Source: an uncultured Pelagibacteraceae bacterium (GTDB taxonomy: Bacteria; Pseudomonadota; Alphaproteobacteria; Pelagibacterales; Pelagibacteraceae). Taken from it: a stretch of DNA of 64,000 nt. Positions 1 through 64,000 of the stretch are shown piece by piece. A model generated the notes under the pieces. That model saw only the letters and a list, made by a program, of their open reading frames with translations, was not told the origin of the DNA and searched no databases. The stretch covers positions 1 to 64,000 of the forward strand of contig CACNFY010000005.1 of NCBI GenBank assembly GCA_902619925.1, written 5' to 3'. Numbering within the stretch: the first letter of the stretch is position 1; every line of letters starts with the position of its first letter. The position numbers and the translations under genes were made by a program.

Positions 1-241
1 AATCAAAAATTACCAAGAAATTATTAGCGAACATAAAAAAAATGTTCAAAAAATCAGAGTAGACTCATCAGCCATCATTCTTGAAAATCTAAAGCCTATA
101 TTATCAGAATATTCGGATAAAAATTCTATTTCAATAGTTCTTCAAAAGAAGGATGTAATAATAGGTAAAAACGAATTGAATATAACTAAAGATATTATAA
201 AAATTTTAGATAATAAACTAAAAAAAATTGATATAGAGTAG
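1..241 (+). CDS. OmpH/Skp-like periplasmic chaperone, C-terminal part (truncated by window edge)
   Basis: Open frame from position 2 to TAG at 239-241, ending ...IVLQKKDVIIGKNELNITKDIIKILDNKLKKIDIE; Skp-like C-terminus and position upstream of lipid A genes. Confidence 0.7.
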   Translation, partial: IKNYQEIISEHKKNVQKIRVDSSAIILENLKPILSEYSDKNSISIVLQKKDVIIGKNELNITKDIIKILDNKLKKIDIE

Positions 242-243
242 TT

Positions 244-693
244 ATGTCTGAAGAATTAAATAAAGATCAAATACGAGAACTACTACCCCATAGAGAGCCA
301 ATGCTGTTAATAGATAAATTAATAAATATAAAAAAATTATTTTCTGCGACAGCTATTGTAAATGTTAAAAGAGACAGTTTCTTTGTGCAAGGACATTTTC
401 CTGGACAACCTGTTATGCCAGGAGTTTTAATCGTAGAAGCTTTTGGTCAGGCTGCTGCAGCTCTAACGGCATCTGGTATAGATAAAAAAGAATATGAAAA
501 TAAATTAGTTTTTTTAATGAGCGTTGATAAGGCTAGATTTAGAAATCCAGTCATACCTGACTGCAAATTAGAATTAAATATAGAAGCTATAAGATCTCAT
601 GGAAGAGTATGGAAATATAAAGGTGAGGCTTTTGTTGGTGATAGAAAAATGGCAGATGCACAATGGTCTGCAACTATTGTGGATAGGAAATAA
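244..693 (+). CDS. fabZ: 3-hydroxyacyl-ACP dehydratase FabZ
   Basis: LPHREPMLLIDK and GHFPGQPVMPGVLIVEAFGQAAA motifs. Confidence 0.96.
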   Translation: MSEELNKDQIRELLPHREPMLLIDKLINIKKLFSATAIVNVKRDSFFVQGHFPGQPVMPGVLIVEAFGQAAAALTASGIDKKEYENKLVFLMSVDKARFRNPVIPDCKLELNIEAIRSHGRVWKYKGEAFVGDRKMADAQWSATIVDRK

Positions 694-747
694 TTAGCAA
701 TAAATCTTGATAAGCTTTTAAATTGAGTTTTGATATTAAACTTATTA

Positions 748-1725
748 ATGATTAATCCTTTTTTCAAAAACACTGGACCTCATAATATAAATTTTTTGCT
801 TAGGACAATAAATTTGAAAAATGATAATTTATCCGAACATAAAATTGTAGACATCAAAGATCTTAATTCAGCAAAAAAAAATGAAATAACTTTTCTTCAT
901 TCAAAAAAATATATAGAATTAGCTAAAAATACTAAAGCTTCTTATTGTTTAACATCTGAAAACTTTAAATCATTTTTACCTAAAAATTGTAAGGCTATAA
1001 TTACTGATAAAGTTTTATTTAATATTGCGCAAATAACAAAAATTTTTTATCCAGACTCTATTACCGATGATTATGATAACACTGTTAAAGATATACATGA
1101 GACAGAATTTAAAGATAAAGTTAAATTTGGAAAAAATGTTCTTGTCGGTGAAAACGTAAAAATAGGTGCTGATTGTTTAATTGGTCATAATTCAATCATA
1201 GAAAAAAATGTAAATATAGGTGATAATTGTACAATAGGATCAAATGTAATTATTAGAAATTCGTTCATTAAAAACAGTGTTCACATTTTAGATGGATGCG
1301 TAATCGGAAAAAAAGGATTTGGTTTTTTTCCTAATAAGGAGTTTAATTTTAGGTATCCTCAGATAGGTATTGTAATAATTGAAGATAATGTAGAAATAGG
1401 TTGCGGATCTACAATAGATAGAGGTTCTCTTTCAAACACAATTATTGGAAAAAATACGTATTTAGATAATCAAATACATATAGCACACAATGTAAAAATT
1501 GGAGAAAATTGTATAATAGCAGGACAAGTAGGTTTTGCTGGAAGTTCAACTTTAGGAAATAATGTTATGATTGGAGGTCAAGCAGGAGTCTCAGGTCATC
1601 TCAAGATTGGCAACAATGTACAAATAGGTGGTGGTAGTGGAGTTATTAAGAATATTCCTGATAATTCTAGAGTAATGGGTTATCCAGCAAAAGATTTAAA
1701 AAATTTTATTAGAGAAAACAAATGA
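748..1725 (+). CDS. lpxD: UDP-3-O-(3-hydroxyacyl)glucosamine N-acyltransferase LpxD
   Basis: Left-handed beta-helix hexapeptide repeats, LpxD-type N-terminal domain, lpx context; ATG at 748 preferred over TTG at 730. Confidence 0.93.
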   Translation: MINPFFKNTGPHNINFLLRTINLKNDNLSEHKIVDIKDLNSAKKNEITFLHSKKYIELAKNTKASYCLTSENFKSFLPKNCKAIITDKVLFNIAQITKIFYPDSITDDYDNTVKDIHETEFKDKVKFGKNVLVGENVKIGADCLIGHNSIIEKNVNIGDNCTIGSNVIIRNSFIKNSVHILDGCVIGKKGFGFFPNKEFNFRYPQIGIVIIEDNVEIGCGSTIDRGSLSNTIIGKNTYLDNQIHIAHNVKIGENCIIAGQVGFAGSSTLGNNVMIGGQAGVSGHLKIGNNVQIGGGSGVIKNIPDNSRVMGYPAKDLKNFIRENK

Positions 1726-2498
1726 TAGACAAAACAGCTATAATAAATAAAACCGCAAAAGTTCATTCAAGTGTTAAAGTGGGACCATATAGTGTCATAG
1801 GCCCCAATGTAGAAATTGGTGAAAACACAGAAATTCAATCACATGTAAGCATTACTGGAAATACTAAAATTGGAAAAGGAAATAAAATTTATCCATTTGT
1901 TTCAATTAATGACCCTCAAGATTTAAAATATAATGGTGAAATTACTAGTTTAGTTATCGGAGATAATAATAAAATCAGGGAATACGTAACAATTAATCCT
2001 GGTACACTTGGTGGTGGAGGCAAGACAGTAATTGGAAACAATTGTTTATTTATGATTTCATCACACATAGCTCACGATTGTCAGGTAGGCAACAATGTCA
2101 TTATAGCAAATAATGTGCCTTTAGGAGGACACGCTATTATAGAAGATAACGTAGTTATAGGTGGAAATTCTGCTGTCCAACAGTTTACAAGAATTGGTAA
2201 AATGGCAATGATTGGAGGGATGACCGGAGTATTGCACGATGTTATTCCTTATGGATTATCAACAGGGAATAGAAATTCATTACAAGGATTAAATCTAATA
2301 GGCTTGAGAAGAGCTAAATTTGAAAATAAGGATATATTAGGATTAAGTGAGGCATATAAATTGATTTTTAGATCCAAAAATATTAACGAAAATATAAGTA
2401 AATTAAACGGTTCGTTTCAGGAAAACTCATTAGTAAAAGAAGTTATAGAATTTATTACTAAGGATAAAAAAAGGTCTATTTGCACACCATTTTCATAA
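1722..2498 (+). CDS. lpxA: Acyl-ACP--UDP-N-acetylglucosamine O-acyltransferase LpxA
   Basis: Hexapeptide repeats, REYVTINPGT, HIAHDCQVGNN. Confidence 0.96.
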   Translation: MIDKTAIINKTAKVHSSVKVGPYSVIGPNVEIGENTEIQSHVSITGNTKIGKGNKIYPFVSINDPQDLKYNGEITSLVIGDNNKIREYVTINPGTLGGGGKTVIGNNCLFMISSHIAHDCQVGNNVIIANNVPLGGHAIIEDNVVIGGNSAVQQFTRIGKMAMIGGMTGVLHDVIPYGLSTGNRNSLQGLNLIGLRRAKFENKDILGLSEAYKLIFRSKNINENISKLNGSFQENSLVKEVIEFITKDKKRSICTPFS

Positions 2499-2499
2499 G

Positions 2500-3294
2500 A
2501 TGATAGGATTAATTTTTGGTGATACAGATTTTCCAAATAAAATACTTAAAACAATCAAGAAAAGAAAGATAAAGTATTTAATAATCGATTTATCAAAATC
2601 AAAGAAATTTAAAAAAGATAATAAATCTTATTCAGTTTCCATTGGCCAATTTGGAAAAATAATTAATATTCTTAAAGAAAATAGTTGTAGAAAGGTTTTA
2701 TTTGCTGGAAAAGTTAATAAACCAAACTTTTCTAAGCTAAAGCTAGATATCAAAGGATTTTATTATATCCCAAGAATTATCAAAGCATCTAAACTTGGTG
2801 ATGCCGCAATTTTGAAAGAGATCATAAAAATACTAGCTCAAAATAATATAAAAACTGAAAATTCACTGAAATTTAATCCAGAGCTTACTCTTAAAAAGGG
2901 GGATTATTCAAGGATCAAACCAAATAATAGCGATCAATTAGATATTAAGAAGGCTATTAAAACGCTAAATAATTTAAAAGAATATAATTATAGCCAAGCT
3001 ATAGTAATCAGAAATAATAAAATAATTTCCATAGAGGGAAAAGGTGGAACAAAAAAAATGCTTGAAAATAGTAAAAGTAAAAAATATCGAAAACGAGGTA
3101 TTTTAGTTAAATTTCCAAAAAAGAAACAAGATCTTAGAGTTGATTTACCTACTATTGGTTTAAAAACTTTAAAGCAAAGTAAAACAGCTGGATTAAAAGG
3201 CATTGTTATAAAAAGTAAACAACATGTTTTTTTAGATAAAAATAAATGCATTAGCTTTGCTAATAAGAATAAGATGTTTATCTCTGTGAAATGA
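2500..3294 (+). CDS. lpxI: UDP-2,3-diacylglucosamine pyrophosphatase LpxI (DUF1009 type)
   Basis: DUF1009-like sequence (GDAAILKEIIKIL, DLPTIGLKTLKQSKTAGLKGIVI) between lpxA and lpxB. Confidence 0.9.
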   Translation: MIGLIFGDTDFPNKILKTIKKRKIKYLIIDLSKSKKFKKDNKSYSVSIGQFGKIINILKENSCRKVLFAGKVNKPNFSKLKLDIKGFYYIPRIIKASKLGDAAILKEIIKILAQNNIKTENSLKFNPELTLKKGDYSRIKPNNSDQLDIKKAIKTLNNLKEYNYSQAIVIRNNKIISIEGKGGTKKMLENSKSKKYRKRGILVKFPKKKQDLRVDLPTIGLKTLKQSKTAGLKGIVIKSKQHVFLDKNKCISFANKNKMFISVK

Positions 3295-4427
3295 AAAAAA
3301 TTTTTATATTAACTGGTGAACCATCTGGTGATAAATTAGCATCAACTGTAGTTGCTAAAATTCAACAAAATCATTCAAATATAGAATATTTAAGTGTTGG
3401 AGGCTCTTATTTAAACAAACTTGGTATCAAATCAATATATGATCTTAAAGATATAACCTATATTGGATTTACAAGTGTAATCTTAAATTTATTTAAAATC
3501 AGAAACAAAATAAACGAAACTGTAAAAAAAATAATTGAATTTAATCCTGATATTCTATTTAGTGTTGATAGTCCCGATTTTACTTTGAGAGTTGCTGAAA
3601 AAGTAAAAAAGATAAATCCTAATATTAAAACAATACATTATGTTGCACCACAAGTATGGATATGGAGAGAGGGTAGGGTTAAGAAATTTAAAAAATTTTT
3701 AGATCATATTTTATTATTATTTAATTTTGAAAAAAAATATTTTGATAAAGAAAATATAAAAAATACTTTTGTTGGTCATCCGTTGCTTGAACATAAAGAA
3801 AATGTTAAAACAAGTTTATCAAATATAATTGATGACAATAAAAAAATCATATCTTTATTTGCTGGAAGCCGAACATCTGAAACCAATATTCTTTTACCAA
3901 TTTTAATTGAATTTATTAAATTAATGAATCAAAAATTTAAAAAATATAATTTTATTTTTCATGCAACTGATCAAAATAAAGATTTAATAAAAGACGAGAT
4001 AAAAAAAATAAACTTTAATAATGTTGAAGTTATATCAAACGAGAATATAAAATCACAAATATTATCAAAATCTGTATTTGCTGTAGCAAAATCTGGAACT
4101 GTATCTCTGGAAATCTGTAATGCTAAAGTTCCATCTATTATAATTTATAAAATGAATTTTATTAACTTTTTTATTGTAAAACTTTTAATTAAGACCAGAT
4201 TTGCAAATATAATTAATATAATTAACCAAAAAGAAATAATTCCTGAATTAATTCAAAATGAATGTAATCCAAAAGAAATTTTCAGATCTGTTGTATATTT
4301 GTTAAAAAACCCCAAACTTATGGAAAAACAAATCCTCAACGTGAATAATACTATAAATGAAATTAAATCTAAAACTTCTTCATCTTCAGAAGCTTCAGCA
4401 GTTGTTTCAAGCTATCTTAGCACTTAA
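3291..4427 (+). CDS. lpxB: Lipid-A-disaccharide synthase LpxB
   Basis: ILTGEPSGDKLAS, YVAPQVWIWREGRVKK, FAGSRTSE motifs. Confidence 0.95.
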   Translation: MKKIFILTGEPSGDKLASTVVAKIQQNHSNIEYLSVGGSYLNKLGIKSIYDLKDITYIGFTSVILNLFKIRNKINETVKKIIEFNPDILFSVDSPDFTLRVAEKVKKINPNIKTIHYVAPQVWIWREGRVKKFKKFLDHILLLFNFEKKYFDKENIKNTFVGHPLLEHKENVKTSLSNIIDDNKKIISLFAGSRTSETNILLPILIEFIKLMNQKFKKYNFIFHATDQNKDLIKDEIKKINFNNVEVISNENIKSQILSKSVFAVAKSGTVSLEICNAKVPSIIIYKMNFINFFIVKLLIKTRFANIINIINQKEIIPELIQNECNPKEIFRSVVYLLKNPKLMEKQILNVNNTINEIKSKTSSSSEASAVVSSYLST

Positions 4428-5804
4428 TCGTTTTTGAACTTCTTCTTTGCCTAAGGATAAAATTATATCATATATACCAGGCCCAAATTTTGAGCCTGTT
4501 AGAGCAATTCTTAACGGTTGTCCTACTCCCTTAAAATTTGTTTCGTGAGATTTTATAAGATTATTTACTATTGGCTCCAATATTTCTCGTGAGGGGAGAT
4601 CTATATCTTTAAATTGAGTATTAAAATCAGAAATTACTTTTTTTGCTTTATCATCGATTAATTTTAAATCTTCTGGATTAAAATTAATTTTGTCTACTAA
4701 GATGTATTGGGTATTATTAAATATATCTTCCAAAGTTTTTGCTTTATTTTTAAGAAAAGTTAAAGATTTTCTTATTTTGTCTTTTTTATCTAATTTGATT
4801 TCTTTTTTATAAAATTTGCAGTATTCAACTAATTGATTGAATAAATCATTCTCATCAATATTTTTAATATAGTACTCATTCATTGATAAAATTCTACTCA
4901 TATCTAGTTTAGAGGGAGATTTACCAATACCTTCTAAATTAAAATATTTTATACTTTCATCTAAAGTAAATATTTCTTTATCTTTATAAGACCATCCTAA
5001 TCTTAAAAGATAATTTCTAAGAGCATCTGGCATAATACCCATTTTGGAATAATCATCTAATGTAGAGGCCTGATCTCGCTTTGATAGTTTCTTTCCCTCA
5101 ATTGTATGTATTAATGGTATATGAGCAAATGAAGGCAGCTCCCATCTCATAGCCTCATAAATTTGTATTTGTTTAAAGGTATTAATTTTATGATCATCAC
5201 CTCTAATAATATGTGTCATATTCATTTGGTGGTCATCTACCGCAGCTGATAAATTGTATGTTGGAGTGCCATCATTTCTTAATATAATAAAATCCTCAAT
5301 TGTATTATTATCAATTTCAACTTTTCCCTGAACTAAATCTTTTAATAATGATGTTCCATCTATCTTACTTTTAAATCTTATCACAGGTTTTATGTCTTTT
5401 GGGGCATCAGTATCCTTTTTATCTCTCCATTTTCTATTATAAATATATGGAATTTTTTTTTGTCTGGCTCTTTTTTTTTGTTCCTCTATTTCCTCGCTTG
5501 AGCAATAACATTTGTATGCATGACCATTTTTAAGAAGTTCATTTGCAACTTTTATATGATCGTTTACTTTTTGAGATTGTATATATTCTTCACCATCATA
5601 GTCGATACCAATCCATTTAAGGGAATTTATTATTTGATTTTTATATTCATCTTTTGATCTCTCTTTATCTGTATCTTCAACTCTTAAAAAAAAACTGCCA
5701 TTTTGATTTTTAGAATATAGCCAATTAAATAGCGCAGTTCTTACACCCCCAATATGTAACAAACCGGTTGGTGAAGGAGCAAATCTAGTTGCTACTTTTG
5801 ACAT
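4407..5804 (-). CDS. gltX: Glutamyl-tRNA synthetase
   Basis: RFAPSPTGLLHIGGVRTALFNWLY and KLSKRD motifs. Confidence 0.97.
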   Translation of the reverse strand: MSKVATRFAPSPTGLLHIGGVRTALFNWLYSKNQNGSFFLRVEDTDKERSKDEYKNQIINSLKWIGIDYDGEEYIQSQKVNDHIKVANELLKNGHAYKCYCSSEEIEEQKKRARQKKIPYIYNRKWRDKKDTDAPKDIKPVIRFKSKIDGTSLLKDLVQGKVEIDNNTIEDFIILRNDGTPTYNLSAAVDDHQMNMTHIIRGDDHKINTFKQIQIYEAMRWELPSFAHIPLIHTIEGKKLSKRDQASTLDDYSKMGIMPDALRNYLLRLGWSYKDKEIFTLDESIKYFNLEGIGKSPSKLDMSRILSMNEYYIKNIDENDLFNQLVEYCKFYKKEIKLDKKDKIRKSLTFLKNKAKTLEDIFNNTQYILVDKINFNPEDLKLIDDKAKKVISDFNTQFKDIDLPSREILEPIVNNLIKSHETNFKGVGQPLRIALTGSKFGPGIYDIILSLGKEEVQKRLSAKIA

Positions 5805-5823
5805 ATTTAGTATTTAGACTATT

Positions 5824-6501
5824 TTAGTGAAAGTTTCTATATAAAGATACAAGCACGCCTTGAACTTTAACTCTATCTGGGCCGAATATCTTGGTTTCAT
5901 AGTTTCTGTTGGCACTCTCAAGAGCTATTGTTTTGCCTTTTCTTCTTAATCTTTTAAGCATTGCTTCATGATCATCAATTAGTGCAACTACAATTTTACC
6001 ATTTTCCGCTGTATCTGTTTTTTTAATAATTACGGTGTCGCCATCATTTATACCCGCTTCTATCATCGAGTCCCCACTAACTTTTAATCCAAAATACTCA
6101 CCTTTTTTTTCAATATTGTCAGGTAGTGGAATTCTTGTCACCTCGTTTTGAATTGCTTCTATAGGAGTTCCAGCAGCGATATCACCTAAAACTGGTACAG
6201 CATTTTCATTTAAATTATTATTATCATCTAAACCACCTCTAATAACGCTAGGTGAGAAACTGTTATAAATGTCATTTGCAGAAGCAGTTTCTGGCAATTT
6301 TATTACTTCTAAAGCTCTTGCTTTATGTGCGAGTCTTTTAATAAATCCTCTTTCCTCTAAAGCACTTATTAATCTATGAATACCTGACTTAGATTTAAGA
6401 TTTAGAGAGTCTTTCATTTCCTCGTAAGAAGGAGACACTCCAGAATTCCTTAACTTTTTGTTAATAAAAATAAGCAGGTTTTTTTGTTTTTTTGTTAGCA
6501 T
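5824..6501 (-). CDS. lexA: LexA repressor
   Basis: N-terminal wHTH, Ala-Gly cleavage site in [11 protein letters not shown], Ser in [13 protein letters not shown], Lys region [11 protein letters not shown]; start trimmed to MLTKKQK at 6501. Confidence 0.95.
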
Positions 6502-6524
6502 AAGAACAAATATCGTACATACAT

Positions 6525-6539
6525 GTTCTATAAAAGTTC
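6525..6539. promoter_or_regulatory. Alphaproteobacterial LexA (SOS) box GTTC-N7-GTTC
   Basis: GTTC(6525-6528) TATAAAA GTTC(6536-6539), 24 nt upstream of the lexA ATG. Confidence 0.85.
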
Positions 6540-6588
6540 TCATAATTTAACAATAGTAAATAAGCCAGTAAAATCAATAGTTATTTAA

Positions 6589-7392
6589 CTAAAGAACTGA
6601 AAATATAGAATTATTACTTAAATTTTTTAAAAGTGATTCACCTATCAAAAAAGTCTTAATAGATGTTTTATTAGATAGATCCAAAAGTTCATCCTTTGTT
6701 TTTATTCCACTTTCAGAAATAAGAGGCCCTGAATGATTAACTAGAATATTATGAATATCAAAAGTTGTATTTATATCTGTCCTCAGAGTTTTCAAATTTC
6801 TATTGTTAATTCCTATTATGGCATCTTTGTATTTTAATGCTTTCTTAGCTTCCTCAACAGTGTGTACTTCAACAATAATTGACATATTAAACTTTAATGC
6901 CTCCTCATATAATTCATTAGCAATATTTTCAGTGACCCCAGATAATATTATTAAAATCGCATCAGCTCCATAACTTTTTGCTAATGGAACCTGATATTTA
7001 TCAATAAAAAAATCTTTACAAAGTACAGGTAAGTTAACATTTTGCTTTATTTTACTTATGTGTATCAAGTTTCCTAAAAAAAAATCTTCTTCAGTCAAAA
7101 CAGATAAGCAAGTAGATTTATTTGAAGCATAAATTTTTGCAATTTCAACAGGGTTATAATCTTTAATAATGATACCAGCTGAAGGGCTAGCTTTTTTAAT
7201 TTCAGCTATTATAGAAAATTTATTGTTATCTAAATTGTTTTGTATTTTGTCCTTAAAATTTAAAAAATTTTTATTTTTATTTATTGAATCTATAATCGAC
7301 TCTAATCTTATTGTGTTTTTTAAAATTTCGATTTTTTTTTTTTTTACGTTTAATATTTTTTCAAGAATATTTTCAGGCATTTTGTAATTCAA
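6589..7392 (-). CDS. trpC: Indole-3-glycerol phosphate synthase
   Basis: IAEIKKASPSAGII, VLCKDFFIDKYQV, IIGINNRNLKT, LISESGI. Confidence 0.96.
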   Translation of the reverse strand: MNYKMPENILEKILNVKKKKIEILKNTIRLESIIDSINKNKNFLNFKDKIQNNLDNNKFSIIAEIKKASPSAGIIIKDYNPVEIAKIYASNKSTCLSVLTEEDFFLGNLIHISKIKQNVNLPVLCKDFFIDKYQVPLAKSYGADAILIILSGVTENIANELYEEALKFNMSIIVEVHTVEEAKKALKYKDAIIGINNRNLKTLRTDINTTFDIHNILVNHSGPLISESGIKTKDELLDLSNKTSIKTFLIGESLLKNLSNNSIFSVL

Positions 7393-8365
7393 TTAAATAT
7401 TTATTTACTACTCCAGACTTAATGTGGTTTCTACTAAAATTATAAGCTATCTCGAAATTATCGAATTTTTCGGATACGACCAAACCTGCAGCTGCATTAA
7501 GACAAACTGCCTTAGAAAAATCATTGTCTTCACCTTTAAATATATTTACAATTTTATCTGCGTTATATTTTGCGTTATCACCAATAATATTTTCAAATTT
7601 ATCTGCATTAATTTTGAGTGCTTTTGGATCAATAATAATCTCTGAAATATTATTATTTTTTAGTTGAATAACCTTGGTTTTTGCAAAAGGCGAAATTTCA
7701 TCCAATCCATCCTCACTGTTAACAATCCAGGCAAATTTAATATGTAAATTTTTTAACGCATCTGCAAATATTTTCAATAAATTTTTATCAAATACTCCTA
7801 CTACCTGTCGTTTAACTAGTGCAGGACTGCTCAATGGTCCAATCATATTAAATATAGTTCTCTTCCCTATTTTTTTTCTTGTAGGACCAACAAACCTCAT
7901 CGCGCTATGATAATTAGGTGCAAACATAAAACCAAAGTTATTAATATCTATTTGTTTCTCTATATCTTTAGGCTCTAGATTAATTTTTAAATTTAATGCT
8001 TCCAAAACATCGCCAGATCCACATTTTGATGATACAGCTTTATTTCCATGTTTTGCTACTTTAACACCCATACTGGCAAGTAGTAATGCAGATGCTGTTG
8101 ATATATTAAGGGTATTCTTTCCATCACCTCCAGTTCCGCATGTATCAATACAATTTTCTACATTAACTCTTTTAGATTTATCTCTAAGTACATAAACACC
8201 ACCAGCTATTTCTTCAGAGGTCTCTCCTTTGATTGATAAAAGTGTTAAGAAATCAAATATTTCTTGATCAGTGGCTTTACCTTCCATCAATATTTCGAAA
8301 GCAGCTTTGCTTTCTACAAAAGATAGATTTAATTTATTTCTGATTTTTTCAATGTATTCTCTCAT
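7373..8365 (-). CDS. trpD: Anthranilate phosphoribosyltransferase
   Basis: DTCGTGGDGKNTLNISTA, KHGNKAVSSKCGSGDVLEALN. Confidence 0.97.
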   Translation of the reverse strand: MREYIEKIRNKLNLSFVESKAAFEILMEGKATDQEIFDFLTLLSIKGETSEEIAGGVYVLRDKSKRVNVENCIDTCGTGGDGKNTLNISTASALLLASMGVKVAKHGNKAVSSKCGSGDVLEALNLKINLEPKDIEKQIDINNFGFMFAPNYHSAMRFVGPTRKKIGKRTIFNMIGPLSSPALVKRQVVGVFDKNLLKIFADALKNLHIKFAWIVNSEDGLDEISPFAKTKVIQLKNNNISEIIIDPKALKINADKFENIIGDNAKYNADKIVNIFKGEDNDFSKAVCLNAAAGLVVSEKFDNFEIAYNFSRNHIKSGVVNKYLIELQNA

Positions 8366-8370
8366 TAATT

Positions 8371-8940
8371 TTAAATTTTAATAAAGTTTTTTAATATTTT
8401 TAAACCTGTCTTGGTTTTAATACTTTCAGGATGAAATTGTACCCCATGCACGTTGTATTTTACATGTTGTATTCCCATTATTAGGCCATCCTTAGTTTCT
8501 GCTGTAATTTTAAGATCTTTTGATAAAGTTTTTTTATCAATTATTAAGCTGTGATATCTTGTTGCCTCAAATATCCTTGGAAGATTTTTTAGAATACCGA
8601 CTCTTTTTGAAAAAATTTTACTAGTTTTTCCATGCATTAATTTATTAGCTTGTACAATTTTAGATCCAAAAACTTGTCCAATTATTTGATGACCTAAACA
8701 AACACCTAATATTGGTAGTTTTCCGGATAAATATTTTACAATATCTAGACAATTTCCTGATTGATTTGGGTTACCAGGACCTGGTGAAATTACAATTTTA
8801 TCAAATTTTTTTTTAGTAATTTGTTTGTAACTTATTTTGTCATTTCTTATTACTTCAACATTAGTATTTAAAGAGGATAAATAATGATAAAGATTAAATG
8901 TAAAGCTATCATAATTATCAATTAGTAAAATTTTCATCAC
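8371..8940 (-). CDS. trpG: Anthranilate synthase component II (glutamine amidotransferase)
   Basis: DNYDSFTFNLYHYL, ISPGPGNP, LGVCLGHQ, VQFHPES. Confidence 0.95.
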   Translation of the reverse strand: MMKILLIDNYDSFTFNLYHYLSSLNTNVEVIRNDKISYKQITKKKFDKIVISPGPGNPNQSGNCLDIVKYLSGKLPILGVCLGHQIIGQVFGSKIVQANKLMHGKTSKIFSKRVGILKNLPRIFEATRYHSLIIDKKTLSKDLKITAETKDGLIMGIQHVKYNVHGVQFHPESIKTKTGLKILKNFIKI

Positions 8941-10391
8941 TTTAATGCAGAAATTAATGCTTTTGCTTTATTTAAAGTTTCAATGTATTCATTTAGGGGT
9001 TTACTATCTGATACGATACCTGCGCCAGCTTGTACATAAAATTTATTATTTTTTATTAACGCGGTTCTTAATGCTATGCATGTATCAAAATCACCATTTG
9101 CTGCAAAATATCCTATACCACCAGCATAAACTTTTCTCTTATTTTTTTCTAATTCATCAATTATTTCCATAGCACGTATTTTGGGGGCCCCTGATACTGT
9201 GCCAGCAGGAAAACCAGCAAGAAGTGTGTCAAATCTACTATATTTATTATTAAATTTTCCAACCACGTTAGACACAATATGCATAACATGCGAATATTTC
9301 TCAATAATAAATTTCTCTGTAACTTTCACGGAATTTACTTTAGATACTTTTCCAGCATCATTTCTTCCTAAATCTAGTAACATTAAATGTTCTGAAATTT
9401 CTTTTTTATCATTTAATAAATCCTTGGCAAAATAAATATCTCTTTTATAGGTATTTCCTCGTGGTCTTGTGCCAGCAATTGGCCTGACTGTTATTTCGTT
9501 ATTTCTTAATCTTACCAAAATTTCAGGACTTGCTCCAACAATCTGAAAATCGTTGAAATTAAAATAATACATAAAAGGCGATGGATTTGTTTTACGAAGC
9601 TTTTTGTAAATGTCTACAGGGCTCTTAGTAAGTTTTGCTTCAAATCTCTGACTTAGAACAACTTGAAAAATATCGCCTATTTTAATATATTTTTTTGCTT
9701 TCTTCACATTATTTAAAAATTTGTTTTTTGATATATTAGATTTTATTATCAATTTTTTATTATTATGATTTTTTTTAGCTTTATTGCTAAGTTGTGATAG
9801 AAAAATATTATATTCCAACTCATTTACAATTTCATTATATTTTAGACTGTAATCTTTAATTTTTTCATCTAAATAGCAGTTGTAAATAAAATATATTTTT
9901 TTTTTTAAATTATCATGAATTATAAGTACTCTTGGCCTCATTATTCTACTATCAGGTAATTTTAGATCGTCTAGGCAAGTATCAGGAATTTTCTCAATAT
10001 ATCTAATTATATCATATGAAAAGTATCCTGCTATCAATGAGCAAATATTAGGTAATCCTTTTGGTAATTTAAACTTAAATCGCTCAATAATTTTCTCAAT
10101 GTTTTCTTTAGGTCTACCCCTAAGTGCAATTTTCTTATTTTTGTTATAAATATAGCTTTTATTATTGTTAAATTCCCAAATTTTTTCAGGTTTCTTCCCA
10201 AATATAGTGTACCTACCTCTTATTTTACCTTTTTCGACTGATTCAAATACAAAACTATTTTTTTCAAACAAAAAATTATGTATTAGATTATCAATCTCCT
10301 TATCTCCATTAGTTTTGAAACTAAAAAAAAGACATTGATTTATTTTCTTTAAGTGATTTTTTTTAAATTGTTTTAAAGTGATATTTAACAT
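8937..10391 (-). CDS. trpE: Anthranilate synthase component I
   Basis: SPFMYYFNF, GASPEILVR, PIAGTRPRG, AGFPAGTVSGAPKIRAMEIID. Confidence 0.96.
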   Translation of the reverse strand: MLNITLKQFKKNHLKKINQCLFFSFKTNGDKEIDNLIHNFLFEKNSFVFESVEKGKIRGRYTIFGKKPEKIWEFNNNKSYIYNKNKKIALRGRPKENIEKIIERFKFKLPKGLPNICSLIAGYFSYDIIRYIEKIPDTCLDDLKLPDSRIMRPRVLIIHDNLKKKIYFIYNCYLDEKIKDYSLKYNEIVNELEYNIFLSQLSNKAKKNHNNKKLIIKSNISKNKFLNNVKKAKKYIKIGDIFQVVLSQRFEAKLTKSPVDIYKKLRKTNPSPFMYYFNFNDFQIVGASPEILVRLRNNEITVRPIAGTRPRGNTYKRDIYFAKDLLNDKKEISEHLMLLDLGRNDAGKVSKVNSVKVTEKFIIEKYSHVMHIVSNVVGKFNNKYSRFDTLLAGFPAGTVSGAPKIRAMEIIDELEKNKRKVYAGGIGYFAANGDFDTCIALRTALIKNNKFYVQAGAGIVSDSKPLNEYIETLNKAKALISALK

Positions 10392-11809
10392 TATTTAAAA
10401 TAATTTTTTAATCTCTCAATTGTATTATTAAAAATATTTACATCATATTTTGAATTTATATAATCATCATAAGTCATAGAAATATAATTTTTTAAAATAA
10501 ATTTAGATTTAATGGATGATTTATTAAATTCTTCTGACTGTTCATTAAAATTATTATATTCGAAATCTATAACTTTAGTTAAATATACATTCATATTATT
10601 ATCTACGATAAGCAAGAAATCGTTTTCTGGTATAGTGTATAGAAGATTTAATGAGTCTACATTAAATAAAGTTGAGTCGTCTATTGAATTAATTTGAGCA
10701 CTACTTATGTTTTCTTCATTTTTAGCTATTTTTATAAAATCACTATCAAAAAAATTTTTACTTTCTATTTTTTGAAGAATTTCTTTATTATAATTAAACT
10801 TTTCTAAATTTTTTAACTTTTCTACAACTTTATCTCTAAATTCTTTATTTCCTGTTTGAGGCAACAGTTTCTCAATTTTGTTAATTTCATAAAGTAAGTA
10901 AAATTCGTCGTATTCAATTATTTGAATTTTTTCCCCATTTCTATTTTTATATATTTCTGAAAAATAAATTTTATTTTTTTCTAAATCCGAATATTTGACT
11001 TCTTCTTTTATGTCTAAATTATACTTTAATTTTAATTCTTTAATATTTAATCCATTTAAAATATCATTTTCTAAATTATCAAGTTCATTAAAAAAACTTT
11101 TATTAAATTCATCACCATCGATTAATGTTTTAGGGCTTATTTCAGTATAACTAAAAGTTATATAATCTGTTTTTAATTCCGCTATATTATCATTTATATA
11201 TTTCTCTATTTCATCCTTTGTAAATTCAGATTTATATAATTTTTCTAAGTTTATATATTTTACATTTATTTTTTTTGTTTCCTCCAAATATTTATTTTTT
11301 GTATAAAATTTTGGACTAATTACTCCGCCACTAATATACTGAAATAGATCTGCTTGTAGTTCACTATCTTTAAGCTTAGCTTCATACTCAACAGCAGAGC
11401 TATTATTTTCGAGTAAAAACTTTTCATATTTAATTCTGGAAAATTTATTATTTTCTTGAAACTTCTTATCTTTAATTATTTTATTGAATAGTATTTGGTC
11501 AGAAATAATTAAACTAGCATCCTCGATTTCCATTTTAAGTAGCTGCAAGGAAATTATTTGAGATAATATTTCCTCTAAAATATTTTTATCCAAATTATTT
11601 CTTAAATCATCAGGATTTATTCTTGAGCTGTTAACATATTCTATAAAATCTTGGGTTGATATATTTTTATTATCAATCTTAGCTACATTGTTAGCATTGC
11701 CTCCACTAAAAACACTTCCCATACCCCAGAAAACAAATGGTATAATAATTATTGCAACTAGCACTCCAGCTAGCTTGCTTCTAGAAAAATTTCTTAATTT
11801 ACCAAGCAT
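10391..11809 (-). CDS. SurA-N/PpiD-like membrane-anchored periplasmic folding factor
   Basis: N-terminal MLGKLRNFSRSKLAGVLVAIIIIPFVFWGMGSVFSG anchor followed by a SurA-N-like region; location next to trpE as in other alphaproteobacteria. Confidence 0.75.
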   Translation of the reverse strand: MLGKLRNFSRSKLAGVLVAIIIIPFVFWGMGSVFSGGNANNVAKIDNKNISTQDFIEYVNSSRINPDDLRNNLDKNILEEILSQIISLQLLKMEIEDASLIISDQILFNKIIKDKKFQENNKFSRIKYEKFLLENNSSAVEYEAKLKDSELQADLFQYISGGVISPKFYTKNKYLEETKKINVKYINLEKLYKSEFTKDEIEKYINDNIAELKTDYITFSYTEISPKTLIDGDEFNKSFFNELDNLENDILNGLNIKELKLKYNLDIKEEVKYSDLEKNKIYFSEIYKNRNGEKIQIIEYDEFYLLYEINKIEKLLPQTGNKEFRDKVVEKLKNLEKFNYNKEILQKIESKNFFDSDFIKIAKNEENISSAQINSIDDSTLFNVDSLNLLYTIPENDFLLIVDNNMNVYLTKVIDFEYNNFNEQSEEFNKSSIKSKFILKNYISMTYDDYINSKYDVNIFNNTIERLKNYFK

Positions 11810-11866
11810 AATATATGTTAAATGTTGATTATAAAAAAAATAAATCTATAAATTAAATTATTATCA

Positions 11867-12619
11867 ATGACAAATAATAATATTTATTTTGTGGCCAATT
11901 GGAAGATGAATGGTCACTTATCTTTAATAAAAAGGTTAAAAAATGTTGTAATTTTATCGAATAATAAAAAATACAAAAAAATAAAAATTATTTATTGTCC
12001 TCCATTTACTTTAATTTCAAAATTATTTGATAAAATAAAAAAAAGTAAGATTATAGTTGGATCACAGGATTGTAGCTATGAAGATAATTATGGTCCTTTC
12101 ACAGGAGATGTTAACCCTAAGTTGATAAAAGAAATTGGTGCTAAATATGTAATTCTTGGACATTCAGAAAGAAGACTCAAAGGCGACACTAACAAAATTA
12201 TAAATCGAAAAATTCATGCAGCTTTAAAACAAAAACTTAAAATTATTTTATGTATTGGCGAATCATTAAAAGACAGAAAAAAAAACAAAACATTCTCTGT
12301 TTTAAAGAAACAGTTATTATTATGTTTAAAAAAAATAAATAACCTCGATAATATTATAGTTGCATATGAACCAATATGGTCAATAGGCACCGGTGTTATT
12401 CCGTTAAATAATATATTAGAACATGATATATCTAAAATTATCAAATTTCTAAAATTAAAATTTAAAAATCAAAAACCAAAAATTATTTATGGAGGATCTG
12501 TGAACCCAGAGAATATTGTTAAATTAAAACATATTAAAAATATCAATGGTTTCTTAGTAGGTGGTGCATCGTTATATGAAAATAAATTTGTTGATATAAT
12601 CAAAAAAACTACTATCTAA
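11867..12619 (+). CDS. tpiA: Triosephosphate isomerase
   Basis: NWKMNG, LGHSERR, AYEPIWSIGTG, IIYGGSV. Confidence 0.97.
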   Translation: MTNNNIYFVANWKMNGHLSLIKRLKNVVILSNNKKYKKIKIIYCPPFTLISKLFDKIKKSKIIVGSQDCSYEDNYGPFTGDVNPKLIKEIGAKYVILGHSERRLKGDTNKIINRKIHAALKQKLKIILCIGESLKDRKKNKTFSVLKKQLLLCLKKINNLDNIIVAYEPIWSIGTGVIPLNNILEHDISKIIKFLKLKFKNQKPKIIYGGSVNPENIVKLKHIKNINGFLVGGASLYENKFVDIIKKTTI

Positions 12620-12624
12620 ATTAT

Positions 12625-12918
12625 ATGGAAAATGTTTTATTAATAATTAATATCATTTTAGCAGCAATACTTGTTATACTCGTTCTTATGCAAAAGTCAG
12701 AAGGTGGAGCTCTTGGAATTGGCGTTTCGCAAGATAACTTTATGTTTTCTAGATCGGCAGGAAACTTTATGACAAAAGCAACATCAATAATTGCAGCTTT
12801 ATTTATTATTTGTAGTTTAGCACTTACGATTCTCTCTAGAGAAAATGTCACTCCATCTAATTCTGTAATAGATCAAATAGAGGAAAATAATGAAGAAACT
12901 CCTCAACTACCTGAGTAA
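12625..12918 (+). CDS. secG: Preprotein translocase subunit SecG
   Basis: VLVLMQKSEGGALGIG with two TM helices. Confidence 0.93.
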   Translation: MENVLLIINIILAAILVILVLMQKSEGGALGIGVSQDNFMFSRSAGNFMTKATSIIAALFIICSLALTILSRENVTPSNSVIDQIEENNEETPQLPE

Positions 12919-12963
12919 ATTAATTCTTTTATTTATTTAAAATTTTGTCTATAAGATAATTCC

Positions 12964-14580
12964 ATGGCGCGATATATATTCGTTACGGGCGGCGTGGTTT
13001 CATCTTTAGGTAAAGGATTATCTTCAGCTTCACTAGCTTATTTACTGAAATCACAAGGTTATAAAGTAAGAATAAGAAAAATGGATCCCTATTTAAATGT
13101 TGATCCTGGAACTATGAGCCCATTCCAACATGGGGAAGTGTTTGTAACAGATGATGGTGCTGAGACTGATTTAGATTTAGGTCATTATGAAAGGTTTACA
13201 AATATTTCAGCAAAAAAAACCGACAATATTACAACTGGAAAAATTTATAGCGATATAATTAAAAAGGAACGTAAAGGTAAATATTTAGGAAAAACAGTTC
13301 AAGTAATTCCTCACGTTACAGATAGAATAAGAGAATTTATAAAAGGAGATATTACAAATGAAGATTTTGTTATTTGCGAAGTAGGTGGAACAGTTGGAGA
13401 CATTGAAAGCTTACCTTTTATAGAGGCAATCAGACAATTTTCGAATTATGTTGGAAGAAAGAAAAGTTTATTTATTCATTTAACTTTTGTACCCTTTTTG
13501 AAATCATCAGATGAAATTAAAACAAAACCAACACAACACTCAGTAAAAGAGTTAAGAAGTTTAGGAATACAACCTGATCTAATTATTTGTAGATCTCAAA
13601 AATCTATACCTTTAGACCAAAGAAAAAAAATATCTCTTTTCTGCAATGTCTCAATTGATAATGTGATTGAGACAGTAGATGTAAAGACAATTTATGAAGC
13701 ACCAATAAGCTTTTTTAACGAAAAATTAGATAAGCAAGTATTAAAATACTTTAAACTTAAACCAAAAAGAAAAGTTAATTTACAACCATGGAAAAAAATT
13801 ACTAATACAGTATTAAACGCCAAAGATTTAATTAATATAGCTATTATTGGCAAATATGTAAATTTAAAAGATGCTTATAAATCTTTAGATGAGGCATTAG
13901 TTCATGGTGGAATAAAAAATAATGTAAAAATTAATTTAATTAGAATTGAGTCCGATAAATTAAAGACAATTCAAATTAAAAAACTATTAAAAGGTGTATC
14001 AGGGATATTGATACCTGGTGGGTTTGGAAGTAGAGGTACTGAAGGTAAAATATCAGCTATAAGTTATGCAAGAAAAAATAAAATACCTTTTTTAGGTATT
14101 TGTTTTGGTATGCAGATGGCAGTGATTGAATTTGCAAGAAATACATTGAAAATTAAAAATGCTGGATCTAGTGAACTAGATAATAAATGTCTTTCTGTAA
14201 TTGGTTTATTAAATGAATGGAATAAAAATGGAAAATTAATAAAAGGAACAAATAAAGATCTAGGTGGCACTATGAGATTGGGTTTATATGAAGCTAAATT
14301 AAGACATAATTCATTGATACATAAAATATATAAGTCCAAATCAATATTTGAAAGACACAGACATAGGTATGAGGTGAACAATAATTTAAAAAATAAATTT
14401 GAGAATAAAGGTATGATTTTTTCTGGCATGTCACCAGACAATAAATTACCTGAAATAATTGAGCTTAAAAATCATCCTTGGTTTATTGGCGTCCAGTATC
14501 ATCCAGAATTTAAATCTAGACCTTTATCTCCACATCCTTTATTCTCATCTTTTATCAAAGCCGCTAAAATCTATAAATGA
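12964..14580 (+). CDS. pyrG: CTP synthase
   Basis: RYIFVTGGVVSSLGKGLSSAS; amidotransferase domain FLGICFGMQ, VQYHPEF. Confidence 0.98.
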   Translation: MARYIFVTGGVVSSLGKGLSSASLAYLLKSQGYKVRIRKMDPYLNVDPGTMSPFQHGEVFVTDDGAETDLDLGHYERFTNISAKKTDNITTGKIYSDIIKKERKGKYLGKTVQVIPHVTDRIREFIKGDITNEDFVICEVGGTVGDIESLPFIEAIRQFSNYVGRKKSLFIHLTFVPFLKSSDEIKTKPTQHSVKELRSLGIQPDLIICRSQKSIPLDQRKKISLFCNVSIDNVIETVDVKTIYEAPISFFNEKLDKQVLKYFKLKPKRKVNLQPWKKITNTVLNAKDLINIAIIGKYVNLKDAYKSLDEALVHGGIKNNVKINLIRIESDKLKTIQIKKLLKGVSGILIPGGFGSRGTEGKISAISYARKNKIPFLGICFGMQMAVIEFARNTLKIKNAGSSELDNKCLSVIGLLNEWNKNGKLIKGTNKDLGGTMRLGLYEAKLRHNSLIHKIYKSKSIFERHRHRYEVNNNLKNKFENKGMIFSGMSPDNKLPEIIELKNHPWFIGVQYHPEFKSRPLSPHPLFSSFIKAAKIYK

Positions 14581-15413
14581 TAAATAAAACAATTAAATGC
14601 AATACTTTTGAAATAGCTAACAATAAAAAAATATCCCTTATTTCTGGTCCATGTCAGCTTGAATCAGAGCAACACGCAATGGATATTGCAGGAAAAATAA
14701 AAGAAATTGCATCAAAATTTGAAATTGGATTTATTTATAAAACCTCCTTTGATAAGGCAAACAGAACAAGTTTAAAAGGAAAAAGGGGAGCTGGAATTGA
14801 TGCATCATTACCAGTTTTTGATAAGATAAGAAGAGAACTTAAAATTCCAGTTCTGACTGATGTACATAACGTAGAACAATGTTCAATAGTTTCTGAACAT
14901 GTTGATGTTTTACAAATACCAGCCTTTTTGTGTCGACAAACAGATCTACTTATTGCGGCTGCAAAAACAAATAAAATTATTAATGTGAAAAAGGGTCAAT
15001 TTTTAGCTCCGTGGGATATGGTTAACGTAACAAAAAAAATTTCAGACTCAGGAAATGAAAATATTCTTGTTACTGAACGTGGAGCAAGTTTTGGATACAA
15101 TACACTTATATCTGATATGAGATCAATTCCTATAATGGCGAAAAGTGGTTATCCTATTGTTTTTGATGGTACCCATTCAGTTCAGCAACCTGGTGGCCTA
15201 GGAGAAAAAAGTGGAGGTCAAAGAGAGTTTGTAGAGCATTTATCAAGAGCGGCATCAGCTGTTGGTATAGCTGCAATTTTTTTAGAAACTCATCAAGATC
15301 CAGACAATGCACCATCTGATGGACCAAATATGATTCCACTAAACAACTTAGAGAAGTTAATTTCTCAAATAGTTGAAATAGATAAATTTGTTAAAAATAA
15401 AATATATGAGTAA
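14577..15413 (+). CDS. kdsA: 3-deoxy-8-phosphooctulonate (KDO-8-P) synthase
   Basis: LISGPCQLES, TSFDKANRTSLKGKRG, FDGTHSVQQPGG. Confidence 0.97.
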   Translation: MINKTIKCNTFEIANNKKISLISGPCQLESEQHAMDIAGKIKEIASKFEIGFIYKTSFDKANRTSLKGKRGAGIDASLPVFDKIRRELKIPVLTDVHNVEQCSIVSEHVDVLQIPAFLCRQTDLLIAAAKTNKIINVKKGQFLAPWDMVNVTKKISDSGNENILVTERGASFGYNTLISDMRSIPIMAKSGYPIVFDGTHSVQQPGGLGEKSGGQREFVEHLSRAASAVGIAAIFLETHQDPDNAPSDGPNMIPLNNLEKLISQIVEIDKFVKNKIYE

Positions 15414-16665
15414 AATTACAAACTTAATTGCTAGACAGGTTTATGATAGCAGAGGTAATCCAACTATAGAAGCAGAAGTCTTTGCAAATAATATGCGTGC
15501 TAGAGCAATTTGTCCGTCTGGAGCATCTACAGGAACACATGAAGCTTACGAAAAAAGAGATACCTCAAATAAAAAATATTTAGGTAGAAGTGTATTAAAT
15601 GCAGTCAAATTAGTTAATAAAATAATTTCAAAAAAATTAAGAAATCAAAATATACACAATCAAGAGAAAATTGATTATATTTTAATTAAATTAGATGGAA
15701 CTAAACAAAAAAAGAAATTTGGAGCAAATGCACTATTAGCAATATCAATGGCGGTTAAAAAATTATCTGCAAGAATTAGAAAAATTCCACTTTATAAAAC
15801 CTTTCTTGTAAAAAAAAATTTTAGATTACCTTATCCACTAATGAATGTAATAAATGGTGGCGCTCATGCAAACAATGGACTTAGAATACAAGAGTTTATG
15901 ATTAGACCTGACAAAGCGAAGTCATTTACAGAAGCTATAAGAATGTGTTTTATTGTGATTAATAATTTAAAGACTTTAATAAAGCAAAGAGGCGAGTCGA
16001 CATCTGTAGGCGATGAGGGTGGTTTCGCACCCATGATTAATAAAAATGAGGAGGCATTAAATTTAATCGTTAGAGCAATACAAAAATCAGGATTTAAAAA
16101 CGGAAATGATATATCAATATGTTTAGATGTGGCAGCTAATGAATTATTTAAAAAGAATAAATATTCGATACATTCAAAAAAATTTATAAGTGTTGATAAA
16201 ACAATAATTAGATATTTAAAATTAATTAAAAAATACAAAATTAAATCTATTGAGGACCCATTCGCAGAAGATGATTGGCAGTCGTGGAACAAGATTATGA
16301 ACAAAATTGACAAAAATATTCAAATTGTGGGTGATGATCTTTATGTTACAAATCTAGAGAGATTAAAAATGGGTTTCTTAAATAAATCATCAAATTCAAT
16401 TTTAATTAAACTTAATCAAATTGGAACAGTCACTGAAACTTTAGAGGTAATTAAATTTGCTCAAAAAATTGGTTATAATACAATAATATCTCATAGATCA
16501 GGCGAAAGTGAGGATACTTTTATAGCCGATCTTGCAGTTGGAACAAATTCAAACCAAATTAAAACAGGATCTTTATCTAGGTCTGAGAGAGTGGCTAAAT
16601 ATAATCAATTGCTAAGGATTGAAGAAAAACTAACTAATAAATCAAAAATGAGTAGAATTATCTAA
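15406..16665 (+). CDS. eno: Enolase
   Basis: ARQVYDSRGNPTIEAEV, GDDLYVTN, SHRSGESEDTFIADLAV; ATG at 15406 overlaps the kdsA stop. Confidence 0.97.
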   Translation: MSKITNLIARQVYDSRGNPTIEAEVFANNMRARAICPSGASTGTHEAYEKRDTSNKKYLGRSVLNAVKLVNKIISKKLRNQNIHNQEKIDYILIKLDGTKQKKKFGANALLAISMAVKKLSARIRKIPLYKTFLVKKNFRLPYPLMNVINGGAHANNGLRIQEFMIRPDKAKSFTEAIRMCFIVINNLKTLIKQRGESTSVGDEGGFAPMINKNEEALNLIVRAIQKSGFKNGNDISICLDVAANELFKKNKYSIHSKKFISVDKTIIRYLKLIKKYKIKSIEDPFAEDDWQSWNKIMNKIDKNIQIVGDDLYVTNLERLKMGFLNKSSNSILIKLNQIGTVTETLEVIKFAQKIGYNTIISHRSGESEDTFIADLAVGTNSNQIKTGSLSRSERVAKYNQLLRIEEKLTNKSKMSRII

Positions 16666-16967
16666 TGTTTAAAATTATTAAAAATAATTACTTATTATTA
16701 GTTGGAACCTTTTTTATAATTTATTTTATTTTTAACTTGTTAGATGGTGATAGGGGTTTTATTTCCTATATCAATAAAAAAAAGGTTATAAATGAGCTGA
16801 GTCTAAAAGAAATCGAATTAAATAACCAAGTAGAGAATTTAGAAAGAAAAAATTCACTTATAACAGATAAAATAGACTTAGATTTTATTGAAACATTAAT
16901 ACGAGACAAATTTATGTATGGAAAAGAAGAAGATAAGGTTTATATAATTAAAAATAATGATAGTTAG
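16665..16967 (+). CDS. FtsB/DivIC-like septum formation initiator
   Basis: Single TM plus coiled coil, ~100 aa, directly after eno. Confidence 0.75.
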
Positions 16968-17895
16968 ACATCCTGAAAAAAGACACAAACCCTCAAATCC
17001 AATAAAAAAAAAACCTGAATGGATACGTTCAAGAATTGTTAATAGTAAAGAATTTTTCTTAACAAAAAAAACTGTTAACCAAAATGGATTAAAAACTGTT
17101 TGTCAGGAAGCAAATTGCCCAAATATAACTGATTGTTGGAGCAAAAAGCATGCAACTTTTTTAATCATGGGGGATACATGTACTAGGGCCTGCGCTTTTT
17201 GTGACGTTATAACAGGAAAACCTAAACCACTAGATCCTCTTGAGCCAATAAAAATTTCTGAAGCAATAAAAAAACTTAATTTGAAGCATGTTGTGATTAC
17301 CTCTGTAAATAGAGATGACCTAGATGATGGTGGATCTAAACATTTTTATGAAGTTATTAAACAAACTAAAAAGGTAAATCCTAATACCACTATAGAAATT
17401 TTAACGCCTGATTTTTTAAGAAAAGGAGAGTCTTATAAAAAAGTTATTGAATCTGAACCAGATGTTTTTAATCATAATATTGAAACGGTACCAAGTTTAT
17501 ATAGACAGGTTAGACCAGGTTCAAGATATTTTGCATCGTTAGAATTATTAAAAAATGTTAAAATTATAAATAAAAATATTTTTACTAAGTCAGGTCTTAT
17601 GGTTGGTTTTGGCGAAAAAAAAGATGAGATTTTACAAGTCATGGATGACCTTAGATCTGCTAGTGTTGATTTTTTAACAATTGGGCAGTATTTACAGCCA
17701 TCAGTTAAGCATTTTCCATTACAAAGATATTATCATCCAAAAGAATTTGATGAATTAAAGAAAGTTGCTTTGTCCAAAGGTTTTTTGTTGGTTTCTTCGT
17801 CACCACTTACCAGATCTTCATACCACGCAGACGAAGATTTTGCTGCACTTAAAAAAAATAGAGATAGCAAATTTAATGCCACAAGCTTTAGTTAA
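16957..17895 (+). CDS. lipA: Lipoyl synthase
   Basis: [13 protein letters not shown] and [10 protein letters not shown] radical-SAM cysteine motifs. Confidence 0.97.
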
Positions 17896-18331
17896 AAAAA
17901 ACATTTATTGTAGTAAAGAAAAATTAATAGATCTCGTACTTGATATAGAAAAATACCCTGAGTTTATACCTTATTGTTTGTCATCCAAAATCTATGAAAA
18001 AAAAAAACAAGGTGATACAATCAAAATTATTGCAGATTTAACAATTGGTAAAGGTATTTTTAAAGATACTTACAAAAGTGATGTAAAATATCATATTAAA
18101 CAAAGTTCAATAAATGTAACTAATATTGATGGACCATTAAAATATCTTCAAAATAATTGGAACTTTGTTGAAAAAGGTAAATCAACCGAAGTCTCTTTTA
18201 AAGTAGATTTTGAGCTTAAAAATAAATTTTTAAATTTACTTATGGATAGATCTTTTGAATATGGTCTAAATAAAATTGCAGATGCTTTTCAAAAAAGGGC
18301 AGAGGAGCTATTTGCAGATACTCAGAATTAA
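17876..18331 (+). CDS. Coq10/RatA-like START-domain protein
   Basis: [14 protein letters not shown] motif; ATG at 17876 preferred over the longer upstream reading that overlaps lipA. Confidence 0.85.
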
Positions 18332-18781
18332 ATTAAGAGCTTTTATAACGGTTGCTTTTTGTATAAAGTTTCGACTTTTACTTTTAAAATGATATTTTTT
18401 AATAAGTATTTTTTTACCTTTCTTTATGCCTATATAAACTAAACCTACAGGCTTGTCATTTGTACCGCCTTTGGGTCCCGCAATTCCTGTTATTGAAACA
18501 GAAATGTTTGTTTTACTTAAAATGTTCAAATTTTTAACCATCGACAAGCAGGTCTCATAACTTACAGCACCATATTTCATAATAATTTTTCTTGGAACTT
18601 TAAGAATATCCATTTTTGATTTATTTGAGTAGGTTACTAATCCTAAGCTAAATATCTTAGATGATCCGCCAATAGAGGTAATAGTACTTGCTAATAAACC
18701 ACCTGTGCAAGACTCTGCAAAAGATATTTTTAATTTTTTTTTACTTAATAACTTATAAACTTTTTGTGAGATTATTTTCAT
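18308..18781 (-). CDS. CinA C-terminal / nicotinamide-nucleotide amidase-like protein
   Basis: SFAESCTGGLLASTITSIGGSSKIF, SITGIAGPKGGT; lacks the N-terminal CinA domain. Confidence 0.9.
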   Translation of the reverse strand: MKIISQKVYKLLSKKKLKISFAESCTGGLLASTITSIGGSSKIFSLGLVTYSNKSKMDILKVPRKIIMKYGAVSYETCLSMVKNLNILSKTNISVSITGIAGPKGGTNDKPVGLVYIGIKKGKKILIKKYHFKSKSRNFIQKATVIKALNLILSICK

Positions 18782-18789
18782 TTTAGATT

Positions 18790-19284
18790 TTAAGAAGTAA
18801 TTACCATGTATAATACAAGTATTCCAACCACATATAAGCCTGCACAGACATCATCCATTATTACACCAAAACCATTTTTAAAATTTTTATCATAATAACT
18901 TACGGGATATGGTTTTGTTATGTCAAAAACCCTAAATAAAATAAACATTAAAAAATAAGTTGTTAATACTTCATTTATTTCCTTTGGTTGTCTGTGCGCG
19001 ACTTCATATAGACAAATTGGAATAGATTGACCAATAAGCTCATCAATAACAACTTCTTTAGGATCTTTATTTTCTTTACCCTCTATAAACTTGTTTATTG
19101 CATAAATTGAAATAAAAAAAATTAAAATAATAAAAAAAAGAATTACATTAGGTGAAAAATTAAAAAAATTAAAAAAGATAAATAAAATAACTGTTGTGGC
19201 TAAAGATGCTATACTTCCTGGTATTCTTGAAAAACTTCCTAAACCAATCATTGTTACAAAAAGATAATTAATTTTTTTAAACAT
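18790..19284 (-). CDS. pgpA: Phosphatidylglycerophosphatase A
   Basis: GLGSFSRIPGSIASLA, VIDELIGQSIP, FGVIMDDVCAGLY. Confidence 0.9.
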   Translation of the reverse strand: MFKKINYLFVTMIGLGSFSRIPGSIASLATTVILFIFFNFFNFSPNVILFFIILIFFISIYAINKFIEGKENKDPKEVVIDELIGQSIPICLYEVAHRQPKEINEVLTTYFLMFILFRVFDITKPYPVSYYDKNFKNGFGVIMDDVCAGLYVVGILVLYMVITS

Positions 19285-20380
19285 ATTTAGTTACAGAAAC
19301 AATTGACTCACACGCAATAGCTTTCTCTTTACCTATAATCCCTAATTTTTCAGTAGTTTTACCTTTTATATTAATTTTTTCCTCACTTATATTACACAAT
19401 TTAGATATAATTTTGATTATTTTCCTTTTTATTGGAGCGATTTTTGGAGTTTCACAAATTATATTCAAATCAATATTATTAATAAAAAAGTTTTTAGAAT
19501 TTATTTCATTTATGACTTCTTTTAATAAAATCGTTGATCTTATATTTTTAAATTTTTTATTTTTATTAGAAAATTTCTGACCAATATCATTTAAGCCACA
19601 CGCACCCAATATTGCATCGGTTATAGAATGTAATACTGGATCCCCATCAGAGTGACCTAATGTGCCATATTTTGATTTAACCATTAGCCCACCTAAAAAT
19701 AATTTCTTTCCTTTTTTTAATCTATGAACATCAAAACCTAAACCATAGTTAATTTCATTTAATTTTTTATCTTTTAAATATGTAATCTTAATGTTATTTT
19801 CTTCACCTTTAATAAATTTTATTTCATTATTATTCTCTATCGATAGCGTGCATTCATCTTCTATTTTTCTTTTGTTATTATTTGACAATTTATGAATATA
19901 TTTAAAATTAAAGCATTGAGGTGTTTGCATTAATTTTAAGTTTTTTTTTTCAAGATTATAAATTTTATTTGTTTTATATTTTACGGAGTCATTTGGTAAA
20001 ATATATGGAACTACTGTACTAAATTTTTTTAGATTTCGATTAAGATTTTTTAGTAACTTTATAGTAAAATTTGGTCTAGCTGCGTCGTGAATAAAAACAT
20101 TTCGTGGATTAAATTTTTTTACAAAATTTAACGCATTTTTTGAAGAAACATGTCTATGTGATCCTCCAATTATAATTTTGACTTTTTTATGTTTTTTAAC
20201 AAATTTGAAATGTGATTTTTGAATAACTAGAACAATATTTTTGAACATTTTTGACTTAATTGCTTTATCTATAGAATGTTCATACATCATTTTTCCCTTG
20301 TAAAAGGTAAATTGTTTAGGAATTTTACTTTTAAATCTATCCCCTGAGCCAGCAGCAAGTAAGATAAAACAATTATTCAT
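19277..20380 (-). CDS. ispDF: Bifunctional IspD/IspF isoprenoid biosynthesis enzyme
   Basis: IspD LLAAGSGDRFKSKIPKQF; IspF GLGFDVHRLKKGKKLFLGG, GHSDGDPVLHSITDAILGA. Confidence 0.95.
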   Translation of the reverse strand: MNNCFILLAAGSGDRFKSKIPKQFTFYKGKMMYEHSIDKAIKSKMFKNIVLVIQKSHFKFVKKHKKVKIIIGGSHRHVSSKNALNFVKKFNPRNVFIHDAARPNFTIKLLKNLNRNLKKFSTVVPYILPNDSVKYKTNKIYNLEKKNLKLMQTPQCFNFKYIHKLSNNNKRKIEDECTLSIENNNEIKFIKGEENNIKITYLKDKKLNEINYGLGFDVHRLKKGKKLFLGGLMVKSKYGTLGHSDGDPVLHSITDAILGACGLNDIGQKFSNKNKKFKNIRSTILLKEVINEINSKNFFINNIDLNIICETPKIAPIKRKIIKIISKLCNISEEKINIKGKTTEKLGIIGKEKAIACESIVSVTKYV

Positions 20381-20417
20381 GTTTATATTTTATCAATATT
20401 TTATATATCTTTAATTT

Positions 20418-22187
20418 ATGTATTCATTCTTAAAAAGAAACTTTTTTTTAATAATAATTTTTTTTATTACTTTATTATTAGGTTTTATAACTTTTTTTAC
20501 TTTTATAGACAAAAGTTTTATTAAACTAAATGACGAAAATCTAAAATATCTATTAATTTTGGATATTTTATTATTAATAGTTTTCTTTACAATAATCTTT
20601 TTAGAAACAAAAAACTCTTTAAAACAAAATATTAACATTAGAGGATCTATTTCTAATCGTAAATATATTTTATTTTTTTCACTTTTCACTTTGATACCAT
20701 CAATTCTTATATCAATTTTTTCATTATTTATTTTTTCTTTTGCACTTGAAAAATATCTAGATACAAAAATAACTACAGCTGTAAATAATTCTTACGAAAT
20801 TGCAAAAAAGTATGTAAACGAAAAAAGAAACAAAATAGAGTCTGATATAGTATTAGTAGCTTATGATTTAGATAAAAATTTTGAACTTTTAACAGATAAA
20901 AGTCAATTAATAAAATATTTAAATCAGCAAAGAATTTTAAGAGGACTTGACCAGGTTCATATCATCGATAGAGACAAGAATGTTTTATATTCTTCAAGTA
21001 ACTCAGGGTATTTAGCAGTTGAAGATAAAGCTATAAAAATGGTTATGAATGATGACCGTCCTTTAAAGATAATAAATGCTTTTGAAAATAAATCAGCAGC
21101 CATTATAAGTATTCCCAGGTATGATAATGCGTTTTTATATGTAGTAAAATTTCTAGACAAAGATATTTCTAAATATTTAAGAGAGTCTGAAGAAGCTTTA
21201 AATTTTTATTATACTGTTGATGACAAAAATTTGGGAATTAAAATCTCTTTTGCTTTAATATATATTATTATTGTAGCCCTACTATTATTTTTATCAATTA
21301 CTATTGCAATAAGGTTTTCCTCACGATTTTTTATTTCAATCAACAATTTAATTACAGCCTCTAGTCAGATAGGTAAGGGTAATTTGGATATAAAAGTACC
21401 AGAGTTAAAAGCTGATAAAGAGATTGAAGTTTTAAATACAAATTTTAATGCAATGATTGATAAATTAAAAAATCAACAGGAAAAACTTTTATTTAATGAG
21501 AGACATGAAGCATGGAGCGCTGTAGCTAGAAAACTTGCACATGAAATAAAAAATCCTTTAACTCCAATTCAATTAACTATTGATAATTTGCGAAGTAAAT
21601 ATCTTCATAAAATAGATACAGATAAAAAAGAAAAATTTAATTCAAACTTAAATATTATCTTAAATCAAATAAACCAAATTGAAAAGTTAGTTAATGAATT
21701 TTCAGATTTTGCAAGAATGCCTAAGCCACTTTTTAAAAATAACAACATTATTGAAATTATAGAAAATAATATTAAATTAATAAGTAAACTAGATGAAAAT
21801 ACTTCTATAATATTTAGAAAGAATAATTTAAATAATTTAGTCCTTTCGTGTGATTACGAACAAATCAATAGAGTCATTTTTAATTTAATTAAAAACTCCA
21901 TTGAGAGTATTAAAGAAAAAAGTGAAAAAAACCCTAATTTTAAAGGAATAATAAATATAGAAATTATAAAAATTAGCGACTATATAGATATTAATTTAAT
22001 TGATAATGGAGTCGGCTTTGCTGACAAAAATTTTAATAATTTAATAAAACCATATTATACTACAAAAAAAAATGGGTCAGGTTTAGGTTTGTCGATAGTA
22101 AATAAAATTATAATTGATCATAATGGTTTTTTTAAGATTCATGAATATGAAAATGGAGCTAAAATAAAACTTTCATTTCCACGATAA
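20418..22187 (+). CDS. ntrY: NtrY-type sensor histidine kinase
   Basis: N-terminal TM region, HAMP, H-box ARKLAHEIKNPLTPIQLTIDNLRSKY, GSGLGLSIV; adjacent to ntrX. Confidence 0.92.
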   Translation: MYSFLKRNFFLIIIFFITLLLGFITFFTFIDKSFIKLNDENLKYLLILDILLLIVFFTIIFLETKNSLKQNINIRGSISNRKYILFFSLFTLIPSILISIFSLFIFSFALEKYLDTKITTAVNNSYEIAKKYVNEKRNKIESDIVLVAYDLDKNFELLTDKSQLIKYLNQQRILRGLDQVHIIDRDKNVLYSSSNSGYLAVEDKAIKMVMNDDRPLKIINAFENKSAAIISIPRYDNAFLYVVKFLDKDISKYLRESEEALNFYYTVDDKNLGIKISFALIYIIIVALLLFLSITIAIRFSSRFFISINNLITASSQIGKGNLDIKVPELKADKEIEVLNTNFNAMIDKLKNQQEKLLFNERHEAWSAVARKLAHEIKNPLTPIQLTIDNLRSKYLHKIDTDKKEKFNSNLNIILNQINQIEKLVNEFSDFARMPKPLFKNNNIIEIIENNIKLISKLDENTSIIFRKNNLNNLVLSCDYEQINRVIFNLIKNSIESIKEKSEKNPNFKGIINIEIIKISDYIDINLIDNGVGFADKNFNNLIKPYYTTKKNGSGLGLSIVNKIIIDHNGFFKIHEYENGAKIKLSFPR

Positions 22188-22189
22188 AT

Positions 22190-23545
22190 ATGTCTACTGA
22201 AATTTTAATTATAGATGATAACGCAGAAATACGTTTAATTTTACAAGAAATATTATCTGACTCTGGATATAAAACAAGACTGGCTGCTAATTATAATCAA
22301 GCGTTAAAAGAAATTGATAAGAAATTACCCGATGTAGCTGTTATAGATGTAAAGTTAGATAAAAGTGATAACGATGGTATAGAATTACTAAATCATATAA
22401 AAAACAAAAATAGAGATATTCCTGTAATTATAATCTCTGGCCATGCAAATATTGAAATGGCTATTAAATCGCTGAAATCAGGTGCATTTGAATTTATACA
22501 AAAACCTTTTGATAGAGACAGATTAGTAAACTTTATAAATCGAGCAGTAGAAAATATAAAATTAAAAAATGAAAATAAATCATTAAGGTCAAAATTGTTT
22601 CACTCTTTTGACCTTGTTGGTACCAGTCCAAATGTTACATCTATCAAAGACCTAATAAATAAACTTGCTTTATCAGATAGTCGAATATTTATATCTGGAC
22701 CTACTGGATCTGGAAAAGAACTTATAGCCAGGAAAATACATAATAAATCAAAGAGAAACAACGGACCTTTTGTTATTTTAAATGGTGCATTGTTGGATAT
22801 TAAAAAATATGAAGAAGAACTATTTGGAGAAGAAAAAAATGATGGATCAATTTCTTATGGTGCTCTTGAAAAAGCTTCAGGAGGTTTTCTTCTTATAGAT
22901 GAGGTAACAGAAATTCCATTAGAAACACAATCAAAGATTTTAAGAGTTGTTATAGATCAAAAATTTAAGAGAATTAACGGCAATCATGATATAAATGTAG
23001 ATGTAAGAATTGTTTGTTCTACCAGTAAAGATATTCAAAAAGAAATAAAATTCGGAAATTTTAGAGAAGACTTATTTCACAGATTAAATGTATTTAATAT
23101 AAGCATAGATCCTTTAAATAAAAGAGTTGAGGATATTCCTATTTTAACTGACTATTTTATTAAAGAAATTTGTAAAAATTATAATAGAAAAGAATTTTCA
23201 ATTGATGATAAAAATTATTTAATGAACTATAATTGGCCAGGAAATGTTAGAGAACTCCGTAATCTTATTGAAAGAATTGCGATATTAGATACAGACAACG
23301 AAAACGAAAAAATATTAGAGATTATTAAAGAATCTTTATCTAAGTCTAACGATGAAAGTTTTTCAATTACAGAAAACTTATCTTATCCTTTAAGAGAGGC
23401 AAGGGAAAATTTTGAGAAAGAATACCTTACAACACAACTTAAAAAATTTGGTGGAAATATCTCCAAAACCGCTAAATTTGTTGGGATGGAGAGATCTGCT
23501 TTACACCGTAAACTTAAAATTTTAGGGGTTAAAGATCTAAATTAA
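22190..23545 (+). CDS. ntrX: NtrX-type response regulator (receiver, AAA+, Fis HTH)
   Basis: Receiver domain, Walker A GPTGSGKELIARKIH, Fis-type HTH GGNISKTAKFVGMERSALHRKLKILGV. Confidence 0.92.
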   Translation: MSTEILIIDDNAEIRLILQEILSDSGYKTRLAANYNQALKEIDKKLPDVAVIDVKLDKSDNDGIELLNHIKNKNRDIPVIIISGHANIEMAIKSLKSGAFEFIQKPFDRDRLVNFINRAVENIKLKNENKSLRSKLFHSFDLVGTSPNVTSIKDLINKLALSDSRIFISGPTGSGKELIARKIHNKSKRNNGPFVILNGALLDIKKYEEELFGEEKNDGSISYGALEKASGGFLLIDEVTEIPLETQSKILRVVIDQKFKRINGNHDINVDVRIVCSTSKDIQKEIKFGNFREDLFHRLNVFNISIDPLNKRVEDIPILTDYFIKEICKNYNRKEFSIDDKNYLMNYNWPGNVRELRNLIERIAILDTDNENEKILEIIKESLSKSNDESFSITENLSYPLREARENFEKEYLTTQLKKFGGNISKTAKFVGMERSALHRKLKILGVKDLN

Positions 23546-24919
23546 ATGAACATAATTATATGTGGTGCAGGTAGAGTAGGTTATACAATAGCTAAAATTC
23601 TAACTGAACAAAATCACTCTATCACTGTAATAGACCAATCAAGTGATGATATACAAAAAATAAATGAAAATTTAGATGTTAAGGCTATTGTTGGCAAAGC
23701 TACTTCACCAAGTGTTCTAGAGAAAGCCAATACAAAAGATTCAGATATGATTATCGCGGTAACTAGAAATGATGAAATAAATATGCTTATTTGTCAAATA
23801 GCATATACAATTTTTAAAGTTCCTAAAAAAATTGCTAGGATTAGATCACAAGATTATTTAAATTCTAAATATTCCTCATTATTTAATAGAGAAAATTTGC
23901 CAATAGATTTTATTATTTCTCCCGAATTAGAAATAGCAAAATCAATCCAAAGAAAATTAGAGGCCCCAGGTGCTTTAGATAATATTCCTTTTGCAGAAAA
24001 TAAAATTAGATTACTAGAGATCTTAATCGAAAAAAATTGTCCATTAGAAGCCATTAAATTAAATGAAATAACAAAAAAATATCCAAATCTTAATGCAAAT
24101 ATTTTAGGTGTTGTAAGAGATGAAAAATTTTTGTCATTAAAAAAAAATGATGTAATGAATATTAACGATAAAGCCTATGTAATTATTAATGCAGCTCAAA
24201 TGCGAGAGACATTAAAAGCATTTGGGCATGAGGAAAAAATCTCAAATAAATTATTAATCATTGGAGGTGGAAATATTGGATTTAATTTAGCTAAAAACTT
24301 GGAAAACTCTTTAGAAGACATTAGGATTAAAATTATTGAGAAGGATAAAGAGAGAGCAGAGTTGATTGCCAATGATTTAAATAATTCGATTGTGATAAAT
24401 GGTAATGGATTGGATCAAGATATTCTTGAAGAGGCCAACCTTAAAGAAGTTGAGACAGTATTAGCATTAACGAACGACGATGAGGATAATTTAATGGTAA
24501 GTGTTTTGGTTGAAAAATTTTCACAGAACAAAAGAACAATGGCATTAATAAATAAACCAAACTATTCTTTATTACAATCTTCTTTAAAAATAGATGATCT
24601 AATAGATCCAAGAATGGATACTGTATCAACTATTTTGAAACATGTTCATAAAGGAACTATTGAAACTGCTTACACGATTTTAAATGGAGAATATGAAGTC
24701 ATAGAAGCAGATATTATTGAAACATCTGAACTCATAAATAAAGAATTAAAGAATGCCAATCTCCCTGATGGTATACGAATTGGAGCAATACTCAGAAAAG
24801 ATAAAGTGCTAATACCAAGATCTAATTCTAAGTTTGAAAAAGATGATACTGTAGTTTTTCTATCCAGAAGAGACCAAATTCCTTTAGTAGAAAATATATT
24901 TAGAATAAGTTCTATTTAA
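23546..24919 (+). CDS. trkA: Trk potassium uptake regulatory protein TrkA
   Basis: Two NAD-binding Rossmann repeats (IICGAGRVGYTIA, LIIGGGNIGFNLA). Confidence 0.95.
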   Translation: MNIIICGAGRVGYTIAKILTEQNHSITVIDQSSDDIQKINENLDVKAIVGKATSPSVLEKANTKDSDMIIAVTRNDEINMLICQIAYTIFKVPKKIARIRSQDYLNSKYSSLFNRENLPIDFIISPELEIAKSIQRKLEAPGALDNIPFAENKIRLLEILIEKNCPLEAIKLNEITKKYPNLNANILGVVRDEKFLSLKKNDVMNINDKAYVIINAAQMRETLKAFGHEEKISNKLLIIGGGNIGFNLAKNLENSLEDIRIKIIEKDKERAELIANDLNNSIVINGNGLDQDILEEANLKEVETVLALTNDDEDNLMVSVLVEKFSQNKRTMALINKPNYSLLQSSLKIDDLIDPRMDTVSTILKHVHKGTIETAYTILNGEYEVIEADIIETSELINKELKNANLPDGIRIGAILRKDKVLIPRSNSKFEKDDTVVFLSRRDQIPLVENIFRISSI

Positions 24920-24922
24920 TTA

Positions 24923-26326
24923 TTGATGTCAAAGTTTAGCTTAATTTTTCTCAGTAGTTTTTTAATAATAACTTCTTTGTTTTCCTTTCTAAATATTATT
25001 TATTCTTATTATTTTAATTTATACTTAAATGCTAATAGTTACCTATATTCGTTAATTACATCCATTATATTAATTATATTTTTATATTTATTTAAAAAGG
25101 AAGGTTCGAAGATTACAATTTATTCAAAAATATTAACTGTTTTATCTGGTTATATAATAATACCATTGATTATTTCATTGCCATATTATTTTAGTATTTA
25201 TAATTTATCTTTTATTAACTGCATTTTTGAGTCAATCAGTGGATTTACGTCTACCGGGTTTACAATTTTTGATAACATAAAACATTTAGATGAAAGCTTA
25301 ATTCTCTGGAGATCAACATCACAGTGGATTGGGGGTTTGTATTTTTTATTTTCAATTATAATTTTGATTGATATTTTTGATGATAATTTAAAAAAATCTT
25401 TAACAAATTTTTTATCTTTTAATTCTGATGAGGCTATAAAACAAGCTACAAAAGTATTAATATTGTATATTTGTTTAACAATCTCTATTTTTATAATTTT
25501 AAAATTTATAGATTTCAGAAATTTTGATGCATTTAATTTCTCTCTATCCGTTATTTCATCTGGAGGATTTAAACCTTTAAATCAAATTAATTATATTTTA
25601 GATGAAGACTACAAAGTTATATTATTCTCTCTAACTCTTTTAATATCCTTTTTTAGTATTTTTTTAAGTTATAACTTATTTTTTATTAAGAATAGACAAT
25701 TTAATTTTTTTACAGAAGATTTATATTTGTTATTTTATTTAATATCATTAATTTTATTATTCTTTATTTTTTTTGGTGAAAATTTTTCGTCACTACTATT
25801 ATCAATTACTACATCAGTATCAAATGTTGGTATTTATTTCGATAAAAAAGAAAACGAATTGTTTTTCATATATTTAATTTTAGTTATAATTGGTGGTTCT
25901 TTTTTCTCTACAAGTTCTGGTATTAGATTTTATAAGATTATTACACTACTAAGATTTTCAATAAATGAACTTTTGTCTCATTCTAAACCCAAACAAGTAA
26001 TGGTTAACAAAGTTTTTTTTGATGATAATAAAATCGATTATAATATAATAAATAAATACTTTCTGACTATAATCATATTTATCCTTTCTCTTACTACAAT
26101 TTCTTCTTTAATATCTATTTCAGGTTACTCATTTAGTACGTCTTTAAAACTTGGAATTCTTACAATTATGAATACTGTAAATTCAAGCCTGTATGGTTTG
26201 TCAAATTTCGAATTTGAAAGTATAAATTATTTTACAAAGCTTATTTTAATCATTTTTATGATTATCGGTAGGGTTGAATTAATTACTATTATAATTCTTT
26301 TTAAAAAATATCTTTTCAAAAACTAA
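24923..26326 (+). CDS. trkH: Trk potassium uptake transporter TrkH
   Basis: SISGFTSTGFTIF and WRSTSQWIGGL selectivity motifs; follows trkA. Confidence 0.93.
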   Translation: MMSKFSLIFLSSFLIITSLFSFLNIIYSYYFNLYLNANSYLYSLITSIILIIFLYLFKKEGSKITIYSKILTVLSGYIIIPLIISLPYYFSIYNLSFINCIFESISGFTSTGFTIFDNIKHLDESLILWRSTSQWIGGLYFLFSIIILIDIFDDNLKKSLTNFLSFNSDEAIKQATKVLILYICLTISIFIILKFIDFRNFDAFNFSLSVISSGGFKPLNQINYILDEDYKVILFSLTLLISFFSIFLSYNLFFIKNRQFNFFTEDLYLLFYLISLILLFFIFFGENFSSLLLSITTSVSNVGIYFDKKENELFFIYLILVIIGGSFFSTSSGIRFYKIITLLRFSINELLSHSKPKQVMVNKVFFDDNKIDYNIINKYFLTIIIFILSLTTISSLISISGYSFSTSLKLGILTIMNTVNSSLYGLSNFEFESINYFTKLILIIFMIIGRVELITIIILFKKYLFKN

Positions 26327-26352
26327 TTAAGATATATAAGATTAATTTATAT

Positions 26353-26429
26353 GCGCCCTTAGCTCAGCTGGATAGAGCAACGGTTTTCTAAACCGTGGGT
26401 CGGAGGTTCGAATCCTTCAGGGCGCGCCA
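26353..26429 (+). tRNA. tRNA-Arg (anticodon TCT)
   Basis: GCGCCCT/AGGGCGC acceptor, ACGGT-TTTCTAA-ACCGT anticodon arm, GGTTCGAATCC T-arm, encoded CCA. Confidence 0.96.
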
Positions 26430-26554
26430 TTATTATTGATAAATTGACATAATTTTATCATTGATGAGTAATTAACTTTCTGGTTTACTAAACTTATTCA
26501 AAATTAACTTTTGAATATTTGTTAACAAATAAACGAACAAAAAGAGGAATAATA

Positions 26555-27595
26555 ATGTTCAAATTAATTAAACAATTTACTTCTTTTGTTGCAATGGTAG
26601 CAATGCTTTTTGCATTTACTACTGAAACAATGGCAGCGAAGAAGTCAAAAACATTAAAAAACACTCAGAAAAAAGGTTTCGTGAGATGTGGTGTTTCACA
26701 AGGTCTTCCTGGTTTTTCAAATGCAGATGCATCTGGAAACTGGACTGGTGTTGATGTTGATGTATGCAGAGCTGTAGCAGCTGCTGTATTAGGTGATGCA
26801 AATAAGGTAAAATTTACTCCGCTTAGTGCAAAAGAAAGATTCACAGCTTTAACATCTGGAGAAATCGATGTTTTATCAAGAAACACTACTTGGACACTTT
26901 CTAGAGATGCTGACATTGGATTAACTTTTGTTGGTGTAAACTTTTATGATGGCCAAGGTTTCATGGTAAGGAAAAGCTCTGGAATTACTTCAACAAGTCA
27001 ATTTAAAGACGGTATCTCGGCATGTACAAACATTGGTACAACAACAGAGCTAAATATGAGAGACTTTTTTAATTCAAAAGGTATTTCATATGAACCTGTA
27101 GCTTTTGAAAAAGCTGATGAGGTTGTAGCTGCTTATGATGCTGGTAGATGTGATACTTATACAACTGACAAATCTGGTTTAGCTGCTCAAAGAACAAAAA
27201 TGAGTAATCCAGATGAACACATTGTATTGCCAGAGACTATTTCAAAAGAGCCACTTGGTCCTGTTGTTAGACAAGGTGATTCTGTTTGGGAAGATATCGT
27301 AAGATGGTCTTTAAACACTATGATCGAAGCAGAAGAATATGGGATTACATCTGCAAATGCAGACTCTATGAAAACTTCAGATAATCCAGCAATCAAAAGA
27401 TTGGTTGGGGCAGAAGGTGAATTAGGTGCTGCTTTTGGTCTAGATAACGAGTGGAGTTTAAGAATTATCAAGCAAGTTGGTAACTATGGAGAAAGCTATA
27501 AGAGAAATATTGCTGATCCTGGTATTCTACCAGACAGAGGTCCAAATGAATTATGGACAAAAGGTGGAATTTTATACGTACCACCAGCAAGATAA
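26555..27595 (+). CDS. aapJ: General amino-acid ABC transporter, periplasmic binding protein (AapJ/YhdW type)
   Basis: GFVRCGVSQGLPGFSNADASGNWTGVDVDVCRAVAAAVLGD; ATG at 26555 after AAGAGG. Confidence 0.93.
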   Translation: MFKLIKQFTSFVAMVAMLFAFTTETMAAKKSKTLKNTQKKGFVRCGVSQGLPGFSNADASGNWTGVDVDVCRAVAAAVLGDANKVKFTPLSAKERFTALTSGEIDVLSRNTTWTLSRDADIGLTFVGVNFYDGQGFMVRKSSGITSTSQFKDGISACTNIGTTTELNMRDFFNSKGISYEPVAFEKADEVVAAYDAGRCDTYTTDKSGLAAQRTKMSNPDEHIVLPETISKEPLGPVVRQGDSVWEDIVRWSLNTMIEAEEYGITSANADSMKTSDNPAIKRLVGAEGELGAAFGLDNEWSLRIIKQVGNYGESYKRNIADPGILPDRGPNELWTKGGILYVPPAR

Positions 27596-27613
27596 GGCTT
27601 ATTAAATTAGTTT

Positions 27614-27648
27614 AAAAAGGGCTAGATTTTTCTAGCCCTTTTTTTTAT
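27614..27648 (+). terminator. Intrinsic-terminator-like hairpin between aapJ and aapQ
   Basis: AAAAAGGGCTAG-ATTTTT-CTAGCCC-TTTTTTTT. Confidence 0.88.
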
Positions 27649-27659
27649 TGTCCGTAAAA

Positions 27660-29021
27660 ATGAAATTTAGAATTTTAGCTTATTTATTCTTTTTTATAGG
27701 GATTGCGGATTTATTTACTAAAATTTTTTACGGTAATATTTTCAGTGATCTAACTGAAGATTACTATGAAATAGCAAATCCAATACTGGTATTTACTCCA
27801 GTTTTATTTTTTTCAATTGGTGGAATTTTTCTTAAAGAATCTAAAGTAAGTCTCACCTTAGAAAATTTTGGTACCTCAAGAATTAAATATTATTCACCTC
27901 AATTTATTTGTTTAACGATTGTAGTACTAATATTTTTATTTTTTACTTTTAATGCTCAAATCAATATGGAGAATAGAGGAATAGATTTTGGTTTTGATTT
28001 TTTATCTCAAGAAGCCTCTTTTGATATGCAATTCAGCCTTATGGATTATGATGGTCAAGATCCATATTGGTGGGCTTACGTTGTAGCGTTATTAAATACA
28101 TTATTAGTTGCCGTTTTAGGAATTATTTTTTGCACAATTATTGGTGTTATTGTTGGGATAGCAAGATTATCTCCAAATTTTTTAATAAGAAATACTGCTG
28201 CTTGGTATGTGGAATTTTTTAGAAATATACCATTGCTGTTACAAATATTTTTTTGGTATTATGCAGCGTTAAGAGCACTACCATTACCTCAAGATGCTAG
28301 TCCATTATTTGGTGTAACATATTTGACAATTAAAGGTTACTACATGCCTGCCTTTATTTGGAATAATCTTAACATTTTTACTTATTCAGTTTTAGCGGCA
28401 ATAATTTCAATAATATTTATAAGGTATTATGCAATCAAATTGAGAGATACAGAAGGGAAGCAATTACCAGTATTTTACATATCAATAGCTATCTTAATAA
28501 TTTTGCCAGCATTAACTTTTTTAATTGGAGGAGTTTCATTAGATTTTGAGATACCGGTGCTAAAACAATTATCTGCAACATCGTTTATATATGACGGTGG
28601 TATAGCTGTTCCACCTGAGTTAATCGCACTAACGCTAGCTCTATCTTTATATACAGCAACATTCGTAGCTGAGTGTGTGAGAGCAGGTATACAAGGTATA
28701 AGCAAGGGTCAAAAAGAAGCTGCTGCATCGTTAGGTTTAACTCCTAACCAAGTTTTAAAACTTGTAATTATGCCTCAAGCATTAAGAATAATAATACCAC
28801 CAACTACAAACCAATATCTGAATTTAACAAAAAATTCCTCATTAGCCGCGGCTATTGCATATCCAGATCTTGTATTAGTTTTTGCCGGTACTGCATTAAT
28901 GCAAACAGGTAGAGCAATAGAAATTGTATCGATAACAATGCTGACTTATCTATCTATAAGTTTAGCAATAGCTGCTTTGATGAATTGGTATAATAAACTT
29001 ATAGAGATTAAGGAAAAATAA
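27660..29021 (+). CDS. aapQ: General amino-acid ABC transporter permease (AapQ/YhdX type)
   Basis: EAAASLGLTPNQVLKLVIMPQALRIIIPP EAA loop; ATG 27660 or TTG 27648. Confidence 0.92.
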   Translation: MKFRILAYLFFFIGIADLFTKIFYGNIFSDLTEDYYEIANPILVFTPVLFFSIGGIFLKESKVSLTLENFGTSRIKYYSPQFICLTIVVLIFLFFTFNAQINMENRGIDFGFDFLSQEASFDMQFSLMDYDGQDPYWWAYVVALLNTLLVAVLGIIFCTIIGVIVGIARLSPNFLIRNTAAWYVEFFRNIPLLLQIFFWYYAALRALPLPQDASPLFGVTYLTIKGYYMPAFIWNNLNIFTYSVLAAIISIIFIRYYAIKLRDTEGKQLPVFYISIAILIILPALTFLIGGVSLDFEIPVLKQLSATSFIYDGGIAVPPELIALTLALSLYTATFVAECVRAGIQGISKGQKEAAASLGLTPNQVLKLVIMPQALRIIIPPTTNQYLNLTKNSSLAAAIAYPDLVLVFAGTALMQTGRAIEIVSITMLTYLSISLAIAALMNWYNKLIEIKEK

Positions 29022-30292
29022 TGAGTAAGTTTACTTTTTTAAAAAGTGATAGAAGTAATATTCAAACTGTATTAATTACAGGAGTTTTTTTAATTACTAT
29101 TAGTATATTAGATGTTTTTTTAAATTCTTTCTTTAAGTTTAATTTAATGTCATTTTTACCTGACAAGATAAGTCTTGTTGCACCATTATTATTTGGGATG
29201 ATTGGTATGCAATTAATAAGAATTGAATATTCAGGAAATAAATATTTAGATATTTTAAATAAAAATATTAATAATTCTAAATTTAATGCTGCCTTAACTC
29301 TATTAATTATATTTTTAATTTTCAAGGCTATTCCTCCATCATTAAGTTGGATGATATTAGATGCAAATATTTCTGGAGAGACCAAAGATGCATGTACTGG
29401 CACAGGTGCATGCTGGACATATATAAAAGTTTGGTTTAGAAGATTTATGTATGGAATGTATCCCAATGAACAACATTGGAGAATTAATACTGCATTTTTA
29501 CTAGTCATCGGTTTAGGCACATTTGGTTTATTTGCAACTGAAAAGATGAAAAAATTTTTAGCACTATATTATGTTGTAATTTATCCAATTTTGGCTTTTT
29601 TAATAATTTATTATTTAATTTCAGGTGGATACTTTGGTTTAGAGTGGATTGAAACTGGCGCTTGGGGAGGCTTATCATTAACCTTTATAGTTTCATTTTT
29701 CTGCTTAATTTTTTGTTTTCCTTTAGGTATGATTTTAGCGTTAGGTAGACGATCTAATCTTCCAGCTGTTAGATATATATCGATAGGATACATTGAGTTT
29801 TGGAGAGGAGTGCCTTTGATAACTGTATTATTTATGTCATCAGTTATGTTTCCAATGTTTTTACCAGAGGACTTTTTTATGGATAAATTAGTAAGAGTTA
29901 TTATAGCCATTACTCTTTTTGAAGGAGCATATTGTGCTGAAGTTATAAGAGGTGGTTTACAATCTCTTCCTAGAGGTCAATACGATGCTGCAAAATCTTT
30001 AGGAATGGGTTATTGGAAAATGCATATCTTTGTAATCTTGCCCCAAGCTTTAAAATTAGTAATTCCAGGAATATGTAATACTTTTTTAGCTTTAGTTAAA
30101 GATACACCACTTATTTTTGTAGTTGGTTTAGCTGAGTTAGCTGGGATGCTAGCATTAGCCAAAACTAATCCAAAATGGCTTGGTTTTGCAATGGAAGGAT
30201 ATATATTTGCTGCTATAATTTTTTGGATTATTTGTTATGCTATGAGTAAATATAGTTATAATTTAGAGGAAAAATATAAAACTGAAAGATAA
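29021..30292 (+). CDS. aapM: General amino-acid ABC transporter permease (AapM/YhdY type)
   Basis: [33 protein letters not shown] loop. Confidence 0.92.
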
Positions 30293-30297
30293 ATTGT

Positions 30298-31032
30298 ATG
30301 TCGGAAGCAATCATTAAAATTGCAAACATGAATAAATGGTTCGGGGATTTTCAAGTTTTAAAAGATATTAACTTAGAAGTCGAAAAGAATAAAAAAATAG
30401 TTGTTTGTGGACCATCTGGTTCAGGAAAATCAACTTTGATAAGATGTATTAATAGATTAGAGGAGCATCAAAAAGGTAGTATCGTAGTTGATGGGACTGA
30501 ATTAAATGAAAATACAAAAAATATTGAACAAATAAGAGCTGAAGTTGGTATGGTTTTTCAACAATTTAATTTATTTCCACATTTATCTATTTTGGATAAC
30601 TGCACTCTTGCTCCTATCTGGGTAAGAAAAATGCCAAAAGTACAAGCACAAGAATTAGCTATGAAACAACTAGAAAAAGTTCAAATTGCTGATCAAGCTC
30701 AAAAGTTTCCAGGTCAATTATCTGGTGGACAACAACAAAGATGTGCAATTGCCCGAGCTTTATGCATGGAACCCAAGATAATGTTATTTGATGAACCAAC
30801 ATCAGCCTTAGACCCTGAAATGATTAAAGAAGTTTTAGATGCTATGGTTAATCTTGCTAAGGGTGGAATGACTATGATTGTTGTAACTCATGAAATGGGT
30901 TTTGCAAAAGAGGTTGCTGATGAAGTTATATTCATGGACGAGGGTATGATTGTAGAAAAAGCTGAAACTAAGGAGTTTTTTGCTAATCCTAAAAGTGATA
31001 GAACCAAGCTTTTTTTAAGTCAAATTTTATAA
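30298..31032 (+). CDS. aapP: General amino-acid ABC transporter ATP-binding protein (AapP/YhdZ type)
   Basis: [45 protein letters not shown]. Confidence 0.95.
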
Positions 31033-31173
31033 CAATTCTAATATAAGCCTTAAAAATTTCTTGACAAGTTTATCAAATCTTAAAAAAAACTATTTTTTTA
31101 TAAATTATTTTACTTGAAATACCTTTTTTAATTATATTTACTTAAGAAAAATTCATAATTAAGAGGGGTCTTA

Positions 31174-31545
31174 ATGGAAGAAAACTTTAATAAACATTTA
31201 GGAAATAAATTAAAACTTAGAAGATTAGCTCTAGGTTTAACACAAACAAAAGTAGCTAAAGCTATAAACGTGACATTTCAACAAATTCAAAAATATGAAA
31301 AGGGAACCAACGGAGTAAGTTCAATAAGACTTCTGCAACTATCAAACTATTTAAAAGTTCCAATAAATTATTTTTTTGAGGATTTTTCAGAGTATTTAAT
31401 TAACATTGAAAAATCTAAAGAAGGGCATATGCAGGTGAATTATAACTTTTTAATGAAAATGTATTTTGAATTAAATCAGGATCAAAAAACTAAATTTAAT
31501 AAGACATTGCAAAACTCAGGGAATTATATTTCAAAAGCTGTTTGA
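31174..31545 (+). CDS. Xre-family HTH transcriptional regulator
   Basis: LGNKLKLRRLALGLTQTKVAKAINVTFQQIQKYEKGTNGVS helix-turn-helix. Confidence 0.9.
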   Translation: MEENFNKHLGNKLKLRRLALGLTQTKVAKAINVTFQQIQKYEKGTNGVSSIRLLQLSNYLKVPINYFFEDFSEYLINIEKSKEGHMQVNYNFLMKMYFELNQDQKTKFNKTLQNSGNYISKAV

Positions 31546-31549
31546 GTAG

Positions 31550-31625
31550 TGGCTCCTCGGGCAGGACTCGAACCTGCGACCAATTGATTAACAGTCAACT
31601 GCTCTACCAACTGAGCTACCGAGGA
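31550..31625 (-). tRNA. tRNA-Asn (anticodon GTT)
   Basis: Minus strand TCCTCGGTAGCTCAGTTGGTAGAGC...TTGACTGTTAATCAA...GGTTCGAGTCCTGCCCGAGGAGCCA. Confidence 0.96.
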
Positions 31626-31675
31626 ATGTAAAATTCAAAACTTACTTTTTTTTAATTTTAAAACAACCTTTTTTT

Positions 31676-31749
31676 TGGAGGCAACGCCCGGAATCGAACC
31701 GGGATACAAGGATTTGCAATCCTCTGCGTAACCATTCCGCCACGTTGCC
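31676..31749 (-). tRNA. tRNA-Cys (anticodon GCA)
   Basis: Minus strand GGCAACGTGGCGGAATGGTTACGCAGAGGATTGCAAATCC...GGTTCGATTCCGGGCGTTGCCTCCA. Confidence 0.96.
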
Positions 31750-31869
31750 AATAAGTTAAAATAGTCAGCTTAAATAGCTTATATAACTGTTTTAAAATTA
31801 GTCCATTATTTTTAGTATTAAATTAGATCTTTGTTTATTTATCAGTTTAATTTATAAAATAACTAGTTC

Positions 31870-34494
31870 ATGAGCGGAAATAATTATAATCATTCTGAAG
31901 TTGAGGATAAAATATATAGTTATTGGGAGAAGAACAGACTTTTTCAACCAAAAAAAAATAAGAAGAAGTTTTCAATTGTAATACCCCCTCCTAATGTAAC
32001 TGGAAATTTACATATGGGGCATGCTCTAAATAATTCTATTCAGGATTTGTTAACAAGATTTCATAGAATGAATAATTACGAAACTTTATGGCAACCAGGA
32101 ACAGATCATGCTGGTATTGCCACACAGGCTTTAGTAGAAAAAAAATTAGAAAAAGAAGGTCATAGCAAACATGATTTAGGTCGCGAAAAATTCATTAATC
32201 AAGTTTGGGAATGGAAAAATCAATATGGTGATATAATTATTAATCAACTTAAAAAATTAGGTTGTTCGTGTGATTGGTCGAGAAACGCTTTCACAATGGA
32301 TGAAAATCTATCAAAATCCGTAATTAAAGTATTTGTTGATCTTTACAAAAAAGGCCTGATTTATAAATCTAAAAAATTAGTAAATTGGGATACAGTTCTT
32401 AAAACAGCAATATCTGATTTAGAAGTTGATCAAAGAGAAGTAAGTTCAAAATTATATTATATAAGATATCCAATCGAAAATACTGAAAACTTTATCACTA
32501 TAGCCACAACAAGACCTGAAACAATGTTAGGTGACACAGCTGTAGCGGTAAATCCTAAAGATAAAAGATACAAAAATTTGGTTTCAAAAAATGTAATTTT
32601 ACCGATTGTAGAGAAAAAAATAAAAATTATAGCAGACAATTATGCTGACCCTGAACAAGGTACTGGAGCCGTTAAAATAACTCCAGCTCATGATTTTAAT
32701 GATTATGATGTAGGCATAAGAAATAAATTAGAAATAATTAACATATTTACAGAGGATGGAAAAATTAATGATAATGCACCAAACGAATATATTGGATTAG
32801 ATAGGTTTGAAGCCCGAAAAAAAATACTAACTGACTTAAAAGATAAAAATTTGTTTGTTAAAGATGAAGATATAAAAAATAAAGTTCCATATGGTGATAG
32901 ATCAAATTCTATAATAGAACCTTATTTAACTGAGCAATGGTTCGCTGATGCAAAAAAATTATCAAACAAAGCAAAAAAAATAGTTAGATCAAAAAAGACT
33001 AAATTTTTTCCAAACAATTGGTCTAAAACATATTTTCAATGGATGGACAATATTGAGCCTTGGTGTGTATCAAGACAACTTTGGTGGGGTCATCAAATAC
33101 CTGCTTGGTATGGACCAGATAAAAAAATATTTGTAGCAGAAAATGAAAGTGATGCAAAAAAATTAGCTAAGAAATATTACAAAAAAGACGTGAAAATTAA
33201 TAGAGATCCTGATGTTCTAGATACTTGGTTTTCATCTGGGCTTTGGCCTTTTGCAACGCTTGGTTGGCCAAAGAAAAATGATTATTTAAATAAATTTTAT
33301 CCTACTACCGTTTTGGTTACAGGTTTTGATATAATATTTTTTTGGGTTGCAAGAATGATGATGCTTGGAATGGAATTTCTAAATAAAGAACCGTTTAAAG
33401 ATATATATGTCCACGCTTTAGTGAGAGATGAGAAAGGACAAAAAATGTCTAAATCTAAAGGTAATGTAATTGATCCTTTAGAACTAATTAATAAGTATAG
33501 TGCAGATGCCTTAAGATTTACTCTTCTTTCTATGGCTTCACCAGGTAGAGATGTAAAGTTATCTGAAGACAGAGTTAAAGGATACAGAAATCTTTTAAAT
33601 AAGTTATGGAACGCAAATAATTTTTTAATTCAAAATAAATGTAATTTTTCTGAAAAAAAACCAAAAAAAATTAATATAAATATTAATAATTGGATTTTTA
33701 ATGAATTAATAAAAGTTAAAAAAGATGTAGAGGCAAAAATAAAAGAATATAGATTTGATGAGGCATCTAGACTTATTTATCAGTTTGTATGGAATTCTTA
33801 TTGTGATTGGTATTTAGAGCTTTCGAAAACTATACTTTACTCTAATGATAAAAAAAAAATTAAAGAAACACAGGATGTTTCTGGTTTCATTTTCACCCAA
33901 ATATTAATTCTGATGCACCCATTCATACCGTTTGTAACTGAGGAAATATGGCTAAAAAATAACCTAGATAAATCAGGTAAAAATTACCTTATGTTTTCTA
34001 ATTGGATTAATGAAAAACCAATAAAAAATAATGAAATAAAATATGTTGAAAATATTATCAATTTTACCTCTTCTCTTAGATCATTTAAAAACGAGCTTAA
34101 TATAAGTCCTGGCTCGTTTGTTGATGTATCATTAGGCAGTATAAAGAATAAAAAGTCCAATTTTTATGCAAAAAATGAAAATACTTTAAAAAAAATAGCC
34201 AGAGTAAATAATTTTTTCAATAAAGATTTGGATAAACCTTCAGCAACAATGGTTATTGGAGGAGATATAATCAAGGTTTATTTTGAAGAGAATATAGATC
34301 TTAAAATCATTAAAGAAAATCTTATAAAAAAACAAAATAAATATAATTTGGAAATGGAAGGCATTAATAAAAGGTTACAAAATAAAAATTTTGTAGATAG
34401 AGCTCCCAAAACTGTTGTTGAACAAGAAAAAAATAACTATAATAATTTAAGAAATGATGTTAAGAAAATTTCATTAATAATTCAAAATCTATAA
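31870..34494 (+). CDS. valS: Valyl-tRNA synthetase
   Basis: [45 protein letters not shown]. Confidence 0.97.
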
Positions 34495-36212
34495 TGTTAA
34501 AATTTAATAAAAAAAAATTACCTAGCAGACATACATCAGTAGGACCTGATAAAGCACCACAAAGATCGTTTTATTATGCAATGGATTTAACAGAAAAAGA
34601 TGTTGCAAAACCTTTTGTAGGCGTAGTTTCAACATGGAATGAAGCAGCACCATGCAATATCGCCTTAATGAGGCAGGCACAATCAGTTAAAAAAGGAGTT
34701 AAGAGTAACGGTGGGACCCCAAGAGAATTTTGTACAATTACTGTAACTGATGGAATTGCAATGGGTCATGAGGGTATGAAATCATCGTTAATTTCAAGAG
34801 ATGTAATTGCAGATTCAACTGAATTAACTGTAAGAGGTCATTGTTATGATGCATTAGTTGGTGTTGCAGGATGTGATAAATCCTTACCAGGTCTAATGAT
34901 GGCGATGGTTAGGTTGAATGTACCAAGCGTTTTTATTTACGGTGGATCTATTTTGCCTGGAAGATTTAATGGTAAAGATGTAACCGTAGTTGATGTATTT
35001 GAAGGTGTAGGAAAATATTCTTCAGGTAAAATGTCAGCACACGCATTAAGAAAACTTGAATTAAAAGCCTGTCCAAGCTCTGGTGCTTGTGGTGGCCAAT
35101 TTACAGCAAATACTATGGCATGTGTTTCAGAAGCAATTGGACTTGCATTACCTTATTCTGCTGGAACACCAGCTCCTTATGAACAAAGAGATAAGTACGC
35201 AATGTTAAGTGGAAAAGCTGTAATGAATTTGCTTAAGAAAAATATAAGACCTAGAGATATAGTTACAAGAAAAGCTTTAGAAAATGCAGCTACAATAGTT
35301 GCAGCAACAGGCGGTTCAACAAACGCAGCATTACATTTACCAGCAATTGCAAATGAAGTAGGTATTAAATTTGATTTAATGGATGTTGCAAAAATTTTTA
35401 AAAAAACTCCTTATCTAGCTGATCTTAAACCAGGCGGAAGATATGTTGCAAAAGATATGTGGCAAGCAGGAGGAGTACCAATGCTATTAAAAACTTTAAT
35501 GGAAGGTGGATACATACATGGAGATTGTTTAACTGTAACTGGTAAAACAATGAGAGAAAATTTAAAAAAAGTTAAATTTAATTTAAAACAAAAGGTAATG
35601 AGAAAACATAATAATCCTTTATCTCCAGATGGAGGTGTAGTTGGATTAAAAGGAAACTTAGCACCCGAAGGTGCAATTGTTAAAGTTGCTGGTCTAAAAA
35701 AATTACAATTTACAGGAAGAGCAAGATGTTTTGATACTGAGGAAGCTGCATTTAAGGCTGTTCAAAAAAAACAATACAAAGATGGAGACATCATAATTAT
35801 TAGATACGAAGGACCAAGAGGTGGACCAGGTATGAGAGAAATGCTTCAAACAACTGGAGCTATTTACGGCCAAGGAAAAGGTGAAAAAGTTGCACTTATA
35901 ACTGATGGAAGGTTTTCCGGGGCTACTAGGGGCTTTTGTATCGGTCATGTAGGTCCTGAGGCCTCTATAGGCGGTCCAATAGCTCTTTTACGTAATGGTG
36001 ATGTAATTGATATAGATGCTAAAAAAGGAACTATTAACGTAAGATTATCAAAAAAAGAACTATCGAAAAGAAAGAAAAAATGGAAACCAAAGAAAATTAA
36101 CTTTGGTAATGGAACTCTTTGGAAATATGCACAAACTGTTGGACCTGCATATCTAGGAGCACCAACACACCCAGGAGCAAAAAACGAAGTAAAAGTTTAC
36201 GCTGATATTTAA
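34494..36212 (+). CDS. ilvD: Dihydroxy-acid dehydratase
   Basis: [53 protein letters not shown]. Confidence 0.97.
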
Positions 36213-37414
36213 TGAAAATTAGACCAGTTATTTTGTGTGGTGGAGCAGGCACTCGACTGTGGGAAGATAAAAAACACCATCAACCAAAGCAGTTTATTGA
36301 CTTTGGAGGATGGAACCTGATGGAAAAAACATTAGAAAGGATTAAAAATCCGATCTTCGATTATCCCATCATAAGCACTAATAACAAATATTTATCACAA
36401 GTAAGAAGATCTTTAAAAAATGCTAAAATAAAGAAATATAAAATTGTGCTTGAGCCAGCTAAAAAGAATACAGCACCAGCAATACTTTCTTCTGCATTGA
36501 TTAAAGATATTCCATTAAAACAATCTCTAATGTATTTTGCTGCAGATCATTTAATTGAAAAAACAAGTATTTTTAATAGATCAATTAAGAACAATATTAA
36601 AAATTTAGACGATAAAAATATATTTATATTTGGGATTAAACCTACCAATCCATCAAGCGAATATGGTTACTTTTTAACAAAAAAGATTAAAAATATTAAT
36701 AAAGTTTCAAAGTTTATTGAAAAACCTAATATTTTAAAAGCTAAACTGGTCATAAAGAAAAAAGGTTACTGGAATTCAGGTATGTTTTTTTTAAGGAAAG
36801 ACTCGATAATTAATAATTTTAAAAAATATCAACCAAAAACTTATAAGAGCTGTTTACTATCAGTAAATAAATCAAAATACAAAAATAATACTTATTATTT
36901 AAACAAATCGGCATTTATTAAGTCAGTTGAAAAATCTTTTGATTATGCAATCCTTGAAAAATCAAAAAACATTAATGCTATAAAATTGGATATTCCTTGG
37001 TCTGATTTAGGATCTTGGAAAGAAATCTGTAAGATGTACGGAAGAAATAAGAAACATTATTATAAAAAGAAAAATGTGTTCCATAGACCTTGGGGTAGTT
37101 ATGTTAATTTATTTAATGGTAAAGAATTCTTGATAAAAGAACTATATGTAAAACCTAAAGGTATATTAAGTCTTCAGAAACATCATCATAGAGCTGAACA
37201 CTGGGTAGTAACCCAAGGTAAACCTAAAATTACGTTAAATAAAAAATATTTTACCATAAAACCTGATGAAACTATTTTTATACCATTAGGTGCAATCCAT
37301 AGAATAGAAAACCCATATAAAAAACCAGTAAAAATAATTGAAGCACAAGTAGGCTCAATTTTAAAAGAAACTGATATAGTCAGATACCAAGATGTTTATG
37401 GAAGAGTAAAATAA
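36212..37414 (+). CDS. manC: Mannose-1-phosphate guanylyltransferase / mannose-6-phosphate isomerase (ManC/AlgA type)
   Basis: PVILCGGAGTRLWEDKKHHQPKQF; C-terminal cupin HRPWGSYVNLF...LSLQKHHHRAEHWVVTQG. Confidence 0.88.
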   Translation: MKIRPVILCGGAGTRLWEDKKHHQPKQFIDFGGWNLMEKTLERIKNPIFDYPIISTNNKYLSQVRRSLKNAKIKKYKIVLEPAKKNTAPAILSSALIKDIPLKQSLMYFAADHLIEKTSIFNRSIKNNIKNLDDKNIFIFGIKPTNPSSEYGYFLTKKIKNINKVSKFIEKPNILKAKLVIKKKGYWNSGMFFLRKDSIINNFKKYQPKTYKSCLLSVNKSKYKNNTYYLNKSAFIKSVEKSFDYAILEKSKNINAIKLDIPWSDLGSWKEICKMYGRNKKHYYKKKNVFHRPWGSYVNLFNGKEFLIKELYVKPKGILSLQKHHHRAEHWVVTQGKPKITLNKKYFTIKPDETIFIPLGAIHRIENPYKKPVKIIEAQVGSILKETDIVRYQDVYGRVK

Positions 37415-38299
37415 TTATTTTACAAGAAAATTCACTTTTTTATTTGATAGATTTAAATGAATTTTTTTATGTGAGCCAAAATTATCTCCATCAATTTGAA
37501 CAGGCATCAAATCATTTCCATCAATTGTAATGTTTTGTGCATAAGTAGTAATAACATTTTTATTTTTACTTAAATCACCATTAAGAATTATTAAAAATAT
37601 TGAATATAATAAACTAATCCTAGTCAAATCTTTAAATATATAGGTGACTAATTTATCTTCAAAAATATTTGTTTTATTTATTTTATGATGTCCAGCGTAA
37701 TATTTGGTATTTGAAGATAATATCCAGTCTGCTTGATAAAATTGATCATCAAAAGTGACATTTAATTTTTTATTATTCATAAACAAGAAATATTGAAAAC
37801 CTTTGATACCAAATATAATTTTACCTAGAAACTTTTTAATTTTTGAATTAATTGAATGAACAATTTTTGCATCCCATCCTATACCAGCCATTAAAAAGAA
37901 ATAATTCTCGTTAATTTTTACAAGATTAGAGGATTTATAATTATTAGAAACCAATATATTGACTATATCATCAACTTTTTTATTCATTGATAATTCAGCT
38001 TGAAGCAAATTAGCAGTACCAGCAGGAATATAACCTATGGCAAAATCGTCTTTAAAATTAAAATTATTTTTAATTAATTCATTAATTGCAAAAGAAACTG
38101 AACCATCACCACCAGCTACTATTAGTCGATCATAATTTTTTTGATTAAAATTTTTGAAAATTTTCTTAGCTTGATTTATTGTTTTAGTCTCAAAGTAGTC
38201 TACAGAAATATTCTCTTTTAACTTAGATAAAATCCTATTTATGAATTTATATTTTCTTCCAGAGGAAGAATTCAAATTATAAATCAAACAACATAACAT
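37415..38299 (-). CDS. Diacylglycerol/lipid kinase (DAGK catalytic domain, YegS type)
   Basis: YDRLIVAGGDGSVSFAINEL, IGYIPAGTANLLQAEL. Confidence 0.88.
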   Translation of the reverse strand: MLCCLIYNLNSSSGRKYKFINRILSKLKENISVDYFETKTINQAKKIFKNFNQKNYDRLIVAGGDGSVSFAINELIKNNFNFKDDFAIGYIPAGTANLLQAELSMNKKVDDIVNILVSNNYKSSNLVKINENYFFLMAGIGWDAKIVHSINSKIKKFLGKIIFGIKGFQYFLFMNNKKLNVTFDDQFYQADWILSSNTKYYAGHHKINKTNIFEDKLVTYIFKDLTRISLLYSIFLIILNGDLSKNKNVITTYAQNITIDGNDLMPVQIDGDNFGSHKKIHLNLSNKKVNFLVK

Positions 38300-38318
38300 A
38301 ATTAATCCTTAAAAAATT

Positions 38319-38335
38319 TTTAACAAATTTGTAAC
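38319..38335 (+). promoter_or_regulatory. Candidate PhoB box upstream of the plcP-like gene
   Basis: TTTAAC-aaatt-TGTAAC, half-sites 11 bp apart; same TTTAACAAA..TGTAACA architecture as upstream of pstS. Confidence 0.6.
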
Positions 38336-38397
38336 ATTTAAATGAAATAAGAAATACATGATTCGTGTTACAGTTGTATTAAAAAATAGGTTTTTAA

Positions 38398-39210
38398 ATG
38401 CCTAATTTACTTAAATATAAAAGTATATTTATTTCTGATGTTCATTTAGGTACCAAGGGTTGTCAGGCAAAAAAACTTTTAGAGTTTTTTAAAAACTCAA
38501 GATCCGAAAATCTTTATCTTGTAGGGGACATTATAGATATCTGGGAAATGCAAAAAAGCTTTTTTTGGCCTCAAGAACATAATGATGTAATCCAAAAAAT
38601 TTTAAGAAAAGCTAGGCATGGTACTAAAGTTTTCTACATTATGGGTAATCATGACGAAATGTTAAGAAAATTTATTCCAATGCATTTTGGTGACATCCAT
38701 ATGGTTAATAGAGTTATTCATGAGACAAATGCAGGAAAAAAATATGTTGTTGTTCATGGTGATGCTTGGGATGGTGTTATGAAACATGCTAAATGGTTAT
38801 CTAAACTTGGATCAATAGCCTATAATTTACTATTAAAATTAAATGTAATAATTAATTTTTTTAGAAGATTGAGAGGAAAAGAATATTGGTCTCTTGCAAA
38901 ATTTTTAAAGTATAAAGTCAAAAATGCAGTTAAATATATTGGTGAATATGAAAAAACACTTTCAGATTATGCAAAAAGAAAAAAATTTGATGGAATTATT
39001 TGTGGCCACATCCATCATGCTGAGGATAGAGATTTTAATGGGGTCAATTATTTAAATTGTGGAGACTGGGTTGAGTCCTGCACTGCATTAGCCGAAAATT
39101 ATGATGGTAGTTTTGAAATATTATATTGGGACAAAATAAGAGAACAATATTTAGACGATAAAGAAAAAATTGAACCAATTAAAACTGAAGAATTAAAAAA
39201 AGCTTCGTAA
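38398..39210 (+). CDS. plcP: LpxH-like calcineurin-type metallophosphoesterase, likely PlcP phospholipase of lipid remodelling
   Basis: ISDVHLGTKGC, GDIIDIWE, MGNHDE, VVHGDAWD, GHIHHAE; paired with a glycosyltransferase; LpxI elsewhere in the window makes an LpxH role unnecessary. Confidence 0.75.
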   Translation: MPNLLKYKSIFISDVHLGTKGCQAKKLLEFFKNSRSENLYLVGDIIDIWEMQKSFFWPQEHNDVIQKILRKARHGTKVFYIMGNHDEMLRKFIPMHFGDIHMVNRVIHETNAGKKYVVVHGDAWDGVMKHAKWLSKLGSIAYNLLLKLNVIINFFRRLRGKEYWSLAKFLKYKVKNAVKYIGEYEKTLSDYAKRKKFDGIICGHIHHAEDRDFNGVNYLNCGDWVESCTALAENYDGSFEILYWDKIREQYLDDKEKIEPIKTEELKKAS

Positions 39211-39213
39211 TTA

Positions 39214-40221
39214 ATGAAAATTTTAATTGTTACAGATGCATATTTTCCCCAAGTAAATGGTGTTGTAAGAACCTTACATGAAACAGGCAATATATTAAAA
39301 GAACAAGGTCATAGAATAGAATATATTACACCTGACTTATTTTTTACTTTTCCTATGCCGAAATATAATGAAATTAGGTTGTCTATAAATGTATGGCCCA
39401 GAGTTGGTAGTTTAATAAAGAAAATCAATCCAGATGCAATTCATATCGCTACCGAAGGCCCGATAGGCACTATGGCAAGAAGATATTGTTTAAAAAATAA
39501 TCTAAAGTTTACTACGAGTTTCCATACAAGATTTGATAAATATCTAAAACTTTACTTTCCTATTATACCAGCAAAATGGGCTGAAAAATTCTTAGCAAAT
39601 TTTCATAATAAGGCTGAGAGAATTTTAGTAACTACAGAGTCTATGAGAAAAGAATTAATCGATATAGGTATAGATGACAATAAAATGATTACTTGGACTA
39701 GAGGAGGAAATCATGGAGCTTTTAAGAACCCTAAAAAAATTGATTTACCTCATAAAAGACCTATTTGGATTTATGTTGGAAGAGTTGCAGTTGAAAAAAA
39801 CATAAGAGCTTTCTTAGAATGTGATTTAGAAGGTACAAAGATAATTATAGGAAAAGGACCTGATTTAAAAAAATTGAAAAAAGAATTCCCTAAAGATATT
39901 TTTTTAGGAGAAAAAACAAATGGTGAATTAGCATCACATTTTGCATCCTCTGATGTTTTTGTTTTCCCAAGTAAAACAGATACATTTGGAATTGTAGTTA
40001 CAGAAGCTTTAAATTGTGGAACACCTGTTGCTGCGTATCCTGTTCCAGGTCCTAAAGATATATTTGAAGGATCCAAAATAAATTGTTTAGATGATGATCT
40101 TAAAGTATCAGCACATAAAGCTTTGAAAGTTAATAGAAATGATTGTCTTGAATTTGCAAAAAAATTCACTTGGGAAGAAACAGCAAAAATATTTTTTAAC
40201 AATATTTCACCAAATCATTAG
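39214..40221 (+). CDS. agt: GT4-family glycosyltransferase, likely diacylglycerol glycosyltransferase (Agt/SqdX type)
   Basis: TDAYFPQVNGVVRTLHETG, FHTRFDKYL, FVFPSKTDTFGIVVTEALNCGTPV; directly downstream of the plcP-like gene. Confidence 0.75.
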   Translation: MKILIVTDAYFPQVNGVVRTLHETGNILKEQGHRIEYITPDLFFTFPMPKYNEIRLSINVWPRVGSLIKKINPDAIHIATEGPIGTMARRYCLKNNLKFTTSFHTRFDKYLKLYFPIIPAKWAEKFLANFHNKAERILVTTESMRKELIDIGIDDNKMITWTRGGNHGAFKNPKKIDLPHKRPIWIYVGRVAVEKNIRAFLECDLEGTKIIIGKGPDLKKLKKEFPKDIFLGEKTNGELASHFASSDVFVFPSKTDTFGIVVTEALNCGTPVAAYPVPGPKDIFEGSKINCLDDDLKVSAHKALKVNRNDCLEFAKKFTWEETAKIFFNNISPNH

Positions 40222-40286
40222 TTAATTTTTCCTTAATTTATTTGCATTAAAAAGTGTAATGGTGCAAAATTAAGCCATCTAAATTT

Positions 40287-41429
40287 ATGGAATATTTCGT
40301 CATTCTACTTATAGTTGTGATAGTTTATCTTCTCTATTTACTTAATCAAAAAAAAAATAAATCAATAAATACCGCTACAATAGTTAATAAAAGAGAAGAA
40401 AAAACAAAAAGAGTAATTATTGATGAGCTTGAAGATCAATTTTTTGCATTAAATAAATTTAACATAATTAAATATGCCAATCCAAGTGCATTAAAAAGAT
40501 TTGGAAGTAATTTAATTGATAAAAACATATCTTCTATAATTCGAAAACCAGAATTAATAGAAAATATTGAAAAAGCTATCGTAGAAAATAAAACAAAAAA
40601 TATCGATGTTGAAATAGACCTCCCATCATATCAATTCTATAAAATTTATATTATTCCTGGCCCAACTCATTTGTTTACTGAACCAGACTCTGTTGTGTTA
40701 TTTTTAAAAGATTTTACTGAAATTACAAAAGCACAAAAATTTAAAACTGATTTTGTAGCAAATGTAAGCCATGAATTAAGAACACCTTTAATGGCAATCA
40801 AAGGATCACTAGAAACAATTGAGGGCCCAGCGTCTGATGATGAAAAGGCTAAAAAAAAATTTATGAAAATTTTATCTGAACAATCAACAAGGATGGAAAG
40901 TTTAATTAATGATCTATTAATTCTTACACGGATTGAACTTGATGAACATATAAGACCTACTTCAATAGTAAATATTAATGAACTCTTTGAAACTATTATT
41001 AGTAATTTTGAAATTGTTTTAAAAAAGAAAAATATAACTGTTAAAAATCAATTAACAAATACATCAATTGTTATAGGTGATGAAAAAAGATTAAATACAG
41101 TTTTTTCTAATCTTTTGGATAATTCAATAAAATATTCTCCAGAAAATAAAAATATATATATTTTTAAAAATGAAAATAGTAACAAACTATTAGAAAAGAA
41201 TATAATGATTAGTATTAAAGATGAAGGTTATGGCATTCCACATGAACACATTTCGCGTGTTACAGAAAGATTTTACAGGGTTGACACAGAACAAAGTAAT
41301 AAACTTGGTGGAACTGGTTTAGGATTAGCTATTGTTAAACACATAATTACTCAACACAGAGGTGATTTTGAGATTCTTTCAGAGGTTGGTAAAGGTACTG
41401 AAATTAAAATATATTTGCCTTCGAAATAA
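40287..41429 (+). CDS. phoR: Phosphate regulon sensor histidine kinase PhoR
   Basis: Single TM, H-box FVANVSHELRTPLMAIKGSLETIEG, GGTGLGLAIVKHI; adjacent to pst operon. Confidence 0.9.
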   Translation: MEYFVILLIVVIVYLLYLLNQKKNKSINTATIVNKREEKTKRVIIDELEDQFFALNKFNIIKYANPSALKRFGSNLIDKNISSIIRKPELIENIEKAIVENKTKNIDVEIDLPSYQFYKIYIIPGPTHLFTEPDSVVLFLKDFTEITKAQKFKTDFVANVSHELRTPLMAIKGSLETIEGPASDDEKAKKKFMKILSEQSTRMESLINDLLILTRIELDEHIRPTSIVNINELFETIISNFEIVLKKKNITVKNQLTNTSIVIGDEKRLNTVFSNLLDNSIKYSPENKNIYIFKNENSNKLLEKNIMISIKDEGYGIPHEHISRVTERFYRVDTEQSNKLGGTGLGLAIVKHIITQHRGDFEILSEVGKGTEIKIYLPSK

Positions 41430-41462
41430 AAATTTAAAAAAAACTTCATTTTACAACCCTTA

Positions 41463-41495
41463 TTTGAGAAAACTTTAACATTTCTTTGATTGATT
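41463..41495 (+). promoter_or_regulatory. Possible degenerate PhoB repeat array
   Basis: Three consecutive 11-mers TTTGAGAAAAC/TTTAACATTTC/TTTGATTGATT upstream of the exported orphan. Confidence 0.35.
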
Positions 41496-41524
41496 CGTGT
41501 ATAGATTTTATTTAAGTTTTTATA

Positions 41525-42133
41525 ATGTTTAAAATACTCAAAAATATTCTAATATTTTTTTATTTAATCTTGTTTTTCACAACTAGTGTATATTCAAAAG
41601 ACCTTTCTACTCTTTTACGTACTCAGCAATTAACAGTTTTTGACATAGGTATTTTTAGATTAGAAGAGGACTTAAAGAGTTCTTATCCTGCTGTAAAGAA
41701 ACATAAAGATGTGCCTTATGAAGATATATATATGGATGTTGTCAGTTCCTATTGGAGAAATACAGTAGATTTAATTGTTTCAATCCCAGTAAATGAAAAT
41801 TTAAAAAAAGAGAATTATATGTCAGACTCATTTAGATGTAGAAATATATTTAATTCAGTAAGAGATCATTTGTTGAGAAACGAAAATTTAAGTAATTATA
41901 GGTTTACTATGGCAACTAGTTATTTAACATCTGTTTTTTCTACTCCAAGCACATGGCCAAGATGGCGATACGATCAAAGCGTCTTAGAAGAATTAGTTAA
42001 TTTAGTGAAACTTGAAGTTATTTTGAGACCTACAACTGAGCTTGCTTTTAAAGATAAAGTTAACCCTGTTTCTTGTAAAGGTGGTTTAGAAACAGAAAAT
42101 GATGAGATTATAATCTCAATGAATTACAACTAA
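41525..42133 (+). CDS. Uncharacterised exported protein in the Pho locus
   Basis: Signal-peptide-like N-terminus ILIFFYLILFFTTSVYSKD; no family recognised by eye; lies between phoR and pstS. Confidence 0.85.
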   Translation: MFKILKNILIFFYLILFFTTSVYSKDLSTLLRTQQLTVFDIGIFRLEEDLKSSYPAVKKHKDVPYEDIYMDVVSSYWRNTVDLIVSIPVNENLKKENYMSDSFRCRNIFNSVRDHLLRNENLSNYRFTMATSYLTSVFSTPSTWPRWRYDQSVLEELVNLVKLEVILRPTTELAFKDKVNPVSCKGGLETENDEIIISMNYN

Positions 42134-42144
42134 AAAGTTATCTT

Positions 42145-42172
42145 TTTAACAAAAGTGTAACAATTCTGTAAT
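42145..42172 (+). promoter_or_regulatory. PhoB box array upstream of pstS
   Basis: TTTAACaaaag-TGTAACaattc-TGTAAT, three half-sites at 11-bp spacing. Confidence 0.75.
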
Positions 42173-42242
42173 ATTAAAGATTCAATTAATTTGTACGAGT
42201 CACTCACTTTTATATTAATTAATAACGAAAGGATTAAAGATA

Positions 42243-43274
42243 ATGAAAAAACTAACTATAGTGATCGCTTCTTTAGTTGCTTTATCAATAGCAACTGTTG
42301 CTCAAGCAAGAGATCAAATTAAGATAGTTGGTTCCTCTACGGTATTCCCTTACGCAACAGTTGTTGCTGAAAGATTTGGTGGTTCAGGATTTAAAACTCC
42401 TGTGATCGAGTCTACTGGTACTGGTGGTGGAGCTAAACTATTCTGTGCTGGTGTAGGTGAACAACATCCAGATATTACAAACGCATCAAGAGCTATGAAA
42501 GATAAAGAAAAAGCTCTATGTAAGAAAAATGGTGTTAATGATATCGTTGAGATCGTAATTGGTAACGATGGTATTACATTAGCTTACAGCAAAGATGCAA
42601 AACCAGTAAACTTTACTAAAGAACAATTATATTTAGCACTTGCTGCTCATACAGTTGTTGATGGTAAATTAGTTCCAAATATTTATAAAACTTGGGACCA
42701 AATTGACCCTAGCTTACCAAAACAAAAAATTTCAGTGATGATCCCACCAGGAACATCAGGAACTAGAGATGCTTGGAATTCTTTAGTAATGAAAAAAGGT
42801 ATGACTAAAGAAGCTAAAGCTCTTTATAAAGCTGGTTTTGAAGCTGGAAATAAAAAATACAAAAAACCTCAAAAACTTTACAGAGAAGATGGTGCTGCTA
42901 TTGAAGTTGGAGAAAACGATAGTTTAATCATCCAAAAGTTAACTCAAGATAAAGAAATGTTTGGTTTCTTTGGTTTCAGTTATTTCTTAGCTGCAAAAGA
43001 TAAATTGCAAGCAGCAAGTATTGATGGTGGACAACCGTCATTAAAGTCTATTCAAGACTACAGTTATGCTGTTGCTAGACCTTTATTCTTCTACGTGAAA
43101 AAAGCACACGTTGGAGTAATTCCAGGCTTACATGAGTTTGTGAAAGAATTCACAACTAAGAAAGCTATTGGAAAAGGTGGTTACTTAGCAGACATTGGTT
43201 TAGTGCCATTAGACTCTAAGTTGTATAAAACAACTAGAACTAATGCTACGAAGCTAGTTGCTATGGGTGATTAA
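42243..43274 (+). CDS. pstS: Phosphate ABC transporter substrate-binding protein PstS
   Basis: Signal peptide, IVGSSTVFPYATVVAERF, STGTGGGAKLFCAG, PPGTSGTRDAW. Confidence 0.96.
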   Translation: MKKLTIVIASLVALSIATVAQARDQIKIVGSSTVFPYATVVAERFGGSGFKTPVIESTGTGGGAKLFCAGVGEQHPDITNASRAMKDKEKALCKKNGVNDIVEIVIGNDGITLAYSKDAKPVNFTKEQLYLALAAHTVVDGKLVPNIYKTWDQIDPSLPKQKISVMIPPGTSGTRDAWNSLVMKKGMTKEAKALYKAGFEAGNKKYKKPQKLYREDGAAIEVGENDSLIIQKLTQDKEMFGFFGFSYFLAAKDKLQAASIDGGQPSLKSIQDYSYAVARPLFFYVKKAHVGVIPGLHEFVKEFTTKKAIGKGGYLADIGLVPLDSKLYKTTRTNATKLVAMGD

Positions 43275-43298
43275 TTATTCCTCGGTTAACAAATGATT

Positions 43299-43330
43299 AA
43301 AAAGGGGGTCTTTTTAGACCCCTTTTTTTT
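43299..43330 (+). terminator. Intrinsic-terminator-like hairpin between pstS and pstC
   Basis: AAAAAGGGGGTCT-TTTT-AGACCCC-TTTTTTTT. Confidence 0.88.
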
Positions 43331-43365
43331 AAAAAAAGAGTAAAGTCCTCACTTAAGGAGATTCT

Positions 43366-43941
43366 GTGAACTTAATATTATTTACATTTATTGTTCTTCT
43401 AGGTTTCACAAGCTATTATTTTGGACGCAAAAAAGCATATACAATTCAATCTACAAAAAAAAGATTAACCGCATTACCACAATTTTATGGTTATTATCTT
43501 GCAATCTGGTGTGCAATACCAGCCTTTATAATTTTTTCATTATGGGCAATTTTTGAGCCCACAATTGTAAAACTATTAATCTTAAGTGATTATTCAAATC
43601 AAGGTTATCTTGATAATGAATTAAATTTAATATACGAAAAAACAAAAGCATTGTCTCGAGGTCAATTCACTGGAGAAATTACACCTTTTATTGAGGCTTC
43701 AGCTGAAAAATATTTAAGTCTTCGATCAATAGCTCAAAGTTCAAAAGTTGTTATAGTATTATCTGCAATTATTGCCTCTGTTGCTTATGCATATAAAAGA
43801 ATTTCATCTAATTCTAGAACAAGAGAACCAGTTGAAAAATTTTTGAACGCAGTTTTATTTACAGCTTCTTTAGCTGCAATATTAACTACTGTTGGAATAG
43901 TTTTTTCACTTATATTTCAAACCATAGATTTTTTAAAGTAA
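43366..43941 (+). CDS. pstC: Phosphate ABC transporter permease PstC, N-terminal part (frame interrupted)
   Basis: GTG start after AAGGAG; extended alphaproteobacterial PstC N-terminus; TAA at 43939-43941. Confidence 0.88.
   Translation: MNLILFTFIVLLGFTSYYFGRKKAYTIQSTKKRLTALPQFYGYYLAIWCAIPAFIIFSLWAIFEPTIVKLLILSDYSNQGYLDNELNLIYEKTKALSRGQFTGEITPFIEASAEKYLSLRSIAQSSKVVIVLSAIIASVAYAYKRISSNSRTREPVEKFLNAVLFTASLAAILTTVGIVFSLIFQTIDFLK
43929..43935 (+). other. Slippery heptamer T_TTT_TTA at the pstC frame break
   Basis: Zero frame GAT TTT TTA AAG TAA; the -1 frame continues TTT TTT AAA GTA ATT CCA into PstC-like sequence. Confidence 0.7.
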
Positions 43942-44750
43942 TTCCATTATTTGATTTTGTCTTTGGAACTCACTGGTATCCAGCAAAAGCTTTTGTTAGA
44001 GATTCTTCTGAGGCTTTAGATCCGACAATGTATTCAGATACTTTTGGAGCAGTCCCTATTTTTGCAGGTACTTTTTTTATTGCATTTATTGCTATGTGCG
44101 TTGCTATCCCAATTGGATTAATGAGTGGAATTTATTTAGCTGAATATGCATCAACTAAAGTTAGACAATATGCAAAACCATTAATTGAAATTTTAGCAGG
44201 TATACCAACAGTTGTTTATGGTTTTTTTGCTGCCCTAACTGTTGGACCATTTTTGAAAGAATTAGGAACTTCAATGGGTCTTGAAGTTTCAGCTGAAAGT
44301 GCTTTAGCAGCAGGAGGGGTAATGGGTATTATGATCATACCATTTATTTCAAGTTTAAGTGACGATGTAATTACAAGTGTGCCTCAAAGTTTAAGAGATG
44401 GAAGTTACGCTATGGGAGCAACTAAATCAGAAACAATTAAGAGAGTTATTTTTCCCGCGGCATTGCCGGGGATAGTTGGATCTATTTTACTTGGTGTTTC
44501 AAGAGCTATTGGAGAAACAATGATAGTTGTTATGGCCTCTGGTTTAGCTGCTAATTTAACTTTAAATCCTTTAGAGTCTACTTCAACGATTACAGCTCAA
44601 ATTGTAGTTATTCTAATTGGTGACCAAGCTTTTGGCGACCCAAAAACGCAAGCTGCTTTTGCTTTAGGTATGTCATTATTTTTAGTAACACTTTGTTTAA
44701 ATATTGTGGCCTTGAGAGTAGTTAAAAAATATAGAGAAAAATATGAATAA
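43935..44750 (+). CDS. pstC: PstC C-terminal part in the -1 frame (first ATG at 44028)
   Basis: -1 frame reads KVIPLFDFVFGTHWYPAKAFVRDSSEALDPTMYSDTFGAVPIFAGTFF...; EAA loop DGSYAMGATKSETIKRVIFPAALPG. Confidence 0.85.
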   Translation, partial: KVIPLFDFVFGTHWYPAKAFVRDSSEALDPTMYSDTFGAVPIFAGTFFIAFIAMCVAIPIGLMSGIYLAEYASTKVRQYAKPLIEILAGIPTVVYGFFAALTVGPFLKELGTSMGLEVSAESALAAGGVMGIMIIPFISSLSDDVITSVPQSLRDGSYAMGATKSETIKRVIFPAALPGIVGSILLGVSRAIGETMIVVMASGLAANLTLNPLESTSTITAQIVVILIGDQAFGDPKTQAAFALGMSLFLVTLCLNIVALRVVKKYREKYE

Positions 44751-46011
44751 AAATAAAGAACAATTATTAAATAAAAGATATAAAGCTGAACAGCGATTTC
44801 GCTTATACGGTCTGAGTGCAATTTTTATGGCACTTTTATTTTTAACAATCTTTATTTTTAAAATTTTTTCAACTGGCTATTCAGCTTTTCAAAAAACATG
44901 GCTTGTTGTTCCAGTAACTTTCGATGCTGAATTAATGATGTTAGACCAAAATCCTTCTAAAGAAGATTTACAGGACGCTGATTATTACGATATAGCATTA
45001 AAATCAATGGCTGATTTAGATCCAAAAGCCAATGAAGATCAAGAAAATGAATTGAAGAGAATGGTGTCTTATTTTTTTGAAAAAGAAATTAAAAATGAAC
45101 TTTTAAATGACCCTAATTTAATAGGAAAAACAAAGGAAGTTTATCTAACTGCTTCAGATGATTTAGACCAAGTCTTTAAAGGAAATTATCCAAGAGATTT
45201 ACCTGAAGACCAAAGAAGAGTAAGCGATTATCAATTAAAAATTTTTGATCAACTTGTTGCAAATGGTAAGGTTGAAAGTAAATTTAATATAAGTTTTTTT
45301 ACAAATGCTGACTCAAGAGAGGCTGAGTTAGCTGGAATAGCAAGTTCATTTATGGGCTCAATTTTTTCTATACTTGTTTGTTTAATGATAGCTTTTCCTG
45401 TTGCGGTTCTAGCGGCAATCTATCTTGAGGAATTTGCCCCTAAAAATAGATTTACTGATTTTATTGAAGTAAATATAAACAACTTAGCAGCGGTTCCATC
45501 TATAGTTTTTGGTCTATTAGGATTAGGAGTTTTATTGGCTATATTTCAATTACCAAGGTCTACCCCATTAGTTGGAGGTATCACTTTGTCCTTAATGACC
45601 TTACCAACAATAATTATAGCTGCTAGAGCATCTTTAAAAGCAGTTCCACCAAGTATAAGAGAGGCAGCACTTGCTATGGGAGCAAGTCGGATGCAAACCA
45701 CAATGCATCATACAGTTCCTCTTTCTATGCCTGGCACGTTATCAGGAACAATAATTGGTTTAGCTCAAGCCTTAGGAGAAACTGCACCCCTAATTTTAAT
45801 TGGAATGGTTGCTTTTGTTAACACGATACCTGGATCACCCATGGATCCTGCTGCAAGCTTACCAGTTCAAATTTATATTTGGGCTGAAAGTGCTGAAAGG
45901 GGATTTGTAGAAAAAGTTTCGGCATGTATAATGGTCTTACTTGGCTTTTTAATAATAATGAATTTATTTGCCCAAATAATAAGACATAAGTTTGAGAAAA
46001 AATGGAGTTAA
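44743..46011 (+). CDS. pstA: Phosphate ABC transporter permease PstA
   Basis: Long N-terminal periplasmic region, [28 protein letters not shown] loop. Confidence 0.94.
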
Positions 46012-46012
46012 A

Positions 46013-46768
46013 ATGATAAAGATTAAAGCAAAAGATGTTGATGTTTTTTATGGAAAAAAACAAGCGCTCTTTAATATAAGTTTAGATATTGAGGAAAATC
46101 AAGTAACGGCATTAATTGGTCCATCTGGTTGTGGTAAATCAACTTTCCTAAGATGTCTTAATAGAATGAATGATGTAATTGATATCTGTAGTGTTAAAGG
46201 AGAAATTTTAATTAATGATTTTAATATCAATGATAAAAGTTGTGATGTCGTAAGACTAAGAGAAAAAATTGGTATGGTTTTTCAAAAACCCAATCCTTTC
46301 CCAAAAACTTTATATGAAAATGTATCTTACGGTCCAACAATTCATGGTATGGCTCAATCAAAACAAGAAATGGATGAAATTGTTGAAACTAGTTTGAAAA
46401 AGGCTGCACTATGGGAAGAGGTAAAAGATAGGTTGCATGAACCTGGAACTGGATTATCTGGAGGACAACAGCAAAGACTTTGTATTGCTAGAGCGATTTC
46501 TGTAAGACCAGAAGTTATATTAATGGATGAGCCTTGTTCAGCATTAGATCCTATAGCAACAGCGCAAATTGAAGAATTGATTGATGAGTTAAAAAAAGAG
46601 CACACAATAATAATTGTAACTCATTCTATGGCTCAAGCAGCACGTGTTTCTCAAAATACAGGTTTTTTTCATTTAGGACAATTGATTGAACATGGATCTA
46701 CTGATAAAATATTTAAGAATCCTGATAATAAAAAAACGCAAGATTATATAACAGGGAGGTTTGGATAA
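46013..46768 (+). CDS. pstB: Phosphate ABC transporter ATP-binding protein PstB
   Basis: [51 protein letters not shown] at 46013. Confidence 0.96.
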
Positions 46769-47475
46769 TGTCTGAAGCACCACATACAGTCAAATCTTAC
46801 GAAGAAGAACTAAAAAATCTTAATGCTAATATAATTAAAATGGGAAGTGCATGTGAAGATTCTTTAGGTAAAGCAATTCAAGCCATTACAACAAGAGATA
46901 ACAATATTGCAGAAGCTGTTATTCAAAAAGATCAAAAAATAGATAAATATGAGAGTTTAATTGAACAGCAAGTTGTGAATTTAATTGCTTTAAGACAACC
47001 TATGGCAATTGATTTAAGAGAGACAGTAACGGCTTTGAAAATGTCTTCAGATTTAGAAAGAATAGGTGATTTAGCAAAAAATATATCTAAGAGAACACTT
47101 TTGCTTAACGAAAATCTTCCAAAGAACTTGGTAGACTCATTGAATAGAGTATCTACCAATGTTCAAAAACAATTAAAATCAACATTAGATGCTTATCTAG
47201 AAAGATCTGCGCCAATGGCAGTAAATGTTTGGGAAGGTGATGAGCAAACAGATGATCTAACAAATCTTTGTATGCAAGAAGTTATAAAATATCTTAAAGA
47301 AAATGAAAAAAATTTAGAAGATGGAACCCATTTATTGTTTGTAACTAAAAACATAGAGCGTATTGGTGATCATACTACAAATGTTGCAGAACAAGTTTAT
47401 TATTTAGTTAAAGGCGAATATTTAGAAGGTGATAGACCCAAGGGAACAGAGCCAATTGTAACCGGAGAAAAATGA
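46768..47475 (+). CDS. phoU: Phosphate signalling protein PhoU
   Basis: KMSSDLERIGDLAKNISKR and TKNIERIGDHTTNVAEQVYYLVKG repeats. Confidence 0.95.
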   Translation: MSEAPHTVKSYEEELKNLNANIIKMGSACEDSLGKAIQAITTRDNNIAEAVIQKDQKIDKYESLIEQQVVNLIALRQPMAIDLRETVTALKMSSDLERIGDLAKNISKRTLLLNENLPKNLVDSLNRVSTNVQKQLKSTLDAYLERSAPMAVNVWEGDEQTDDLTNLCMQEVIKYLKENEKNLEDGTHLLFVTKNIERIGDHTTNVAEQVYYLVKGEYLEGDRPKGTEPIVTGEK

Positions 47476-47478
47476 TTT

Positions 47479-48162
47479 ATGTCAGCTCATGTTTTCATAG
47501 CTGAAGATGAAGCATCAATTGTTAGTTTGTTAAAGTACAATCTTGAAAAAGAAGGTTATAAAGTCAGTCATTCAGAAAATGGAGAAGATGCTCTTAAACA
47601 AATAAAATTAAAACAGCCAGATTTAATATTAATGGATTGGATGTTACCAGAATTATCTGGTGTTGAAATTTGTAAAAACTTAAAAAAAGATAATAAGTTT
47701 AATGATATTCCTGTCATTATGTTAACTGCAAAAGGGGAGGAAGAAGACAAATTAAAAGCATTTGATACAGGTGCAGATGATTATGTAACTAAACCTTTTA
47801 GTCAAAAAGAATTGAATGCTAGAATTAAATCTTTATTGAGAAGATCTAAACCTCAATCATCATCAGACATTGTAGAATTTACTGATTTAAAAATAGATCG
47901 GATTACAAAAAGAGTTTATAGAAAAGATAAAGAAATTACTTTGGGTCCAACTGAATTTAAACTCTTAGATTTTTTTATCAAAAATCCAAAAAGAGTTTAT
48001 TCAAGAGAACAACTCTTAAACAATGTTTGGGGAGAAAATATATATGTTGAGTCTAGAACAGTTGATGTTCATATTAGAAGATTAAGACAAGCAATTAATA
48101 TACAAAATACAAAACCTTTAATTAGAACAGTAAGATCAGCTGGTTATTCTTTAGAATCTTGA
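47479..48162 (+). CDS. phoB: Phosphate regulon response regulator PhoB
   Basis: Receiver domain plus OmpR-type wHTH; adjacent to phoU. Confidence 0.94.
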   Translation: MSAHVFIAEDEASIVSLLKYNLEKEGYKVSHSENGEDALKQIKLKQPDLILMDWMLPELSGVEICKNLKKDNKFNDIPVIMLTAKGEEEDKLKAFDTGADDYVTKPFSQKELNARIKSLLRRSKPQSSSDIVEFTDLKIDRITKRVYRKDKEITLGPTEFKLLDFFIKNPKRVYSREQLLNNVWGENIYVESRTVDVHIRRLRQAINIQNTKPLIRTVRSAGYSLES

Positions 48163-48668
48163 AGATCTTTGGGTCTTATAAATTTTTTTAATACTCCCTT
48201 TTTCTCGACTTCATTCCAGGATTTAATATCAAACTCAATTTTTGCAAATGCTGCTGTTGGGAATTTATAATTCATTAGTTTAAAATTATTCGTATTATGA
48301 TTTTTTGTAAGATTTCGTACTAAATTTTTCACTGATGGTTCATGGTTTATAATCAAAATTGATTTATATTCACTGGATATTTCTTTAATTTTTTTTACAA
48401 TTGCATTCTCATCAACTAAATATAAATCTTTTGAAAAATTAACTTTTTTTGGCTTATTAATTTTCTTGGATAAAATTTGAAAAGTTTTTTTTGTTCTTTT
48501 TGATGATGAAATTAATGCATAATCAAATTCAAATTTTTTTTTAACAAAAAATTCACAAATCATTTTTGCATTTTTCTTGCCTCTTTTAGTAAGTGGTCTA
48601 TCAAAATCATTAATACTTAAATCATCCCAACTAGATTTTGCGTGTCTCATGACGTATAATTGATACAT
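48144..48668 (-). CDS. SixA-like phosphohistidine phosphatase (histidine phosphatase superfamily)
   Basis: LYVMRHAKSSWDD RHG motif, NHEPSVKNL; start trimmed to MYQLYVMRHAK at 48668. Confidence 0.88.
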   Translation of the reverse strand: MYQLYVMRHAKSSWDDLSINDFDRPLTKRGKKNAKMICEFFVKKKFEFDYALISSSKRTKKTFQILSKKINKPKKVNFSKDLYLVDENAIVKKIKEISSEYKSILIINHEPSVKNLVRNLTKNHNTNNFKLMNYKFPTAAFAKIEFDIKSWNEVEKKGVLKKFIRPKDLQDSKE

Positions 48669-48681
48669 AAAATCTAAATAT

Positions 48682-50838
48682 ATGACTGCTTTAAAAAAAC
48701 AACATAAAGAAGAGTTGAAATCTAAATATATAAATAGAGAGCTTTCTTGGTTAAAATTCAACGATAGAGTACTTTTAGAGGCGCAAAATATCGAAAATCC
48801 TCTTTATGAAAGAGTAAAGTTTTTATCAATTGCTGGGTCTAATCTAGATGAATTTTTTATGGTCCGTGTAGCTGGGTTATATAGTCAAATAAAACAAGAA
48901 GTTGACTCACTAAGCTCTGATGGTTTGACACCTGAAGAGCAAATGGATGAGGTAGTGCTTGAAACTAAGAAACTATTAAAAAAACAGAACAAAATTTTTA
49001 TTCAACTGATTATGGAATTAAAAAAAAATAATATCAATTTAGTTAAACCAGTTAATTTAAATACTAAGGATAAAAAAAAACTTTTAGAAATATTTAAAGA
49101 AGAGATTTACCCTTTATTAACACCATCAGCAATTGATCCTGCACATCCATTTCCATTTATAATCAATCAAGGAAGAGCAATTGTAATGAAGTTAAGAAAA
49201 AAAAATAAAAAAAGGATTTTAAACTCAATAATAGTAATACCAAAAGCATTATCTAGATTTATTGAAATTGAGTCTTCAAAAAATCATAAGAAATTTGTGA
49301 TTCTAGATGATGTAATAAGTTTTTTTGCTAATGAAATTTTTCCAGATCATGATTTAGAAAAGAAAATGATTTTTAGAGTAATAAGAGACAGCGATGTAGA
49401 GATTCAAGAGGAAGCAGAAGATTTGGTTAGATCTTTTGAATTAGCTTTAAAAAGACGTAGAACGGGTGATATTGTTCGTTTAGAGGTTCTTGAAAATAGT
49501 GATAACGAATTGATAAGATTTATAACTAATAAATTAGATATAAATCCTGACTATATTTATGATGTTGCTGGCCTTGTTGGAATTCAAGATATAGATCAAA
49601 TATGTAAAGTAAAAAATCCAAAATTAAGATTTAAACATTTTACACCTAGAGAAGTTGAAAGATTAAAAGAATATAATGATAATTTTTTTGAAACTATTAA
49701 AAAGAAAGATTTAGTTGTTCATCATCCTTTCGAAACATTTGACTCAGTAATTGAATTTTTAAACCAAGCAGCAAATGATAAAAAAGTTATAGCTATAAAA
49801 CAAACTCTATATAGAACAACTCTAGACTCACCTATTGTTAAAGCTTTAATAACAGCTGCAGAAAACGGAAAAACAGTTACCGCTTTAATTGAAATTAAAG
49901 CTAGATTTGATGAGGAAGCTAATATTCAACTATCAAGAAGTTTAGAAAAAGTAGGTGTTCAAATTGTTTATGGTTTTGCTAAATATAAAACTCATGCAAA
50001 ATCATCATTAGTTTTAAGAAGAGAACAGGGTAAAATACAAACTTATTTTCATTTAGGAACTGGCAATTATCATCCAGTAAATGCTAAAATTTATACTGAT
50101 TTGTCTTTATTTAGTTGTGATAAGAAAATGGCATCAGATGTTGAAAAGTTTTTCAATTATGTAACAGGATACGCAAAACCAAAAAATTTAAATAAAATTT
50201 CTATTTCGCCAGTAAATATGAGGCAAACCTTAAATGAAAATATTGATGCTGAAATTAAAAATTCTAAAAATGGAAAATTTGCAGCTATTTGGGCAAAAAT
50301 GAACTCTTTAGTAGATCCAGAAATTATTGATAAATTTTATGAAGCTTCGAATGCTGGTGTAAAAATTCATTTATTTGTAAGGGGTGTTTGTTGTTTAAGA
50401 CCAGGAGTAAAAGATAGATCAGAAAACATATTTGTAAAAAGTATCATAGGAAGATTTTTAGAGCATTCTAGAATTTACTGCTTTAGTAATGGTACAAAAA
50501 AAATGCCTAATAGAAATGCAAAAGTATATATTTCGTCAGCTGATTTAATGCCGAGAAATTTAAATCGAAGGGTAGAACTTCTAGTCCCAATTGAAAATGA
50601 GACTGTTCATGAACAGATCTTAGATCAAATAATGTTGGCAAATTATCTTGATACTAATCAGAGCTGGGAACTTGAAGCTGATGGTAATTATAAAAAAATT
50701 AAATATAGTAAGAGCGATTCCTTTTCAGCTCATGAATATTTTATGAATAATCCGAGCTTATCTGGAAGAGGTAAAGCTAAACTAAGAATGCAGCCTAAAC
50801 AACTGCACTTAAGATTGATTAAAAGTGGAAGTAATTAA
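48682..50838 (+). CDS. ppk: Polyphosphate kinase
   Basis: RELSWLKFNDRVLLEA, IKQTLYRTTLDSPIVKAL, YGFAKYKTHAKSSLVLRRE. Confidence 0.96.
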   Translation: MTALKKQHKEELKSKYINRELSWLKFNDRVLLEAQNIENPLYERVKFLSIAGSNLDEFFMVRVAGLYSQIKQEVDSLSSDGLTPEEQMDEVVLETKKLLKKQNKIFIQLIMELKKNNINLVKPVNLNTKDKKKLLEIFKEEIYPLLTPSAIDPAHPFPFIINQGRAIVMKLRKKNKKRILNSIIVIPKALSRFIEIESSKNHKKFVILDDVISFFANEIFPDHDLEKKMIFRVIRDSDVEIQEEAEDLVRSFELALKRRRTGDIVRLEVLENSDNELIRFITNKLDINPDYIYDVAGLVGIQDIDQICKVKNPKLRFKHFTPREVERLKEYNDNFFETIKKKDLVVHHPFETFDSVIEFLNQAANDKKVIAIKQTLYRTTLDSPIVKALITAAENGKTVTALIEIKARFDEEANIQLSRSLEKVGVQIVYGFAKYKTHAKSSLVLRREQGKIQTYFHLGTGNYHPVNAKIYTDLSLFSCDKKMASDVEKFFNYVTGYAKPKNLNKISISPVNMRQTLNENIDAEIKNSKNGKFAAIWAKMNSLVDPEIIDKFYEASNAGVKIHLFVRGVCCLRPGVKDRSENIFVKSIIGRFLEHSRIYCFSNGTKKMPNRNAKVYISSADLMPRNLNRRVELLVPIENETVHEQILDQIMLANYLDTNQSWELEADGNYKKIKYSKSDSFSAHEYFMNNPSLSGRGKAKLRMQPKQLHLRLIKSGSN

Positions 50839-52336
50839 AAGTAAAAATAGTTTAAAATTAAATCAGGCAAAATTAGCTATAATAGACATTGGATCAAACT
50901 CTATAAGAATGCTAATTTATGAAGATTTCAGTTCTTCTCGTGTGCCTTTTTTTAATGAAAAAGCAGTTTGTGAACTTGGAAAAAATTTAGATAAATCCAA
51001 AAAACTTCACAGATCTGGTACCGAATATGCTTTAAAAGTTTTAAAAAGATTCTCTGAAATTTTAAATGTTTCAAAAATCACAAATCTTAAAATCATTGCA
51101 ACAGCAGTTTTAAGAGAAGCAACTGATACAAAACCATTTATTAATGAAGTTGAAAAACTTTTTAAAACTAAGATTAATATATTATCTGGTGAAGAAGAAG
51201 CTGAATGCTCAGCTGAGGGAGTAAAAATAGGCTTTGAAAATGTCAATGGATTAGTTGCTGATCTTGGAGGTGGAAGTTTAGAATTAGCTCGAGTTGAAAA
51301 TAATATAGTTACTAATAAAACCTCATTACCTGTTGGAGTTTTAAGATTATTAAATAATCCTATAGTTAAAAAAAGAAATTTAGCAAAATATATCAAAAAA
51401 TTATTAAGAGAAGAAAAATGGCTTTCAAAAAAGAAATTTAATAATCTATATTTAGTTGGAGGTACCTGGCGAGCATTATTTAAATTACATCTTTTTCAAA
51501 ATAATCATCCGGTACATATAATTCATCAATATAGTATTGATAACAATGTTTTATCTAAGTTTGTTGAAAAAATTTCATCTTTTAATAAATCTAAACTTAA
51601 AACAGTTGAGTATATTTCAAAATCTAGAACAGCGTATTTACCTTATAGTTGCATTATACTTGATGAAATTATGAAAGTTACAAATCCAAGAAATATAATT
51701 TGTTCTATAAGCGGTTTGCGTGAAGGTTCTTTATCAATTGACTATTTTAAAGATGTAAAAGAATCAGAAATTTTTTATAAAGCACTTGAGAATATTGCAA
51801 AAAAAAGAGGTGATCTAGGATCGAACTATAAAAAATATTATGATTTTATTCAGCCAGTTTTTGAAGGCAATGAACATTTTAATAAGAAATTATTATATCT
51901 GGCATGTGTATTAAGTCATATGGATTGGGGATTAGGAGCATTTCAAAAAGCTGAATTGGTATTTCAAGAAACAATAAATACTCCTTTACTTAGATTGACT
52001 CATAAAGAAAGAATACAATTAGCTTTGTCATGTTATTGGCGGTACTGTAGTATCAAGTATAATCCAAAGATGGAGTATCTAACTTTTTTAAATAATAATG
52101 AAATTTTTTCAAGCAAACAAGTTGGAGCAGCATTGAGATTTTCACAATCATTGACCTCGATATCTACGATATTTCTTGAAGAGTTTAAATTGTATAAAAG
52201 AGGTAATGCTGTATTTTTAAAAATTCCATCACAACATCAAGAAATAATCTCAAAACAAGTTACTAAAAGATTTAAAGCTCTTGCTAGAGAATTATTTTTA
52301 GAGCCAAGAATAATTTATTCAAATAATTCAAAATAA
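50825..52336 (+). CDS. ppx: Exopolyphosphatase (Ppx/GppA family)
   Basis: AIIDIGSNSIRMLIYE, LVADLGGGSLELARV, ISGLREGSLSIDYF. Confidence 0.92.
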   Translation: MEVIKSKNSLKLNQAKLAIIDIGSNSIRMLIYEDFSSSRVPFFNEKAVCELGKNLDKSKKLHRSGTEYALKVLKRFSEILNVSKITNLKIIATAVLREATDTKPFINEVEKLFKTKINILSGEEEAECSAEGVKIGFENVNGLVADLGGGSLELARVENNIVTNKTSLPVGVLRLLNNPIVKKRNLAKYIKKLLREEKWLSKKKFNNLYLVGGTWRALFKLHLFQNNHPVHIIHQYSIDNNVLSKFVEKISSFNKSKLKTVEYISKSRTAYLPYSCIILDEIMKVTNPRNIICSISGLREGSLSIDYFKDVKESEIFYKALENIAKKRGDLGSNYKKYYDFIQPVFEGNEHFNKKLLYLACVLSHMDWGLGAFQKAELVFQETINTPLLRLTHKERIQLALSCYWRYCSIKYNPKMEYLTFLNNNEIFSSKQVGAALRFSQSLTSISTIFLEEFKLYKRGNAVFLKIPSQHQEIISKQVTKRFKALARELFLEPRIIYSNNSK

Positions 52337-52454
52337 CCTAAATTAATTAAACTTTAATAATAAGTAAATATTTCTGTAACTTAATCTTTGTAGTTTAATT
52401 ATAAATTTAAACTATTCTTACTTCTTCCCTCGTTTAAATTTTGTTAATTAACTA

Positions 52455-52488
52455 CTTTCTTCCTTCTCTTAAATGAGAAGGGAGAAAG
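52455..52488. other. Strong purine/pyrimidine-biased hairpin in the ppx downstream intergenic region
   Basis: CTTTCTTCCTTCTC-TTAAAT-GAGAAGGGAGAAAG, 14-bp stem with one G-U pair, 6-nt loop; no adjacent T-run on either strand. Confidence 0.7.
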
Positions 52489-52499
52489 ATGATTTGGAT

Positions 52500-52745
52500 T
52501 TAATTATTTATAGATGCAGGAGATTGCTCTGCATTCTTCTTAGCAATTTTTTTTGCTTTTTTTTCTGCAACCTTTTTTTCTAGACCAGCAATTTTAATAT
52601 TAAGGCTTGATAATTTTTTTTCTTTAGCTGTTATTTTATTTTTAAGTTTATCAATTGATCTTAATATCTTTGTTTTTTTCTTTTCATTTTTTTTTAGTTT
52701 TTTTCTCATTACTGCCTCCGAATTATTTGAAATTAATTTAATCAT
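52500..52745 (-). CDS. Small lysine-rich coiled-coil protein
   Basis: MRKKLKKNEKKKTKILRSIDKLKNKITAKEKKLSSLNIKIAGLEKKVAEKKAKK; no family recognised. Confidence 0.6.
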   Translation of the reverse strand: MIKLISNNSEAVMRKKLKKNEKKKTKILRSIDKLKNKITAKEKKLSSLNIKIAGLEKKVAEKKAKKIAKKNAEQSPASINN

Positions 52746-52787
52746 ATAATCCTTAAATAAAAAAGATATTTTGATACAACCTATGGT

Positions 52788-53279
52788 TTATAGATTTTCA
52801 AGAATTGTTATTAGATATAAAAACATTGCTATATGAGAACTATTATTGAATTTTTGATTTAATATTAATTTGAATATATCTCTTTGATTAAAAAGATGAA
52901 TTCTAATACCTTGTTCTGGCTTCGAGATTTTAATTAAGTCTTCTGTGTAATAACCAGTAATTTTAGTAGTTAGTCGTCCAGGCTCTGTATAAAAACTAAC
53001 TATTTTAGTCAATTTTGATCTTGATCTATATCCTGTTTCTTCTCTTAATTCTTTTTGTGCTGATTGCAGAGTTGTTTCCTTTTTTTCCACTATGCCAGAA
53101 GGAAACTCGTAATTAATTTTGTTAATTGGAACTCTTTTTTGGGAAACTACTACATATTTGTCTTTAATCTTAGGTATTACTAATGAAAGATTAGAAGTTT
53201 TAAGATAATGATAAAACTCTTTTTTTTTAAATTTTTTGTTAATTAAACTTATTCGATTGGTAAGTTTTATATTTTTCAA
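52788..53279 (-). CDS. NUDIX hydrolase
   Basis: FPSGIVEKKETTLQSAQKELREETGY Nudix box. Confidence 0.9.
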   Translation of the reverse strand: MKNIKLTNRISLINKKFKKKEFYHYLKTSNLSLVIPKIKDKYVVVSQKRVPINKINYEFPSGIVEKKETTLQSAQKELREETGYRSRSKLTKIVSFYTEPGRLTTKITGYYTEDLIKISKPEQGIRIHLFNQRDIFKLILNQKFNNSSHIAMFLYLITILENL

Positions 53280-53935
53280 TTTTTTTCTAAAAATAACTTT
53301 TTAACAATAAATACAGCAATTAACATTCCTACAAGCTCGGCTAAAATATAATAAGGAGTGTTTAGATAACTAATACCTGTAAAAGACTCTGTAAATGTTC
53401 TAGCAATTGCAACAGCTGGATTTGCAAAAGAGGTAGAGGAGGTAAACCAATAACCAGCAGTAATATATAGACCAACACTAGCAGCAACAGCAATTTTACC
53501 TGACTTCATAGCCCCAAAAATTATCACTATAAGTCCTAATGTTGCTATTACCTCAGATGTGAATATATAAATCCCATCTCTTGACTTAGTAGATAATTCA
53601 TAAATCTCATGTTCAAAAAAGAAATTAGCTAAACCAACACCAATTAAGCAACCAACCAATTGAGCAATGATATAGTAGGGTAATAGTTTCCTTTTTAATT
53701 TGCCAGTTATTGCCATTGCGATACTTACAAATGGATTAAAGTGAGCTCCTGATACATCAGCAAATACTGTAATAAGCACAAATAAACCTGCTCCTGTTGC
53801 TATAGTGTTTGCAATTAACATTACTGCAACATCGTCAGTTAAGTTTTCTGCCATTAAACCCGAACCAACTATAATCATTACTAAAAAACAACTCCCTATT
53901 AATTCAGCAAGGAAATAACGGCTTTTATTTTTCAT
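53276..53935 (-). CDS. MIP-family aquaporin/aquaglyceroporin-like channel
   Basis: GAHFNPFVSIAMAI and FANPAVAIARTFT motifs, six TM segments; adjacent to arsC. Confidence 0.88.
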   Translation of the reverse strand: MKNKSRYFLAELIGSCFLVMIIVGSGLMAENLTDDVAVMLIANTIATGAGLFVLITVFADVSGAHFNPFVSIAMAITGKLKRKLLPYYIIAQLVGCLIGVGLANFFFEHEIYELSTKSRDGIYIFTSEVIATLGLIVIIFGAMKSGKIAVAASVGLYITAGYWFTSSTSFANPAVAIARTFTESFTGISYLNTPYYILAELVGMLIAVFIVKKLFLEKN

Positions 53936-54356
53936 TTATAAGTTCCTTTATTCTTTTATGAATATTGTTGTAAACTTTTTCTATTATTTCATCTTTTTTA
54001 TTTAAATCATTTGTTTCATTAAGTAATTTAACAGGATCCTCTATATCCCAATGAATTATCTGATCTTTATTAGGCCAAATAGGGCAGACCTCGTTATTGG
54101 CATTATTACAAACTGTAACAACATAATCCATTTTAATTTGACTTTTGATAAATTCATTAAAATTTTTAGATCTACAATTTGAAAGATCATAATGTTTTGA
54201 TAATAAGTAATTCTTCACATCTTCATTAATTTTTCCTGTTGGATTACTCCCAGCACTAAAACCTTTATACATATCGTCATACTCGTTATTTATTATACTT
54301 TCAGCAATAATACTTCTTGCTGAATTACCTGTGCATACGAACAATATATTCTTCAT
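53925..54356 (-). CDS. arsC: Arsenate reductase, low-molecular-weight phosphatase type
   Basis: FVCTGNSARSIIAESI (CX5R-type loop), SAGSNPTGKINEDV, VVTVCNNANNEVCPIWP, HWDIEDPVK. Confidence 0.9.
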   Translation of the reverse strand: MKNILFVCTGNSARSIIAESIINNEYDDMYKGFSAGSNPTGKINEDVKNYLLSKHYDLSNCRSKNFNEFIKSQIKMDYVVTVCNNANNEVCPIWPNKDQIIHWDIEDPVKLLNETNDLNKKDEIIEKVYNNIHKRIKELINEK

Positions 54357-54578
54357 TTAAAAAATAACTTTATAAATACCAATTACAAACAATGGGATTT
54401 GTAATCCAAAGTTAGTTAAAATTGCTTTATCTTTGCTCATAAATCCAGCAATAGTCCATCCAACAACTCCTAATCCATGAAAATATATATTTAACGGATA
54501 TATATTTAAATTTGTAAGAAGTATTCCTACTAAAACTAAGAATGTACTAATCCACTTTAGATATTTTTTTACAAACAT
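54357..54578 (-). CDS. Small membrane protein of unknown function
   Basis: 73 aa with three hydrophobic segments, immediately upstream of arsC. Confidence 0.7.
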   Translation of the reverse strand: MFVKKYLKWISTFLVLVGILLTNLNIYPLNIYFHGLGVVGWTIAGFMSKDKAILTNFGLQIPLFVIGIYKVIF

Positions 54579-54636
54579 AAAATTTCCTTTCGTTAATATT
54601 ATTTCAGTTATGTTAAGAATTTATTAAAATAAAGGA

Positions 54637-55047
54637 TTATCTACACTTTTTACATAATCCAAAGAACTCAAGATTGTATTTATTATACTTCATACCTGAA
54701 TTGTCCTGAAAACCAGATAGATATTTAGATAATTTAGGGTTACTTATTTCAGTAACTTTTTCACAACCATCGCAGATAGAAAAGGCTGTTGCATTAGAAA
54801 TTGTGCAACTAGAGTTTTTACAAGCTACAAAAGCATTTTTACTCTCAATTTTATGTACTTTACCTATTTCAACTAGTCTATCTAAAGCTCTATAGACTTG
54901 AGGTGGAGCCTTAAGACCTTTTTTTTGAACATTAAATAAAATTGAGTATGCTTTTAAGGGCTGATTTGCTTTTTCAATATAATCCAAAACTATTTTTTGA
55001 TTTTTTGATAAATATCCTTGCTTTTGAGCCATAATTTCTTTTATCAA
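54637..55047 (-). CDS. zur: Fur-family zinc uptake regulator Zur
   Basis: Fur-family wHTH, metal-site cysteines CDGCEKV and CKKCR, next to znuBC. Confidence 0.88.
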   Translation of the reverse strand: MIKEIMAQKQGYLSKNQKIVLDYIEKANQPLKAYSILFNVQKKGLKAPPQVYRALDRLVEIGKVHKIESKNAFVACKNSSCTISNATAFSICDGCEKVTEISNPKLSKYLSGFQDNSGMKYNKYNLEFFGLCKKCR

Positions 55048-55054
55048 TGAAAAG

Positions 55055-55858
55055 TTAGCTTTTCAATTGAGAACTCCTTTTAATTTTAATTAATGATAAA
55101 ACAAACAATATTAAACTAGCAGTTATAATAGATGGGCCTGAAGGTGTATTTATTTCTAATGAACTGAATAAACCTATTAATACAGACATTAAACCTGCAA
55201 TAACTGAATAAATTACCATACCTTTTGGATTTGAAGATATATTTCTGGCAATTGCAGCAGGCAAAATAAGCATTCCAGTTATTAATAATAATCCAACCAT
55301 TTTAATTGAAATCGCGATAATTGCTGCAAGTAGCAATGTAAATATTGCCTTCACTTTCTCTGGTTTCATTCCCTCTGCTTCTGCAAGCTCGTAATTAACC
55401 GTTGATGCAAAAAGCGGTTTATATATTAATTTTAAAACCAATAAAATTAATGCACCACCAAACCATACAATTATAATATCGTTTACATTCACAGCTAAAA
55501 TATCTCCAAATAATAAACCCATTAAATCAAATCGAATTGTTGCTATTAATCCAATAACAACTAACCCAACTGCAAGAGAAGAGTGGGCAAGTAATCCTAA
55601 TAAAGCATCAGTTGGTAAATTTGTTGTTTTCTCCAATTTTAGCAACATCAAAGCTACTAATGAGGAAACAATAAAAACAGATAATGCAATATTAATTTCC
55701 ATGGTATATGCAATAGTAATTCCTAGCAAAGCCGAGTGAGCTAAAGTATCTCCAAAGAATGATAGTCTCCTCCAAACAACAAAACAACCTAAAGGTCCAG
55801 TAACTAGAGCCATACCAATACCTACAAATAATGCTCTTATAAAAAAATCATCAAACAT
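55055..55858 (-). CDS. znuB: Zinc ABC transporter permease ZnuB
   Basis: GPLGCFVVWRRLSFFGDTLAHSALLGI. Confidence 0.93.
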   Translation of the reverse strand: MFDDFFIRALFVGIGMALVTGPLGCFVVWRRLSFFGDTLAHSALLGITIAYTMEINIALSVFIVSSLVALMLLKLEKTTNLPTDALLGLLAHSSLAVGLVVIGLIATIRFDLMGLLFGDILAVNVNDIIIVWFGGALILLVLKLIYKPLFASTVNYELAEAEGMKPEKVKAIFTLLLAAIIAISIKMVGLLLITGMLILPAAIARNISSNPKGMVIYSVIAGLMSVLIGLFSSLEINTPSGPSIITASLILFVLSLIKIKRSSQLKS

Positions 55859-55860
55859 TT

Positions 55861-56607
55861 TTAATTTTCCTCAACTGATCCATCTACACCATGTTTATGG
55901 TCGTGCTTATGCTCGTAAATAGATAATATTTTTGAAACATCTTCACCAAATAATTCTTGATATTTTTTATTATTAGCAACAGAAATGGGTGTTCCTGAAC
56001 AGCAGACATGACCATTAAGGCATACTACATGGTCGGTTTTAGACATAACAACGTGTAAATTATGAGATATCAGTAAAATTCCACACTTCAAAGTTTCAGA
56101 TATTTTTTTTATTAATTCATATAGTTCAATCTCTCCTGTGAAATCTACTCCTTGTACAGGTTCATCTAAAACTAATAAATCTGGTTTTTTTGCTACAGCT
56201 CGTGCCATTAAAACTCTTTGAAATTCACCACCAGATAAACTTTTCAAATCATTATTTAAAAGGTGTTTTGCACCTGTAATTTCTAAAGCTTCATTTATTT
56301 CTTGGTCTTGTAAATCCGAAGTCAAATTCATAAAGTCAAATACTCTTATAGGCAAAGTCCAATCAATTGAGATTTTCTGAGGGACATAAGCTATTTTTTT
56401 TGTAAATTTTTCAACTTTTCCGCTAATGTTTTTATATAAACCCAAAGCCATTTTGGCAGTAGTTGTTTTTCCAGACCCATTTGGACCTATTAATGTAATT
56501 ATTTTACCCTTTTCTATTTCAAGGGAAACATCTTTAACCAACCATTTATTATTTATAAAAACCCCGGCCTTTTCCATTTTTACTAATAAATTATCTGAAC
56601 TTTCCAC
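55861..56607 (-). CDS. znuC: Zinc ABC transporter ATP-binding protein ZnuC
   Basis: IGPNGSGKTTTAKMALGLY, LSGGEFQRVLMARAVA, His-rich C-terminus. Confidence 0.93.
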   Translation of the reverse strand: MESSDNLLVKMEKAGVFINNKWLVKDVSLEIEKGKIITLIGPNGSGKTTTAKMALGLYKNISGKVEKFTKKIAYVPQKISIDWTLPIRVFDFMNLTSDLQDQEINEALEITGAKHLLNNDLKSLSGGEFQRVLMARAVAKKPDLLVLDEPVQGVDFTGEIELYELIKKISETLKCGILLISHNLHVVMSKTDHVVCLNGHVCCSGTPISVANNKKYQELFGEDVSKILSIYEHKHDHKHGVDGSVEEN

Positions 56608-56631
56608 TATTAAATCCTTGTATTATGACAA

Positions 56632-56646
56632 TGTTATATTATAACA
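56632..56646. promoter_or_regulatory. Zur box 1
   Basis: Palindrome TGTTATATTATAACA, matching the Zur core TGTTAT-N3-ATAACA. Confidence 0.88.
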
Positions 56647-56647
56647 C

Positions 56648-56662
56648 TGTTATATTATAACA
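56648..56662. promoter_or_regulatory. Zur box 2
   Basis: Second identical TGTTATATTATAACA, 16 bp from the first. Confidence 0.88.
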
Positions 56663-56682
56663 AATTTATAAGGAGATATTAT

Positions 56683-57744
56683 ATGAAAAAAATTTCTAAA
56701 TCATTACTATTCGGTCCATTAGCAGGCATATTATTAATTTTGACACCTTTAAAAGCTGACATTAACGTTGTCACATCTATAAAACCTTTGCACTCATTAA
56801 CTAGTTATATTATGGAGGGTGTCGGAGAACCAGATCTAATAATAGATGGTGTTGCTTCACCACATAATTTTCAAATAAAGCCATCTCATGCAAAAATGCT
56901 TCAAAAAGCTGACCTGGTTATTTGGGTAGGTGAGGATTTAGAAAGTTTTTTACCTTCAGCATTAAAAAGTATCCCAAAAAATGCTGTTGTTTTTGAATTG
57001 TTAGATCAAAGTGGTTTAAAAAAACTAAAATTTAGAGAAAAAAATATTTTCGAAGGTCACGATGATCACGATGAACATGGTCATGATGAGCATGCCAAAA
57101 AAGAAGATGATCATGACGATCATGATGAGCATGCCAAAAAAGAAGATGATCATGACGACCATGACGATCATGATGAACATGGTAAAAAGGAAGATGATCA
57201 CGATGATCACGGACATGATGAACATGGACATGCTCATGGTGAGTATGACCCACACATTTGGCTTGATCCATCAAATGCTAAAGTAATTGTTAAAAAAATA
57301 ACAAATCAACTTAGCAAAATAGATAAAGATAATAGTTCTGTATATAAAGCTAATTCAAAAAAACTTCTTAAAGATTTAGACGGTCTTATAAAAGAAGTAA
57401 AAAATGAAATTAACAAAGATGCGAGCTTTGTGGTATTCCATGACGCTTATCAATATTTTGAAAAAAGATTTGGTATAAATGTAATTGGGGCTTTAACAGT
57501 TAATCCAGATGTGATGCCTGGTGCAGAGCAATTATCTGAAATTAGAGAAGTAATAGAGCATGAAAAAGCAAAATGTATTTTTTCTGAACCACAGTTTAAC
57601 CCTAATATAATAAATTCTATAGCAAGTGACACAGGTGTTAAAACCGGTGTTCTAGATCCTCTAGGAGCTAATATAAATAAGGGTAAAAATATGTACTTTC
57701 AGCTCATTAAAGATATGTCTAATTCTTTAAAGGATTGCTCATAG
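56683..57744 (+). CDS. znuA: Zinc ABC transporter substrate-binding protein ZnuA
   Basis: Signal peptide, SIKPLHSLTSYIMEGVGEP, long His/Asp-rich loop, YDPHIWLDPSNAKVI. Confidence 0.95.
   Translation: MKKISKSLLFGPLAGILLILTPLKADINVVTSIKPLHSLTSYIMEGVGEPDLIIDGVASPHNFQIKPSHAKMLQKADLVIWVGEDLESFLPSALKSIPKNAVVFELLDQSGLKKLKFREKNIFEGHDDHDEHGHDEHAKKEDDHDDHDEHAKKEDDHDDHDDHDEHGKKEDDHDDHGHDEHGHAHGEYDPHIWLDPSNAKVIVKKITNQLSKIDKDNSSVYKANSKKLLKDLDGLIKEVKNEINKDASFVVFHDAYQYFEKRFGINVIGALTVNPDVMPGAEQLSEIREVIEHEKAKCIFSEPQFNPNIINSIASDTGVKTGVLDPLGANINKGKNMYFQLIKDMSNSLKDCS
57082..57207 (+). repeat. 39-bp tandem repeats coding the His/Asp-rich ZnuA loop
   Basis: Units 57082-57120 and 57121-57159 differ only at the last base (HDEHAKKEDDHDD); diverged third unit 57169-57207 after a 9-bp insert. 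Confidence 0.9.
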
Positions 57745-57749
57745 TATAA

Positions 57750-58805
57750 TTAATAATTAAGTTTATTTTTTTTACTATTGAAGAATACGATTTTATTTTT
57801 ATTGAAAGAAAAACCTGTGTTGTTTTGAGGAAGGTCTTCTGATGTCCTTATTCTTATTTCGTTATCTTTGAATAAACCGTAAATAATTTTGTCAGAGCCC
57901 AAATTCTCTATGAGATCAATATTAATATTAAACTGTATTTCATGTTTAAGATTAGGATGTATATGCTCTGGTCTAATTCCTAAATATATTTCATTACTAA
58001 ATTTATAATTTTTAAACTCATATTCTTTTCCAAAAATTCTTAAAGTATTATTGTTTATAATATTGGATTTATTAATTTTGATAATATTCATTTTTGGCGT
58101 TCCAATAAATTCTGCAACAAATAAGTTATTAGGAAAATTATATATCTCATCTGGTGATCCTACCTGCTCAATTCTACCTTCATTTAAAATAACCATTTTA
58201 TCTGCCAAAGTCATAGCCTCTACCTGGTCATGAGTAACATAAATCATATTGGTTTTTATTTTTTTATGTAATTTAGAAATTTCAACTCTCATTTCTGATC
58301 TCAATGCTGCATCTAAATTTGATAAAGGTTCATCAAATAAAAATATTTTTGGATTTCTAGAAATTGCTCTTCCTATTGCAACCCTTTGTCTTTGACCACC
58401 AGATAGCTGTCCCGGTTTTCTATCCAAAAGATGTTTTATTTTTAGTATCTTTGCTGCTTGATTTACTTTCTTTTGAATATTGTTTTTGGAGATCTTTTCC
58501 ATTTTTAATCCAAATGACATATTTTCATAAACATTCATGTGTGGATACAAAGCATAAGATTGAAATACCATTGCCATATCTCTCTTTGAGGGTAATAAAT
58601 CATTAATAATATTTTTATTTAAAAGTATTGTTCCTTTATCTATTTTCTCTAGACCTGAAATCATTCTCAAAAGGGTAGATTTTCCACATCCTGAAGGTCC
58701 CACTAAAACGGTAAATTCACCATCATCAATTTCTAAGTTAAATTTTTTAATAACTTTGTTATTACCAAATGATTTTTCTACGTTTATGAATTTTATCTTT
58801 GCCAT
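57750..58805 (-). CDS. Sugar-type ABC transporter ATP-binding protein (UgpC/MalK type)
   Basis: [49 protein letters not shown]-terminal regulatory OB-fold region. Confidence 0.93.
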
Positions 58806-58956
58806 AAAATTGATATTTAAGTATAATTTCTATTTTATAATCATTATAAAAACCATCGTTATAAAACATAATATTTAAAGGGATAATTAAAGGGTTCTTT
58901 ATTCTTTTTCTTTTTGATACATTTTTTAAAAATTAGTTAATAAGGAGACATTACCA

Positions 58957-60279
58957 ATGAAAAAAATAATTATTTATATTTTTGCCTCACTATTTTTTGC
59001 AAGCTCTAGTATTTCAGGAATTACTTTTTGGACTACAGAAGTTCAGCCTGCGAGAATGGCTAAACAACAAGATATGGCAAAAGATTTTGAGTCAAAAACA
59101 GGTATAAGTGTTGAGGTTATTCCTGTGGAAGAAAAAGACTTAGGAAAAAGAGCTACAGCCGCAGCTGCAGCTGGAGATCTTCCTGATGTAATATATCATA
59201 CACTTCAGTACGTCTTACCGTGGGCGGAAGCTGGTATACTTGATGTAAATGCTAATAATGATGTAGTAAAGCAATTAGGTAAAAAAACTTTTGCACCAGG
59301 ACCATTAAACATGGCTAAAAAAGGCGGGAAGATTGCTGCTGTTCCAGTTGATGGTTGGACCCAAATGGTAGTGTATAGAAAAGATCTTTTCGAGAAAAAT
59401 GGATTAGAACCACCAACTTCTTATAAAAATATTGAAAAGGCTATAAATGTTCTTTCAGGTTCGGACATGTTTGGATTTGTTGCGGCAACAAAAACAGATG
59501 AAAACTTTATGAGCCAAGTTTTGGAACATGTTCTTTTAGCAAATGGAGTTAATTTTGTTAAAAAGGGTGGAACTAAAAAACAAGGGAAAGCTCTAAAGAA
59601 TTCATTAGAGTTTTATAAAGTTATAGCTAAGGCTAGTCCCCCAGGAGAACTTTTCTGGAAACAATCTAGGGAATTATATTTTGCAGGAAAAACACCAATG
59701 ATAATTTGGTCTCCATTTATAATGGACGAGCTTGCAGGATTAAGAGACTCAGCGCCTCCAACAATAAATAGTGATCCTACTTCTTCTGAATTAGCATCTA
59801 AGACTGGTTTCATTACTAATTTTAGCGGTCCTAATAACAGAAAAGGTGCTGCTTGGGCTGATGTAAGATATATGGGTATTACTGCAGATGCGGACACAGA
59901 TGAAGCTAAAAAATTTATTGAGTATTCAATGAACGAAGGTTACACAGCAACGCTTGGTATTGCCCCTGAAGGAAAATTTCCTGTTAGAAGAGGAAATAAG
60001 AATGATCCTAACGCATACACAAATGCTTGGAGTAAACTGCCAGTCGGTGTTGATAGAAAGAAACCATTAACTGAGCTTTATTCAGGTGATGTTATTAATA
60101 ATATTGTTGCAGGTCTAGATACAGCTAATAGATGGGGTGTTAAAGAAGGTGAACTATCAAGAGCCTCAAAAATTATCAATGCACAATTCTTAAACAGAAT
60201 TACAAGAGAATATATTGATGATCAAATTACTGTAGACGAGGCAGTTGATAAAATTAATGCAGAACTAGCTAAATTTTAA
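58957..60279 (+). CDS. Extracellular solute-binding protein, family 1 (sugar type)
   Basis: Signal peptide, ITFWTTEVQPARMAKQQDMAKDFESKTGISVEVIPV, DLPDVIYHTLQYV. Confidence 0.9.
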   Translation: MKKIIIYIFASLFFASSSISGITFWTTEVQPARMAKQQDMAKDFESKTGISVEVIPVEEKDLGKRATAAAAAGDLPDVIYHTLQYVLPWAEAGILDVNANNDVVKQLGKKTFAPGPLNMAKKGGKIAAVPVDGWTQMVVYRKDLFEKNGLEPPTSYKNIEKAINVLSGSDMFGFVAATKTDENFMSQVLEHVLLANGVNFVKKGGTKKQGKALKNSLEFYKVIAKASPPGELFWKQSRELYFAGKTPMIIWSPFIMDELAGLRDSAPPTINSDPTSSELASKTGFITNFSGPNNRKGAAWADVRYMGITADADTDEAKKFIEYSMNEGYTATLGIAPEGKFPVRRGNKNDPNAYTNAWSKLPVGVDRKKPLTELYSGDVINNIVAGLDTANRWGVKEGELSRASKIINAQFLNRITREYIDDQITVDEAVDKINAELAKF

Positions 60280-60292
60280 ATAAATATGTTTT

Positions 60293-60323
60293 AAAAGCGG
60301 ATAATAATATATTATCCGCTTTT
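60293..60323 (+). terminator. Perfect hairpin between solute-binding protein gene and first permease gene
   Basis: AAAAGCGGATAAT-AATAT-ATTATCCGCTTTT, 13-bp perfect stem, 5-nt loop. Confidence 0.7.
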
Positions 60324-60325
60324 GC

Positions 60326-61585
60326 ATGGCTGACAAATTATCAAAAATAGAAAAAAGGACCGCATACGCATTAATTTTGCCAGCGATACTACTTGTATTT
60401 TCTATTATCCTTTTTCCGATTTTTGCAAATATTTGGATAAGTTTTAAGGAAGTTGAGTTAAAAGATATAAGAATACCTGAACCAAGAGCCAAAAAAATTA
60501 TAAAATCAATTCCAGAAGATCAGACAAAATTAAAAATTGTTTATAAATTAAGAAATAGTTCATTACTTGAGAATATAACTGATGTTAAATTAAAGGATAA
60601 ACTACCAGCAAATATAGAATTTGTTAATATCGATCCTAGATGCAACTTTAAATCTAGAACTCTATCCTGTTCGTTTGGTGAGTGGAAAGCTAAATATAGG
60701 GAAAATTTAGAGTTTATTATTTATAATGTTAACGGTAACTTAATTGATAAAAAATCTTTAAAATCAAAAAAACCAAAGTTATCTGGTAAAGCTGATAATA
60801 TACTACTTACAACCAACTTTACTTTAAACAATTTTAAAAAAGTTTTTTTCAAAAATGATTTTAAAGATTTATTGTTAACCACATTTTATTTTACATTTTT
60901 TGGCACATTAGGTGCAATCATTTTTGGTGTATTAGCTGCACAATTAGTCAATCAAAAATTCAGCGGTAGAACTTTTATGAGAAGTATTTTACTTTTTCCT
61001 TACGTAGGCCCTGTGGTAGCATTAGCTTATACGTGGACTTTATTGCTAGATCCAAACAGTGGAACTTTGAATGCACTTCTTATTAAATTCCAAATTTTAG
61101 ATCAACCAATAAATTTATTAGGTCAAAAATATTTAACATTTCAATTTTTAGGTATTGATTTAAAGTTAAGGTTGGCATTAACAACTGTAATATTCTTCGA
61201 GATATGGAGATATTTTCCATTAGCTTTCCTTTTTGTTCTTGCAAGATTACAAGCAATACCGAAAGATCTTTATGAGGCATCTGATGTAGATGGGGCAGGT
61301 CCACTTAATAAATTTTTTAATATTACCCTTCCTCAAATTACGGCGATTATATCAATATTGTTCATGATAAGATTTATTTGGAATTTTAATAAATTTGAAG
61401 ACATTTTCTTATTAACTGGTGGAGCTTCAGGAACGAGGACACTTCCAATAAATGTTTATGAGCAAGGTTTTGCAATTTCAAATATAGGAATGGGCTCAGC
61501 TGTTTCAATGGTTATAGTTTTGATCTTAATTATTTTTATGATTTTATATTTTAAATTAATAGGGAAAAGAGCAAATGAATTATAA
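60326..61585 (+). CDS. Sugar-type ABC transporter permease (MalF type) with periplasmic insertion
   Basis: TM helices and EAA loop YEASDVDGAGPLNKFFNITLPQI. Confidence 0.9.
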   Translation: MADKLSKIEKRTAYALILPAILLVFSIILFPIFANIWISFKEVELKDIRIPEPRAKKIIKSIPEDQTKLKIVYKLRNSSLLENITDVKLKDKLPANIEFVNIDPRCNFKSRTLSCSFGEWKAKYRENLEFIIYNVNGNLIDKKSLKSKKPKLSGKADNILLTTNFTLNNFKKVFFKNDFKDLLLTTFYFTFFGTLGAIIFGVLAAQLVNQKFSGRTFMRSILLFPYVGPVVALAYTWTLLLDPNSGTLNALLIKFQILDQPINLLGQKYLTFQFLGIDLKLRLALTTVIFFEIWRYFPLAFLFVLARLQAIPKDLYEASDVDGAGPLNKFFNITLPQITAIISILFMIRFIWNFNKFEDIFLLTGGASGTRTLPINVYEQGFAISNIGMGSAVSMVIVLILIIFMILYFKLIGKRANEL

Positions 61586-62768
61586 ATCAACTTTAATTTA
61601 TTTAATAATTTCTACATTATATCTTTTAACCTTAAAGCTTGTTTGGATAATTTTATCAGTATTACAAGGGTTAGAAATGACAAGTATCACCTTGGAGAAA
61701 AATTTAATTTTAGGGTTAAGTATATCTTTATTATCTATTCTATTTGGAAATAAAATTAATCTATTAATTAAAAATTTAGGCTTATCTTTAGTATTTACTT
61801 ATATTTTTTATGTAATTAATAATGTTACACCTCTTTGGTTTTATTTTGGAATATTTTTAATTTATTTTCTTTTTTTAAATAATATTCGTAACTATGACCT
61901 TAAATATCTAAATCAGCCTCATGTTATAGAAAAAGTAACTTTTAAATATATTACTTTATTTGGAATAGTTTTCTTTTCCCTAGTAATACTATTTCCTTTT
62001 TACATAATGTTAGTAACTAGCTTTAAAACTCAAGCTTCATTACTAATGAATCCTTTAGATTTTAGTTTAGATTTCACTAAAAGTTTTAAAGAATTTTTTA
62101 AATCGTATTTTGTTGTGTTTAAAACTTATAACTTTAGCAGATATATATTAACAAGCACTATAGTTTCCATCGGCACTGTAATAATTACACTTTTATTTGC
62201 TATACCAGCCGCGTATGCTGTGGCAAGATTAAATTTTTTTGGTAAAACTTTTCTTTCAACATCAATTTTAATTATATATATGTTTCCAGCTATTGTTCTT
62301 GTAATTCCGCTTTATACAATTTTTAGTCAATTAGGATTAAGAAATTCAATCAGCGGTTTGTTAATAGTATATACAGCAACAACACTTCCAGTGGCTATTT
62401 ATATGCTTCAAGGATACTTTAAAAGTATCCCTAAAGAAATTGAAGATGCAGCCTTAATAGATGGTCATAATTGGTTCGGCATCATCTTAAAAATAATCAT
62501 ACCGTTAAGTCTTCCTGCAATAGCCTCAGTTGCATTATATGTTTTTATGATTGCGTGGAATGAATTTCTTTTTTCATTGATGTTTTTAGATAATCCCAAA
62601 ACATTTACTTTATCTAGAGCTATTAATTATCTCTCAGGCGATGCCGAAACTCCTAGACAATTCTTAATGGCAGGCTCAGTGATTGTAACACTGCCTATAT
62701 TATTAATATTTATTTATTTTGAAAAATATCTTGTTGGTGGTTTAACTTCTGGAAGCATAAAAGGATAG
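61575..62768 (+). CDS. Sugar-type ABC transporter permease (MalG type) with N-terminal membrane extension
   Basis: EAA loop EDAALIDGHNWFGIILKIIIPLSLPAI. Confidence 0.9.
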   Translation: MNYKSTLIYLIISTLYLLTLKLVWIILSVLQGLEMTSITLEKNLILGLSISLLSILFGNKINLLIKNLGLSLVFTYIFYVINNVTPLWFYFGIFLIYFLFLNNIRNYDLKYLNQPHVIEKVTFKYITLFGIVFFSLVILFPFYIMLVTSFKTQASLLMNPLDFSLDFTKSFKEFFKSYFVVFKTYNFSRYILTSTIVSIGTVIITLLFAIPAAYAVARLNFFGKTFLSTSILIIYMFPAIVLVIPLYTIFSQLGLRNSISGLLIVYTATTLPVAIYMLQGYFKSIPKEIEDAALIDGHNWFGIILKIIIPLSLPAIASVALYVFMIAWNEFLFSLMFLDNPKTFTLSRAINYLSGDAETPRQFLMAGSVIVTLPILLIFIYFEKYLVGGLTSGSIKG

Positions 62769-62774
62769 AAGATT

Positions 62775-63551
62775 TTAAATCAATTCTAATTCAATAGGAG
62801 TGTGGTCAGATGGTTTCTCTTTGCCACGTGGATATTTATTTATCTTAATATCTTTTACATTTTTTATTAGAGAATTTGACACTAGAAAATGATCAATTCT
62901 CATACCGTTATTTTTTTGCCACGCACCTCTCATATAATCCCAAAATGTATAACCCTCTGTATCTGGATAAAGATATCTATAAGCATCATTAAAGCCTAAG
63001 TTTAAAATTTCTCTAAATTTTTTTCTAATTTCTAATCTATATAGTGCATCATTTTCAAAACTTTTATAGTTGTAAACATCTTCTGCTGCAGGAATAACAT
63101 TAAAATCTCCACCAATAATAATATTCTGATTTTTTCTTAAACTTAGTTTAAGTAATTTAATAAAACTATCTAACCAATTCTTTTTATATGTATATTTATC
63201 AGTATCAACAGGATTACCGTTAGGTATATAAACATTAATTAAATGGATAATTTTTTTTTTGTAATTTAGTTCAGAGGAGATAATTCTTGATTGTTTATTT
63301 CTGTCTTTAATAATGTCATTCGTAATATTCTTAACTTTTTCTTTTGATAAAATTGCAACCCCATTATAACTTTTCTGTCCAAAAACATAACTTTCATAAC
63401 CTAAAGATTTTATTTCATCATATGGATAAGTTTTGTCTTCTGTTTTGATTTCTTGAATTAGCACAATATCAGGGGAAAATTTTTTAAGATATTCTTTTAT
63501 GTTTTCTAATCTTGCTCTTACAGAATTTACATTCCACGAGCTGATGATCAT
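62775..63551 (-). CDS. xthA: Exodeoxyribonuclease III family AP endonuclease
   Basis: SWNVNSVRARLENI, LIQEIKTED, GGDFNV, MRIDHFLVS; start trimmed to MIISSWNVNSV. Confidence 0.93.
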   Translation of the reverse strand: MIISSWNVNSVRARLENIKEYLKKFSPDIVLIQEIKTEDKTYPYDEIKSLGYESYVFGQKSYNGVAILSKEKVKNITNDIIKDRNKQSRIISSELNYKKKIIHLINVYIPNGNPVDTDKYTYKKNWLDSFIKLLKLSLRKNQNIIIGGDFNVIPAAEDVYNYKSFENDALYRLEIRKKFREILNLGFNDAYRYLYPDTEGYTFWDYMRGAWQKNNGMRIDHFLVSNSLIKNVKDIKINKYPRGKEKPSDHTPIELELI

Positions 63552-63868
63552 TAAAGAGAAAAAGATACCCCACAACCACATGACGATTTGGTTTGTGGAT
63601 TATTAATTTTAAAGGACTCACCAATAAGCTCCTCAACATAGTCAATTTCTGACCCTTTTAGCATATCGGCAGATTGTTGATCAATTAGTATGTTATTAAC
63701 AATTAAATCATCATTATTCGGCTTAAGATCGTATGAAAAATCATACTGAAATCCTGAGCATCCACCGCCTTTTATGGCGATTCTGAAAAAAGAGCCTTTG
63801 TCCTTTTTTGATAGTAAAAAGTTGATTTGTTTTATTGCTTTATCAGTAAATTTAATTTCTTTAATCAT
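63551..63868 (-). CDS. erpA: A-type iron-sulfur carrier protein (ErpA/IscA)
   Basis: GGGCSGFQYDF and SCGCGVSF cysteines. Confidence 0.9.
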   Translation of the reverse strand: MIKEIKFTDKAIKQINFLLSKKDKGSFFRIAIKGGGCSGFQYDFSYDLKPNNDDLIVNNILIDQQSADMLKGSEIDYVEELIGESFKINNPQTKSSCGCGVSFSL

Positions 63869-63918
63869 TATTTAACACTGTTATTACTAATATAGTTAAT
63901 TATTTAAACTTTTAAAGT

Positions 63919-64000
63919 ATGAAAAAATACTCAAAACTTGGTCTATTTAAAAGCAAAGGCAGGTTGTTTAAAGAACCTAAAAATAGATTTAGATCAGATT
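63919..64000 (+). CDS. dGTP triphosphohydrolase-like protein, N-terminus (truncated by window edge)
   Basis: MKKYSKLGLFKSKGRLFKEPKNRFRSD; resembles Dgt N-termini, divergent from erpA/xthA. Confidence 0.65.
   Translation, partial: MKKYSKLGLFKSKGRLFKEPKNRFRSD

Follow-up and report, generated by a model that had tools for sequence, protein, structure and literature searches.

The question raised by this locus is whether a diacylglycerol (DAG) kinase, a metallophosphoesterase and a glycosyltransferase adjoining the Pho-Pst genes of a member of the Pelagibacteraceae form one phosphate-controlled lipid module, and if so, which part the kinase plays in it. SAR11 is among the commonest marine bacterial groups, and lipid remodelling cuts the need for phosphorus. 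The window, i.e., the whole stretch of 64,000 nt that was analysed, originates from a 1.10-Mb draft genome of 30 contigs. Its relevant genes are arranged in the following order.

37415-38299, - strand: DAG kinase, a DgkB/YegS-type lipid kinase (PF00781; DAGK_cat 6e-22)
38398-39210, + strand: plcP, predicted intracellular phospholipase C-type metallophosphoesterase (tree position with PlcP of Sinorhizobium meliloti; GNHD motif)
39214-40221, + strand: agt, predicted GT4 diacylglycerol glycosyltransferase (H104/D256 dyad, GRVAVEKN, FPSKTDTFG, W320)
40287-41429, + strand: phoR, sensor kinase (TIGR02966 3.3e-86, 289 bits, under the curated cut-off of 334)
41525-42133, + strand: 202-aa protein with a signal-like N-terminus (no Pfam/NCBIfam match; position kept in most relatives)
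42243-43274, + strand: pstS, phosphate-binding protein (PF12849 9e-42)
43366-44750, + strand: pstC (split; T run one base shorter)
44743-46011, + strand: pstA (PF11812, PF00528)
45992-46768, + strand: pstB (PF00005)
46768-47475, + strand: phoU (PF01895)
47479-48162, + strand: phoB (PF00072, PF00486)
48682-52336, + strand: ppk and ppx, polyphosphate kinase and exopolyphosphatase

The three lipid genes are located at the positions and on the strands given for them in a preliminary description of this DNA. DAG kinase and plcP are divergent with 98 bp between them, and agt is followed by phoR after 65 nt. The claim that the pair leads directly into phoR-pst holds, since phoR and then the pst genes were identified by profiles downstream; plcP and agt indeed adjoin, but the spacing of 4 nt given for them was counted as 3 nt. 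The order of kinase (- strand), plcP and agt is kept in 80 SAR11 loci on contigs reaching both genes, as well as in the majority of other Pelagibacteraceae loci examined, and thus the arrangement is not due to chance.

Downstream of agt, the gene of the 202-aa protein holds its place between phoR and pstS in the majority of SAR11 relatives, and its product may be a partner of PhoR. Together with the C-terminal half of phoR it forms a block (40870-42180) with two allele classes, which among 69 loci are represented by 10 window-like and 59 other members. Between the classes, DNA identity is approximately 65-80% inside flanks at 95-99%, a pattern suggestive of the two linked genes having recombined as a pair. 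In case of pstC, the reading frame is split into two at 43931-43940, while it is uninterrupted in L123 and L008; L123 contains one extra T in the run at the split site, and the probable cause is either faulty assembly of single-cell data or a frameshift of recent date.

Pho-box repeats with an 11-bp period are present upstream of the pathway genes, and the most conserved block of the kinase-plcP intergenic region resembles the block preceding pstS. The following sites were predicted.

38318-38336, + strand: Pho box facing plcP, TTTTAACAAATTTGTAACA, 61 bp before the plcP ATG
38366-38384, - strand: inverted Pho box facing the DAG kinase, TTTTAATACAACTGTAACA, 66 bp before the kinase ATG
42144-42173, + strand: pstS Pho box, three half-sites with an 11-bp period

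The pattern shared by the lipid and pstS promoters occurs, with at most one mismatch, twice in the 1.1-Mb genome; due to the fact that it was derived from those two sites, an independent model trained on pstS sites is the fairer test. Such a model of 19 columns was built from the pstS sites of relatives, excluding the window, and all window positions were ranked. A model of 30 columns, which covers three half-sites and suits pstS, was discarded for being too long in case of the lipid promoter. The pstS site ranked first (26.1 bits), followed by the plcP-facing site (25.7 bits) and the inverted kinase-facing site (19.8 bits), whereas the next-best site beyond the two promoters reached 14.5 bits. 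Among 28 related intergenic regions, the plcP-facing box scored at least 15 bits in 27. The kinase-facing box scored at least 16 bits in 10, all from the window's part of the tree. We read this as plcP being an old Pho target, with the kinase having presumably joined the regulon in this clade, where induction probably extends to all three lipid genes at once; PhoB binding and co-induction are predicted here from the control sites. GANTC sites, possible targets of CcrM methylation, recur just 3' of the Pho boxes before plcP and pstS in many relatives (regions 38340-38397 and 42174-42242 of the window).

Control of plcP-agt by the Pho system, with the kinase co-induced and recycling DAG, is our preferred explanation and is considered quite probable. 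At low phosphate, PhoB would bind at 38318-38336 and induce plcP-agt; PlcP would then cleave phospholipids to DAG and a phosphorylated head group, and Agt would glycosylate the DAG. These two enzymatic steps are known (PMC4796936, PMC8231724). In the subclade of the window, the inverted box at 38366-38384 would be a second PhoB target, so that the kinase would be induced simultaneously and turn surplus DAG back into phosphatidic acid, thereby buffering free DAG. PlcP and the kinase would thus turn one class of phospholipid into another, with Agt draining part of the flow.

The preliminary description had proposed a reversible switch, in which plcP-agt run under phosphorus stress and the divergent kinase restores phospholipids upon the return of phosphorus. 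Such a switch is chemically sensible, and in the 18 of the 28 related regions in which the kinase lacks a Pho box of its own, basal expression of the kinase is possible while plcP-agt are off. In the clade of the window, however, only two sites of the 64 kb outscore the kinase-facing box, which points to induction alongside plcP-agt and not opposed to it. Since Pho boxes on both arms predict co-induction, they argue against a simple reversible switch; with both arms carrying boxes here and the kinase-facing box missing in those 18 regions, the switch is unsupported as stated and appears rather unlikely. Buffering of DAG or exchange of head groups is favoured as the better fit than an on/off switch.

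The preferred explanation assigns the kinase to the module, and its identity and distribution bear on this point. The GGDG motif is present and invariant in the alignment, and the best solved relative, matched over almost the full length, is DgkB of Staphylococcus aureus (PDB 2qv7, 2e-19). Due to scores below the equivalog cut-offs (PRK13337, 115 bits versus 385; subfamily TIGR00147, 103 versus 119), the protein is described as a lipid kinase of the DgkB superfamily and not filed as DgkB. YegS-type kinases vary, and DAG as the substrate as well as the direction of use are predicted from sequence. It is the sole PF00781 protein found in the draft genome. Among 197 genomes of the family, plcP was found in 85 and a kinase match in 91, with both in 80 and neither in 101 (odds ratio 147, Fisher p 2.7e-36, a statistic that ignores shared ancestry). 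Five genomes contain plcP only, and in three of these the contig ends at plcP. A kinase match is likewise missing from nearly all plcP-less genomes, including single-contig genomes estimated as 99-100% complete. In G019 and G071, plcP-agt is present and the kinase is not adjacent, and in loci L118 and L119 of genus g5, plcP-agt occurs without a kinase beside it. Kinase matches in G101 and G152 (short, E approximately 5e-4 to 9e-4) and in G010 (a 29-aa piece) were excluded, being either non-orthologous or truncated.

Alternatively, the kinase could be an unrelated neighbour with a housekeeping role. In L126 (1517-3643) and L127 (361-2476), a kinase of the same family and phoR are divergent neighbours that lack an intervening plcP-agt; no Pho box was found between kinase and phoR in these two loci, and L127 contains an ORF resembling glycerophosphodiester phosphodiesterases on the far side of the kinase. 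Furthermore, G135 encodes a family member without Pho genes in the 5 kb examined. These cases are compatible with a separate role, and the former two indicate that the kinase is not strictly tied to PlcP. Against a housekeeping function in SAR11 stands the lack of a kinase match in nearly all plcP-less genomes, complemented by the strong co-occurrence with plcP and the Pho box of the kinase in the window, and this alternative is regarded as distinctly improbable. Judged from gene content and neighbourhood, the kinase is a member of the Pho neighbourhood, almost always accompanied by plcP but not strictly dependent on it. Both co-inheritance and, in this clade, its own inverted Pho box speak for the earlier inclusion of the kinase in the module, and together they make its role directly testable.

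The cleavage step of the preferred explanation requires that 38398-39210 encodes PlcP and not LpxH of lipid A synthesis. The product matches Pfam Metallophos (1e-12), contains all metal-site motifs of PlcP (DxH, GD, GNHD, HGD, and GHxH) and is 100% identical to PlcP of named SAR11 single-cell genomes. In a maximum likelihood tree of 83 proteins, the bootstrap of which had not fully settled, 27 LpxH proteins (those above the TIGR01854 cut-off) are separated with 100/100 support from the window protein, its SAR11 relatives and PlcP of S. meliloti. Position 85 is occupied by histidine in 56/56 rows of the PlcP clade and by arginine in 27/27 LpxH rows; accordingly, the window protein contains GNHD where LpxH has GNRD. 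Its TIGR01854 score is 39 bits compared to a cut-off of 190. Furthermore, the same genome encodes LpxI, which makes an LpxH role of 38398-39210 unnecessary.

2500-3294, + strand: lpxI (PF06230, PF17930)

Although relatives of the phosphoesterase carry LpxH names in databases and automatic models return weak LpxH matches (NCBIfam, 4e-13 and 4.5e-10, far under the cut-off), the LpxH reading is scarcely credible and was rejected in view of tree placement, motif, LpxI, Pho boxes and the agt partner. The argument from lpxI had already been put forward, and the two profiles confirm the gene. A second PF00149 match in the genome (G000:C2) is YmdB-like and thus neither LpxH nor a second PlcP. Phospholipase C function of the window protein is predicted; for marine PlcP, Mn-dependent activity on PE and PG is reported by work as cited in PMC8231724.

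The agt product matches Pfam Glyco_transf_4 (1e-21) and Glycos_transf_1 (4e-18), and is 83% identical to the Agt beside plcP in the SAR11 locus L097 (genome G035). Matches to GT4 enzymes of the PDB are weak and of partial length. Mutation of a set of residues abolishes the activity of the SAR11 enzyme GTcp (PMC8231724), and those which were compared, i.e., G16, G82, G85, H104, R190, K195, D256, T257, F258, G259, E264, and W320, occur at the same positions in the window Agt. The motifs GRVAXEKN and FPSXTDTFG occur as GRVAVEKN and FPSKTDTFG. MGlc-DAG or MGlcA-DAG is the predicted product. Considering the tree, the diagnostic residues, the catalytic residues of Agt, LpxI and the Pho boxes, the proposed identification of the pair as plcP-agt is strongly supported by sequence.

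PlcP is also widespread in phages. A search of phage genomes revealed a PlcP, annotated as UDP-2,3-diacylglucosamine hydrolase, in pelagimyophage Mosig EXVC030M, a SAR11 phage with HTCC1062 as host, where the gene and a phage pstS lie in divergent orientation around a Pho-like site of 15.1 bits. In the Mosig-like contigs L283-L293, the region preceding plcP yielded no Pho box except for a weak one in L289, so that the Mosig site rests on one genome. Scans of IMG/VR with three queries yielded 9, 109, and at least 574 PlcP relatives.

L192, 7995-8732 (MT647606.1, 94129-94866): phage plcP locus
L195-L203 and L204-L362: further phage plcP loci

The following fractions describe a sample of best-scoring viral loci that includes related contigs: for the 157 loci with more than 500 bp downstream, the gene after plcP encodes an Agt-type GT4 in 78, a GT2 in 64 and neither in 15, i.e., a glycosyltransferase adjoins plcP in 142, and pstS occurs in the available stretch of 24 out of 170 loci. 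No DAG kinase was found near plcP in the viral loci examined, and the combination of plcP and a glycosyltransferase with never a kinase nearby is expected if the kinase represents the return arm. The repeat TGTNAY-N5-TGTNAY is present within 150 bp upstream of 31 out of 132 distinct viral plcP genes and in 4 out of 1,320 control stretches, an approximately 78-fold enrichment, part of which may be explained by intergenic composition since the controls were taken from all positions.

With respect to the viral origin of these records, a terminase was detected in 9 out of 20 tested, though the same model matches 11 out of 14 bacterial controls and is insufficient as sole evidence. The Mosig and L202 records encode a gp23 capsid protein of T4 type, a T4-type DNA polymerase or UvsX gene adjoins the plcP-glycosyltransferase pair in eleven loci, and tail fibre, endolysin and PAAR genes occur in other viral loci. 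No published report of phage plcP was found in the open-access literature. In annotated phage records PlcP is named an LpxH-type hydrolase, and two virome papers mention 'lpxH' as a viral gene; the auxiliary 'lpxH' genes of viral surveys may thus often be plcP.

It is tempting to link two claims, namely the kinase as a third Pho-induced recycling arm and the phages as carriers of the forward arm alone. Phosphate-starved cells of this clade would run PlcP and the kinase at the same time, recycling phospholipid head groups in a loop that Agt drains. Phages, many of them T4-like and Mosig among them, would carry plcP often preceded by Pho boxes of the host type, and would withdraw membrane phosphorus from the infected cell and substitute glycolipid. 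Taken together, we give these claims slightly better than even chances. Functional viral pairs would mean that phages remodel the membranes of their hosts to obtain phosphate, in which case some of the genes called 'lpxH' in viral surveys would have to be renamed.

Compared to known systems, the core of the module, which the preliminary description had put forward as inferred, is already in the literature. The pair and its order are the same in Candidatus Pelagibacter sp. HTCC7211 (PlcP PB7211_983, Agt PB7211_960), the plcP-agt of which has been published (PMC4796936, PMC8231724) with demonstrated Agt activity and PlcP used in complementation (PMC4796936) and with the enzymology of Agt (PMC8231724). 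The kinase, the metallophosphoesterase and the glycosyltransferase have previously been listed together as well: genes for a DAG kinase, for a metallophosphoesterase and for a glycosyltransferase of group 1 are given as over-represented at the Sargasso site BATS, and HTCC7211 was the sole SAR11 genome known at that time to contain any of them (PMC3686209). In its list these appear as separate gene clusters, and that part of the study proposes no module, control sites or function. The islands of HIMB59 (PMC10734472) contain the same parts under other names (DGK, 'LpxH', 'RfaG', PhoR, PhoB, PstSCAB, ppk, and ppx), with the phosphoesterase read as LpxH and the kinase without a direct phosphorus function; the PlcP placement presented here applies to the phosphoesterase of the SAR11 loci, and the likeness to HIMB59 is one of published gene names.

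The head of locus L097 (kinase, plcP and agt) is organized as in the window, but its kinase is without the inverted Pho box, and the two ornithine-lipid acyltransferase genes olsB-olsA are inserted between agt and phoR in L097 and several other loci, one for an N-acyltransferase resembling OlsB and one for an acyltransferase resembling OlsA/OlsF. Carini et al. 2015 (PNAS) reportedly described a four-gene P-induced cluster in HTCC7211, which we take to be plcP, agt, olsA, and olsB. In the window, agt leads straight into phoR with no olsB-olsA between them, and its genome is not among the 17 out of 197 that match an olsB query. Since most SAR11 genomes with plcP-agt are without an olsB match, extrapolation from L097 to the whole clade is unwarranted, and lipid predictions for that locus should not be extended in this way.

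More distantly, PlcP of S. meliloti (L193) belongs to the same tree clade with 46% identity to the window PlcP. Its neighbours, in a context presumably that of SMc00171, are a LuxR regulator and an acyl-homoserine-lactone synthase, with no adjacent agt or pst in the stretch examined. DgkB of S. aureus, to which the kinase is closest among solved structures, serves Gram-positive lipid turnover in a housekeeping capacity, whereas the window kinase accompanies plcP and has Pho control sites. Beyond these systems, the present analysis adds that the kinase is co-inherited and has an inverted Pho box of its own, that the ornithine arm is missing here, and that phages carry versions of the module.
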